Source: Medicago truncatula (Eukaryota > Streptophyta > Magnoliopsida > Fabales > Fabaceae). Taken from it: DNA of 64,000 nt. Location: contig NC_053046.1 of the NCBI RefSeq assembly GCF_003473485.1, forward strand, positions 11,728,001-11,792,000. Direction: 5' to 3'. The notes beneath the pieces were generated by a model. That model saw nothing but the letters and a program-made list of their open reading frames with translations, had not been told where the DNA came from and made no database searches. Below are positions 1 to 64,000 of the stretch, piece after piece. The position numbers and the translations under genes are program-made. Position 1 is the first letter of the stretch. Every line of letters starts with the position of its first letter.

Positions 1-1814
1 TTTAAATTTTTACTAGTATTTTTGAAAGTTATTCTATAATTAAATGGGAAGTTACAAAAAAATCATATCAAATTAGGTCTCAAGTGCTTAATTTAATAAA
101 TTGGGTGCAGAAAGTGCAATTACACCTACACATTAGGAGGATGAAATGCATTTTACCCTATTTAAAATTTTGGTAGATTGTTTGCTATTGAATGCAACTT
201 AGTATCGAGTAATATTATATTAGTTTTAAAATATAACTAGGTGCCATATAATTAATATAAAGCGTAAAATATTATATGTACTAGTTTTTCTTTTCTTGTA
301 GATATAGAAATAAACCTAACACTGCATATACATGTTTTAATGCTCGGTGTCTTTAATGTATCACATGGGAACTTCAGTATTTAGCAAAGGCAAGTCTATA
401 ATGTTACAGAGAGTACAGAAGGGCACAAACGACAAATACACTGGGGAATGGCACGTGATATACACATGGCAATTACTAGGTCATAAAATTTGATTTGATT
501 GGATCCTTCAAGTGTACTAATTAGAAGTTTGTCCTTGTTTATTTTTGGAATAAAATGAGTATCACAATCGAGCAAGTGTATGTTTGGTTTTATATTAATA
601 AAATTTGATTTTGAGTGAATTGATTTTGTATAAATATTTGATGTTAAATTTTCCATCTTTTAAGATAAATTAGTAGTGTTAAAGATTTGGATTGGTTTGT
701 CAAATATTGTGCTTCTTCTTCGATGCTTTAAAGTTTTGAATCTTTTACCCTCCTCAACTGCATCATTTACTTTTTAATGATGCTCTTGAAGTTGCTCGCA
801 GATCGCTTGAGATTGTAGTTTTGGTTTTGTTTTGTCATTTCTTCTTAATAAAAAAGAATATTTATAAAAAAAAATAGCAACAAATGTATCGAGTAGTTTA
901 AAAGATAACTTATACTTACTAATTTTTAACTTCCAAATATCCTTAAAAACAAATATTTACTAATAGATTAATGTGTAGGCTATTCTGAAAAATCATTTCC
1001 TTGAAAAATAATTTTTATATTGAAAATGAATAGATACTTTGATTAATTTTGAAAAGAATCGAATCATTTTAAATAGAAGGAAGTGAAAAACAAAATCTAC
1101 GGAGTCTACTTTTTCAATCAGTTTGTACTTTTTTTTTTAAGAGTCTTTAAAGAATAATATTCATATGAAACCCAGATTTACGAAATTGTACTATACACTG
1201 ACAAAAGACCCAGAACCATATTATTCAAATAATTAATAATAACCTTGATGATGTGACGTTTGTATTTAATCAAAATATTTAGAAATTTTACTGTGTTTAA
1301 AAAAAAACGAAAAATTCAATATTTAGTAAATTTGTCCATTTATAGTTGCCTTCAAAAGAATTTAATTCATATATATCTCAATGTAAAATATTTTTTACAC
1401 GAACATCAATTATATAATCTCCGATGTAAAAGATTTTTTACACAAACATCAATTATATATAATCGTCTGTAACCAAAAAAAAAAATTATATATAATCGTC
1501 AAAGTCATTGAAAATGTCCGGTTTTAATTATAACTGTGTAAATAATAGAATTATCTCAAGTAAACAAAACTTATATGAAACTAAAAAAAAAATAAAAAAA
1601 TCTCAACATTTTTGTTTTGTCAATTAAAGTTGATTTTGATGGTAAGAAATTGCCTCGTATGAGTGTGAATCAAATTTTCATTGTCGATAGTGAGGCAAAG
1701 ATCGAACTCCGAATCCTTGATTCAAAGGCGCACTCATTTAATGCTAGACAACATCATACACATCTGACAATATGTACAAAGATATATATAGCAATTAAAA
1801 TGATTTTTTAAATT
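1..1814. other. AT-rich intergenic stretch without a recognisable gene
   Basis: Six-frame reading gives only short open frames without family resemblance or a splice pattern. Around 1385-1495 a short motif (ending in the bases ATCAATTATATA) is repeated three times with small changes, which looks like slipped or tandemly duplicated AT-rich DNA. I see no RNA gene or promoter that I could support. Confidence 0.6.
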
Positions 1815-2230
1815 TGGGGACTAACTCATCCTTGCAAAATCAGATTGTGATGTGAGGATTTGTCCCGACTTATAAACACATTTTCAGATCATATTTTGTC
1901 TGATGTGAGACTCTTTAACATACCGTCTCACGACCAACACTATTGGACTTGGTTCAAGGATATAAATGGGGGGTGACCCAATGGATCTTGGAGATGTTCT
2001 AATACCATGTTGAAGTTTTTGTCTAACTCATCCTTACAAAACCGGCTTATACGGTAAGGATTCTTTAACACATATATGATTGAAAAAAGACATAATCTAT
2101 CGGCTAAAAACTCAACCCTTGAAGTATAAACCAGCTTGTACGATGAGTACTAAATATGCTCTTTATGAGTTTATTTTTTTTACGAAGTAATCTAACGGCT
2201 AAAAATTCAACTCTCAAAGTAATGTCCAGA
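1815..2230. repeat. Dispersed legume-type repeat remnant with direct repeats
   Basis: Two diverged copies of a roughly 48 bp block that begins with CTAACTCATCCTT lie about 200 bp apart (near 1825 and 2022). A second pair of short direct repeats, around the words CGGCTAAAAA and CTCAA, lies at 2098 and 2187. The text resembles an abundant legume repeat with 'AACTCATCCTTACAAAACC' words, which I recognise only by eye. No coding capacity is left. Confidence 0.45.
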
Positions 2231-2907
2231 TTATTTCAAAGGGACTATTAGCTTGTGTACTAGTACTTTCTTTCTTTTTTTTTTTTTTTTGAGTGTGACC
2301 ACCATGTCGTATGTTGTGATTTTCATGGCAAAGAATCTTAGCGAAACAAAATATCTCCTTTACTCATCATTCAGCCCCAAAATGCGGTCAAACAATAATA
2401 ATTGCTTACTTTTTTCATAAACTTCTCATACTTTTGTGGAATTGCTTCTTCAAAAAATAAAATTTTTATGTAATTGTTATTCATTATGTTCCGCATTGTA
2501 TTTTGCAAGACATTGCTAATGAAAGCTTGGTTAAAAAAAATCATAAAACGATTCATTATGTTCTACCTAAATCTTACAAGAGGAAAAATTTTATAGTACA
2601 TGTTATGTTTTTAACTGTCCTTTCCCAATTATTACCATAGTAAAAGTAAATGTTTCCAACAAGTCTAAAAAAACGTCAGAACTAATGAACAGTGCCTCCA
2701 CATGCAAAGAGAATGCAAACATGCAAATACACGACAAAGGTTTCAGCCTAAAAAGAACTCTACCAAAACAAAACCATCACCAACAACTTTTCACTTTTTA
2801 GTACATAAAAACATCATAGAAAATAGCACCTAGCCAGCATGTTACATTTTTTCCAACAACCTCTTAATAGCAAAATAGGTGAAAAAAATTCTTAAAAGAC
2901 AATATAT

Positions 2908-5900
2908 TTACTCTTGTCTAATATAAAAAGATGAACTCATATCTGTAATTGAATCCTCAGGTGGACCATAGTAATTTTCATCTTTCTCTTCATCCCATTT
3001 AAGAACCTCTTTTATGTACTTGAATGCTTCATCAACAGTTATTCTTTCCCTTGCCCTAACTTGTGCAACAAAAAGTTTCTTTCCTGTGATGGATGCATAA
3101 AGGTCTTTGAATTTCATCGCGACGTAGAAGTAAGCTTGATGTGCTAATGACTGGCTGTTGTCGTGTGCGCGCACGGGAGAAAAATCTTTGAACCATTCAC
3201 AAGTGTTGAGGGATACCCTTCTCATCTTTTCCTCGAAGACGTCGTATTTGTTAAGAACTAGTATTAAAGGAGTGTCTTTGAAACAAGGGTGTCTCACCAT
3301 TGTTTCAAAAAGCTCCTTGCTTTGTATCATCTTGTTTTGGAGAAGTGTTCCGCTGCCATTGCTGTCTGGTGCAAGAGATAACTGATCGTAGTCGCTTAGG
3401 GAAACACAGAAGACCACTGCTCTAACATCTTCAAACATTTCAACCCACTTGCAACCTTCGCTCATGCCCTTGGCATTCACCCTTATGAGTTGGTACCTGA
3501 GATATCAAAGAAATGTTGTTAATATGTACTTAATATGAACCACTTTTTTCGTCCTCGATATTCAATATGCTTACTTGGTCATTGGTTGCAACTGAGCATC
3601 AAGGTTATCTGTATAAGCATCAAACTTTGGGCTACGATCATCGAGCGAGAATTCCATGAAAGCCAAACCATTTCCCTGAGTAACCCCTTCTGCATATAGT
3701 ATGTCCCTTTCAGAAGGTTCATAATCATTGCTAGATATCTCAACAGCCTGGAAGTAAAAAAACGAGCACATTATCTAGGTACACAAGTCAATACCTTAAT
3801 CTCTCCAACGCAGAAAATGAAAACATTGCTACTAAAATAATAACCGTTTCTATTATGAATTTATGATGCATAGACAATAAACTTAGGTCATGTTTGGATA
3901 AACAATTTAATTAAGTGCTTACAATAGTCCATAGAAGTGCTTATCATATAAGTGCTAATGTATAAGCTATTTTTATAACAAAATATAAAATAGTGAAACT
4001 GTTTTCATATAAGCTATTTTCATAAGCTATGCTGGAGAGCTTACGGAAATAAGTTGAAAACAGCTTACAACGTGTCATAAGCTTTCTTAAACAGTCTCAC
4101 AAGTGCTCATGACAGTAGATAAGCTCAAATAAACCAATCTAAACAGACCCTAATTATAGCATCTGTAAATTTTAATGTTAAGAATGAATAATGGCTAAAG
4201 AATAAGATTTAAAAACACCGTAATTTTAAGAAGATTCTGGTTTCAAGGATGATTAGATAAGCAATTACCCGGCTTAAGAAGTACTCCGCAACATCTGGAA
4301 GGAAGTGAAGCTCGTCTTTTCTTTTGAAGGTCTCTTGTATCGCTGGATCTTTCCACACTTCTTCAACTAGTGGTGCATATTCACGTGTCGCTGCAGGGAA
4401 GAATGCATCTAAATCCCCAGTGGCTATAATGTCCAGGAGCCAATCAGAAAAATGCTTTAGCCTTGGGTTGAGAGAATAGATGCACTCACTAGTATTACTA
4501 GCTTCACCATTGCTACCTGAATAAAGATTGAAATAGGGTAAAACACCAAAAGGTTTCCGATATCATTACAGGATGATGACTATAAACGTTAGCCGCAGAA
4601 TTAACATTAACACCGACCGAATCTATATTCATAAACGGAATCATTTGTAGTAGATTAGTCATTTCTTAAATAAAATAGAAATCATGTACGCATGCATGTT
4701 TCGAATGCATGTTTAGGGTTAGGAAGCTTGAAAGATATCAAGAGATTCACTAAGAAGTGTTTAGTTTGTAGTTGGTAGTTGATGATAATCGAAGCATCGA
4801 ATGACGTTACATTATCTAGAAGTAAAAAATCAACATGACATAAAATATTACCAGCTTCCATAATGTGAGCAGGCGAACCTTGTCCATTCATTCTAGAAAC
4901 AACCTCCTCTTCAAAACGCTCTCTTCCATCAAGTAAAATGCTAAGATATTTGTACATGTTACTTTGTATCATCAGTTTAACGTCCTCCAGCTCTTGATCA
5001 GTAAATTTGTTCCCGTACAAAAATTTGGCCTGCTCAGCAATTATAAGATCACCACAGAACAGAATCATGTTATAAGAAAATCAATATTAAACACTAGTCA
5101 TGTTTATACAAAAATTGTTTAGTTATATATGTGTTTATGTGTGTTTTAATATTTATATTGAAGTACTTGTACACTCGTATAGTATTCATATTCATGCAAC
5201 ATAGTTTTACACATTTGAAACAAAAGCCATACCTGCTTAAACATAGTGCTAGTTCCAGACCCTTGAATTCCAAGAAGAAGAAGCTTCTGAGTTTTTTTCT
5301 GTTCAAGATATTTAGGAACTGTGGTATAATTACTAGCCTCGTCTCTTGATCCATGAGGCTGTCCATGAGGATAGGGTAGAGAGAAGAGGGCAGAAACAAA
5401 TCTTGTCGATGCCTGTCATGAAAAAAATAAGTAAACATCTCTTTCATTATTATTCTATACTCTTTAATATGACTTAAATAGGTTACCACCAATGAAGCAC
5501 GGATACGGACACGGACACGACACTGACATGCCGACACCGCTAATAATTTGAGAAAGTCGCATAATTTAGTGTAATTATATGTGTCGGTGTCGTTCGGTGT
5601 CGGACACGACACGTGTCCAAAACCAAGGCACGGCTAATCGGAGGAGTGTCCGTGCTTCATAGGTTACCACCTACAAGTATTTAAGTGAATACCTTCTCCC
5701 AAATGTTTCCTCTTATATTCTTTTGACCTTCCTCCTCGTAACGACCATCATCATAAACCCAAAAATGAGTATCACGTGGACACTGCACGTTTGCCAACTG
5801 AAAATTCAAAGAAAAAGGTTATTCCATTGAATTCATTGATGCCAAAATTCTATGATAATGATAAGGATCATCCGAATATTAAAATAGTGGCAAAAACACT

Positions 5901-7416
5901 CTATTGGTAAATATAAATTTTGTTCAAATTTAAGCAAAGACTAAAGCTTACCCTGAGTACCCTCAATTCGAGTTTTGTAATCTCTCTACCATTGATGTAA
6001 ACTTCAGTGTTCCCATTACTAGCATCAGTGCTAAGTTTGCCAGAGAAATTCAAGTTTGAACTAATGATTCTGTCAGGTTTTTCCCCTTCCTATCAAATGA
6101 ATAACGACAGAAGTTAAAGCCTGCTCACTGATTACAAATAAAAATAAAGCATTTTGAACAACTTTGTCTATCGCAGATTGCAGAAAAAGCAGTTTGTTTA
6201 AATTTGCTATGCTACAGTTCTACTATAGTCTCTGTTTGATAAGACTTTGTACCAAATAGTGTAGTGCAGAAAAGTAATAATTTCTTCAAATTCTGTTACG
6301 CTATAGGAGTTATTTGACAACACTGAATTTGATAAGTCAGCCTTATGATTTGAAGAAAAAAACTATGGATGAGATGCAAGGACAAATGTAAACATAACAT
6401 AAGTCAAACTTATGATTTTGGAGATAAAATTGGAATAGTCAACTCTATGCCAACTGAAAATATAATTAAAGCAGAAATTTCTCAGTAAATAAAGCATAAA
6501 TCATCACCTTTCCCCATAGACCAGATTCTTTGTCGTACCAATATCTACCAGGCTTCAGCTTGCGTGGAGGTAAGGGACATCCAAGTAATTCTTCCATCTC
6601 ATCAGGCTTGAGGAGAAATCCGTTGACACTCAACTGCTCTGGCTGAAGCTGATTAGCCGAACATTCTTTCTCCGCTTTCATAATTTGCTTAACTTCTAGA
6701 GGACTCAACAGTCGGGATAACACCCTAGAATATTTCCCTAATTTCAGACGCTTTGATTCGTCAATAGGCTGGCCGATGCATGTTACACATTTGCGCCCTT
6801 CAGGCATTGATCCCATTGCCCTGAGCACACAGCTGCTGCAATACTTCGCATTACAAACGATGCAAGACTCTTTAGTTTCCCACTTCCCTTTACCACACCT
6901 ATAACAAACTCTTATTTTCTTTTTCTTCTTTTCTTTCACAACTCCAACGTACTCCGGATACGCCGGCTTCACAACCTCCACCACCTCTTTCCTCTGAGTC
7001 CTTTCAACGGTATTAAAAGTAACAACAGGCATCCTCTTCGCCTCATTAATCACCGGCTTAGAAGCAACATTTGAAGGATTATGAACCGAAGCCGGTGAAG
7101 CTGAAGGCGAACCGGAAGAAAGATCCGGGTTTAGTAACACAGAAACCACGGATTCTGAACTTCCCGAGACCCTTGGACTATGATTAGGAGATCCCGTCAC
7201 ACCGGAAATACGTGACATCGGCAAAGGGATTCGTTCAATTCCTCTGAATTTCACATCTAGAGGCTCAACTTTCGGTACTTCATAAGAAACCGGCGGACCT
7301 AAATATTCCGAAGCTGTTGAGTAGTCAAGATTAGAAGCGTCATCAGGAACAGAAGCACCCGGCGGAAGCATCTTCTTCACCACTTCCTTCCAATTATCTC
7401 CCCTATTATGATCCAT
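2908..7416 (-). CDS. XLG3: Extra-large G protein (XLG3-like), 8 coding exons, 839 aa
   Basis: Exons on the minus strand: 7416-6508, 6089-5952, 5797-5693, 5412-5233, 5029-4852, 4516-4269, 3747-3575, 3496-2908. All introns are GT-AG and the frame closes to 839 aa; as I recall, Arabidopsis XLG3 has about 848. The N-terminal half has a lysine-rich nuclear signal (about 162-167) followed by a cysteine cluster (171-213) and the block [16 protein letters not shown] typical of XLGs. The C-terminal half is a Galpha-like domain: P-loop GIQGSGTST near 432, NKYD guanine-specificity motif, and no DxxGQ switch II (the matching stretch reads [10 protein letters not shown]), which fits the weak or absent GTPase activity known for XLGs. 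The family acts with Gbeta-gamma at the plasma membrane and in the nucleus in immunity and root responses. I chose the Met at 7416 because it opens [20 protein letters not shown], like other XLG3 N-termini. Introns carry two MITEs. The XLG3 rather than XLG1/2 assignment rests on N-terminal length and sequence. Confidence 0.93.
3886..4150. mobile_element. Tourist-like MITE in XLG3 intron 6
   Basis: The left end GGTCATGTTTGGATA and the reverse complement of the right end GGGTCTGTTTAGATT are matching inverted termini flanked by TTA and TAA. The inside is full of 'ATAAGCT' words and can fold on itself. Related copies lie at about 19613, 26324 and 34372. A PIF/Harbinger (Tourist) origin is inferred from the termini and the 3 bp TWA-type flanks. 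Confidence 0.7.
5491..5659. mobile_element. 169 bp inverted-repeat MITE with 12 bp target duplication, XLG3 intron 3
   Basis: The element starts AATGAAGCACGGA and ends CCGTGCTTCA, and is bordered on both sides by the same 12 bp word TAGGTTACCACC (5479-5490 and 5660-5671). The interior is rich in GTGTCGG/CCGACAC words that pair with each other. The duplication length fits a Mutator-like or other non-Tourist origin; the family is not certain. Confidence 0.8.
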
Positions 7417-8430
7417 ATCTTTGTAATCACCAACACCACTTAAAAACCTCAATGTTTCAAATTGTTAATTTTTTTCAGCATCATCAATAGCTACTACTAC
7501 ACCTTGTTCCCTCTAAAATATCCAAAAAAATTGTAACTAAATAAATTTCAACATATGAAAGAATAGAGATATATACACTAAAAACAAATCAATGTTAAAA
7601 ATATTTAAGGAAAAAGAGGTGAATTGTGTTACTATATAAAGTGGTTTTAGGTTTTGGCTATTACACCTATGAAGAACAAGTCACAGTCATGATTCATGAA
7701 GCAGCCGCAATCAAACATTGAAATTTGAAAGCCTTCATAGTTGAATAGCTTCATATATATTGAAAAATTAAATAAATATAAAGAAAAATAAGCAAGACCA
7801 AAATCATATAAAAATTAACTAAATAAGCAAAGTTCAAATCAAGGTATCTAATCTAAACATAACTTGAGACAAAAAAAAACAACATAAGACTGATAAAGAT
7901 GTGAAATAGCTACAGTCAAAAACAGACAAAAACAAAGGAAAACAAACAAACTAATCAATGTTTTCAACCTTTTGAATTATAGTATTAACAAAACAAGAAT
8001 AGTCATTGCAAGTAATAGTTCTTTTAATTGTTGAAAAACTCAAGAGTCCAACTACTTTGTTTAATTAATACCATCCTAAGAAAATTAATTTAGAAACATA
8101 CCAAAATGTTGGAATTTTCAGCTAAGAATAAGAGACCAAAGAAAAAGATAACATTTTTGAAAGAAAAAAAAAAAAAAAAAAAAAAAGACTTTCAACTTTG
8201 TAGTGAGAGAAAGTGTTTGAGAGTGTACCTTATAGAATGAAAGTGAATCTGATCTTTAAATCTAAGGTGGTATTGCTTTTGAAGTTGAATAGGTGAAAAA
8301 GAAAGCTCTTTCAAAACCCACTACACATTTGATAAAGGAAATGAGAAAGAGAAAAATGGTGGCTAGCTCAGAAATTTAGTAGCAGAAGTTGATGAAGAAG
8401 TGAAGATGAAGTAGAAGTAGTGTAGTAGTA
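7417..8430 (-). promoter_or_regulatory. 5' leader and probable promoter side of XLG3
   Basis: This interval lies upstream of the chosen XLG3 start. A good donor-like site (AAG then GTACAC on the minus strand) at about 8229 suggests a 5'-UTR exon upstream of it and an intron that covers much of 7450-8228, including a poly-A run at 8163-8186. This is inference from splice-site appearance; no transcript is available and the exact acceptor was not decided. Confidence 0.35.
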
Positions 8431-8560
8431 GTAGTGACATGGGTCCTACTTAGGCCCCCATTGTTAAGATGTTAATCATCTTAGTGTTTGAGTTATTGCC
8501 TATCTATGTTGTGCTTCTGCTCTAATATGTTAATAATAATCTTGTGTTGCTTCTCTGCTA

Positions 8561-8688
8561 CTCCGTCCGATTCTATATATAAAAGAAAATTTGTTCAACA
8601 AAAATTGATGTATTTGATTAAAATTTAGATAAAATATACATAAATATTTGTCGATTCAACTTTATTTTATGTATAAAGCAAGAGAGAG
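8561..8688. mobile_element. Stowaway-like MITE, 128 bp
   Basis: The left end CTCCGTCCGATTCTATATAT and the right end ATGTATAAAGCAAGAGAGAG are roughly inverted, and both are bordered by TA, as expected for Tc1/mariner-type MITEs. The inside is AT-rich with no reading frame. The right terminus is diverged, so the element is old. Confidence 0.5.
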
Positions 8689-8708
8689 TATGCGATATTG
8701 TTAAGTAA

Positions 8709-8828
8709 GTACAACTTCAAACTATAAAGATATTTATTATGTTCCGACACAAGTACAAAGATACTTGATATGTTGAAGCTCGTCATATTACAAGTACAAA
8801 TACATTTGATATGCTGAAGCGCATCCTA
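8709..8828. repeat. About 40 bp degenerate tandem repeat, three units
   Basis: Three neighbouring units share the order 'AAGTACAAA-GATA-TTGATATG-TGAAGC'. The second and third (8748-8787, 8789-8826) are the closest; the first (from 8709) is more diverged. It contains no gene. Confidence 0.55.
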
Positions 8829-8830
8829 AT

Positions 8831-9900
8831 TTTTCACTTCTATGTACTTGATGTGTTAGTGGATTTTTCTTATATGTTATTTTAAGAAAATATACGATAT
8901 GATATCTATGTTGCTATGATCAATGTGTACTGTTTTTTTCTATGTGTGTATGTATGATGTGATTCCTTGTAAATGTTAATTATTGTTACTCCAAATAGTT
9001 AATTATGTTAAAGCAAAAATTGGTCGTGAAGAGGAAGACAACGGAACTCGTGGGGGCTACTGTCACAATCACACTTACAAAGTTACACACCTACACATTA
9101 CCCCCACGCGCCATTTTCCTCACCCTACACATGACCCACATCACTTATATATTTATTTATTGATAAAATAAAGAGAAATAAATATTTGTTTCTTTTTGTT
9201 CTCTCTAAATCGGAATTGGATTATGTACCGTGTGTCGCGTTGTTCTAGTTTTCAATCGTCCGATTTAGATTGATGATTAAGATCGATCATTGTACGAAAA
9301 TAATTGGGTGATTTGAACTGAATTCTAATTGATTACTAACATTAACTAGTGTTTGAATTTGGATTATAGATGATTGCGATATGACTAAATCATGCAAATG
9401 TTGTTCAGAACTCATTTTATTTTAAATATTCAAGAGTATGAAGCTGATGCATTGTACTACCTTATAAACAAATGTATTGATCAAAACAAAACAAAAAATA
9501 ATGCCCTAAACAATTGAGGGGAAGAGAGTAAAAGGAAAAAACGGAAGACAAAAAAGAGAGGTAGACGAGTAGAAGACCGTATCAAACCTGTGAGTGAAAG
9601 TCGAGAATCATGAGATCCAAGGCGTGGATGGATGACGGTTTTCGAGCTATGTTAACTCAAGTTTTGGAGAGAATGGAAATCGAAGATACTTGGTAATTGA
9701 AAAAGTTTTTTTTTTGTAAGGAGAGTTATTAGAAAAGGTTTTAGTAAGAGATAAAACAAAGGCTAAATTTTTACATATGTAATAACCATCTCACATTAAC
9801 ACAAGACCATTTAATGTATTACTATGTGGCGGTTGGTTGCCATCTATGTTCGATGTCTCGTATGCATTTAACGTCCACCTCATACTATCTAACAATTTTT
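8831..9900. other. Intergenic DNA between XLG3 and the next gene, nothing supported
   Basis: Only short open frames occur and none resembles a protein family. The stretch 9500-9700 is purine-rich and less AT-rich than its surroundings but has no convincing exon. Part may belong to an old repeat I cannot name. Confidence 0.5.
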
Positions 9901-9903
9901 TTA

Positions 9904-10393
9904 GGGTTAAATATGTTTTTTGTCCCTATAAATACGTCAACTTTTCATTTTAGTTCCTCTAAAATTTTCCTTCAACTTTTAGTCCCTATAAAATTTTCAA
10001 TCTTCACTTTTGGTCTTTCTTTTAAAATAAACTCATATGTAGAATTCAAATTTTTTAATATAATTTTCCAGAAAAATTTAAAATATTATAAGAATTACTC
10101 TAAAGAAAATTAGAATTTTTTAACAAAACATGAATTTTTATATTTTTTATGGTTAAAAATTCATATTTAATTTGTGTTTTGTTAAAAAATTCTAATTTTT
10201 TTAGGAAATTCTTTTAGAATATTTTACACATTTCTGCACAATTTCATTAAAAAAAAATACAAAAATTAAATTTAAAATAGGGATCAGAAGTAATGATTGA
10301 AAATTTTATAGGGACTAAAAGTTGAAGGAAAATTTTAGAAGAATTAAAACGAAAAATTGACATATTTATAGGGGTCAAAAACATATTTAACTT
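9904..10393. mobile_element. Long-TIR MITE of Mutator type, about 490 bp
   Basis: The left end GGGTTAAATATGTTTTTTGT and its following 110 bases (with 'AGTCCCTATAAAATTTTCAA') are repeated in inverted orientation at the right end, which reads CATATTTAACT on the plus strand. Such 'GGGTTAAATATG' elements are very common in legume genomes. The element sits in T-runs, so a clean target duplication cannot be defined. Confidence 0.7.
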
Positions 10394-10552
10394 TTTTTTA
10401 ACAAGCAAAATATATTAAAGGATTTAGGCTAGTAGTGCAAAAGTGAGATAAAAAAACAAAAATTTGCCTAAAGACTAAAATGCTTGACGTCTTCTAGTTG
10501 GCGGATATTTTTGTCTATTCACAAATTATACTCAAAAAAATAATTTGATGTA

Positions 10553-10847
10553 CTTCCTCTCCTCTGGTCCTTATTATAAGTCCGGTCCTTATTATAAGAA
10601 ATAAAACCAAAAAATATCAAAATTAATGCAATTATTAATTGATTTAACTTTTTGAATATTTTTACAAATACATCCTCATAAAATATTATGAAATATTAAA
10701 TACACTCACTAAGATTAAAAAGAGAAACATTAAATGAGGGATAGAAGTCTTTTAAGAAATAACTACACCTAAAAAATTGCGACATTTGTTTATAAATAGG
10801 ACCAATTTATTTTTTGAAAATTTTCTTATAATAAGGACAAGAGGGAG
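10553..10847. mobile_element. Stowaway-like MITE, 295 bp
   Basis: The termini CTTCCTCTCCTCTGGTCC...TTATTATAAG on the left and CTTATAATAAGGAC...GAGGGAG on the right are inverted copies, and the element is flanked by TA on both sides. The left terminus carries a second partial copy of the 'GGTCCTTATTATAAG' word. The AT-rich core has no gene. Confidence 0.75.
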
Positions 10848-10849
10848 TA

Positions 10850-11655
10850 ATCTTAAAAGGAAAATAAAAAAATTGATGTATGGACTAAAATGTCTATCGT
10901 CATCTAATTGGATGATGATTTTGCTTATTCATAAATTTCACGACTAAATTATTTTGTCAACCAATTTAGTTCAATCATTTTCATTAAGGGATGATGATGA
11001 TGTTATTTAATGTGATAAAAATCACATTATTAGATACTTACAACTCTTGTAAAAAAAAAAACAAAAATTAGCAAACAAGGGAAATCAATTAAGATTTATT
11101 TCAGGTTGATGCTTCACTAAATGTCTCACAATCATAAAGTCATTAATCTTATTTAGGTGAATTGTCTCTCGAAGCATTTCACCCACAAAGAAAAAGGAAC
11201 AGTAAAAACTCTAATCTAAAGACTCCTTAGTTAGAAAAAACCATTGAATATTCAAAATTATGTTAGATGCATCATTCATGTAGTGTAAATAATTTTTTTC
11301 AGTATAATTTCTTTTTGAGAGGTTATACAGTAACATTTTTACTGATCTATCATGCATGCATGTAGTGTAAACCATTGAATAACTTTTTTAAGAAAATAGC
11401 AGTACGAAAGAAAAAGTAAAATTACCTTTGTTTTATAAAAAGTAGTAAAAAAAAGTAATAAAAAGGAAAGTTAGATTCTTGAAGCAGAGATCATCAGTGA
11501 GACACACGCTTTAGAATGGAGTGTGAGATATACTTTTCCACCTCATTTATTACTTTCATTTGAGTTTCAAACTTCAAAACTTCTAACTCGTTGACAATTT
11601 AAAAGCTAAAGTCACCACGTAATAATCTAGTCTGTCAAAAATTTCATCTAAAAAA
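10850..11655. other. Intergenic DNA, nothing supported
   Basis: AT-rich sequence with no open frame of note, no recognisable repeat termini and no RNA gene that I could support. Confidence 0.5.
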
Positions 11656-11658
11656 ATA

Positions 11659-12073
11659 AGGTCAAATGCATCTAAAGGTTTCTTAAGTTTTTCATTTTTT
11701 TAAAGTGGTCCTTTAAGTTTCAAAAGTTCTTTTAGTTTTTGAATCGTTTCAAACAAGTCATATTGCAGATAGCATAGTTGGTAATTGCTTCCTTGAACTC
11801 ATCTTTGATACCAAATCTGCCTCCTAACACCCACTTAAAATTAGTCATCTTTTTAGGCATCACAAATGGTGGATAATGCTCTTTGTTGCTAACATTTGAA
11901 TCACCACCATCATCCTTTAAAAGGATTTGTTTGAAACGATTCAAAAATTAAAAGGACTTGTTTGAGACTTTTGAAACTTAAAGGACTTGTTTGGGACTTT
12001 TGAAACTTAAAGGATCACGTTGGGAAAAACGAAAAACTTAAAGAACCTTTAGATACATTTGAAAAATTAAAGT
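11659..12073 (-). mobile_element. Deleted Mutator-like element keeping a MuDR transposase fragment
   Basis: The outer about 100-150 bp are inverted copies: the left end GGTCAAATGCATCTAAAGG pairs with CCTTTAGATACATTTGAAAA at the right, and 'CCTTTAAGTTTCAAAAG' words recur in both arms. Between them, on the minus strand (11944-11732), an open frame encodes a segment with PKKMTNFKWVLGGRFGIKDE and FKEAITNYAICN, which resembles the N-terminal MuDR domain of plant Mutator transposases. The element is thus a deletion derivative, not a host gene. I could not define the target duplication. Confidence 0.6.
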
Positions 12074-13560
12074 TAGGAGTATTATTACTAGCTTGTTTTC
12101 TGATCTTTTTAAAAAATAAAAGCAAAAATGATTATATTATCAAAAAGGACCTTTTTGAAAAATAATGTTTGAATAATCTCATCAATTAGCTTATGTTATG
12201 AGGGTTTTTCTAATTTGTATCGGTTAAAAAATTTAAAATGGTAAATCAATCTTAAAACTTTTTTTAAGGAAAGTCAATCTTAAAACTTGTGTATTTTATA
12301 ATAATTATATAAACCTTTTAATAAATAATTGATGTTTTTCAATATTTTTTTTTACTACTTTTAGTTATTTTAACATGTGCAATATTGTACATGTTAGACA
12401 AATCCTATTATAAAATCTAAATAAAAAAACCATGTTAATATTATTGAAATTGTCTTTGACTCTTCCATTGCTAAAATTATCAAGTTATATCTATGCTTAA
12501 ATAATTTTATTCTTTGTGTTTGCTTTGAATAATGAGATCCAAACTCATTATTAACAAATATTAATCTTTTGACATTTGTCTTCTTCAAAAAATATCTTTT
12601 GACATTTGTGGTAAAATACTCTTATAATAATAGTGGGATAATCTGACAAAACAATATATATTTTTTATTTTTTTGAGGGAAATATATTTTTAATTATGTT
12701 TTGTTTTGTAAAAAAAGGAATATTTTTAATGTGATAAAAATATTAGATATAATAGAACATTATAATATTGTTTGATCAATATAGTCGATCTTACTTGATA
12801 GAATAAAATAATTTTGTACATAAAATTATTCTTAAGATCAAATTGTAGTAATAAAACATTTTTTAGGTAAAATAATAAAACTTAATATATATCTACCGTA
12901 AATACTTTTTACGTATTTTTCAACTTTGAAAACTAGTTTGTACTGATTCTACTGAATAAAAATAACAGTTAGATTATGTAGTTTTTGTTTGGGTTCTATG
13001 AAACAATTATAAAAGAATCAAGGCAGCATCCAAAGAAAGATTCACGACCGTCTTTAAAGAAAGATTATGTAGTTTTTTAGAGCAATATAACTCTATTTTT
13101 AAAAAAATAAAATTGTTATGATTGTTAGTCGTGTATATTTTTTAATTATGTTTTTATGAATTGAGTCAAAATAACTTTTTTCCCAGGTAAATGCAAATGT
13201 GTTCCCACTTTAAGTGAAAGCAATGATTTACATGAACCATGGAAGGGTGCGCAATTATGTTCATTCATTTTTTCCATTACCTTGTAACAGAATATTTGTG
13301 TTCAATAATGAGCTAGAAAATGAGATCATTACTAATTTACTCAATCAATGATCATTACCTTAACCAATCAGATTACAAAAATTCTATATAACAAATGAAA
13401 TGTGAGTTATGTATGTGTCGGACCACATCAAACTGGAATAAAAATATCAATGACCAAAAGAAAAAAGTGATATATTTGCAAGATATTGGAATAAAAGTTG
13501 GAGTTCTCAAATTCATGACCTTGTTCTCGCTGCAATTATCACTTACAAGAGAGTAATAAC
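12074..13560. other. AT-rich intergenic DNA, nothing supported
   Basis: Long A/T runs and short open frames only. No splice pattern, repeat terminus or RNA gene could be supported. Confidence 0.5.
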
Positions 13561-13564
13561 ATGA

Positions 13565-13810
13565 GATGAGACAGAACCCTAACCTAGCAACGACAATGCA
13601 AGTCATATATCTTTGTTGGGCATAATAGTTGGGTGTCTCTATTATAAATTCTCCAAGGGATAAGATATGTTTGAGATGCAGACCCCAAGTGATAGTCCCT
13701 TTGAAATAACGTAGGATTCTTTTGACCGGAAGGCAATGAGAGTCCAGAGGTGAGAGGATGTGCCATGGAATAACATATCTTATGGATAAAGAAGCAAATG
13801 TTTTATTGGC
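13565..13810 (-). pseudogene. Ty1/Copia reverse-transcriptase remnant
   Basis: On the minus strand an open stretch contains SPLDSHCLPVKRILRYFKGT followed by ITWGLHL, the well-known end of the Copia reverse transcriptase ('HW-AVKRILRYLKGT...GL'). Frame changes occur on both sides and no LTR, primer site or other pol domain is nearby, so only about 80 codons survive. Confidence 0.75.
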
Positions 13811-13859
13811 TGTGAATGCCCGATACTTTAAAATGGATGACGTACTGTATCTAATACAT

Positions 13860-13985
13860 ATCATACATTAATATCTGTCCGATACGTATCAGAAGAGTAT
13901 CCGAAGATTTTTATTTTTTTTAAATAATTATCTGATACTTCCCGATACGTATCAAGAGAATATCTGATAATTATCCTGCACCGCT
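13860..13985. repeat. Small repeat with GATACGTATC palindromes
   Basis: The words CGATACGTATCAGA (near 13880) and CGATACGTATCAAG (near 13942), together with 'ATCTGATA' on either side, form short direct and inverted repeats. This resembles a MITE seen in legumes, but I cannot fix its ends. Confidence 0.4.
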
Positions 13986-14127
13986 ACCTGCCCCAATAGT
14001 TCCCAATTAATGTTAATAAAATAACTTAACTCTTAGTACTGATGTGTTCTTTTTTGGATTAATCATCACTCTCTTAATCGTGAATATTATTTATACTTAT
14101 GTTGATGTGCTACGAGCCTATGACGAT

Positions 14128-14216
14128 TTTTTTTTTTTTTTTTTTTTGTGGTGGTTTGAACCCCAGACTTTTCATATATTATACATTGTCCATACCAACT
14201 GAGCTGAGCTCACGAG
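14128..14216 (-). mobile_element. tRNA-derived SINE (family 1), minus strand
   Basis: Read on the minus strand it has an A-box-like CTCAGCTCAGTTGGTATGG and a B-box-like GGGGTTCAAACC, and it ends in a long A-run (seen as T-run 14128-14149). Related copies lie at 32526, 40488, 56466 and 61868. It is a Pol III retroposon, not a tRNA gene, since the cloverleaf does not close. Confidence 0.75.
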
Positions 14217-14451
14217 AACACTGATTTTTGCAAGATTGTATCTGTATCGTATCTCGTATCTAGGCTTCAGAGCTGATTGGTAATGGTGGCATATGTAATG
14301 CACCCATAATATGGACCTATAAAAAGTAGGGTCGAAGAAGGATTTTGTGTCAATTTTAGAGAGCTTGCAAATATAGTCTCTCAAATATTTTACCAAACCG
14401 AGAAGGAGAGACCCATTTGGTAGGTGTTGACCTCGGCATAAAAAAAAATAT

Positions 14452-14508
14452 TCGCAACATTTATTCATATTTTTTTAATTTTTTTTTAAAAATATGAATA
14501 AATGTTAC
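14452..14508. repeat. AT-rich perfect hairpin
   Basis: AACATTTATTCATATTTTT is followed after about 14 T-rich bases by its inverted copy ending AATATGAATAAATGTT, giving a stem of about 19 bp. It may be part of an inverted-repeat element. The flanks also carry 'GCAACATTTATT' words. Confidence 0.6.
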
Positions 14509-14509
14509 T

Positions 14510-15552
14510 AATATTTATTTAAGTTGCTCTTTTTGCAACATTTATTTTAGTTATCCATATTTGAGGGATGAAAATTAAATACTCTCCATACTACATGATT
14601 AATTTTAATATAGAGATTTTTTTTACGTTAATTTTAATATAGAAATAAATTTGCTTGATCAGAAGTATAAATATAAGTAATTTAAACACACGTAATTAGA
14701 AAAAATATGAAAGATAAAAGAATTAAATAATATATATTTTAAAATTAATTAAATGATCGATATTTTAATGCATGTATATTATACCTAAATGATTTTGATT
14801 TGAGGTTGTATCTATCTACATAAGTATTTTTCTCTAATAAAAACAAAGTACGCATAGATTTATTTATTTATTTTTTACAAATTTTGCATAGATTAAAACA
14901 AAACAACATTCACCAAAAGCAAACATTAAATATTATAGCAAAGACTAAGATTAGAAAAAAGTTTATAAAAAATAGCAACCCTCTATATTAAAACCCGAAA
15001 AAATATGTAAAATACCAAGTGGTTCGGTTCATTAATTTATTTAGTTTTTGACAAAAAGCTCATTTATTTAAAAAGTTCAAAAATATATTGTAGTATATCT
15101 AAAATTCAAACATACACATGTCAATATATAAGAGGTCTTTAACTTGCAAGAAGACTTTAGTGGGACCAAACATTATCCTATCCTCATATCCTTTGTCCCA
15201 TAATGTAACATTGTGGTCTCAAATCTTCTTCGAAATTTCATGGATCACATTCAAATTCTCTCTAATATACAAACACTTCTCAAAATTCACGTTTTCTTTT
15301 CACAAATAATGAATGCTTTTCACACTTCTTCACAATAACCAGCTCATCAACTTTCAAATGAAATGATTCATATCTGGTGAAAAACTTTATCTTCTTTAGT
15401 TTCTATCATATCATATTTTGTGTTCATTCTTTCTTATTACATTAGAATGTTACATTTATACATCACTTTTATCTTATTATTCCAAGTGAATAAATAGGTT
15501 ACAAAGTGTAGTTTTAGTTTTAGCAACATAACATGATACTATCACTGAAAGG
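14510..15552 (+). promoter_or_regulatory. Upstream region of the PPR gene
   Basis: About 1 kb of AT-rich DNA lies before the PPR start with no other gene. No single TATA box can be singled out among the many AT-rich words, so it is listed only as the likely promoter-containing interval. Confidence 0.3.
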
Positions 15553-17370
15553 ATGACTGGGACAATTGTCCTTAGCCAAACTCATTTTTCATCACTACCA
15601 AATAATCAACCCTATAGCATTGAATTGTGCAATAGTTTCAATGAAAAAAGATGGTTATGTTTACTCAAAAGATGCAATAGTATGGAAGAATTTAAGCAAG
15701 TTCATGCCCATGTTTTGAAATGTGGTATTTTCTTTGATACATTTTGTATGAGCAATCTTGTTGCAACTTGTGCTCTAACAAAATGGGGTAGCATGGATTA
15801 TGCTTGTTCAATCTTCACTCAGATCGATGAACCGAGTAGTTTTGACTATAACACAATGATTAGAGGAAATGTTAATGACATGAAACTAGAAGAAGCTTTG
15901 TTGCTTTATGTTGATATGATTGAAAGAGGTGTTGAGCCTGATAAATTCACTTATCCTTTTGTTTTAAAGGCTTGTTCTTTATTAGGCGTGGTCGATGAAG
16001 GAATTCAAGTTCATGGTCATGTTTTTAAGATGGGTCTTGAAGGTGATGTCATTGTGCAAAATAGTTTGATCAACATGTATGGTAAGTGTGGGGAGATAAA
16101 GAATGCTTGTGATGTGTTTAATGGAATGGATGAAAAGAGTGTTGCTTCATGGAGTGCTATTATTGGTGCTCATGCTTGTGTGGAAATGTGGAATGAATGT
16201 CTAATGCTTCTTGGGAAAATGAGTAGTGAAGGAAGGTGTAGGGTTGAAGAAAGCACACTTGTTAATGTGCTCTCTGCTTGCACTCATTTAGGGTCTCCTG
16301 ATCTTGGAAAGTGTATACACGGGATCTTGTTGAGGAACATTAGTGAACTCAATGTTGTTGTGAAGACTTCGTTAATTGATATGTATGTCAAGAGTGGATG
16401 TCTTGAGAAAGGTTTACGCGTATTCAAAAATATGTCGGAGAAGAATAGATATTCTTACACTGTAATGATATCTGGTCTTGCGATTCATGGACGTGGTAAG
16501 GAAGCTCTTAAAGTTTTCTCAGAAATGATTGAAGAAGGTTTGGCACCAGATGATGTTGTCTATGTTGGCGTATTTAGTGCTTGCAGTCATGCTGGTCTTG
16601 TCGAGGAGGGTCTACAATGTTTCAAAAGCATGCAATTTGAGCATAAGATTGAACCAACGGTTCAGCATTATGGTTGCATGGTGGATCTGTTGGGAAGATT
16701 TGGGATGCTAAAGGAAGCCTATGAACTCATAAAGAGCATGTCAATCAAGCCTAATGATGTAATTTGGAGGAGCCTTTTAAGTGCTTGTAAAGTTCATCAT
16801 AACTTAGAAATTGGCAAGATTGCAGCCGAGAATCTTTTCATGTTGAATCAAAACAACTCAGGCGATTATTTGGTGCTTGCTAATATGTACGCAAAGGCAC
16901 AAAAGTGGGACGATGTAGCCAAGATCAGAACAAAATTAGCCGAAAGAAACTTGGTACAAACACCCGGGTTTAGTTTAATTGAAGCAAAGAGGAAAGTGTA
17001 CAAGTTTGTTTCACAAGACAAGTCTATACCTCAATGGAACATAATCTATGAGATGATTCACCAAATGGAATGGCAGTTGAAATTTGAAGGGTACATACCA
17101 GATACATCACAAGTTTTGCTCGATGTAGACGATGAAGAAAAGAAAGAGAGATTGAAATTTCATAGTCAGAAGTTAGCAATTGCTTTTGGACTCATACATA
17201 CATCTGAGGGTTCTCCTTTAAGAATAACAAGAAATCTTAGGATGTGTAGTGACTGTCATACTTACACTAAATATATTTCCATGATCTATGAAAGGGAAAT
17301 TACTGTAAGAGATCGTCTTCGTTTCCACCATTTTAAAAATGGAAGTTGTTCATGTAAAGATTACTGGTGA
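15553..17370 (+). CDS. Single-exon PLS-class PPR protein with E/E+ and DYW domains, 605 aa
   Basis: One uninterrupted frame runs from ATG 15553 to the stop at 17368-17370. After an unconserved N-terminus it carries about ten PPR motifs of the PLS type (for example GVEPDKFTYPFVLKACS and PDDVVYVGVFSACSHAGLV), then the PG-box region (TPGFSLIEAKRKVYKF) and a complete-length DYW domain ending GSCSCKDYW. Such proteins edit C to U in plastid or mitochondrial transcripts. The two CxxC zinc sites (CSDC and CSC) are present, but the deaminase motif HSE reads HSQ (residues 537-539), so the catalytic glutamate is missing. It appears homologous to Arabidopsis At1g31920, which I recall as a neighbour of XLG3. 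Organelle targeting is not clear by eye from the N-terminus. Lack of introns is normal for this family. Confidence 0.92.
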   Translation: MTGTIVLSQTHFSSLPNNQPYSIELCNSFNEKRWLCLLKRCNSMEEFKQVHAHVLKCGIFFDTFCMSNLVATCALTKWGSMDYACSIFTQIDEPSSFDYNTMIRGNVNDMKLEEALLLYVDMIERGVEPDKFTYPFVLKACSLLGVVDEGIQVHGHVFKMGLEGDVIVQNSLINMYGKCGEIKNACDVFNGMDEKSVASWSAIIGAHACVEMWNECLMLLGKMSSEGRCRVEESTLVNVLSACTHLGSPDLGKCIHGILLRNISELNVVVKTSLIDMYVKSGCLEKGLRVFKNMSEKNRYSYTVMISGLAIHGRGKEALKVFSEMIEEGLAPDDVVYVGVFSACSHAGLVEEGLQCFKSMQFEHKIEPTVQHYGCMVDLLGRFGMLKEAYELIKSMSIKPNDVIWRSLLSACKVHHNLEIGKIAAENLFMLNQNNSGDYLVLANMYAKAQKWDDVAKIRTKLAERNLVQTPGFSLIEAKRKVYKFVSQDKSIPQWNIIYEMIHQMEWQLKFEGYIPDTSQVLLDVDDEEKKERLKFHSQKLAIAFGLIHTSEGSPLRITRNLRMCSDCHTYTKYISMIYEREITVRDRLRFHHFKNGSCSCKDYW

Positions 17371-17689
17371 ATTTCATTATGTTTATGATTATTTTGTTCT
17401 TAAGGTTCCTTTAGAAATTAAGGGTGGTATTTTCCTGTCTCAATTCACATTTCTTGTACACATTTGTTATTTTTGTTATGTCCTTATATTTTCACTGAAG
17501 AAAATAAAAAACAACGGTCTTTCATTGCTAATCTAAAAAGAATTAATCTTCTGCACTTGATAAAAATCTTCATATAAAATATATCAGTCAAAAAATAATT
17601 CATGGAGAGTTTAATTGACAATGATCATCTTAAAATACATGGAGAACTGTTAGGGGATGCGTACGAACGAGACTGAGATTATGGGAATA
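17371..17689. other. 3' flank of the PPR gene
   Basis: AT-rich sequence with AATAAA-like words (for example near 17500) that may serve as the PPR polyadenylation region. No other gene is seen. Confidence 0.4.
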
Positions 17690-18380
17690 TGCAAATTTAT
17701 GGGACCAGATAAAGGCATAGCAATAAGGTTGCACAGAATTGATCTTTCAATTGTTGGACATTCTGAGCATACACAAGCTTGATTTTGTTACTATACTTCG
17801 GTGCTTGTGTAAAAGAATGAATGAGAAGATTGGGGAGGATGTGGAGCAAAGGCCGGCTGTGTCTTTCATGCTGGCGCGAGATTTCCTGCATAATTGGCAA
17901 CAGGTCTGCCAGTCCAGGACAGGGAACCGCGGTGAGTCTAGGCAGGAGGAAGTTCCCCGATGAAGCAAACCAAATGCCGGTAAGTTGAAATGCAATGTGG
18001 ACGCTGCAGTGGTTACTAACCAGAACATATTTGGAATTGGTATGTGCATCCGTAAAAATCATGGTAAGTTTGTTATTGCAAAAACAGTTGTGTTTTATGG
18101 TGTCCCTTAAGCCTAAGAGGTTGAGGGGGGGCTTGCTGAGGCGATCAAGTAGAATGGAGAGTTGGACTTTGATAAGGTTTCAATTTAACTAGATTGTAAA
18201 CCGGTGGTTGACGGCATTTTGTTTTCCATTCAACTACCAAACTGAATTTGGTCTTATTTTCAATCATTGTATAGCTTGTCTCGGTCGATATCCAAACTTT
18301 AGTGTAAGTTTTATTCGGGCGCAAGCTAACTATGTCGCCCATAAGTCATAACTTTGCCAATTTTTTATACGGAATGAAAT
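17690..18380 (+). pseudogene. Frameshifted RNase H-like (RVT_3) domain from a LINE-type element
   Basis: Read with frame changes on the plus strand, the stretch gives KCNVDAAVVTNQNIFGIGMC, then IRKNHGKFVIAKTVVF, EAIKWNGELDFDKVSIQLDC and KPVVDGI. This is the RNase H-like module found at the end of plant LINE ORF2 and in many orphan 'putative ribonuclease H' genes. Several stops and shifts break it (for example in 17750-17960), and no RT domain precedes it. A degraded orphan copy, not a working gene. A related fragment on the other strand lies at 57489-57900. Confidence 0.7.
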
Positions 18381-19114
18381 GAGTCAATTTTGTGACCGTA
18401 AAAAAAGTTTGTATGATGGTACAATATTAATTTATACATTTATACAAGTGCAAATTTAATTTGAAAACCAATTGAAATAGTGTTTCATACATACACTTCA
18501 CCACAAAATTTTCTTAAACAAGTGTCTGTTCATATTATTCTATTATTAAACCTACAAATTAGAAGTTTATACATTCAAGTTTAGATTCAAAGATCCGGAT
18601 TTTAGTCTTCTTGATATTTTTGGAGGAAGATAAATGTCAATACGTCTGTAAATATTTCTCTATTTGTAAGATTTTCTCTACCTTGAACTGAGACATCATC
18701 CTCTCACTTTAAATTTATCTCATAAAAGAAATTAAATAAAAAGAGTTTTAAAATTTCATATCACACCAAAGTGAATTACTATATAATCTTATTTTTAAGT
18801 ATACTACTACTATTAATCCTTCAAAGAAGTATACTGTGGACTACAATATTTAGAGAATTGATGTTCTCACATTACATAAGGTTGTGCCACACGAGTAATG
18901 TGGGAACAGCAATTCACCAATATTTATTACTTTTTTGTTTGACAAATTAATCAAAATATTTATTACTATTAATCCTTTTTTTGAATACAACACAACAGCT
19001 TAACCAACACAAGTGCGAAACAGGGTCGTCGTCTTCTTCCTCCAGCAGCATCGTTCTAGGGTTCGCAACACAATTCCATTTCCCTCTTTTCCATTCTTCA
19101 TTATCAACTGAAAG
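18381..19114 (+). promoter_or_regulatory. Upstream region and 5' leader of VPS25
   Basis: No separate gene is visible. The open frame that starts at 18981 overlaps the VPS25 start in another frame and looks like leader sequence (serine-rich, low complexity). A 61 bp hairpin at 18855-18915 is listed separately. Confidence 0.4.
18855..18915. repeat. Hairpin with 21 bp stem
   Basis: GAATTGATGTTCTCACATTA pairs with TAATGTGGGAACAGCAATTC with two non-Watson-Crick positions; the loop is about 19 bases. It could be a tiny MITE or a foldback transcript. It lies about 200 bp before the VPS25 start. Confidence 0.55.
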
Positions 19115-22100
19115 ATGCAGAAATTGGGGGAATTCAAACTACCTCATTTCTTCAATTACCCACCTTACTTCACGTAATTCCTCTTTTTTCCTTCTGATTC
19201 ATTTTTTACTTTTCAATTTTACCAAAACTAAATATCAACTTTGTTGGTTAATTCCTTTTTTGTGCATATTCAAATCAACCAAGTAACTATTTGATTTTTA
19301 AATAAAAAATTTCATTTTTTTTTTTTTGCATAATGCTTATGATTATGATTTGTTGATAGTGAGAAAGCGATTGATTTGGATTTTTCTTTCAGTTTGCAGC
19401 CAGTAAGGGATACTAGAGAAAAGCAGATACAATTATGGAAAGAACTTATTTTAGATTATTGTAAGACACAGAAGCTTTTTGTGATTGCTCTTGAAGAAGA
19501 GTTTCCTCTATTTACAAACACTGTAATTGAAAGTAAGTTTGGATTTAATTTCCTGCTTTCTTGATGATTTCCGTGGAGTTTGTCGAGTCGATATGTCCTA
19601 TTTATAAATACTTGGCTTGTTTGGATTGCCTTATTTGAGTTTGTCCCTGTTTAAATAAACAGCTTATTTGAATATTACATCATAAGATAAGTGCTTATGT
19701 ATAAGCTATTTCTATATAAAAAAATAAATTAAAGTTATGTTGTTTTCGTATAAGCTTATAAGTTGTTTTGATATGCTATCGTGGAGAACTTATGAAAATA
19801 AGATGAAACAATTTATGAACAATGTCATAAGTTGTTTCCATAAGTTCTGTGAAACAGTCTCACAAAACTTATGCCAGTGGATAAGCTCAAATAAGCAAAT
19901 CCAAACATGCCTCCTATCTACCAGGATAAGCACTTGTGAGACTATTGAGGAGAGTTTATGGAAACAACTTATGACATGTCCATAAGCTGTTTTCAGATTA
20001 TTTTCATAAACTCTAGCTTATGGAAACAGCTTCTAGCATATATTAAAATAGTTTGACGTTATTTTTTCTTATGCTACAAGCAATTAATTAAGTTGTTTAT
20101 CGGAACACGCCTTTGTTTATTTTTGTGTTTTGTTTATTTCCACCTTTTTGTCGAATGATGGTTTTCAGATTTTTGATAGTGCAGGATCTCTTACTAATGA
20201 AGCTAGAGAAGCGTTTCTTTCGGCTTTAGTTTCCGAGGGTATGCTTCGTATTTAATTTGGATTTGCAATACTTGTAATTGGGTTAGAGAAAAATGTCTCA
20301 AGTTTGTTCTTCTGTTTGACAGGACGAGCAGAATGGATGGATAAAGGACATAGAAAATGTCTTATTCTCTGGCATCGGATTCAAGATTGGGCCGACATTT
20401 TACTACAGTTTGTAAGTTTAAATTTCTAGTTTGATAATCACTTAATGAAAATATTTATTTAGTGCCTTGTAATTGAATTTACTGTAATATTGATAGGCAA
20501 AAGATAATGGACTGGAAGATGGTGTTGTGACGATAGAGGAAATTCGCTTTGGGACTGAATCTCAAGGAACAGGTAATGTGCTGAATGATGCATGTAGGTT
20601 GTATTTAGTACTATATTTTGAGATAGGTCAAGTTTGGCAATTATATATATTGTTCGTTATAGATGTCTTATCATTTTTTGATGCATGATGATATTTATGA
20701 CTTGATGTTGATACTTTTTTGGAATAGATGAACTACACTCTATCGCAAAACAAACATTTAAAATTTAAAAACTGTAAACAAATTTTACTGCTAGTGAAAG
20801 ACTTGGGTTGGTAAAATGACATGCCACTTTTCTTGTTTAGTTATAGTGTTATGTAAATGCATAACCCTCCAAATGGGTAAAATATAAGCTCAATGCTAAA
20901 ATATCTAACTAGATCTCATTGTTAGAAGCGAATACCAGCACACAGGTCAGTGAAAATGCTAGGCTTGAACTTTACAATTAACACAACTTTTCTACCATAT
21001 ATATCCTAAATGATTTCATTCTTAAGATTGAAAATCATTCATTTTAAAGTAGTTAAAATCATCATTGCACATTTATTAATTGCTTAAACTTTCCCTTCAA
21101 GCAGTCCTTCAACATAATGTTAGAGCTCGATTATCTTTCACATAATGTGACCTTTGCCACAGCAAGTTTGGGTCCTGTACTATGAATTGAAACCTTCTCA
21201 AAACAGAAAGAAATGGGTAGAAAAAAAGTATAGAACCTTTGAGCTATTCAGGATTTGAAAGGTCGGCGAGAATATTGATCTTATTCACCCTTATAGTTTA
21301 TTATTTTATCAGTTACATATTTTTTGAATCGATTTATTCACCAGAGGAGCCATGTAAGGTGAAAATCTCATATACTTCTATTTATAGACTAGTAGTATGT
21401 AATCTAAGAACCATACACTACAACAATGAAATTAACCATTATAGGTGGTGGGAATAAGCTTAAGACAAAATGGACTACAACCATGACAATCTCATGTCAG
21501 CAAAAGATATGCCATTAAAATTAGCCATTAACCAACTAGCTGTGGCCATGGTGTGCTTATTTTGAGAACATTTTTACTTATGGTGGAGGAATGACTGTTT
21601 TATATTTTAAATATAAATGGAATTGAAATAAAAAAGTGTAAATTGTGTAACTTTCAAAAGTTACTCAAGTAAGTTGGTGTATGATCTGATTCTTCACGAT
21701 TACTTTAAAATAGTAATCATTTACTCCTTTTCTAATCGAAAGAGGGGAAGTAGATCAAATAAGGTGGGGGTTAAATATTTTATTTTTTTAAGTGGAGTTG
21801 AGACCATAGTTATACGCTGTGCGCACACACACGCACAGAATCTAGTGCGACATAGGCCCAGGGATATGATGCAACAGATTTTGAAAATTGCCAGACACGG
21901 CACGACTGTATTAATTACATAACGGCTAGTATAAAATTATTAATATTGAAGTATGAAAAATTAAATATAGAGTGATTCGATATTTCAAGTTAAAACTAGT
22001 CATTGTAAACGTGATAAAATACTTTTGATCTAATTACTGTGTTATTTCAATCTAAATTGATATGACAATTCAATAACTAAAGTGAGATATTGTAAAATAT

Positions 22101-22741
22101 GAAGTGTGTCCCCAGTTATATAGATAAAGCGGAATCAATACCAAATTATTGCACATGTTTTATTGGTGACTGTCATGTTTCCTTGTAACTATAGACTTGC
22201 ATCATGACTTCTGGTCTCTGCATCAGGGTATATGTATTGTATCCAAGTAGCTTATAGGAGAAATTCATGATGCACTGAATTCAATAGCCATTGTGTTTCT
22301 AAGTAGCAGCATAACTTAGGTTGTGTAATTTCATAACATGTTATGAACAGCATATGGTGCCAAGTAAACTGACTTATGGACCCCATCCCTCAGCGTGAAA
22401 CAAGAAGTGGCTTAAATTAACTTCACGTCATCGTTGAGTGTTGTCGCTTATTGTCAGATAGCCTTTGACCTACTTCACATACTTGCATTTGTAAATTTAT
22501 CAGTTACCCTATTACTTCAGGGCGTTTTTTTTTTAATTATGCTTACATATATTGTTAGTTTCTGCATGCTGAACCATGCAATTGTTTTGACATTGGCTCC
22601 CGTTTTTGATATACTGCAGAACTTCACGGGATAGACAGAACTATTTTGAATCGTGCATTGAAATTATTAGAACAGAAGGGGAAGCTTGTGGTCTTCAAAG
22701 GAACTTCAACAGATGATGAAGGAATTAAGTTTTCTGTATAA
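19115..22741 (+). CDS. VPS25: ESCRT-II subunit VPS25, 6 exons, 179 aa
   Basis: Exons: 19115-19173, 19393-19532, 20185-20238, 20323-20411, 20497-20572, 22620-22741; all junctions are GT-AG and the joined frame gives 179 aa plus stop, the length I recall for plant VPS25. The start MQKLGEFKLPHFFNYPPYFT is the conserved N-terminus (the PPYF motif binds VPS22/VPS36 in other species), followed by two winged-helix domains; conserved stretches include REKQIQLWKELILDYCKTQK, EGRAEWMDKGHRKCLILWHR and the end DDEGIKFSV. ESCRT-II sorts ubiquitinated membrane proteins into multivesicular bodies. Intron 2 carries two MITE copies and intron 5 is over 2 kb, against 80-100 bp for introns 3 and 4. Convergent with the AE7 gene. 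Several exons are too short to be seen as open frames alone. Confidence 0.95.
19613..20111. mobile_element. Two Tourist-like MITE copies in inverted order, VPS25 intron 2
   Basis: The first copy runs from GGCTTGTTTGGATT to AATCCAAACATGCC (about 19912) and the second, in opposite orientation and partly deleted, continues to about 20111. Both share the internal words 'AAGCTGTTTTC' and 'GTCTCACAA.ACTTATGCCAG' with the copies in XLG3, AE7 and IWS1. Together they make the intron about 500 bp longer. Confidence 0.65.
20573..22619 (+). other. Enlarged last intron of VPS25
   Basis: The 2047 bp intron has no coding resemblance on either strand and no element termini that I could pair. It contains an AT-rich body and a (CA)-type tract near 21820. 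The size contrast with the other short introns suggests old insertions that are no longer recognisable. Confidence 0.5.
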
Positions 22742-24400
22742 TTGTTTGTGTTAATCTGTTGAATCTTGCAGAATTTAAAATGACATCCTTGGGAGAACTT
22801 GTCGTGCCTATTTGACTTGCTGAGTGTCTTGTCGGGCAAGATATCCAAAGATCAAGCTGGTGTCACTTGCTATCATCTATTATTTTGGGATCTTGTTTTG
22901 TAAGAGGTTGGCTTTGTTGCATAGACTTGGTTAAGCTAGTGAAACTATGTTCCTTGTGACATCATGAAATCCATTAATGGGATTCTGGGTTCCAAATTTT
23001 TTATGTTTCAAAAAATAGATTGTAGACATTGATATTATAAAAAATAATACTCCATCCGTCTCATTTTATACATTGTTTTAACAAAATATTTTTGTAATGT
23101 TATTATTGAGAGCAAAACTCTGATATAAATATTGTGTTCTCCTTAATTATAATTGTCAATGGGTGCTCTCCTTGAGCTGGTGTCTTCTTCATTTAATAGA
23201 TACAGAACTTGTTCCAATAAATTGATGGCCATTTGCTTTACAGTAAACACGATTTCTTGATGTGTCACAACATTCAAATACTTTTTCGGTCTGTAATGTG
23301 TATCAATAACCGTTCACTGTTTTTAAAAAATAGATAGAAGGCTACAATACATAATGGGAGGGTGAAGCAAAGATATAAATAAAGTTGAATAAAACTGAGT
23401 TGTTCGTAAATCGTAATTGGTTTAATTTTGGATGTATTTTTTTGTTACTCATTTGGCTTGCATGATCTCTTGGAGATTATGTTCGTTCATTGGCAAGTTG
23501 CTAATTGGAAATTAAAGATTAACTACAAAAAGAAAAGATTAGATAATTTTCAACTTAGAATAGCAATACATATGAACCAAACTCGAATTGGTTGATTTAT
23601 TATGATGGACCAAACTTACAATACCATGTGTTGTAGGTGCTGATCTCTACTTAAAATGTTCATAAATATCTCAAAATCCATAACTGTCTCAAAGCCTACA
23701 AATGTGCTGAAGAACGTCAACTACGGTACCTATCATAATGTATGTACATACATTTTGTACATTTCCGATATTTCCCTTCATGGGGATGAAAAATAGAAGT
23801 TAAGATCTTCTCCATTTTTTCCATTTGGAGAGATAAAGACACAATGGATTAGTATTCGACAATTGCCCGTTGTAGTGATGATTGCCGACATGATAATTAT
23901 AGAACATTCAAAACAAGGTATATAAAAAAGATGGAGATTACTATATATAGAGAAATTATAGTGGGTTTATATAACCTTGTACACCATCGAATTTATTCTG
24001 CAAAATGAGTATATATATTTTATTTAAATAAACTTCAATCTCTAATTATGAGAAAAATAAAGAGTAATCATAGGAATGTGGACATAAACTGAGATAAATT
24101 CAACAGATACTCTATACCATAACTATGAAACATAAGTTGACAACTTATAAAAGGAATTTCCCTTTTCTTCACTAGAGCTAATAATCAAATAACCTTGATA
24201 CTACTCAGCTATCACGTTTTTCAACTGCGTATTCCTATAATCATATTGAACTACAATTACATGTAGTAGGCACAAATTGCATGACAAATATGTCCTCAGC
24301 AATCTAAAACAAAAATATCATACAAATAAAGTTGAACGACTACTGGCATAAGGTACAAAAGCACCCGCAAACTCGTAGAATTGGGAGGAAAGAAGTTCCT
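22742..24400. other. Intergenic DNA between the convergent VPS25 and AE7 genes
   Basis: 3' flanks of both genes plus AT-rich DNA. A single end of a Stowaway-like MITE (CTCCATCCGTCTCATTTTAT, from 23050) is present, but I found no matching second end. No gene is supported. Confidence 0.5.
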
Positions 24401-25524
24401 TCAATCAAAAGATGGCGCAAGGCATTCATCAACCATATCCACAAGGTTTGGATTTTCAAGTGCAGCAGCTACACGCTCTTTATCATTTAGTTGTTTGTTA
24501 ACTGCAAACATATTTTTGAACAAGATAAATGAATATAACAAGTTCATGTCCAGTTATGACTTATGATCAATGATTCATAAGTAAGAATTTAAAGAAACAT
24601 GTGGCAATTCATTGCTCAGCTCCTTCAGAGAATCTTGTGTAAAACAAATAATCATCCAAGAAAACAAAGCATCAAATCTAAATCAAAATTTTCACCCCAA
24701 AATAATCTAAATCTAAGGCAATTTTTCTGTAAAAGGTACATCAACAGCGTGCTGCGTGCATTGCTTCAAGAAAGAAATTGCAATCACAAAAAACAGTATG
24801 ACTTCCCTAGATCAGATATTTAAAGTACTACTGAATGCTTAGGTACACAACAAAATCCTCATAAAACACATGGGTGCAGTATACACACACACATAGGGAG
24901 AAAAAAGAGAAGGATGAAGAAGAAAAACCTGCAGCTTCAGTTGCATGAGATCCAGGTGCCACTCTGATGTCCACCTAACCAAAATTTAAAAATCATCAAG
25001 ACAAACATAATCCAAATATTAACAACATAGGGGTTTCAAAGATCAGTTGAATATTTCATGCAATCTGTAATTAAATTGGAATTTATTCTGCGTTTAAAAA
25101 AATATGGAGACAATGATAGATTGACAGTATATGCTATCATCTGTTATTAATTGAGAGAGAATAATTTGCCTAATAAGTTTGTCTCCCTAAATTCTAATCC
25201 CGGCTAATCCTATTTTAGCTCGCCTAAACCCCATGTGTGACCACTTGCTCTTTCCTATTCTTATTCCTCTTCATTTTCGCCATTCACCATCCACTGGACA
25301 TCTTCCATAGCCAGCTCCTTCTCAAGACACCATTTTCCCTATATAACAACTCTATCTTCTTTGCGCCTGTCCATGCCTCTTCATTTCTTTTTTGCCACTT
25401 TCAATATCCTCTTAAATCATTAAATATTTCAATCCCTCCCATCTTACCTTATGCAAACAGCCTTCCTCTCAAGAGCCTTATGTGACGACTTAGACAGCAA
25501 ATACAGAGGATTTCCTACAGCACC

Positions 25525-25566
<42 letters not shown>

Positions 25567-27015
25567 GAATTGCAAAGATCAAAAACAACAAATTTAAATC
25601 AACAAGGAAAAAGTTTTGCAGCCTCTCACAAAATATACATCCCATCCATTTCATATTATTGATTATTCTGTAAGGACGCAGAAAATATCGAGCAAGAACA
25701 AGATATCCAGAGCAGTCAAGCACTGTGCAATTAAAGTTACAATTCATACTCTCTTCCCCACCACATTTTATGTTATGTTATAAATCATCATTGCAAAGGA
25801 TCAATTCATCACTCTGAAACTATAAACTAATCTCTCTCTCTAATTACTCTTAGCAATTCACAAGTAAAACAAGTGCAAATACTTCTATCCATTATATTAT
25901 GAAGCAACAAAATAGTTCATCTATTAGTAAACTAAATTACATCACAAAACAAAACTCAGAAAAATAATTAAGAAAAATGTTACCTTGTACCGCGGAGGCA
26001 AACTTCTCAAGAGCTTGACCCTTAAACAAAGACCTATAATTGTTGCCATACTGCAATGTTCCACCGTCGGAGTAAACGTAACCCTAGATAAAAATAATCC
26101 AATAAAACAAACACATTAATCATTCCATAATCCACACCAAGTATAAACCATACACTTGAAAGAAAATAAAATCACAAGTACCTGACATAACTCTTCTGAT
26201 CATCAACTTCAACTGCTTCCTCAGTTATCACCTTGAGTTCTTCCAAAGAGTAAGGATGCTCAGGATCCTTGATATCTCTTATATGATTTGAGAATTGTTA
26301 AGGAAATATTAATAGTACTATTAAGACTCTGTCTAGATAAACAACTTAATTTGCAGCTTATAGCAAAAGCGTCTATCATGATAAGCTATTTGTATAACAA
26401 AAGATAAAGGGCCCATTTCGATTGGCTTATTTTTTAGCTTATCAAAAATAGCTTATGCAAATAAATAAGCTTAAGCTTCTATGTTCATTCATAAGTTCTC
26501 AAAAAAGAAAAATTGTATCTTCATAAGTTGTTTCTTCATAAAATACATTGACAAGTTTAGGAATGATACATAAAAGCTTATTTATTTGCATAGGCTGTTT
26601 TGCATAAGCCAATACAAACGGAACCAAAATAAAGTTGAATTGCCTTCGTATAAGCTGTTTTCATAAGCTATCTTGTAGAGCTTTTGAAAATAAGCTGAAA
26701 ACAACTTATAAACATGTCATAATCTATTTTGATAAGTTCTCTCAAATGCTTCTGCCAGTAAATAAGCTCAAATAAGTCAATCCAAACAGGCTCTAAATCA
26801 ATTTTTCTCTAATTTCTTAGCAGCTAAATTCAATAAAAGTGATAATGAAACAAAAAAATGGAATTTAGAAAGAAAAAAAAAAGGATATCAAAAATCTCTT
26901 GTTGATCGATTGGTTCAACTGTGTATTCATCAGCAGGAAGAGATTGAGTAGAACGCTGTTGACGTTGCTTCCTTTCGTATATGACAGGGTTTTCGTTGAT
27001 TAATCCAGAAACCAT
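24401..27015 (-). CDS. AE7: AE7/MIP18-family cytosolic Fe-S cluster assembly protein, 5 exons, 159 aa
   Basis: Exons on the minus strand: 27015-26889, 26287-26182, 26083-25984, 24974-24929, 24501-24401; the joined frame is 159 aa plus stop, the usual size for the family. The single MIP18 (DUF59) domain contains [31 protein letters not shown] with the conserved reactive cysteine (residue 88) and the C-terminal [17 protein letters not shown]. Family members join MMS19 and CIA1 in the CIA targeting complex and pass Fe-S clusters to nuclear and cytosolic proteins such as DNA polymerases and helicases; in Arabidopsis AE7 is essential. Introns 2-4 are GT-AG. Intron 1 instead has U12-type signals (see separate entry) and holds two nested MITEs. 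Divergent from the DUF760 gene, about 1.5 kb between starts. Confidence 0.94.
25528..25563. repeat. (CT)n microsatellite in AE7 intron 3
   Basis: About 18 uninterrupted CT units lie in the roughly 1 kb intron between AE7 exons 3 and 4. On the transcribed strand it is a GA-rich tract. Confidence 0.95.
26324..26793. mobile_element. Tourist-like MITE inside the U12 intron, itself interrupted
   Basis: The left end AGACTCTGTCTAGATAAACA and right end CAATCCAAACAGGCTC are related inverted termini with TTA and TAA borders. Without the nested insert at 26409-26625 it is about 250 bp and matches the XLG3, VPS25 and IWS1 intron copies in internal words. Confidence 0.7.
26409..26625. mobile_element. 217 bp nested MITE
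   Basis: It starts GGGCCCATTTCGATTGGCTT and ends AAGCCAATACAAACGGAACC, which are inverted copies with a few changes. It splits the word GATAAAATAAAG of the outer MITE, leaving AAA on both sides as a 3 bp duplication. It is thus younger than the outer element. Confidence 0.75.
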
Positions 27016-28013
27016 TTTCGGAACGCTGAAATTAGGTCAAAAGAATTGAAATTTAGTTGTATGAATGGGGATTGAGAAATGTAATGCAAGATTGAAGGGA
27101 TTGAGAGAGAATGAAGAGAGAGATGGTTACGGTGGTGAGATAGAGGGAGGCGGACGTGGCGACGGAGGGGACGAATATAGTGGCGGTGGAAGGAGAAGCG
27201 GGATATTCTTAAACGTAGGTTGCGTGTTTCAAAGATATTTTTGTTTCAAAGATTAACAATTTAAATGTATTTTTGTCAAAGAAAAAAAAAGTAATTTGTT
27301 TAGAGAATAATTTAATATTTTTAATTACCATGGTATTATTAATTGATCGAACTTATGGAAGGTGTGTTATTCCCTTTTATTCGAACAATCAAATCATTAA
27401 TCACTTGTTTAAGAGACTCAAAATTATAGATGAATATTTTTTTTAATTGAAAAAAATGTCAACCAATATGATTTATTTATCAAAATCAATAAGACTCCCC
27501 TAAATGAACAATAAAATTGGTTGATTTAACCGATTTTGGTTAAATCAACCAATTTTATTGTTAATAATTACTTCCATTTAACCAATTTATCTTTATGTCT
27601 TGTCTTAAGAGAACCAAAAATGCAAAAGAACCGCAGTTGCACCAAGACCAGCAAACATTGTTTCAAAAATATTGAAAATTTTAGTGCAATACACATGCTT
27701 ACTTTTCACACATCTTATTTTCTTTCGTTCTCTCCTTTTTTCACATCACAATTCTATCATATATATCATTTAATTTTTTTTTTTTATAAAAAATTTCTTT
27801 CTCCCTCTAGTGGTAGATTAAATATTGAGTGCATATATGCAAAATGCTAACAAACACCTATAAGATGTTTAAAATATATTGTGTGTCTAAAAAAATGTTT
27901 GACTTAGAATTTTTTTTTCTTCTTTCTGTTTTCTTAAACAATGCTCTTACCTAATGCTAGCAAAAAGTTCATCTTATATTCTTGTTGAGTGTTTGTTTAA
28001 TCAAATGATTCTA
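27016..28013. promoter_or_regulatory. Divergent upstream region shared by AE7 and the DUF760 gene
   Basis: The part next to AE7 (27060-27200) is purine-rich, probably its 5' leader. The remainder to 28013 is AT-rich with a short inverted pair at 27512-27560 (TAAAATTGGTTGATTTAACC against GGTTAAATCAACCAATTTTA), and has no other gene. Confidence 0.4.
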
Positions 28014-28297
28014 GGGTTAATTAAGTTTTTAATCCTATAAATATTCACAAGTTTTGTTTTTAATTCCTACAAAATAAAGTCACATTTTTTAGTCCTTGTG
28101 ATATTTTCCTTAAGCATTTTAGGGACTAAAAATATTGATTGAAAGTTTTGACAGAGACTAAAATGTTAATGAAAATTTTTTATAAGGACTAAAAATTATG
28201 ATGAAATTTTTTATATAAATTAAAAAGTGAGATTTTATTTTGTAGAGATTAAAAACAAAATTCTGAATATTTATCGAGACCATTACTTAACTAATGC
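28014..28297. mobile_element. Mutator-type MITE with 9 bp target duplication, 284 bp
   Basis: ATGATTCTA is present on both sides (28005-28013 and 28298-28306). The ends GGGTTAATTAAGTTTTTAAT and, reverse-complemented, GCATTAGTTAAGTAATGG start long imperfect inverted arms that share 'AGTTTTGTTTTTAAT' type words. It sits about 250 bp before the first DUF760-gene exon and could touch that promoter. Confidence 0.8.
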
Positions 28298-28551
28298 ATG
28301 ATTCTAAATCCTTGTCCACGTGGACCGACCATATATAAGATTCTCTCGTCATTATAAAATTAATTTTGACGCACACGTTTCGTTCACTACGTTATCCGTG
28401 TTCTTCAGAGTCACGAAATTCAGAATTCAAAGAGAAAAAAACATGTAAGAACGTTCTTCTTCTTTCTTATTCTCCTCACTTTCTTTGATTATTATTAATA
28501 TAATTTACTTTAATAATAAACAGCTACAAGAAACTTGCAGCAATAGCATCA

Positions 28552-31500
28552 ATGCAAGTTTCAGGTGCTGCAATCAGCGACGTTATGGTGGTGCTTCCAT
28601 CTTCATCCTCTCTCCGGTTACCGGAATTCCGCCATTTCCATTCTTTTGATGCCAAGAATGTTCTTTCCACTGGATTTCTTAAGGTAAGCTTTTTATATTA
28701 TTCATTCTTTACTTTCTTTTATCATTTTGTTCCCATAAAATCTGTATGAAGTTTGAGGATAGGATTTCATTGCTATATCAGTTAAGTTAGTTGCAAGTTC
28801 AGTAAAGTAAAACAAAAAAAAACTTTTAGTTGCAAAATCAGTTAAGTAAGTTGCAAGGCAACTAAAATTGGTTAAACTTATTTCTTGTTAGTTGCCTTGC
28901 AACTTGCACAATAAAGTTTGTTAAGGTAAAAAAGACATCAGTTAGACTTGTATATTAGCTTCTTTTATAGGTTAGTATGGCTTATTGTCTTTTTCAAACT
29001 ATTTCTTCTTTTGAGAAAGATAGGGGTCCAAAAGTGCAATTAAGCCTACAAAAATATTATGAAATAGTGGCTATAGAGCCACTATAGCACTGTTGTGTAT
29101 CGGAATTTGAACAAACGTTATTCTTACGCTATTTATTACAAAGTATTATGAAATAGTGCCTATAGCACCGCTATAGCAACTACTGTGTATTGGAACTTGA
29201 ACAAACCGCCATTTTCCGCAATCTGCAATTAGTAACACTGTGTAGGCTACAAGGAACCCACATTGACTATGCATTTTTCCAACTTTTTTTTCCCTTAAGC
29301 TTAAAAATTGTTTTGTTTGCAGAGACTTAAAAATAGTTTTTATGTATCTTTCGGATCTCTGATGGGTTTTCATCCATCTATAACTCATAACTACACAATT
29401 TTTATTAATAGGTAGGCTATTTCAATACCTGCCTATTTCTGATGTTTTGAGCCTGTCTGTTTTGTTCTTGAACCCTTTTCTCCATTACATACTTCCACTA
29501 AATAACTTATCATCAGTGGTTATATCATTATTAAACTTACTTCTTGATAGTTGCCTTACAACTTGCACAGTGAAGTTTGTCAAAGTAAACAATATGTCAG
29601 TTAGACTTGTCATGAGCTTCCTTTATAGATTAGCATGGTTTATTGTCTTTGCAAACTGTTTTTTTGCTTTTTTTTTTGAAGGAATTTCAAACTGGTCACA
29701 TATTACTAAAATGTATGTCATTTTGTTGGAGGAATTTTCAGCAACTAAATAGCTGTTACGTGTTTTTTTCTCTGCAGAGTTGTCCTCCATCTTATAATGC
29801 CAAACACTACAATGAACCCTACAGTTTTCGAGGTAGAGGGTTAGTTGTGAGAGCATCTACAGATTCAAGTGATAATTTTGTGCCTTCTCCTCCTCTCCAA
29901 TTTGAGTCACCAGTTGGTCAGCTGTTGGAACAAATTTTGCAAACCCATCCTCATTTGTTTTTAGCAACCATTGATCAGCAGCTAGAGAAACTTCAGACTG
30001 AAAGAGATGCCAACAAAGAAGAATCGTCTACATCATACGAGGATTCCCTTTACAAGTAAGTATAGTAATCCTTTCCTTCTTTCCCATGATTTGACTAGAG
30101 CTAGCTATGGGGAAAGGAAAACTTAAAAAAATCAAAGGGCTTTTGGACAACCATACCCATGAAAAAATCATGGAAGCTCTGCTTATGGTTTTAAATTTTT
30201 CTATTGTTCTAGGCACATATTGTGTTATCATACTATCTAAAATCTTTCCAGTACTAAAAGTCTTCATGTGAATTGCTAGTAAGAACGTTTGCCTGCACAT
30301 TCAATGTTTTAGGGGTTCTTTTTGTGATATTTTTTTTTTTTTATTTTCATTTTTCTTCTTGAGTTTGTAATTTTCTTACTGATATACATAAATGGTTAAT
30401 GATCGAAGCCTTAGTGGTATGAAAAAAGCCATGCTTTTTTGGATAGACTACTTTTGAAAGTTTGTGTGGTGTGTGTGACTTAAAAAGAAGGCAGTCATGG
30501 GTAATACACGAATGGTAAAACAAAACTTGGATCTAATTCTTAGTTAGCATGTGTTAGTTAGGTTATGCAGTTTATAGCTTTGAAAAACACATCAGAATTA
30601 GAATTGGGCTGTGAGATTGAGGAGTTAACAGCATATCCAAACACTATATTAATTCATATTTTCTTTCAAATGTTAGTTTGTCTAATACAATGTTTACTTA
30701 GTGCCTACCTGAAAGATATTTTCCTTTAGCTTTATGAGACTGGCCACACACATGCATATTCATCATGCCAGTAAGATCTTCTCATGTCAGCTGCATGGAG
30801 CTAGCTACTTATATTATTAATTTAAGATCATGTGCAAGTGCGTACACACACACACTTACTTGTGAGTAAGTGATAGTCCTTATCTCTTTTCATCTCATGT
30901 TAATTTAAATTAATTAGGAATTGTGTGCTCTTCACCCTTTATCTGCCAAACCACTGAAAGATTGAAACATTAAAGTAGAATATATTTGCATGAATATTGG
31001 TTATTTGTTTATTTAGTTATTGGTAGTGTAAATGTGATCAATCTTTTTTAAATCTGAATTTTAGGAGGATAGCTGAAATTAAAGAGAAAGAAAAGCGCAC
31101 AACACTGGAAGAGATAATGTACTGCTTAATCGTGAACAAATTTAAAGAGAACAAAATTTCAATGATCCCAAAAATATCAGCAACCTCAGATCCTAATGAA
31201 CAAGTGGATTCATGGCCAAATCAAGAGTTTAAGTTAGAAGCTGTTCATTCTTCAGAGGCATTTGAGATGATACAGAGTCACTTGTCTCTGGTACTAGGAG
31301 AACGGGCTGTGGGTCCTCTTCAGACAATTATTCAGATTAGCAAAATCAAGCTGGGTAAGTTATACGCTGCTTCAATAATGTATGGATATTTTCTCAAACG
31401 GGTTGATGAACGCTTTCAACTGGAGAGGTCAGTGGGAACACTTCCACAGGATTTGGGTAAAGAAAATATTAGTTTTGATGAACCATCGCCACCAAACAAG

Positions 31501-31887
31501 CTCTGGGATTCAGATTCCTTGATTAGGATCTATCCTGATGACGAAGGTTATTATGAAATGGATGACATGAATACTGGTGATGGTGAAGGCAAATCATCCG
31601 GACTGCGAGCTTATGTGACGCAGTTGGATACGGAGGCACTTCAGAGACTTGCTACCGTACGCTCCAAGGAAGCTATATCATTGATTGAAAAGCAAACTCA
31701 GGCCCTCTTTGGAAGGCCTGATATCCGCCTCTCTGGCGATGGTTCGATTGAAACTACCAATGATGAAGTTCTTTCGCTTACCTTCTCAGGCTTGACTATG
31801 CTTGTTTTGGAATCTGTTGCTTTTGGATCATTCTTATGGGACGAAGAAAACTATGTTGAGTCCAAGTATCCTTTTCTTGCTAAATAG
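28552..31887 (+). CDS. Plastid-type DUF760 protein (UV-B-induced protein family), 410 aa
   Basis: Coding exons 28552-28683, 29778-30055 and 31065-31887 join in frame to 410 aa. The upstream bases fit a non-coding first exon ending near 28445 (donor GTAAGAAC) and an acceptor at about 28523. The N-terminus is rich in serine and basic residues (to about residue 70, RGRGLVVRAS), like a plastid transit peptide. The body has the DUF760 features, e.g. QLLEQILQTHPHLFLATIDQ, EEIMYCLIVNKFKENK and, after an acidic linker, SLIEKQTQALFGRP and LTFSGLTMLVLESVAFGSFL. Relatives include Arabidopsis At3g17800 and At1g48450; by position the orthologue may be At1g32160. The molecular function of the domain is unknown. 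The start could lie upstream if the first exon is coding, but the frame there does not form an ATG across the junction. Confidence 0.88.
28871..29671. repeat. Duplicated blocks in intron 1 of the DUF760 gene
   Basis: A block of about 140 bp (28871-29011) containing GTTGCCTTGCAACTTGCACA returns at 29530-29671 with about 15-20 % change, 659 bp downstream. A second, nested pair (about 29050-29115 and 29137-29210) shares 'TATTATGAAATAGTG' and 'TGTGTAT.GGAA.TTGAACAAA'. No transposon ends were found, so segmental duplication inside the intron is the simplest reading. Confidence 0.65.
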
Positions 31888-32525
31888 AAGACTGTACTTG
31901 TTGATTTTTTTCTATTCATTTTAGTTTGTAAATGTAATGCATGGAACTTTACTCCAATGAATTGATTGCAATTCTAAACAGGAGTTATTTTGCGACATTT
32001 CAGAACTTGAGAAATGTAGTAAATGTATGTACAGTGCATTAGGTAGAACTACAGGATAATAATCTTCTCATCAATGGAAGAGTTGAATTTGAACTCTGTA
32101 ATTATGTAGACTTTCAATTGTGTAAAAATTTCACTTTTTTTTTTTTTTTTTTAATTTCAAAATTCAAATAATGGCGTGGAATCCCACGCAGTGTTTATTT
32201 TCTTCGGCCTAGGACTGGCATGGTTTAGTGAACTGACATTTCTCCAAATAAAAGACTACATAAATTGAAAAATGTATCTTAAATGTGTTCATATGGATGA
32301 TGAACTAGCAGGCTAATCTTAGACTCATTTACTAGGTCACCATCTTCATTAGCCAGAGAAAATGTATCCCACAGTTTAAACAATGATATAACCAGATTTT
32401 AGAAGCAAGTCAACCAAAGTCAAAATACAAAAATTACTACCTTTTGTTGCTTAAACAATGCATTTAACATTTCCATTATAATACTCTACTGACTAGAAGT
32501 TCATTTTTATATTATAATAAGACGA
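31888..32525. other. 3' flank of the DUF760 gene
   Basis: AT-rich DNA with probable polyadenylation words (for example AATTGATTGCA region near 31965) and a T-run at 32136-32151. No further gene is seen. Confidence 0.45.
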
Positions 32526-32612
32526 ATATGTTGGGTGTCCGAGGTATCAACCAGACTTCTACATATACTACGTAATGTTCATGCAAATTGAGCTAAGCTC
32601 ACGGAGAGATCA
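32526..32612 (-). mobile_element. Degenerate SINE (family 1), minus strand
   Basis: On the minus strand GTGAGCTTAGCTCAATTTGC matches the A-box region of the SINE at 40488 and GGTTGATACCTCGGACACCC its B-box and downstream part. It is diverged and lacks a clear tail. Confidence 0.6.
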
Positions 32613-33597
32613 GAAGTTAGAGTTATTGATAGAAATAATATAAATTATGAGATAAGATCAATTGACACCAATGTGTCAAACTTAATATATGACACCGATG
32701 ATAATTTGTTTGCTGTATAACTGAATTATAAAATCGATCGTTGGATTGAAAAATATTATAAAATCTACAAAATTTTACATTAATCGTAAATCATATGATA
32801 TGTCAATTAGATACCTCAAAATTAACGTCTTATGAACTTTTGAAAAACAAGTTAATTTTGATGTTGTTATAATATATCAATTAGTGGATGTCCATCTATT
32901 AACCTTCCAGATACTTATAACTCCCACTAATGAGTGGATTCTAATGTGATTATTCATTACCTATTTATATATTATAAATAAGACCTATTTTGCTCAAGTG
33001 CCTCTAAAAGTTTTCAACAACCATCCAACGTTTTGCGTCACAAATTTTTGTCCATGTTTTTGACTTAACGAATGTTTCCTTATATTTTTGAATAAATTAG
33101 GACTAAAAATTAATGAACAATTTTGGAGGACTAAAAGCAAAATTTGAAAATTTTGTACGGACAATAAACTTATTTTCATATAATTTTATATTTATAAGTT
33201 AGTTCAACAACTAATTTTACTTAACTCTACAAATTCAAGCTGTTATCAACTAATTTATCAAGTGTCATAACCTATAATTTGATCACTCCCTCAATCTAAA
33301 TAATACATGTCATAAGTTAGTCTCACTTGTCCAAATAATTTGATGACCTTCCAAAGACAACAAAACAAAATACACTCCACCTTTGTCAAAAAAAATACAC
33401 CCACTTGCACCATCTATTATTATTTATACCCACCCGACCCGTTTTATTTTCATCTTCCAATTTCATCCTCTCCAAAAAAAAAAAAAAAACTTCTTCAATC
33501 TTCACAACCTTTCTTTCATTCACGCACAAAAACCCGATCCTAGTTCTAATAAATAATTCACACTTTCCCCAATTCGCAACACAATTTTCAATCCACC
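32613..33597 (+). promoter_or_regulatory. Upstream region of IWS1
   Basis: AT-rich interval without another gene. The last 100 bp before the IWS1 start are C-rich and T-rich, as in a 5' leader. A weak half-element with 'GGACTAAAA' words at 33090-33180 is likely an old MITE arm. Confidence 0.35.
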
Positions 33598-36500
33598 ATG
33601 GGTTACGAAGATAATCCGTAAGCTCTCTCTCGAAATTTTTCACGTTAGGGTTTTGATTTTCGTCGATTCGATTCAATTCAATTCAATTTCGTTTTTTTTA
33701 GGTATCGTGATGAAGACGGTGAACCGTTGATGGATTACGACGACGTACAATCCGACGGCGAAGGATCACCGGAGCCACAACAACTCGACGATTTCGAAGA
33801 AGAAGATGTCGACAATTTTCACGATCGTGCCCGGTCACAGACACCGGTTTACGAAAACGATTCGTCGAAATCAAAGCCGAGGAAACGCTTGATTAAGAAA
33901 AGTGATACCGGAAAACAGTCAATGGCGCTGCCATCGGAGCTCGAAGATGAATTGGAGGAGGAGGATGAAGGGAGGAAGAGGAAGAAGGGGAAGGATGGTG
34001 GGTCTGGGAAGAAGGAGAAGAGGCTGAAAGGGGGTAGTAGTAGTAGTGGAAAGGGTGGGTCTAGATTTGGTGGTTCTAAGAGAGGGGTTGGTGGGAAAAG
34101 TGGGAATGATCGTGAAGGTGAAGTTAATGAGATGTGGGATGCACTTGCTGGAAATTCTGAGGTATTTGTGATTTTTGATTATCCTTTTCATGATTCAATA
34201 TTAATTTTATTGAATGTGATTAGACTTTAGTTTGTTATCTAATTTCAATTGATTTGTTCATCAATTAAGAGTTTTAGTGTAGCTTCAAATTGTGTATTTA
34301 AGAGATGGGTCTGTTTCGATTGGCTTATTTGGGCTTATCTACGGGCATAAACAGTTTGAGAGAACTTTTTAGGGGATGTTTGGATTTGCTTATTTGTGCT
34401 TAACTACAGGCATAAACACTTGTGAGATAGTTTGGGAGAACTTATAAAAACAGATTAGGACATGTTCATAATCATAAGCTGTTTTCAACTTATTTACATT
34501 GATTTTCTAAGTTAGCTTATGTAAACAGCTTATAGATTATACATAAAATAAAATAATTTTATCTTTTGTTATAGAAATAGCTTATATACAAGCGCTTATC
34601 ACAATAAGTGGATAAGCTGCAAATTAAGTTGTTTATCCAAACAGGGTCTTATGTATGAGAATAGTGGATATTTTATTTTTCATTATGTGAACTTTATGGA
34701 AATCCTCTCCGTTATTCCCTGATAGATCATTATTAGTCATGTCTTTTAAGTGGGGCAGATTTTTTTTTTGTGTTCTGGTGAATGTTTGCAGTACTATTTT
34801 GGTTGTGAATAGTATCTGATGTTAGTTTACTTTGTTGTTTCCGTCATCAAGGATGATAATGAAGGTGCCAGGAATATGGATGATGATAACTTTATAGACG
34901 ACACTGGAGTAGAACCTGCTTTGTATGGTTACGATGAACCACGTTCTCCTGGCGATGCTCCACAGGTTGATGATTTATTCCCTTAATTTTTAGTAGATTT
35001 TTTGCTTCAGTTTTACTAAAATTTGTTTGATAACTTCGCCATTTCAAGTTCTTCAAATCAGCTGTAGAGTGCTGGAAAATGAAATATGTAATGGTTGTTT
35101 TTTGAGGTCAAACTTTCTCGGTTATAATTTAGTCATAGATTTTTGTTCTTGTATGAAATCAATTATAGGATTTCTTGCAATATCAAAAGCTTTTCTGATA
35201 CCTTTTCTCTATTTATGTCATTTTCTAGGCTGAGGAAGGTGAGGAAGATGATGAAATCAAGGATCTTTTCAAGATGGGGAAGAAAAAGAAGAAGAACGAG
35301 AGAAGTCCTGCAGAAATTGCTTTATTAGTTGAGAATGTTATGGCTGAGCTTGAGGTTACAGCAGAAGAGGATGCTGAGCTTAATCGGCAGCACAAGCCCG
35401 CAGTCAATAAACTCAAGAAGTTGCCTCTTCTTATAGAAGTTCTTTCAAAGTAAGCTGATGATTTCCTTCTACATTAGACTGTTATGGTAAATTTTTTCCT
35501 TATTTTAACAATAACTTTTGACCTACTATTTCACAGGAAACAACTTCAGCTTGAGTTTTTAGATCACGGAGTGCTAAATTTATTGAAGAGTTGGCTTGAG
35601 CCACTTCCTGATGGAAGTCTGCCAAATATCAACATACGAACAGCAATTTTGAAGATTTTGAATGATGTAATGAGTTCATACCATTATGATGATTTAGATG
35701 CAATTATTTTTTACTAAGATTATTTAGCATTGTATCCGTTTTTCTTGTTATGCAGTTACCTATAGATCTAGAGCATTATGATAGAAGAGAACAGCTGAAG
35801 AGAAGTGGTCTTGGAAAGGTGGGTTTCTGTTGACGATGTGAACGAAACAACAATTGGGTGTCTAAATGTAGTTTGTTATTGGAATTTGGAAGTAATATAC
35901 TGGACTGATATTTTCATTGTTTTGCCAGGTTATTATGTTTTTATCAAGGTCCGATGAAGAAATCAATGTAAATAGGAGATTAGCCAAGGATTTGGTTGAT
36001 AAATGGGTAAGTATAAGATATTACTTAACTCTTGCACCGTCATTATCTTGTATCTTTTTTTCAAAGCTGTCCAATTCCCTTCGCTTTATACAGTGTTTAA
36101 ATGATAGAGAAGAAAACTCGGGTGGGATCTTCTTTGTGTTGTGTTTGGCATTATCTTGCGTGCTTTACAATTACCTAAAATGGCTGACTCATGAAGACAT
36201 TATTTTATGTGTGTTATCCTTTCATGAGTTCATTATTAGTAAGATTTTATGTTTATGTCATCTTTTTTGTGATTTCAGAGCCGACCTATATTCAATAAGA
36301 GTACTCGGTTTGAAGACATGCGAAATACTGAGGATGATAGAGTTCCTTACAGGAGGCCATCGGTTAAAAAGTATGCTTGTACATTTCTATTTTTGAATTG
36401 CTTGGTTTAGATTTACTTATTGCATAGTAACAGGTTGGATTTATATAGTTTTCTTGAACTTTTACAGGCCAGCAGCTAAAGCTGCAGGGATGCAATCAAG

Positions 36501-37881
36501 AGACGGTGATCTTGATTTGGATCTTTCACAGTAAGGATTGAACGATGTTTATGATATGTGTTGTTCAGTTTCACTTAAAGGAAAAGCCGGTTTATAGTTG
36601 GATGGTAAATTTATAATTGTAATGCAGGCCTAGGTCCGGAGAGTCGTCTTCCAGGCAACATGCATCAAGGCCAGAAGCCACACCTTTGGATTTTGTGATC
36701 CGCCCCCAATCTAAAATTGACCCTGATGAAATCAGAGCACGTGCAAAACAAGCTACACAAGACCAGCATCGTATGAAGGTTGGTGTTTTTTAAGTTCTTA
36801 AGTTCTGGGTTTTCTTCACCCGTTTATATCCTTTTTTTTGGGTTCTTTAAGCTTTTAGTGTATACGGTTTCAAATATTGTTTCAACTTTTTTACTTTGCT
36901 CCTTTCCAACTTCCAATGACAAGCAAATTCCTTTGAAGTTTAGTTTGTGTGCGGCTTATATCAATGGTGAAGTTTCTAGTGTATGGGGCAGATGGAAACC
37001 GGTTTTTATGCCAATAAATAAGCAGGCGTGTGAACAAACACAATAATCACCTAGCGACTTTACATTGTGCTTTGACAAATTTGCCATATCACATGCCATA
37101 TGTTCGATTATATAGTTTCATGAATAAAAGTTGGATGATTTAAACATGGGATACTAGATGTCAGTTACCAATAATAATACTCAATGCCTTTTTTACATGA
37201 ATGTTTTGGGTGTTGCTGGTATTTTGGATAGAATGACTTCTGGCTTTTAGTTTAAATTTCAGCAACGATATATGTCACAAGATGTTGAGTAATCTTCCCT
37301 TGCATTCCCAACTTGTGGATATCATGTTTTTAGAACAAAATCTTTGTGATCTCCATATGGTGTTTTGCACCCATTCTTTGGCCTAATGCTGTTTCTGGTA
37401 CCATCGTTCTATAATAATCTGTTGAATCTACGCCAGTGATGAACACATAGCCATGCTGTTTTTTTTTCTTCCTGTATGCATATTATTTGTTTTGCATGTA
37501 CATTGTAAGACCAAAATAGTGTGAGTGTGAGAATGGGGGCATATGCCAGCAGGGATGCATCAGTATATAACTATATACAGTTAAGTATAGGATGATATAA
37601 CAGGTTCTCTCAAATTGTTTAATAAGTTCACTGCAGAGAGAACACATGCATGAGCTTAACATGAAGATATTATTTTTATAACCTTTAAGTTCATTTTGAA
37701 ACTCTTGAGACAAACATAAAGATTGAAAATCATGTCTGCTGCTATAGTTATTAATTTGACCAATGTGGATTGTTAACTGCAGATGAATAAGAAATTGCAG
37801 CAGTTGAGGGCACCAAAAAAGAAGCAGCTTCAGGCTACAAAACTGAGTGTGGAAGGTCGTGGTATGGCCAAATACTTTTAA
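33598..37881 (+). CDS. IWS1: Transcription elongation factor IWS1 (SPN1), 11 exons, 496 aa
   Basis: Exons: 33598-33617, 33702-34161, 34852-34965, 35229-35449, 35537-35666, 35756-35818, 35929-36006, 36279-36370, 36468-36530, 36628-36778, 37783-37881; every intron is GT-AG and the frame closes to 496 aa, close to the roughly 500 aa I recall for Arabidopsis. The N-terminal third is acidic and disordered with basic nuclear-signal clusters (KPRKRLIKK) and a GGS/K-rich tract. Residues about 235-365 form the TFIIS N-terminal/IWS1 domain (KLKKLPLLIEVLSKKQLQLE, FLDHGVLNLLKSWLEPLPDG, NRRLAKDLVDKW). The basic tail reads KKKQLQATKLSVEGRGMAKY. IWS1 binds SPT6 with RNA polymerase II; in plants it works with BES1 in brassinosteroid-responsive elongation. 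The first exon is only 20 bp. Intron 2 holds a MITE and intron 10 is about 1 kb. Confidence 0.95.
34307..34648. mobile_element. Tourist-like MITE inserted in a copy of its own family, IWS1 intron 2
   Basis: A partial left end (34307-34368, GGGTCTGTTTCGATTGGCTT) runs into the word AACTT, where a complete copy begins: TTA, then GGGGATGTTTGGATT to ATCCAAACAGGGTC (34372-34648), then TTA. The full copy is 277 bp with a 3 bp TTA duplication. The older copy is not found to the right beyond TTATG, so it was later truncated. Confidence 0.7.
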
Positions 37882-38537
37882 GTTTGATTAATACTGGATC
37901 AATTGGTTTGTCCGGCAAGCTTGGTATAATGCTCAACCCTGACATGAATTGTTGTACTGAAGAATGAGCCAGTTAAAATGTGAAGCAGATGAGCCCTGAT
38001 GTGAATCTCCTTTGGCATCTATGTCATAGTGATTGAAATTTGATGGGGGATGTCATCAAAATACACTCCCCTGTCCCGCATTTATTTTGTATGCATGAAT
38101 TGCAAAAGTAAAGCCACAGTACATTGGGCAATTATTTAAGTTTTTTTGTTTATTATTTCTTCATCTTTCAAATAATCAAGCTTTGATTTGTCATCAATTT
38201 AATGAAAATCTGGATTCTGGACACAAATTGGTCGAAGTTGAGTATGATAGAATTTTGGTGATACAAAGACTATATGAGTTTTGGATTAGATACGTGCTGT
38301 ACTTTGGAACGGTTTGATGGTTTAAATCTTAAGATTGTTTCTAATTTTTGTTCAATATAACTTGTGGTTAAAATTTAAACCATTCCATCTTAATCGGTTC
38401 AAATATAACGTGATTGCAGTGACAGCAATGGACAACTTTACATACCAAGTGAGCTCCTATGAATTTATAACTCGATCTTCCTCGAGGTAGGTTTGCAAGT
38501 TGGATTCTAGAGGGGGATAACTTTGAAGGATTATGTA
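37882..38537. other. 3' flank of IWS1
   Basis: Probable 3' UTR and downstream DNA. No gene or paired element ends are seen before the Mutator-like element. Confidence 0.45.
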
Positions 38538-38546
38538 TAAATTTAA

Positions 38547-39946
38547 GGGATTTACTTTTCCCATCCTATGCTTTTTCTCGCGCGCCCTATTTTTTTTTTT
38601 CTTCCAATTTTACCCTGGTTTGGATTTCGTTTTTCGGATTGTATTGTTAAAATTTTGAAGATGTATCCGGATTTTAAAATTCGGAATAGTGTTTTTTCAA
38701 AAATTTTACAATTTTAAGCTTTATAATTCGTAAAATAAAATGCAAATAAAATAAAAAATAAAGAGACAGACATAAAAACAACTCATTTTATTATTATATG
38801 AACAATACGTTACAATAATTTTCAAGCTTTTTAAACTTATTACATAAGATCTTAAATATATTTCTAATCTCCTAAGAGGCTAACTACTGTTATGTGATAG
38901 GACATAGCAGTAGGTTCCCTATTGGAGGGCAACCAGAGAAGGAGGGAATAGGAGGGCGGGAAGAAGAGAACAATGCCCCTGAGGGAGGTAGGGGGTGCTC
39001 AAACTTACGTCCGGGCATGCCAAGCTAAGAACTACACTGACCCACATGACCCTCAGAGGAACCGCACTTCGTTGCAGCATGGTTCCATCCTCATTAACCG
39101 TTCATACAAACCCTGAAAGTTTCAACGAGGCCCTTATCTATGAAAGGCCAACGATGAAAATCCATGGTTGTAGAAGGAAGAAGAGGAGGAGAGGGTGGGA
39201 GAGGATGGTGTGAGAAAAAGTGGGGTTTGGAAGGCTATTTATAGGGAGGGGTGAGTCAAAAACGGTTGGGAGGTCATAAATGTAGTAAAAAAAAAGTGGT
39301 AAAACACGTTTTTTGACTTGACCACCGACAAAAACATGTGGTGCAGACCACCGACCATGACACTGATGCAGTCCGAAAAATATAATCCGGAATGCACATC
39401 TGTTTTCCGGAATATATTTTTCGGATTAATGCGATAATGGTGACGAGGGAAAAAGTTGGCACTTCTTGCAGGGTTAAGGAAATTTCAGAATGTATAATCC
39501 GGAAAGCATCAACATTGAATTCTTTTGAAAGAGAGCCATTAATGTAGGTTTGAACGGTTACGACCACTAACACGTTTTCATTGACTGTACTAATGACCTA
39601 GGACTTATTTTAGGCCATAAATAGACTTTCATCTTCAACAAATACCTTCATTCTTTCACTTCACCTCTTTTCTTTCATTTTCTTCAAATGTTTTTAGTTT
39701 TTTTATGGGTGTCGGTGGTATCATGATCTTTATTGACCGTTCATATAAACCATACAATAGCATTGCAGCTTGTGTGGGGTTCATATAATGGTCAACAGAG
39801 ACTCTTGACATCAAAGAAAGACAAAAAAACACATAACATCTGATCCAAATTTTGTTTTCCGAAAGCACTAACAATCTGGTCCAGGGATATTTTTGTAAAT
39901 TTTGCAGGGCGCGCGAAAAGGCAGTAGGGTGGGAAAAGTAAAACTC
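38547..39946. mobile_element. Non-autonomous Mutator-like element, 1400 bp, perfect 9 bp target duplication
   Basis: The target word TAAATTTAA is found at 38538-38546 and 39947-39955. The termini GGGATTTACTTTTCCCATCC and, reverse-complemented, GAGTTTTACTTTTCCCACCC begin inverted arms that both run on to CGCGCGCCCT. The GC-richer inside (38900-39230) has no transposase; it reads on the minus strand like processed leader or a captured host segment, but no family was recognised. 'CCGGA' words (TTCCGGATTATA) recur in both halves. It lies 670 bp behind IWS1. Confidence 0.85.
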
Positions 39947-39955
39947 TAAATTTAA

Positions 39956-40487
39956 TTCATATTCGATATTTTTTGTTTTGTTGAAAGAACATGAGAAAAC
40001 AACCATGAATTCTTGCTCTCACCATTAATTGCTTAAAGTCCTCTAACTTCCACTCTCAAAGTTTTGTATTTCTCCTCTTTCAAAGACTTTACGAAAGCAT
40101 GCTAAAATTGATTGATTAAATTGTTCCCATCATTACCCTTGGGCAAAAACATGTTTGCTTAAAAACTTGGATCAAAAGATGTTTATTTTACCTTATATTT
40201 ATAGTGATACCATGTTTTTTTTTTTTTTTTAAAGAAATGTATGGTGATACCATATATTTATAAATTTATTTTTTGCCTCTGCAATACATAATTAAAATAT
40301 AGATTTTTTTAGAGAAAGTAAATTTAGTTTTCTCTGCAATTTTTTTTTATATTTTATCATTTAAATACAAGATTCCTCTAATTTGTATTCTTTGACATCA
40401 TCTTCCCGTCGAAAAATATTGGTGTCGAAAACGAAAAAGCCAAGTGGACTTGCTAACATATCTGCCATATTGATGATACTAGTCCTT
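39956..40487. other. Intergenic DNA, nothing supported
   Basis: AT-rich with T-runs; no gene, no element ends beyond the neighbouring ones. Confidence 0.5.
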
Positions 40488-40570
40488 GTGAGCTTAACTC
40501 AGTTGGTAGGGACAATGCATAATATATGCAAGGTCGGGGTTCAAACCCCGGCCACCACCAAGCACAATTA
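40488..40570 (+). mobile_element. tRNA-derived SINE (family 1)
   Basis: A-box CTTAACTCAGTTGGTAGGG and B-box GGGGTTCAAACCCC are 30-40 bp apart, as in a tRNA promoter. The body is the best preserved of five copies in the window. It lacks an acceptor-stem pairing and so is not a tRNA gene. Confidence 0.8.
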
Positions 40571-40572
40571 GA

Positions 40573-40765
40573 CAGTGTTTACCATAAATACCTTGAAGTT
40601 TGGTTGGGTACCGATAATCGTAGGAAAAATTCATTCAAATTTTGATTTTATTTCCATATAAATTAATATAAAAATATGTTATGTCATTTAATAATTGGAT
40701 GATGAACATGTATCCAACCAAACTTCAAGGATACCCATTGTGTTCACATCATTTCTAGAAAAAGT
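40573..40765. mobile_element. MITE-like inverted repeat next to the SINE
   Basis: TACCTTGAAGTTTGGTTGGG at 40589 is mirrored by CCAACCAAACTTCAAGGATA at about 40715-40735; the arms are roughly 30 bp with about 110 bp between them. Ends beyond the arms (ACAGTGTTTACC against GAACACAATGGG) are weakly similar. Confidence 0.55.
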
Positions 40766-40858
40766 GACGATAACCACTATAAATTTACATAAAAAATAAA
40801 AAATTCTGGATTCGAACTCAGAAAAACAAAAAACCACGAAACATATCTATTCTAATAA

Positions 40859-41235
40859 GGGTTAATAGTGTTTTACCCCTCTGTAATATAGGTCATTTCC
40901 AGTTTTACCCCCTGTAAAATATATTTTTTGGATTTCGTCCTTGTAATTTGAAGATTTTTGGTTTTGGACCTTCATGAATTTTGACTGTACAAAATCGAAG
41001 ATATGGCAGGGGGTAAACCGAAATTTGCTCAAATTAACATGGGGGTTAAACCGAAATTTTCTCAAATTACAAGGGGGTAAACCTAAATTTGCTCAAATTA
41101 CAGGGGGTAAAATTTTCCATGAAGGTCCAAAACCAAAAAATCTTCAAATTACAAGGATGAAATTCAAAAAAACTATTTTACAGGGGGGAAAACTGGAAAT
41201 GACTTATATTACAAGGGGTAAAAGACTATTAACCC
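40859..41235. mobile_element. Mutator-type MITE with 9 bp target duplication, 377 bp
   Basis: TTCTAATAA flanks both sides (40850-40858, 41236-41244). Both ends begin GGGTTAATAGT when read inward and the inverted arms extend about 120 bp with 'TTTTACCCC' words. Between the arms a 33-34 bp unit (CAAATTACAGGGGGTAAA type) is repeated about three times. No coding sequence; the open frames over it are arm sequence. Confidence 0.88.
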
Positions 41236-42231
41236 TTCTAATAATATTGGTATTACCGGTTGCGTTTGGCACATCAAGTTTTAATTTTCATTTTCATTTT
41301 CAGATGTAAGAATAGTAAAATATTTCTATTTTAGATTTAGTTATTGATAGATACAATTTTTTGTGAAATAGTTCTTCCTTGGTACACCTTGTGCTAGGAA
41401 AAACATTTTGATTTGATAATATATTCTATTTTAGCCTCTTCAAAAAAGAAAAGAAATATATGATATTTAAAGAAGCCATTTAAAAAAATTCTTAAAAAAA
41501 AATTATTTTAGTTGATTTTAAATAAACGAGGTAATGTCTTTCAGAAAAAATTAAACGAGGGAGTGAAGTCGTAACAATAACCCCAAAGGTGATTTATTTG
41601 AAAATATGGAAAATGTTATTTTTGAGAAGTTTGAGAATGGGACATAACAAAGAATGGTGCTCCTATTTTTCTGAAGTCTGTCTCAGTAAAACAACGATTT
41701 CTCACTTGTTAACCGTTGGATCAGGCTGATTTTTGGACCGCAGGTTCGAAACACATGGGTCTACCTTTTCACCTTTCGGATATCGTTGAAACAAGGTCTG
41801 AGTTGATATAAATCGGCCACGGTCAGGAAGAGTATCAAAGGGGATTAGAGGATTGCAAAAATGCGTTGAGGGCGCGTTTGACTCTTAACAAGGGAGATAA
41901 ACCATACTTTGCACGTGATCTAAGCAACAAAATTGGAAAGCTATGAAAAACATTGGCAGGGTGGAAAATGGTGCCTCTAGGCAAAGGCTATTATGATTTT
42001 CACTTTGACTCGGCGCATGACCTTAGAAGAATATGGGCAGCAGGCACGGTGAACCTCAAGTCGGGTTTGTTACAGTTTTCACAATGGACCAAAGACTTCA
42101 AATATCTTGCTCAAAAACAGACTCATGTTTCACTTTGGATTCGATTGGTGGAGTTACCGCAAGAATATTGGCGGGAGAGAATTTTGAAGGAAATAGCAAG
42201 TGCGGTAGGTACACCAATTGACATTGATGGG

Positions 42232-43642
42232 TGATGAAGGATTTTTACCTCTCATAAAACTATTTACACGTAAGTATAATAGGATCGTGTCCACAGGGAG
42301 TTGCGTATTTCATAAGCATTTTCACAATATTTGTCATGTTAAGTGTTTGGGTATAAATTGTTTGTTTGTGTAAAACTATTTTCCTAATAGACATAAAAGT
42401 AAAACGAGAAGAGATAGGGCTATTCCGCTTGCGGTTAGAGACATCAACCAAGCGTAACAGCTGCAATCTCTCGATCGATTAACGGATTCTAGCTTTTTAA
42501 ACTATATTATCACAATCACTCGACAATATCATTCGTGTCCAAATGATATCGTTATTTCTAAGGGATCGTTTAAACATCGATTTCCCAAACATTTAAACAA
42601 TCACAAAGTCGTTTGGGTAGTTTAATCGACGATTTCCCAACCGATTAAATTACCCAAAAGCATTAAGTTCTAGATTAAAAGTGATTATCAAATATTAACA
42701 TCCATGTCTAGAGTGATAACTTAAGATAGATTGTTATTCTATTTCTAGATTCAAAAGTATGTGTCCATATCATTTTGAATCTCAATAAAACAATAAAAGC
42801 AAGAATAACAACAATATTGAATAAATAAGCTAGAACCATATATTAAAAGATCAAAAGATTACATAATAGCTTGTTTGAATACCTCAAAACTACAAGAGTA
42901 GATGTAGCTACATATGTCTATGATAGCTTTGCAAAGGATGAAGAAAGGGTGAAGATTCCATGACAAGATCCATGATGTCTCAACAAATCTTGGCTTGAAT
43001 CTACTCCTAACTACCTTGCTTTGTGTTTCTCTCTCTAGAAAAGCCCTAGTCTCTCTCTAAAACCAGAAAAATATGAATAAAAATGTAATAGCATGAATGG
43101 AAAGAGAAGAGAAAACTATTTATAAGGGTTGACTGCGTGCCAGTTCGCTTAAGCGAAGAAGAGTTCGCTTAAGCGAACATCCAGGAAATCTCCAGTTGAC
43201 CATTGAGGTGCTGCCACGTGGTCCTTATCTTCTGAAGTTGGATAAACTTCGCTTAAGCGACTCACAAGCGAACATGTGAGCGAACTTTCCTGGAGCTCAC
43301 TGGAACTTGGTCGCTTAAGCGAACCATAGGTCGCTTAAGCGAACTGACCTTTCTTCATGAGCGAACTGGAAGCGTGCCTGTAAGCGAACAAAACGGTTGC
43401 TCTCTGTAATTGGTTCGCTTAAGCGAACAGGAGTTCGCTTAAGCGAACGGACCTTGGTTCATGAGCTTCCTTCTTTTGGTCATTGCTTGTCATTTCCTGC
43501 ATAAATTGGGTAGAATCAGGCATGTAAAGCATAAATGGTAAAATTGCACTCAAATGGTAGCTTTTCCTTAGATAACTTGCAAAACAAGTCACTAATTTGC
43601 CTAAGTTAACACATGAAATATGTTACTTTTGAGCACTTATCA
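42232..43642. mobile_element. Solo LTR-like insertion, 1411 bp, 5 bp target duplication
   Basis: It begins TGATGAAGG, ends CACTTATCA (TG...CA with short inverted ends) and is bordered by ATGGG on both sides (42227-42231, 43643-43647). Removing it and one ATGGG restores the LINE ORF1 codons. No primer-binding site, gag or pol is inside, so it is best explained as a solo LTR left after recombination between two LTRs. The family (Ty3 or Copia) is not decided. The right third holds a palindrome array. Confidence 0.85.
43144..43447. repeat. Seven copies of the palindrome TTCGCTTAAGCGAA
   Basis: Full or one-base-short copies start at 43144, 43164, 43248, 43311, 43331, 43414 and 43434. Three pairs are spaced exactly 20 bp start to start. 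Half-sites (AAGCGAAC or GAGCGAAC) occur between, near 43266, 43279, 43362 and 43383. The perfect dyad could fold into hairpins or bind dimeric proteins. It lies within the LTR-like insertion. Confidence 0.95.
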
Positions 43643-45350
43643 ATGGGACGACGCAAAATCTCACCTTTGGAAATTATGTGAGAATTTTAGTGGATATTGA
43701 TCTTTCAAAGAGAACTTTTGATGAAATTCTTGTTGAGCGCGATGGCTTTGCTTTCAAAGTTGAGGTACAATATGAGCGGAGACTGTTGTTTTGTCATCAC
43801 TGCTTCTCTATTGCGCATGATGTCTCCACTTGTCGTTGGTTACATCCGCAACCACCAAAAGACAAGAATGATCGAGGGAAACAAATTGTTGTGGCCGAGG
43901 CATCCCCTACCAAGCCTACTCGGTAGAACTACAACAACAATGATGTGGGTGCTTCCACGTCGGCTAATGGCAGCACTTGGACATGGGTTACAGCTCCGTT
44001 TGCTTCAACGGTTATTACCACTCAGCGGGTTCCGGTTGCTACATCTCCACCAACATCATTGGCCTCAGTTTCATTGGCTTTACCAGCTTCAGTCCCTTCC
44101 CCTAGTTTGCCAATTCATTCACACTTGGGGCCGGTTTCTTTGGTTACTTCCACACTGGCGTCTTCACAGATGGACGCGTCTTTTTCGTTAACTTCTTTTA
44201 GTTTTCCATTACACAATGTGTTTGATAGTATTACTCCTGGAGAGTTGCCACATGTTATGCCAGTGTTAGAGGTTCCCTAGTTGCGCAAGTTGCCGTGCAT
44301 TCTAAGAGAGCAGAGCAATTGCATCTGACATCGCGGGAGGTGTTGGAGAACCCCATGGCGGATGACGCCTCTGATTTGCTTTCTGATGTTGTGGAACACG
44401 ATCGTTCGAGCCCGAGGGAGCTGGAGGAGAGTCCCAAAGGTTCCCACGAGAGTGAGCATAATCGTACGAGCCCGAGGGAGCTGAAGGAGAGTCCTAAAGG
44501 TCCCAACAAGAGTGCCCTACATACACCACATATTGAGAACCATGAGGTGCATGAAGTATCGGTTGCTGTTGATGAGCACATTGATGTGCATTAAGGGTCA
44601 CACGCTACCTTTGAGTTACCTGTGGTTGTTGAGCCGACAACTTTCAGTTAGTGAAAGTGTGCCCACGGAAGAGGAACATATGGTCACGATTTTGCAGCAG
44701 CAAGTGATCCATCCGAGCAAAAATATACAACATGGTTTAGATTTGTGGGACATAGTTCGTGAATATGATGAAAGATCAGCGAAGGAAGACTTCACATCGG
44801 TTCTTACAAGAAAACAGAAACAGAAACTTAAAGTTAAACAAGTTTTAGCAACACAGTCTTCTAAAACCCGTGCTCGGGGTGAACATCTCTCGACTTATCA
44901 ATGAATTTCCTCTATTGGAATGTTAGAGATGGCATAAAGCTCGCAATCTTGGGATTCAGGTTATTTCTTCTCATATCTACCATAAAGGAAACAGTTGCGC
45001 AGATAAGTTGGCTGCTTTGGGTCATTCCATGGTTGGTGAGGTTCGGCTTGTCACTCTTCCAAATGAGTTGAAGATTGATTTCTTTCGAGACAGATGCAGG
45101 TTACCTAACTACAAATTTCCTTAGTATGTTTTTGGGTTGTTTTATTGTTTTCTCTGTTTTTTCGCTGTTTTTTTTGGAGGGTTTTGGTCTAGTCCCCCCT
45201 CCTTTTGTAAATATTTCCCCCCCTTTTTTTAATAAAATTTCGAGTTTGGCGGCATAGGATGGAGGTCTCTCGGAGTGCCAACCTAATTGGGATGTCGATG
45301 AGACCTCTTGACCGTCCTCTCTCCTTGCTTATCAAAAAAGTTTGAGAATG

Positions 45351-45468
45351 TTAGTTATCTACACCAAGATTCTTCAGAAAATATGATTTAAAAAATGTTT
45401 AATAGAAAATTGAGTAAATATTTAAGTTCGTCTCAGAAATTAGACATTTCTATTAATATTTAAGATCC
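45351..45468. other. Short spacer between two elements
   Basis: Host sequence following the LINE target duplication. Nothing recognised. Confidence 0.5.
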
Positions 45469-45471
45469 TTA

Positions 45472-46416
45472 GTCCGTTTGGTTCGGGGGTTTTGATGGGG
45501 AGGGGAGGGAAGGGGAGGGAATATTTTAAATTTGTTGTGTTTGGTTCAATTTTTAGAAGGGGAGGGGAGGGAGAGGAAGGGGAGCAAAATCCCTTATAAG
45601 TTCATTTATTGCTCCCCCTCAAATTGGAGTTTTTTGGAGGGGAGGGGAGGGAAAGATAAATGATTTAATGCAATTTTAATTATATTGACATAATTATCCT
45701 CATATTCATTCTTAAATGACAAAATCGTCCTTATTTAAAATTTAAGTGTTTCAATATACTGCTTATTACCCTTTTTTTTTCTTAACATGCATATATCATC
45801 CTTATTTATTTATTTTTTTAAGTAGAACCACATATTCTTTTCTTCTAATATTTTTTTTACGAGAATTTTTTTTTTTTTTGTACTAACGTTGTTCTCATTT
45901 TTTTATTTAATATTTTTTAATTGTATTATATATTAAAACATTATCAACAAATTTTGTGAGGGATTTTTTATAAATATATTTTATAAATTAGTTCTAACAA
46001 TAATTTTTTTATAAATATTTTTATATTTTCGTAGATTATTTTATAAATATATTTTATAAATCAGTGCTCTAATATTTATGAATACCCAATATCTTGTCAG
46101 AAGTTTTGTGTATGATTATTTATGGCGTTTACAGTTACTAAGTTTTCAAGTTTAATTTTTTATGAAATGGATAATTTAAAAATCGTGATACTATTTTAAT
46201 ATTAGAGGGATAAAAAAGTAATTTAGTTTTAAAATCCCTCCCCTCCCCTTGTGAACCAAACATATATTTGATTAAAATCTCTCCCCTCCCTTTCCCTCCC
46301 ATCATTTGAACCAAACATATATTTAATTGAAATATCTCCCCTTCCCTTCCCTCCCTTTCCCTCCTCTCCATTAAAACCCCTCCCCTCCCCTCCCCTTCGT
46401 TGAACCAAACGGACCC
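45472..46416. mobile_element. Inverted-repeat element with G-run-rich ends, about 945 bp
   Basis: GTCCGTTTGGTTC at the left and GAACCAAACGGACCC at the right are inverted termini with TTA and TAA borders, suggesting a Tourist/Harbinger relationship. Each end has three sub-repeats with runs of G (plus strand, 45498-45660) or C (46230-46400), such as GGGGAGGGGAGGGAAGGGG. The core is AT-rich with no transposase. The open frames on the minus strand at the right (glycine/arginine-rich) are reading through these runs. Confidence 0.7.
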
Positions 46417-46804
46417 TAAAATCTGTCAAGATTACCAAAAACAAATTGATTATGTTTTTAAATAATCTAGAAGCATGTCATCTCTATCGAATGACGACAT
46501 TCCATAAATTTTTTTTATTTTTTAAAACCATATCTACCTAATGACTCAAGCCAACCCACTTTTTTTAGGTGGGTTTGACTGAATTTTTCGGGATGACCCA
46601 ACCCATATACATATGATGACGTTGACTTAAAATTTTAGAGTGCACTTATCTTAAAATCTCAAATTTGACTATATCAATGTTAATTTTGACGGACTAGTTT
46701 GACTTCTAAAAAAAACCCTTGCGCACGTTAGACAAAGCTCAAAACATATGGATACCTTTTGTGAAATTGAAAGGTCAACTGTATGCTCCTAATTAAGGTA
46801 CTAA

Positions 46805-46998
46805 GAGCATCTATAACGCTCGAACAAATTTTTTGTTCTTAGCTGCTAAAGTGTTGTTCTTAGCATCTATAACACACTTCCTATTTTACTTTATGTTTCC
46901 ATAGTGGCATCCAACTCATTGATCTCCAATGCATATAACATAAAAATATGTTCTTGATTGCTAAGAACACTAGAAAAGAACATGCGTTGGAGATACTC
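46805..46998. mobile_element. Tourist-like MITE, 194 bp
   Basis: It begins GAGCATCTATAACGC and ends GCGTTGGAGATACTC, inverted copies with few changes, and has TAA on both sides (46802-46804, 46999-47001). 'GAGCATCTCCAACGC' elements are frequent in plants. Confidence 0.75.
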
Positions 46999-47389
46999 TA
47001 AAGGAGAGTCCATTCCAAAATAGTAGTCAATTAGGTGAGAATAATTAAAGGTTTATATATTTTATTTCTTAGATGAGATTTTTCAATATAAAACTCATAA
47101 AGTAGTATATTTTCCGTGAAAATATTACAAGGATTCCTCAATTCTTTTTCTTAAATTCTCTCTCATTTTCTCAAAATGTGTATCCCTTAAATCTTATCTA
47201 CCCTTTATTTATTGTAAACTCTCTCCTTTTTTTAATAGAAGTCAGGAGATATATACATTTAACTAAACCCCATGTCACATGAGAGCATCCGACCCATAAT
47301 TTAATACCTCACTAGATAGATAATATAATATTTCTTTGTAAAAAAAGAAATATGTTCCGTGAAGCAAGCTAGAATAGATGTTCAGTTCA

Positions 47390-47392
<3 letters not shown>

Positions 47393-47429
<37 letters not shown>
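47393..47429. repeat. (TA)n microsatellite
   Basis: About 18 uninterrupted TA units. Confidence 0.97.
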
Positions 47430-47434
<5 letters not shown>

Positions 47435-47569
47435 ATGGCCAGCTGGTGTAAGTAGTTAAAAACCACAAAAGCGATTTACGTTAACCTTCTTGTATGAGAT
47501 TCTCTAATTTGAAGTTTGACCGAAATATGAACGTTTGATCAATAACCGTTTCCACTACGAACTTGGTTT

Positions 47570-47630
47570 GGGTTTTTCTGAACAATTTATTCGAAGGAGT
47601 TCATTAACGACTTGACCCTAATCACTTTGT
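47570..47630 (-). mobile_element. SINE family 2 remnant
   Basis: On the minus strand GGTCAAGTCGTTAATGAACT corresponds to the A-box region of the copies at 58190 and 63778; the B-box is degraded. Confidence 0.45.
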
Positions 47631-48544
47631 TTGTTTATACACGATTAATCGATTATGAAAAGGTTGACCATTTTCTATTTCTGTATTTATTTATTCATTT
47701 AACAAATCTTCGGAGAGTGGAAAATAAAATGATTGATGATTATTTTAGTACACATTCATGAATAAGGAGAGAATAGTATAATATTCTTCTTCTTCCTTAC
47801 CAGAAGACTCATCAATCGGTTTTGAATATTATATTTTCATACAAATAGGATAAGAGCAAATCCATGGATGTAGCTTGTTCAACCAAAAAAAATAAAATCC
47901 ATGGACGTAACCAATGACTTTTGGTTAACTAAAAGCTCTAATAAAGTTGATCATAATTAAATAAATGTTTAACAAGTGCAAGTTCAAGTTCAACTTTTTG
48001 ACGGATAACGTGTCAAAATAATAAAATTTGAGTAACTTTTTTATTCTTTTATTTTACGTGAAGCACGATATTAGATCATTGTTCATATTTGATTATTATA
48101 TACTGGCTGTAGAACGTGGCCGGCAGGAAACTAGTTGAAAACCAGCAATTATCTTTGCTGTCTGCATTGTCATTGCTCATCATTTATTTATAATACATTT
48201 GATTATGTAAAGGCTTGATGACTTGGCCGTAATATGTTTTTATAAATCGAGCGTGGAAAATGAAAGCTTTGATGATTGTTTTTGTTTTTATTTTATAGGG
48301 AAAGCTTTCATGATTATTTAGCATTACTAGAAGTACTTGGGTTATCACATCCAAAAGAAATTAGACTTATATCCTGTTTGGTAAAAATAACAGATAAATT
48401 AGTTTTCAATAAAAAATTAAAAAACTTAGTTGATATCTTGCTTAAAACGTCTAAGAAATAGAAAAAGATGTAAATCATCAAATTCAAGAGTCTCTATCGT
48501 TCAAGCTAAAGGAAATTTTTTATTGTATAACTGTAAAATCGACA

Positions 48545-48960
48545 ATGTTGTATGAGAATGTTGGGTGGTAACAAATCAACACGAGAGTAAAATACGAATA
48601 GCAGAGATGAGGAATGTTGCGTTAGATGTATGATAAGACTAGACATGATAGAATTATAAATGATTATATTAAAAATAGAGTTGGGGCAACACTTATTGTA
48701 GAAAAGATGGTAGAAACTCAACTTATGTGGTTTGAGCATGTAAAGAGGAGACATGTAAGTTAAATTGTAAAGGTCTGATGAAGGGTAGTTGCATTATTAG
48801 AGGCACATGAAAACATAGAAAAACGAAAAATCTATTAAGAAAAATATAAATATTAATGAGTTAGATAAAAATTTGGTATTTGATGGCGTCATTTAATCTA
48901 TATAGACAAATCTCATTTAGTGGATATAGTACTTAATTAATTGTTGTGGGTTCCTAGAAC
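48545..48960 (+). pseudogene. 3' end of a non-LTR reverse transcriptase (RTE-like) ORF
   Basis: With a few stops the plus strand reads MLYENVGW, then MYDKTRHDRIINDYIKNRVG and IVEKMVETQLMWFEHVKRRH. This corresponds to the conserved end of plant RTE-type or 'endonuclease-reverse transcriptase' proteins (pattern ECW..KN, TRHDRIRN, RWFGHV.RRP). Multiple stops make it a fossil, and nothing upstream of the fragment remains. Confidence 0.7.
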
Positions 48961-49424
48961 AATAGTTGCTTGATTACAACCCCAAACAAAAATGATTTTT
49001 TTTTTGGTGTACAAACAAAAATGATTTGAACACGCACATATAATACATGTCATTTAAATATTTAAAAAATTATGCACTAATTTTTTTGGTCGATAGATAA
49101 AATGATAATAATCATTAAAAATTCAGACACACAAGTTGGGGAAACCATGATCACGACATTCGATCTAACAAATTTTTTGTATTATTTCTTTTACCTTTTT
49201 GCATTTACGTGTGTGTCTAAACCATTTTCAGCTGTAGTTGTAATCAAGAATTGTTGCTCAAGTGTTCTAGATCTTATTAACATAAGACTTTCTCTTAACC
49301 CAGCAACACATACAATAGGGAGCGAGTATTATCTTGTTCTTCCACCCCAATTACCAAAGCACTCATCCATCATTTTTTGAATACTAATACTATTTTCACA
49401 CATACACACGATCATATTAAATCA
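48961..49424 (+). promoter_or_regulatory. Upstream region of the NLR gene
   Basis: The frame that opens at 49102 overlaps the NLR leader and has no family resemblance. The NLR frame itself is open from 49377, but that first codon is TTG, so this piece is taken as 5' leader. Confidence 0.35.
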
Positions 49425-52400
49425 ATGGAAGTAGAAATTATATTCCATTCAATCTCCAACATCCAACAATTAATTAAGAGCTCCCAAGAACCCCTAGTAA
49501 ATCGGTTATCAGGAGTTGACATCGACCAACTTAGGAACAACCTTAACGAGATCGATGAAACAGTAAAAAAAGCACAAAAAAGTCACTTCCGTAGCTCTGA
49601 AAAGATTCTTCCTTGGTTGAAAAATGTTAAAGTAGCGATAGTCGAGTTTAACGATTTGATAGAAGATATCAATCTCAAGGAGAGTATTGCTGGCAATATT
49701 TCGATTTTCAGATGGGTGTTAAGCTTAAAGAGTCGTTATAGTGTTACGCGTCAAGTCACAAAAGAGCAAGGGAAACTCAAAAGCTTAAGTGAGGATGGAA
49801 AGAGTTTAATCTCTGTAGAATTAGAACAAGCAGCAGCAGGTAGCAGAAGGTTTTCAAACGAAGTGTTTGAGAAAGTTACTGTGGTTGGAAGAGAATATGA
49901 GAAGAAAGAGATTATAGATCGACTACTTAAGTGGATCAAATCTACTGATGCTTTTCATGTTGGTGTTTTTGTCATTGTTGGTGTTTCAGGAATAGGAAAG
50001 ACAAAACTTGCACGTCTTGTTTGCAAGGATGAGCAAGTCAAAGCAAATTTTGGGCCACAGCCAATTTGGATCGATCTTCTCTACGAGACCTTTGATGTTG
50101 AATCAATAGTTAAGTCAGCTACCACCACTGTTAATGATGGTAAACACCCTCTAATTGTGCTTGATGGTTTGCAAAATGAGATGAAGAAGGATCTTGAGAA
50201 TTTGCAGCAACGATTAAAGGAGTCTTGTGGTACCGGTTGTGCAATACTCATCACTACACGTGGCAGCCATGTTGCTAACATGGTTGCTAACAACATTTCT
50301 GGATTTGCTGCTAGATTTGATTTGGGAGGGTTTCATGAAAAAGAGAAGAAAGAGCTTGTAGATCAACTACTTAACTTGAACAATTCTACTGATGATTTTC
50401 ATGTTGGTGTTTTTGTCATTGTTGGTGTTCCGGGAATAGGGAAGACAAAACTTGCACGGCTTGTTTGCGAGGATGAGCAAGTCAAAGCAAATTTTGGGCT
50501 ACAACCAATTTGGATCGATCTTCTACACGAGACCTTTGATGTGGAATCCATAGTTAAGTCAGCTACCACCACTGTTGATGATGGTAAACACTGCCTAATC
50601 GTGCTTGATGATTTGAGAAATGAGATTAAGAATGATCTCGAGAAGTTGCAGCAACGATTAAAGGAGTCTTGTGGTACCGGTTGTGCAATACTCATCACTA
50701 CACGTAGCAACCAAGTTGCTAACAACATTTCTGGATTTGCTGCTAGATTTGATTTGAAAGGGTTTGATGAAAAAGATTCTCAATCGTTGTTTCAACAAAT
50801 TCATAGATCAGCTTCAGCTTCAACTTCAACCAACAACAAACAAGACAACGGATTGGAGATTGTGAAGGATTGTGGGGGAGTGCCTCTTGCGATAAAGATC
50901 AAAGCGGCGTTGATGAACAAGATTCTTGATGAAGGAGGACAAATAGAAGACGTGGAGAGGGAGTTTCTAAACGAGCTCAAGTTTAGATATTACGAGGATC
51001 TTCCCACATGTTATAAATTGTGCTTTGCATTTTGTTCATTGTTTCCAGAACATCATTTGATTGATGCCGAGAGATTAATTCAACTTTGGTTTGCTGAAGG
51101 ATTTATCACGTTTTCCTCCATTAGTCAACAAGAAAATGGTTTCAACGAATTTGTTGCCTCGGTTTTCCAACAAGTGGAGAAAGAAAACAGCGAAGACCAA
51201 CACGGTGTTGTGAGGGAGTGCTATAGAATGAACAGGTTCATGCATAAACTCACAAGGTTAGTGGCTAGTGGCGAAAACATCACTGTAGATTCAAAGGGAG
51301 AAAAAGTTGAAGAAGGAATGCTGCGAGCTTCGTTTGATTTTGGTTTGGATCTTTCGTGTGGGATTCCAGATTCGATGTTTATAGCAAAGAAACTGAGGAC
51401 CATTTTATTGCCATACAAAAACATTAACAACCCTCGGCTTCCACACGAGGTGAAGATGACGACGCCAACCTGTGATAAGATCTTCAACACCTTCAAGTCC
51501 ATGCACGTGTTGGATCTACATGACTTGGGGATCAAGATTGTACCAACCTCTATTGAGGAGATGAAATACTTGAGGTTTCTAGATCTATCCCACAACAACA
51601 TAGAGAAGCTTCCTAGTTGCATCACAAAGCTTATCCATTTGCAAACCTTGAAACTCTCCTACTGTCATGTCCTCAAGGAATTGCCAAAAGACTTGAAGGA
51701 TCTGACTCGCCTCAGCCATCTTAACATTGAGGGTTGCTTGGATCTAACTCACATGCCAACCGGGATAGATAAACTCACTTCCTTACAAACATTGTCACTT
51801 TTCGTGGCCAGCAAGAAACATGCTGACACCGGAGGACTAAGGGAACTCACAAATCTCAACAACCTCAAGGACAAACTGGAAATTTTGCATCTGGAGCAAG
51901 TCAAGTTCTCTCCATCCAACGAAGCGGCTAAAGATGAATTTGTGAAAAATAAACAACACATTCAGCATTTGACTCTAAGATGGGACCGCGATGATGATGA
52001 AGAGGGAAGCAGTGGCAGCGGTGGCGCTGATGTAGACAACAACGACGAGAAGTTACTTGAATGTCTCCAACCACCTCCCAATTTGAAAGTTCTATTCATT
52101 GTAGGGTACAATGGCCGCACCTTATCTAAATGGCTCGATTCGCTTCAATGCCTTGTTAAGTTTACCTTGAGTGACTGTCCTAAATGCAAATTTCTACCGC
52201 CAATCGATCACCTTCCAAATCTCAAGGCTCTCCATCTTCGGAGGTTGGAATCTCTTGAATTCATTGCAGAAAAGAGCAGTGAACCTAAAGTAGATTCCTC
52301 TTCCTCTAAACAAGAATTCTTTCCAGCCTTGAAGGAGCTTACAATTTCGGATTGTCCTAAACTCGAAAGTTGGTGGGAAAATGATAAGACATTGAAAAAA

Positions 52401-53162
52401 AACAGACCATCTTTCCCTTGCATTTCAAAACTAAATATCCGATGTTGTCCTAAATTAGCATGCGTGCCACTGTGTACTAATCTCGATGAAGAGTTGGTTC
52501 TGGTAGATTCCAATGTAAGATCAATGAGGGAAACCAAAACTGAAACCGAAACTACCGTAGAAGCTTCACTAAGTCCTCTCTTGAATTTGAAGTTCATGGT
52601 AATCGAGCGTATTGAAGAATCTCCACCACAGAATTGGCTTGAAGGCTTCACTTCCCTTAAAGAACTTCACATTCGAGATTGTCCTAACTTAAAGTCATTA
52701 CCACAAGGTTTCAAGACTCTCTGTTCACTACAGTCTCTCTGTATTGAGAGATGTCAGGAGTTCCACCTCGAAAAACCTGAAGTCGATTATTGGGAGGGTC
52801 TTGTAAAGCTTGAGTCTCTTACTTTAAGGAGTATTCCAAAACTAGTGACCCTTACACGCGGATTTGGAAACTTGAAATCATTGAAAGATTTAAGGATTTA
52901 TGATTGCCCTAGTTTAACTCATTTACCAGAAACCATAGACAATCTCACTTCACTTCGTGAACTGGTTCTTTCTGAATGCAGAAGTATGGATTCTCTGCCC
53001 AAAGGAATGATAAAGCTCACGTCACTATTTACCTTGATCATTATGGACTGCCCCTTGTTATTGCCAAGGTGTCAACCTGAAACGGGTGATGATTGGCCAC
53101 AAATTGCTCAAATCAAACATAAGTCAGTGAAGGAGACTCCTCAAGACTTAGGGGACCTGTGA
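49425..53162 (+). CDS. CC-NB-LRR resistance-type protein with duplicated P-loop subdomain, 1245 aa
   Basis: Single exon, ATG 49425 in context TCAATGG. Residues 1-150 are a diverged coiled-coil (Rx_N-like) region. The NB-ARC starts with VGREYEKKEIIDRLL; P-loop GVSGIGKT at 186-193, kinase-2 LIVLDG at 243-248 and RNBS-B GCAILITTR at 271-279 are followed by a second set: GVPGIGKT 334-341, LIVLDD 391-396, GCAILITTR 419-427. Then come one GVPLA (485-489), RNBS-D (CYKLCFAFCSLFPEH) and a degenerate MHD site reading MNR at 602-604. From about 690 to the end are leucine-rich repeats (LRFLDLSHNNIEKLPSCITK and many later DCP-type repeats). Family members sense pathogen effectors and form oligomers that start cell death. 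No in-frame stop breaks it, so it may be expressed. The first kinase-2 has Gly for the second acidic residue. A 3'-UTR intron may follow (acceptor near 53639). Confidence 0.93.
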   Translation: MEVEIIFHSISNIQQLIKSSQEPLVNRLSGVDIDQLRNNLNEIDETVKKAQKSHFRSSEKILPWLKNVKVAIVEFNDLIEDINLKESIAGNISIFRWVLSLKSRYSVTRQVTKEQGKLKSLSEDGKSLISVELEQAAAGSRRFSNEVFEKVTVVGREYEKKEIIDRLLKWIKSTDAFHVGVFVIVGVSGIGKTKLARLVCKDEQVKANFGPQPIWIDLLYETFDVESIVKSATTTVNDGKHPLIVLDGLQNEMKKDLENLQQRLKESCGTGCAILITTRGSHVANMVANNISGFAARFDLGGFHEKEKKELVDQLLNLNNSTDDFHVGVFVIVGVPGIGKTKLARLVCEDEQVKANFGLQPIWIDLLHETFDVESIVKSATTTVDDGKHCLIVLDDLRNEIKNDLEKLQQRLKESCGTGCAILITTRSNQVANNISGFAARFDLKGFDEKDSQSLFQQIHRSASASTSTNNKQDNGLEIVKDCGGVPLAIKIKAALMNKILDEGGQIEDVEREFLNELKFRYYEDLPTCYKLCFAFCSLFPEHHLIDAERLIQLWFAEGFITFSSISQQENGFNEFVASVFQQVEKENSEDQHGVVRECYRMNRFMHKLTRLVASGENITVDSKGEKVEEGMLRASFDFGLDLSCGIPDSMFIAKKLRTILLPYKNINNPRLPHEVKMTTPTCDKIFNTFKSMHVLDLHDLGIKIVPTSIEEMKYLRFLDLSHNNIEKLPSCITKLIHLQTLKLSYCHVLKELPKDLKDLTRLSHLNIEGCLDLTHMPTGIDKLTSLQTLSLFVASKKHADTGGLRELTNLNNLKDKLEILHLEQVKFSPSNEAAKDEFVKNKQHIQHLTLRWDRDDDEEGSSGSGGADVDNNDEKLLECLQPPPNLKVLFIVGYNGRTLSKWLDSLQCLVKFTLSDCPKCKFLPPIDHLPNLKALHLRRLESLEFIAEKSSEPKVDSSSSKQEFFPALKELTISDCPKLESWWENDKTLKKNRPSFPCISKLNIRCCPKLACVPLCTNLDEELVLVDSNVRSMRETKTETETTVEASLSPLLNLKFMVIERIEESPPQNWLEGFTSLKELHIRDCPNLKSLPQGFKTLCSLQSLCIERCQEFHLEKPEVDYWEGLVKLESLTLRSIPKLVTLTRGFGNLKSLKDLRIYDCPSLTHLPETIDNLTSLRELVLSECRSMDSLPKGMIKLTSLFTLIIMDCPLLLPRCQPETGDDWPQIAQIKHKSVKETPQDLGDL
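49893..50780 (+). repeat. In-frame tandem duplication of 444 bp inside the NLR gene
   Basis: Unit 1 (about 49893-50336) and unit 2 (about 50337-50780) line up with a constant offset of 444 bp (148 codons): P-loop 49980 and 50424, kinase-2 50151 and 50595. Long identical runs, for example the coding of LQQRLKESCGTGCAILITTR, show the duplication is recent. The exact breakpoints are blurred because the flanks are similar (YEKKEIIDRLL against KEKKELVDQLL). Confidence 0.95.
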
Positions 53163-54061
53163 AATCTAGCAAAAAATGAATTTACAGGTTTATCAGGTAC
53201 TAATATTTGACTTAGCTAAATCCTTAAGATTTTTATTTGTTCTTGTATTTGCTTCATATAGTTTATGATAGTAATATGCATTAAAAGTTTGATTATAAAG
53301 CAATATGTTAATGATCTGAATCAAAAATATAGAAAAATATGCATTAAAAGTTTGATTATATTAAAATGGACTAACATGTTTATTAAGTGAGGTAGTGTCG
53401 ATTTTAACATAAGAAGCTATGAGAATGTAATTCAAGTTTCGTTCAAGGAAGTAGTGTCATTTTCTCTAATATATTTTTCATAAAAGCAAAGGAAAATGTA
53501 TATTTATTTATAGTATTGTGCTATTTAAAAATGTATTAAAAAGAAGTGTGTAATTTACTCATTCTCTTTTACTTCTAGCCATGTTATTTATCTGGTACTA
53601 ATTATACTGTTATGTATATTGAAATGTTTTGATTTGCAGGTTATAAAAAATGAGCTTGAAGGAGCATAGATGAAGATGTTGGTGAAGATCCAATCCAATA
53701 TTCGCTTACAGGATATAGACATTTGTCACTTGGATTTGAGTTGTGTGCGGTCACAATTGCATGCAATCAAGATATCTCGATAGTCCGATTAAGATAAGAT
53801 AATCTAGATTTTAAACTTGATTTTTTAAATTTAAAGAAAATCAAAATTTATTTTAAAAATTTAGACCGTCGGATTTTGATATGACGACCGAGATCCGCTT
53901 GATTGCTACTCCGCCCTAATCCAAATCCCTCACACTGGCTATTTTAGTTTAAACAGTATGGATTCCCAATGTTTTTTTTTTGGATCTCTTGCATGATGTG
54001 TTCCTTTTTTAATCTAAATTTTTTATTTTATAAAAGTAACAGTGGATTTTCTGTAATATGT
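53163..54061. other. 3' flank of the NLR gene
   Basis: A possible 3'-UTR intron ends with TTTGATTTGCAG at 53639. A direct repeat of ATATGCATTAAAAGTTTGAT occurs at 53276 and 53338. No other gene. Confidence 0.4.
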
Positions 54062-54075
54062 TATAGCTATGAGTT

Positions 54076-54483
54076 TTTGTTTTTTTTGACAAAAATAAAC
54101 GATATTCATTCATTCAAATTGATAAAGTACATCGATACAATACAAATTCAAATTCGCTAAAAACAAAAAGGATGAATATGTGAACAAACTCACAACAACC
54201 ATGTTAATAGCATAAAACGGCAAAGTACATATGCCTACAAATATGACTATATTCAAGTCTCCGGATCTGCAACGTTGACGACGCCAAAGTCATTGTCATT
54301 GATCGGATCTGCAGTTGCGCAAAGCTAATCTTTCAATCTGAATCAAATAAACATCGCACTAAGACGGGAAATCAAAAACACACCGCACAAAGACGGGAAA
54401 TCAAAACAAACAGAGTCGTTCAGAGACGACGAAATCACAAAAGCAAACTAAAGAAAAGAAAATATGTGAAATCACTTATTCAA
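54076..54483 (-). mobile_element. 5'-truncated LINE 3' end, 408 bp, 14 bp target duplication
   Basis: TATAGCTATGAGTT is present at 54062-54075 and 54484-54497. The insert begins with a T-run, i.e. the A-tail of a minus-strand copy, followed by GACAAAAATAAACGATATTC, a typical non-coding LINE tail in legumes. It contains a 29 bp unit in two copies ('CGCAC.AAGACGGGAAATCAA'). There is no coding sequence. Confidence 0.8.
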
Positions 54484-54668
54484 TATAGCTATGAGTTATT
54501 TATGATTGTTTACTATTGTCTGATGGATTATTCTCTGCCATCAGACCTATTAAGCACATAATTATATCCTTTCAGCTAGTTTTTTCCATGCAAAATTACT
54601 AAAGGGAAGGAAACATTCTTTCGATTCGCTCTAAGTCTAAGATGTTGATGGTAACTGGATTACTGAAC

Positions 54669-55149
54669 CTAGAGACATGGCAACAAGGCGGATCGGGGGC
54701 GGATTTAAGCATCCATGTCCCCGCACCCGCCCCCATCCTCAAACCATTTTTGAGGTAAAAATTGAACACCCAACCTCGCCCCCACCCGCGAAAACTCTAT
54801 TTTTTATAAAATATTTAAAAAATGTATATTTTTTCATAGTAACAAAAAACAATAACTATATTATTAATTAAAGATCTAATAAAAAAATTTCAAAAGAGCA
54901 AAATAATTAAAATAAATATGTTTCTAAAGAGTAATAATTTATTAAAATAGGTTGGTGTTTATAGAAATAAGATTATAAAATATAATAAAGTAAATTTCAA
55001 AAAGCGGGTGTGGAGCGGGTGTAAGCATCCCCCGCCCCCGTACTAAAAATCAAGATTTCCCCCACACTCAGTTAAATCGGCTTTTCCCCATTAAACTCGT
55101 GGGCGTGGGCGACCGAGTATGGCGGGGGCGGATTTTGTTGCCATGTCTA
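54669..55149. mobile_element. hAT-like MITE with GC-rich ends, about 480 bp
   Basis: AGACATGGCAACAAGGCGGA at the left pairs with TTTTGTTGCCATGTCT at the right; both arms continue with GGGGGCGGA and other GC-rich words. 'GGCAAC' ends of this sort are typical of hAT MITEs. I could not find a clean 8 bp target duplication. Confidence 0.65.
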
Positions 55150-55354
55150 AAATCCTAGTGAATTGGAACTCCTTGTGAATAGTTACTTCTCAAGGTTACT
55201 TTTGCAAAATGATGGCCAGCTTAACCTTGATCTTACAAGATCTTTTCCTCATCTTAATGTAGAACAATTATCTTATCGTCTCTAATCTATAATGAATAGA
55301 AATTAGAGAAAATACAATTACAATGAAAGTAAAAAAATTGATAGACAAGTATGT

Positions 55355-55985
55355 TGGTACTTGTTTTTGAATTTTTTTTTTCTTCTGACCCTATCAAGAA
55401 AAAAAATGATATGTCTACCCCTAGTTCAAAATTATTGATGCAATTTCCCTTGTTCTTCATTTTATTTGGCGAACATACACTATTTTTCACCTTTTTCTGA
55501 CTGCTCCCCAAATGAAATATGGCGAACATGCATTTGTTTTTTCAAGTTCTATATTTCAAATGGCGAACAAGCCATTTAGATTTTTTTTTTTTAGTTTTTT
55601 TTTTCCTTCATGTTTTATATTTAAAATGGCGAACAAAGCCATGATAGATCTTGAAGGAGGTGTGCTTTGACCAATGGGAGACTAGTGAGCATGTGCCTCT
55701 TTGAAAGTTAAACAGCCAGAAGAGGTGTGCTTCCAAAAATGTTCATCATCCTTGTTTCCTATTGGTACACAGATAAGTATGCTGAAATATAGAACTAAAC
55801 AGAGAATCTAAAGGGCTTGTTCGCCATTTGAAACATATAACTTGAAAAAAAACAAAAAAATGTATGTTCGTCAGATGAAATGAAGAAAAAGGGCAATTGT
55901 ATCAATAATTTTGAACTAGGGGCAGACATAACATTTTTTTTGGTGATAGGGTCAGAAGAAAAAAAAATTCCTTGTTTTTCTAGTA
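55355..55985. mobile_element. Long foldback element with GGCGAACA words
   Basis: A left arm (55355-55590, TTCTTCTGACCCTATCAAGA onward, with CCCCTAGTTCAAAATTATTG) is repeated inverted in the right arm (55790-55985). The arms are about 190-200 bp and the loop about 200 bp. ATGGCGAACAAGCC words occur three or four times. The transcript would form a long double-stranded stem, a possible small-RNA source. Ends and target duplication were not fixed. Confidence 0.7.
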
Positions 55986-56049
55986 AGGTATATATGAGTT
56001 GATCGGGTTTTGTCTTGAGACAAGAATAATTTGTTTTTGTAAACATAAA

Positions 56050-56465
56050 TAAAGTGTGTATTTAATTTGTTTTATTTTAAGGGAAGACACACTTTTTTCT
56101 AGCGTGTTATATGCATGATTTTTTCACTATCATTTAACAGACTAATCTTCATTAGAAACATCTGGACACACAAAATAGGTTATCCATTCCCAAGTGAATT
56201 TTTTCAATAGTCCAGAGATCGAACACTTACCATTTAATTAAGGAGTCCAATCCATTCTTACTTGGTTATTGGTTAATAGACACGTTTAATCTACCACAGA
56301 CAAAAAACAAGAAACGAGCATATTGTCATTTGAAAAAGAAGATGAAAGAAACGAAAAAGATTGCTACACTTGTGAAGATTTTATCGTGTTGAGAAAATTA
56401 TGACACAAAACAATATAAATATAAAATTCAAAGACTAATTCTTTACGAAATAGAATCTTGTCTCC
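56050..56465. other. Intergenic DNA, nothing supported
   Basis: AT-rich, no gene or paired repeats. Confidence 0.5.
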
Positions 56466-56597
56466 GTGAACATAGCTCAGTTGGGCAGGGACATGCATTT
56501 GTTATATGTAGGTGCCGAAGTTCGAACTCCGGACACTCAACTTATTCACCTTAAAAAAGGTGAATTCTAGCGACTAGACTATCTGACAAAAAAAATC
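56466..56597 (+). mobile_element. SINE (family 1) with long 3' part
   Basis: A-box CATAGCTCAGTTGGGCAGGG, B-box AGTTCGAACTCC, then the hairpin-forming tail TTCACCTT...AAGGTGAATT and CTAGCGACTAGACTATCTGA and an A-run. This is the most complete copy of the family here. Confidence 0.8.
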
Positions 56598-56621
56598 CAA
56601 ATAATAGTTCTTTGATGATCT

Positions 56622-56714
56622 AAACAGATAAGATAATGATGGACATCCGGTTTATATAGATATTTGACTACCGAAAAGAAAATAATATAAACAGATAAGA
56701 TAATGATGGACATC
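56622..56714. repeat. Perfect 26 bp direct repeat
   Basis: AAACAGATAAGATAATGATG plus GACATC occurs at 56622-56647 and 56689-56714. It abuts the SINE on one side and the Mutator-type MITE on the other. Confidence 0.9.
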
Positions 56715-56739
56715 ATAAAAAAAATCATTCAAATATAAA

Positions 56740-57230
56740 GAGAAATTCTTGTGTAGAAACGCACTTAACACTTGTCATTTACAAACAACGAATAAAAGTG
56801 TGACACGTAATTAAATCAAGCACATCATTAAAAATTGAAAAAGAAATTGTTTAGCAAAAAAATGAAAAACTGTTCCTTCTCTCTCCCATCATCTATTTTT
56901 TCTGGCATATATGGTTCCCCAACAATACTGCTATTTAAGGAACAATGGTGAAAGAAATGTATTTTTGGGTTGGATTTAAGGATAGTCTTGATAGGAAGAA
57001 GATGAAGATTTTTTCTTCTTCTAAATAGTAGTCTGTTCATTGATAACATCAATGATCTTAGCCAAAAACAATGGTTGAAGATAGAGAAAAAGCGGTGGAA
57101 GAAAGAGAAAAGAGGACTCTAATTTTTAGTAAATTTATTTTACTTTTTTTTAAAGTTAATTATGTGTTACACTCTTATTCGTTGTTTGTAAATGACAAGT
57201 GTTAGATACGTTTCTACACAAGAATTTCTC
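56740..57230. mobile_element. Mutator-type MITE with 9 bp target duplication, 491 bp
   Basis: AAATATAAA flanks both ends (56731-56739, 57231-57239). The inverted arms are about 75 bp and start GAGAAATTCTTGTGTAGAAA at both ends with few mismatches, including ACTTGTCATTTACAAACAAC. The core shows no transposase. Confidence 0.9.
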
Positions 57231-57488
57231 AAATATAAAAACAACATGCAATAATTTGAACTTTTAAATTACGACTATGTCTGTCCAATTTTGTGTTCAC
57301 ATTGGTGATCTTTTTCTTTACGAGAATCGTGATGTTATTTTTAACAAGGTTCACATTAGTGATGTTATATTAATAATTATTATTCTATTTTTTAAGAAAT
57401 GATTATTATTGTTCTAGTGTACTTTCTAATTAATATGATATGTATCACGCTCAATTTTTTTTAAGGAAAGATGCTTATAACATTTTAT
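57231..57488. other. Spacer
   Basis: AT-rich; nothing recognised. Confidence 0.5.
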
Positions 57489-57900
57489 TTATAATAAGAA
57501 TGCAATACAGTTGGATACATCCAAATAAATGTTGGGCCTAGCTGATAAAGTGGTTTCGCTTGCAAGAACATAATCGACCACGTTTGCTTGTCTCCGATTA
57601 AACTCCACACTAGAGTTTGTTAAATGAGAAGAATATAGACCCCCGCATGATGCACTAATATGACCAAATTTTGTAACATCGGTCCGATTTGAATTGAAAG
57701 CATCAACCGCCGTCTTTGAATCAACCACAAAGTCAACGTTGTTAAAACACATATCAAACAACCATTGGATTGCATGGAACTAACCAAGGGCCTCACTAAC
57801 GTCAGCTGAACTCATAGGCGAGATACTCATAGTTTTTGCAAGTACATAAGCCCCATCATCATCCTGCAGACAAATTTCTATAGCCGTGTGATTCTAAATG
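57489..57900 (-). pseudogene. Orphan RNase H-like (RVT_3) fragment
   Basis: Minus strand: LQDDDGAYVLAKTMSISPMS, then after a stop MCFNNVDFVVDSKTAVDAFN and EFNRRQANVVDYVLASETTL. This is the RVT_3 pattern (acidic core residue in VDSKTAVDA and the final RRQAN-VDH/A element). The stop and the missing N-terminal part make it a fragment, like the one at 17690-18380. Confidence 0.75.
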
Positions 57901-58189
57901 GACGAAAAAGAAGCACTAATATTACATTTAAAACGTACTGGTTGCGGTTTTTGCGACCTATTCATGTCTCGTTTCCAATTTTAACATGGTTGCGGTTTTT
58001 TCTTCAACAAATACTTCCTATTTGTGGAATCTTTAATAATGCACATGTTAGCATAACCCTTATATCTATAATAATAACATACTAAACAATAGTCGATTAA
58101 ATTAATTTTATAAAATTGTCATTAAAAGACCTTAGTAATCCGGAGTCTGAAAGAAAGACAACTAAAATCTAGTCAATAATTGCTTCATT
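57901..58189. other. Intergenic DNA
   Basis: No gene recognised; contains two copies of the word GGTTGCGGTTTTT (57939, 57989). Confidence 0.5.
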
Positions 58190-58262
58190 CAAACCCGGGT
58201 TCGACTGAACAATTCATCCTTGATATTACTCATTAACCACCCGAATTTCATTACTTCATTAA
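58190..58262 (-). mobile_element. SINE family 2 remnant
   Basis: On the minus strand CGGGTGGTTAATGAG (A-box region) and CGAACCCGGGTTTGAATG (B-box region) match the copy at 63778. Confidence 0.55.
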
Positions 58263-59370
58263 TTCTATTTTTCTTTTCTTTCTGTTTCTCATATTATTAA
58301 TTGAATATTCAAAGCATGAAATATTAATTGAATATTCAAAGCATGAAATATACTTAATGTGATCGTCCTCATTAATGTTACATATAATATATACACGTAA
58401 AAAGCATGGTAACATGCATTAGTTGACTAATACTGAATTGTTTATAATTAATTAATGAGTACTAATAAATCTCTGAAGTTTTAATGTGACATGATCATTT
58501 CATTAATTATATGAGAGAGATGCTGCAGTGACAGTTGTTGGCAACCTCCTAACAGTGTGGTTGGATCAAATTGAATGGGAATGGTGCAGTGACAGAGTAT
58601 GGTAGAATAGCTACTAGTGGGGATAATAATGGGATCCAATTTAATTGGAATTTAATCTCATATATACGCAGACTTTTTGAATATTCAAAGACTATTTTGT
58701 ATTTAATTCTGAGTATCGTTGTGACAATGAGGTGTAGAGATAGAAACTAAAGTGGCCATTTACTCTTGAAGTAAATTACACTATTAGCTTAAGAGAAGCT
58801 TGAATTACGACCCACTTTTATCTTATGCTAAAATATACAATCTTATTTCTTGAGAATTGAATTGGGAAGTTTTAATTGCATAATTTATTTGTTCACCTCC
58901 TATTTTTCAGCCACACCTCCTTGAATTGTGGCAAACAGTGCATTATGATTACCTGCTTTTTATTCTTGAAGAATTCTTGATGTTATTTTTCTAAAGATAT
59001 AACATTGCTTTTTTTTTTTTTTTTTTTTGTTCAAGATATAGCATTGCTCTTAAAAACATATAGAATATAACTACTTCACAAAGTCATGTGGGCATATTTT
59101 TTTAATCGTTCATACTTTCATGTCAATAACCATGAACATATGAACATTTATTATTCCCCTAAAAAAAACTATGAATCTCTATAAATGTCCATTATTTTGA
59201 CAGGGCTCTGATGTGCACGCGTTTCTCAAGTTTCGTTTGCGCATAGTTGTAGCAACTACAACTATTTTTTTGAGAGGAGTTGTAGCAACTTGTAAAGTAC
59301 CTTTTCTCTAAAGTCTTTTTTATTTTTCCAATTTCATGTCATTCATAAAGTTTTAAGTTGATCCTAATTA
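58263..59370. other. Intergenic DNA upstream of the Gag-ankyrin gene
   Basis: Contains a perfect tandem pair of a 27 bp unit (58296-58322, 58323-58349, with GAATATTCAAAGCATGAAAT) and a T-run at 59010-59029. No gene is supported. Confidence 0.5.
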
Positions 59371-59449
59371 CCACTTCCGTCCCTTTTATAAGACTATTTT
59401 CTGATTTTTTTTTTTTTTTAAACTATTCTTATAAAAAGGGACGGAGGGA
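59371..59449. mobile_element. 79 bp Stowaway-like MITE
   Basis: CCACTTCCGTCCCTTTTATA at the left and TATAAAAAGGGACGGAGGGA at the right are inverted ends with TA on both sides. The nearby words AGTTTTAAGTTGATC occur on each side of it (59349 and 59452), a longer direct repeat that the 2 bp duplication does not explain. Confidence 0.75.
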
Positions 59450-59525
59450 GTAGTTTTAAGTTGATCTAACATATCGTCTAATTAATTATAGGTGCGCGCA
59501 ATACAAATCGTGAAGGAGTAGATTA

Positions 59526-61995
59526 ATGGAAGGAACAAGCAGCAATATTTCAGGGAATGCAATAGTTTTTGAACCACTGACGAAAGACAACTATGATTAC
59601 TGGAGCTGTCTGGTGAGAAATTATCTATTAGGGCAAGATCTGTGGGGGTTTGTGACTTCTATTTCTGAGAGCACTGGTCCACGATCTAGACGAGAAACTG
59701 AGGTCTGGAACAGGAGGAATGGGAAAGCTTTGCATATCATTCAACTAGCATGTGGACCAGAGAATATTAATCTTATTAAGGATCTTCAATCCGCTAGAGA
59801 AGCTTGGAATGAATTGAGTACACATTATAGCTCAGATTTATCAGCTGATCCAGATATTGAGCAAGGTATATGTCAATTTAACGTACAAATTTGTATAGTT
59901 ATTATTTTTCTAATTCTTCTATGTTCATATCAATAAAAAAGATGATAGTATACCAACGCAGTGCCATGCAAGAGGTTAGACTCTTACAACGTGAGGAACT
60001 GGCCGACTGTTTAAATTCTATTATCTACCTTTTGTTTCCCGATATAGAGGAACCTATAGAAAACAAAAAGAAAGATGAGAATATCAAAATTTAAATAAGA
60101 TGACAAGATCCTTAGACAATCTTAGGGGGCGTTTGTTTTGGGGAAACACAAATTACTCTCAGAAATAACATACTCGGGAATGAAAATATGAAAATTTGAT
60201 TCCTGTGTATTTGTTAAAAAAAGTGTTTGGCAAATAACTTGACATTCCTTGGAAAATAGGAAGTTACATTTTTTTTTAGTTTAAATATGTATTTCATCCT
60301 TGCAATTAGGGGTCGTTTAAAAATTGATCCATATATTCGCTAATCCTTGCAAACTAGCCTTGCATTCTTTAATCATTTAAAATTTTGTCCTTTGACCCAG
60401 TTAATGACTGTCACGTCATTAATTTGATGACGTGGCTCTGGTAATTGGTCAACCCACACGTGAAATGACAGTTTTACCCCCGATTTTCATTTTTTTTTGA
60501 GGGACCTATCTTCATCTTCTTCTCACCCGTATTCTTTCCTTTCTTCTTCTTCTTCTTCTCCAAACACATAAATCACAAATCACCCTCTTCTTCTTCTCCT
60601 AACTTTCCCATACATACCCACCAATTCATTCACGACATGAAGATGATTCTTAAAACCCATCTCCGAAACATGACAATGAACAATTTTACAATGACCAACA
60701 CTTCCAATTTTCGAACAAGACTTAATTATCAAAGGTAATGTAAACCCATCAGGTAAATGATAAAGATTAACAACATAATTATAGTACCCATGTGATACAT
60801 TGGCTCTAATGATAGGATTCCATACAAGATTTGAAAGGGATTCAAATGGCCTTCTCTAGCTTCCATCAGACACATGTAAACTTTGTTTTCCGATTTCAAT
60901 TGTTAGAGCCAGTTTTCATGTTCATATATCTTCGTTACTGTGTTTAAAGTTCATGCCTTCATTGATTAGAGGTGCCACTTTATTCATCTTCAATTTAACA
61001 AGTTGGCTCTACATTACTCAAATGTTTGAGGTATTAGTAGCTTGCACGGTTAGTTTTATAGGAAACTGTATTTGATATTAAATTTGATTGGTGCTAGGAA
61101 GAAACTTATTCAAGAGGCATTTATTGGTGGCCCAACAATTACCAGCAAAACCTTGAATTCAAACCTCTATTCCGGTGTTTGTTTTATGTAAATGATATTG
61201 GGTATGTTTGAAAATATTGGATATTATTCACGAAGGAGAAATAAGATGAGGATATAGAACAACAGTGTTGGATCTGCAGAAAAGAAATGAAGAAAAAAGA
61301 AGAGGGTTGAATGGTTTAAGCGGTGGAAAATTGAAGAAAAGAAGAAGGATGATGAGGGTATTTTTGTCCATTCCAATGCCATTTTGCTAATTTGATGACC
61401 TGACAGTGATTAACTGGGTCAAAGGACGAAATTTTAAATGATTAAAGAATGCAAGGCTAGTTTGCAAAGATTAGCGAATACAGAGACCGATTTTTAAATG
61501 ACCCCTAATTACAAGGATGAAATACATATTTAAGCTTTTTTTTTTTTTTTTTTTTAATTTATGCATAACATCATGACAATGCACATTCCAACCTCTTTTC
61601 TTGGGAATAAATTCATTTGAATAAGGGAAGTTATGAAAGTTACTTCATTCCCATGAATCTTTTATACCCAGGAATATTTTTTCTCAACCTCATAACAAAC
61701 ATGGGTATAATCATTCCCTAGCCATGCATGTATTCCTGGAAATGTCATTCTTAGTCTGGAAACAATCACCCATTGTTATTAAAAAAGAAAACTAGTAGAG
61801 AAATTCAATCTCGTGTCTCAACATATTAAATGTTTCTGCAATCTTTTATTATTTAAGTTGCACTTTTTTTTGTCAAGTAGCCTAATAATTAAAAATTCAC
61901 ATTTTTTAAACTGAATAGTGGGATATCCAAATTTCGAACCTCAACCCAACATATATTATGCATAATCCTTAAAACATCTAAATTATACCTATAGG

Positions 61996-62044
<49 letters not shown>

Positions 62045-63107
62045 TTTTATTTTTTTTGAAAGAACCTATATGACAAAAATTTATGTTGATTAATATGTAA
62101 ATGTGTCGTGTATAATTATAAGTTCAAAACATAAGTTGATTTTATTCGTTGTATTATAACTTTTATCTAGATCGACGGATCCCTATATAAAATATAAACA
62201 CGTATTTGTCATATATTGCATTATTTAGGTACAATATTTTATTTCAAGGAAGAGATATTTTGATAATTGAACGACTATTATATCTATCTATAATCATTTG
62301 ACCATTTCAATTAACTTTTGATCAAATCTAAAATAATTTGATATGTTATTTAGGTGTCTAAATTAAAGATTAACTTCAAATAATAAAAATTCTTAAGAGA
62401 TTCTTCAAAAAAAAACAAAAAATTCTTTAGACACTAATCTTCAAAGCACATCAATAACAAATCAAATGGTTTAAAATTTATTTAAATGTTTATAGAGATG
62501 ATCTAGAAATAAATTTTCAATCTGCCAATCAGTTTATATATGTTCTTAGCTTAATGTATACATTAATTTGCAGGTGTGGTGGACGATAGTCTCCTTAAAA
62601 ATAAATCGCTACACATGTTTATTGAGAGTGGCGCGTGGAAAGATGCAAAATTATTTATGACTGATAGTAATAATGATATGGCAATATTTTCGACGTCCTC
62701 CATGGGGAGGACCGTTCTACATGTCGCAGTGATTGCTGGGAGGGAGGGCATTGTAAAGAAGTTGGTGAAGAGAGGGAAATACGAGTTAATGAAAATGAAA
62801 GACAATCGTGGATACACAGCCCTTGCTCTTGCTGCTGAGCTTACTGGAAACACCAATATAGCAAAGTGTATGGTAGAAAAGAAGCGAGGGAAATCATCAC
62901 TACATGGATCAGAGCCTGTTATCGACCATGACTTGTTATTTCTGAAGACCAATGATGATGAAATCCCTCTTCTTCTTGCTGCTGCTAAGGGACACAAAGA
63001 ATTGACAAGCTATCTATACGATAGTACTAAATTGGATGACAAGAATGACAAAAGTTTCGACAATCGTGTTTTGCTTCTTACACGATGTATCACTGCAGAA
63101 ATATTTG
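59526..63107 (+). CDS. Ankyrin-repeat protein with Gag-like N-terminal exon, 5' part (continues beyond window)
   Basis: Exons 59526-59865 and 62574-63107 join across GT-AG (CAA G then GT GTG) in frame; a donor GTAAGTG after 63107 shows that more exons follow, probably past position 64000. Exon 1 (113 codons) resembles the DUF4219/UBN2 Gag domain of Copia elements: FEPLTKDNYDYWSCLVRNYL, LGQDLWGFV, then AREAWNELSTHYSSD. Exon 2 begins the ankyrin part: SLHMFIESGAWKDAKLFMTD, GRTVLHVAVIAGREGIVKKL and GYTALALAAELTGNTNIAKC. Relatives usually continue with more ankyrin repeats and a C-terminal PGG membrane domain (ACD6/ITN1 type) linked to stress and defence. Intron 1 (2708 bp) is filled with nested elements and intron 2 starts with a Copia fragment. 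Expression cannot be judged here. Confidence 0.82.
60278..61536. mobile_element. Mutator-type element carrying a PPR fragment (candidate Pack-MULE), 1259 bp
   Basis: Inverted arms of about 160 bp begin AGTTTAAATATGTATTTCAT (left) and AGCTTAAATATGTATTTCAT (right, reversed) and include GCAAACTAGCCTTGCATTCT in both. The long arms fit Mutator elements; the insertion lies in T-runs so its target duplication is unclear. The 900 bp inside has no transposase but does have a host PPR segment on the minus strand. Confidence 0.75.
60601..60873 (-). pseudogene. PPR gene fragment captured by the Mutator-type element
   Basis: Minus strand, about 85 codons with no stop: SNLVWNPIIRANVSHGYYNY, PDGFTLPLIIKSCSKIG, then KIVHCHVSEMGFKNHLHVVN and ELVGMYGK. 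This is one P/L/S-type PPR stretch. It differs clearly from the PPR gene at 15553, so the donor was another locus. A stop codon lies just before it and the match ends abruptly at 60601, as expected for a captured exon piece. Confidence 0.8.
61868..61990 (-). mobile_element. Degenerate SINE (family 1), minus strand
   Basis: On the minus strand TTATGCATAATATATGTTGG, GAGGTTCGAAATTTGG (B-box) and GGCTACTTGACAAAAAAAA (tail) follow in the order of the copy at 56466. Confidence 0.6.
61999..62042. repeat. (AT)n microsatellite
   Basis: About 22 AT units, within intron 1 of the Gag-ankyrin gene. Confidence 0.97.
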
Positions 63108-63359
63108 GTAAGTGATGAAAACTTTTGATTAAATTATATATGTTTTATGTTCTCAAATTTATGTTAAAGTTTGTTTCTGTCTAAGATTTTCTATCTATAA
63201 TTCTTGTTATGAACTCTTTCTAACAAAGTAATATGCACTGGAAAAAAAATTCTCTTAAAATAGGCTTATAATCTCCAAAACAAAGCTTCATACAATTAGT
63301 ACAACAAAGATGCCTTAAAATCTATTTTACAACATTCAAATGCTTTGCATCTGAATTTG

Positions 63360-63710
63360 ACAAAAATCTACTTAGTTACAAACATTAGGTGTTGTTTATG
63401 GTCTTGGACGCACCATTACATACATCAAACTACCCACAACAAACGCATCAAGAACCTGTTCCATATCAATTTTTCATATTCACTTGAAATACCAGTTGTG
63501 ACTTGCCCAATTTCTTCTTTAACCTGTTAATATTGAAAATATTTTTCCCGACAATAAGTATGTCTTCAACATATAACACCTGGACAGTGCACTCGTCATT
63601 ATAACCGATGAAGATACGTTGTTTTGCCTTTGCATCCAAGTTGGATCTTTCATCCTTTGGAACATTAACAAAAAGTCTTACAAAAAAGACTCTCAAATGA
63701 TACATGACAT
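63360..63710 (-). pseudogene. Internally deleted Ty1/Copia pol fragment
   Basis: On the minus strand FVNVPKDERSNLDAKAKQRI and FIGY, the end of the integrase region, run almost directly into VLYVEDILIVGKNIFNINRL (altered YVDD box, here YVED) and, after a gap, AFVVGSLMYVMV of the late RT. The parts between these landmarks are missing. It sits in the intron after Gag-ankyrin exon 2, in antisense orientation. Confidence 0.8.
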
Positions 63711-63777
63711 TTTTGCTAAACCAATCTTTTTCTGGAATCTAACCATTCAAAGTAACATGAGATTAGTATAGGTTGAC

Positions 63778-63872
63778 AATTAATTGTTCCACTCAAGAAT
63801 CAAACTCGGGTTCTCACGAACGATTTGTCCTTTGGTGGAACTCATTAACCACTTGAGTCAAATTACATGATT
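63778..63872 (-). mobile_element. tRNA-derived SINE (family 2)
   Basis: Minus strand: GACTCAAGTGGTTAATGAG (A-box-like) and CCGAGTTTGATTCTTGAG (B-box-like), spaced as in Pol III genes. Best of three copies of this second SINE type. Confidence 0.6.
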
Positions 63873-64000
63873 AATTTTTATTTTTTTTTCGTTTCTTAAC
63901 AAGTGTTCTCAGAGAAGCTCCAGTGATTATTCTTCGACACAAGTACATCAACATGTAATTTTAATAGGAGAGTATTTTCCAAAATTTCCACACGAGTATC
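63873..64000. other. Window end
   Basis: Intron or intergenic DNA; nothing recognised. The ankyrin gene should continue to the right. Confidence 0.4.

Follow-up and report, generated by a model that had tools for sequence, protein, structure and literature searches.

The receptor gene at 49425-53162 contains, within one open frame, two successive copies of a nucleotide-binding (NB) subdomain, and this duplication is confirmed as real in the given assembly sequence. We consider it likely that the duplication arose in frame at a short similarity, that the second copy (unit 2), together with its ARC, would carry out whatever switching remains, and that the first copy (unit 1) would be carried along as a passive insert. 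The gene, which we presume to be expressed, is a CNL by its predicted architecture, with a coiled-coil match below threshold.

Tandem NB units in a single open frame

All positions refer to the window, i.e. the whole 64-kb stretch of DNA that was analysed.

49425-53162, + strand: receptor coding frame, 1245 amino acids plus stop, without intron; the ATG at 49425 is the presumed start, and the frame is open from 49299
49515-49682, + strand: weak Rx_N-like coiled coil (aa 31-86), 19.0 bits for Rx_N, below the curated cut-off of 27.7
49881-49895, + strand: hhGRE motif VVGRE (aa 153-157), preceding unit 1 only
49893-50336, + strand: unit 1, first NB subdomain without its own ARC (repeat comparison; Pfam NB-ARC 40.8 bits for 49860-50336)
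49980-50006, + strand: P-loop 1, GVSGIGKTK (aa 186-194)
50151-50171, + strand: kinase-2 of unit 1, LIVLDGL, with G as the second acidic residue
50271-50282, + strand: 12-base insertion in unit 1 (VANM), adjoining a near-identical 12-mer
50319-50351, + strand: junction at which the two units are fused, reading DLGGFHEKEKK, an hhGRE look-alike (phmmer alignment to DVVGFDD of NRC1 and NRC3)
50337-50768, + strand: unit 2, second NB subdomain, contiguous with ARC1 (repeat comparison; Pfam NB-ARC 50.1 bits alone)
50424-50450, + strand: P-loop 2, GVPGIGKTK (aa 334-342)
50595-50615, + strand: kinase-2 of unit 2, LIVLDDL
50877-50897, + strand: single GLPL-like motif GVPLAIK of ARC1 (aa 485), aligning with GLPLAIV of NRC1
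51021-51050, + strand: single RNBS-D, CFAFCSLFPE (aa 533)
51039-51251, + strand: winged helix, ARC2 (aa 539-609), WH_DRP 36.1 bits, cut-off 27
51228-51236, + strand: MHD position, here MNR (aa 602-604), aligning with LHD of NRC2
51483-52982, + strand: LRR region (aa 687-1186) with LRR_14, R13L1/DRL21-type and RPS2-type matches

Two repeat pairs outline the duplication. The first covers 300 nt at 90% identity with a start-to-start distance of 444 (148 codons), the second 62 nt at 95% identity with a spacing of 432, and a search for other repeats of at least 150 nt found none across the 64-kb window. We judge an in-frame match of 300 nt at 90% to be far above chance. The aligned units differ at 39 of 432 bases and are 91% identical; their ends lie 432 apart because unit 1 holds the 12-base in-frame insertion. 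This VANM insertion has the appearance of a second in-frame slippage-like event within unit 1. The P-loops (aa 186 and 334), the kinase-2 motifs (aa 243 and 391) and the RNBS-B motifs (aa 274 and 422) of units 1 and 2 all start 148 codons apart, in agreement with the repeat pair and with the two in-frame NB copies described in the first-pass annotation. Its further observations hold as well: the frame is open over 3.7 kb (1245 codons), kinase-2 reads LDG in the first copy (LIVLDGL) and LDD in the second (LIVLDDL), and there is one GLPL (GVPLAIK), one RNBS-D (CFAFCSLFPE) and one LRR domain, the last lying behind unit 2.

The duplicated piece runs from the last residue of the hhGRE motif to the ARC1 border and comprises the NB subdomain without ARC1 and ARC2, while ARC1, the winged helix and the LRR come after unit 2 alone. 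Each unit is recognised on its own by Pfam NB-ARC (cut-off 23.5), unit 1 with 40.8-40.9 and unit 2 with 49.9-50.1 bits over two edge choices each, and the whole protein reaches 108.3 bits with the same model. The LRR scores are 167.8 bits for the R13L1/DRL21 LRR (cut-off 27) and 118.5 for LRR_14 (cut-off 40), and Rx_N scores 22.6 bits (cut-off 27.7) when the first 307 amino acids alone serve as query. Among the 60 of 149 matches listed, of which many cover the LRR alone, the best solved plant NLRs are 6j5t (Disease resistance RPP13-like protein 4), which we take to be ZAR1, and NRC proteins.

A tblastn search of the 64-kb window with the protein (E <=1, no positive control) found no further NLR pieces and returned only the gene itself, so that the gene seems to be a singleton within these 64 kb. 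The same search also omitted the match of unit 1 to unit 2, presumably because BLAST discards matches inside a larger one. With regard to splicing-out of a unit, a crude check found none of the few strong donor words in 49880-50780.

Origin and divergence of the units

The three boundaries of the duplication, GAATATGAGAAGAAAGAG at its 5' edge, CATGAAAAAGAGAAGAAAGAG at the junction and GATGAAAAAGATTCTC at its 3' edge, have a GA-rich stretch in common. In the scenario that we consider most likely, a divergent CNL underwent one intragenic in-frame duplication of 444 bases, probably by slippage or unequal exchange at this short GA-rich similarity between the end of the hhGRE motif and the NB/ARC1 border. 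As a by-product, the junction places the hhGRE look-alike DLGGFHEKE in front of unit 2, which has no true hhGRE. To say that unit 2 has lost its hhGRE would be too strong, since phmmer aligned the junction fusion with the hhGRE stretch of NRC1 and NRC3. Gene conversion between the units is not claimed, as the longest identical run is 60 nt (P 0.087 under uniform placement). Enlargement of legume NLRs by unequal recombination is described for Rps11, there within the LRR (PMC8571336).

The synonymous-site distance between the units, a measurement proposed in the first-pass annotation, is dS 0.117 (bootstrap 0.053-0.195) over 144 aligned codons (NG86), with dN 0.090 (0.056-0.127) and a ratio of 0.77, the interval of which (0.41-1.73) includes 1. 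At codon positions 1, 2 and 3 the units show 12, 10 and 17 differences. Constraint between the units is not clear from these values, and neutral drift of at least one unit or weak constraint is not rejected. The first 60 bases hold 10 differences versus 29 in the other 372 (Fisher P 0.047, post hoc), and the changes in the first 20 codons are nine nonsynonymous and no synonymous ones, a small count that was also picked out post hoc. Amino-acid differences fall on 2 of 34 motif codons versus 23 of 110 codons elsewhere (Fisher P 0.067, with motifs chosen by us and post hoc), a non-significant hint of possible motif retention in both units.

The lack of any stop in 3.7 kb had initially been taken as an argument against a dead gene. 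Within the units this argument fails: 3.2 to 3.8% of random changes generate a stop, and 39 changes at 3.6% give 1.5 expected stops (P of none 0.23), so that the open units are uninformative because so few stops are expected even without selection. For the whole frame it stands with a condition. Without constraint, a single lineage spanning dS/2 should have gathered 8.8 stops (4.0 to 14.7 across the dS interval), yet none is seen, which argues for past constraint on the gene if divergence of the units dates from the duplication. Should the units come from already diverged alleles or paralogues, this dating is void.

Nucleotide pocket and place of the extra subdomain

In the NRC1 crystal structure, ADP is contacted by V158 (hhGRExE), G188, G190, K191, T192, T193, R326 and H480 (MHD), and the Walker B residues D267 and D268 are also described as interacting; the role of the hhGRE motif is taken from the same source (PMC6713354). 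We placed these pocket residues by hand on the printed alignments. Unit 2, the NB with an ARC, combines GVPGIGKT with LDD and carries both the Walker A motif and the acidic pair of kinase-2. The equivalents of K191 and T192 are retained in both units, that of T193 is K in both (GKTK), where the canonical switch has its second-threonine ADP contact, and at the D268 position unit 1 has G where unit 2 has D. The R326 equivalent is an R behind a two-residue gap, its placement being uncertain, and at the H480 position the protein has MNR in place of the MHD histidine of the NRC1/ZAR1-type switch. For the main-chain contact of the hhGRE motif to adenine (V158), unit 2 has only the junction-made DLGGFHEKE, whereas unit 1 has the true VVGRE and no ARC. 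Besides, by hand count, the stretch from RNBS-A to kinase-2 is shortened by 19 residues versus 6j5t in both units and by about 22 versus NRC1 in unit 2.

On the basis of MNR, the K after GKT and the shortened NB, the canonical switch appears weak beyond the duplication itself. Most of these departures either occur in both units or fall outside the duplicated stretch, and they probably predate the duplication. Single-sequence AlphaFold2, applied to the doubled region as the first-pass annotation had suggested, gave no usable model, since the mean pLDDT of 40.2 for aa 140-640 and 44.3 for aa 297-640 is too low to support any claim.

Unit 2 keeps a contiguous chain of NB, ARC1, winged helix and LRR and would be the sole unit able to form the normal interdomain nucleotide pocket. 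Its higher Pfam score, the D at the D268 position and the sole continuation into ARC1, winged helix and LRR suggest unit 2 as the working unit, while unit 1, without an ARC1 or winged helix of its own, should be unable to form a closed pocket. Unit 1 is an orphan NB between the coiled coil and the NB-ARC, most likely a tolerated insert, which perhaps still binds nucleotide via its intact Walker A and for which no constraint is demonstrable. This anatomy fits the previous proposal of a spacer, decoy or regulator role for the extra NB, as opposed to a second full switch. The rule of one NB paired with one ARC is likewise still respected and not overturned, since unit 2 keeps its ARC. Against a passive insert, the nine nonsynonymous and zero synonymous changes in the first 20 codons are not required by it, and the non-significant hint from the motif codons points the same way.

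MNR, GKTK and the shortened NB would also be consistent with a gene that is decaying as a whole: an already divergent NLR, no longer able to switch, to which the duplication would add one more lesion and whose frame would have stayed open by chance or because its decay began recently. Consistent with this, the K after GKT occurs in both units, some 19-22 residues are absent before kinase-2, Rx_N is sub-threshold, dN/dS is near 1 and a mere 1.5 stops are expected within the units. However, the whole frame has no stop where 8.8 would be expected, or 4.0 at the lower dS bound, and the winged-helix and LRR matches exceed their Pfam cut-offs, so that we regard decay as unlikely. Retention of unit 1 as a regulatory or bait domain is quite unlikely, too; in that case an NB fold lacking the second Walker-B acid, placed between coiled coil and NB-ARC, would hold nucleotide without hydrolysis and either set an activation threshold or meet a pathogen effector. 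The intact Walker A of unit 1, the fewer amino-acid differences at motif codons and the concentration of amino-acid changes in the first 20 codons would suit such a role, as would the presence of two-NB-ARC NLRs at resistance loci, with RGA2 described as part of Lr10 resistance; but the dN/dS of 0.77 has an interval that spans 1, and the 20-codon cluster, like the motif test, is a small observation made post hoc. A very improbable extension would be a pseudo-ATPase module maintained in cis: the extra NB would hold nucleotide by its Walker A without hydrolysis or ARC closure and, sitting between coiled coil and NB-ARC, replace the lost MHD lock of a receptor with a degenerate switch, thereby taking over the off-state. 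False duplications do occur in heterozygous plant assemblies, but an artefact in which two alleles or paralogues were fused within one exon is very unlikely: between the copies there are 39 differences in 432 bases and an in-frame 12-base insertion, the junction keeps the frame and falls at a short similarity, and the window contains no N and, in the repeat search, showed no further repeat of at least 150 nt.

Known two-NB receptors and the surrounding window

The novelty that the first-pass annotation implied for a two-NB architecture is not supported by the literature, as two-NB genes, including those with a fragmented and then a complete NB-ARC, are already in print. The architecture is known in other plants, and the gene described here is a further example. 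A review reports CNNL proteins in grape and poplar and cites RPP2a (TNTNL) as an atypical NLR able to function (PMC3782705). Sunflower has four CNNL and six NNL, and a table in the same paper gives CNNL counts of five for soybean, two for Brassica rapa, one for chickpea and zero for grape, poplar and Medicago truncatula (PMC6115920). This table conflicts with the review on grape and poplar and also with its own text, where M. truncatula is among the species with such subgroups. In Eucalyptus, 112 models have duplicate or variant fused domains, including CNNL (PMC4709456); two clusters of NNL or CNNL structure are noted in the tepary bean paper (PMC8113540), and pepper has an NN subclass (PMC11899730). 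Like these survey classes, the gene here has two NBS in one protein (with CNNL also sharing CC and LRR), and its two NB regions are each recognised alone in one open frame; the doubled part of the NB-ARC is unspecified in the consulted parts of the surveys, whereas here it is the NB subdomain only.

In coffee, a truncated NB-ARC lies ahead of a complete NB-ARC, and the same order in wheat is attributed there to Steuernagel 2020 (PMC9301388). This order, truncated then complete, is the one found here, and the excerpted text gives it as a cause of double annotation, without motif detail. We take WTN1 to be the CNL beside WTK3, its name presumably referring to tandem NB domains. WTN1 is described as an atypical NLR working with WTK3 (PMC12839863), and the wheat CNL adjoining WTK3 has two NB-ARC domains (PMC6997164, PMC10027608). 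This WTK3/Rwt4-adjacent CNL is likened to our gene by description. Wheat RGA2, the partner of Lr10, has a partially duplicated NB-ARC, and two NB-ARC domains, the first of them fragmented, occur in 11 of 15 rye ScRga2 paralogues; an auxiliary role of RGA2 is the claim of another work relayed by this source (PMC10343146). RGA2 and ScRga2 share with our gene the succession of CC, fragmented first NB-ARC, second NB-ARC and LRR, and, compared by description, the pattern of an incomplete first NB and a second NB followed by ARC and LRR is present here. In contrast, they are monocot genes with two introns in 11 of the 15 rye paralogues, whereas the gene here has one exon and units that are 91% identical, and therefore probably reflects an independent event.

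For RefPlantNLR, 488 NB-ARC domains were extracted from 479 entries (PMC8559963), so that a few validated NLRs carry more than one. Our gene adds one example to the CNNL/RGA2-like class, which includes genes at resistance loci. In the portions of the cited NLR literature at hand we found no residue-by-residue account of an NB-only duplication, so its fine anatomy may be unreported. Since both edges of this internal NB duplication are readable, the case is a handy natural experiment for asking whether an ARC-less NB is tolerated by an NLR or put to use. In collections without plants, a search for relatives gave seven pattern matches for the whole protein (viral contigs) and 78 for aa 146-625 (bacterial and archaeal contigs), none of which was confirmed.

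miRNA sites at the two P-loops were considered as well. The usual cut-off for the target score is about 5; all scores lie above this value, and no target site is claimed. For miR482a, P-loop 2 gave the best score, 7.5, which is lower than the best score of any of 20 shuffles (mean 11.7, minimum 9), and P-loop 1 scored 9.5, within the shuffle range; miR2118 and miR1507 reached 10.0 each at best, inside their shuffle ranges (minimum 8.5 and 9.5). A better-than-chance score of miR482a at P-loop 2 is expected anyway because the P-loop is conserved.

Elsewhere in the window, two Rfam matches exceed the gathering score, MIR5292 at 11871-11964 (- strand) and MIR2587 at 39718-39811 (+ strand), both belonging to families described from Medicago truncatula, which points to a Medicago-like legume genome. 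The MIR5292 match may be repeat-derived, as it overlaps tandemly repeated units of 29-31 bases. Seven other long frames were scanned against Pfam (E 1e-4); three are without a match, and four match as follows.

2911-3504, - strand: G-alpha frame
15556-17367, + strand: PPR-DYW frame
31027-31884, + strand: DUF760 frame
62567-63112, + strand: ankyrin repeats frame

Upstream of the NLR, a broken translation at 48614-48757 contains RVGATLIVEKMVETQLMWFEHVKRRHV, which resembles the tail of plant non-LTR reverse transcriptases. Further upstream, at 44401-44514, a 60-base unit is present in 1.9 copies with 88% matches; by eye the stretch is rich in GC, whose content over the window is 33%.
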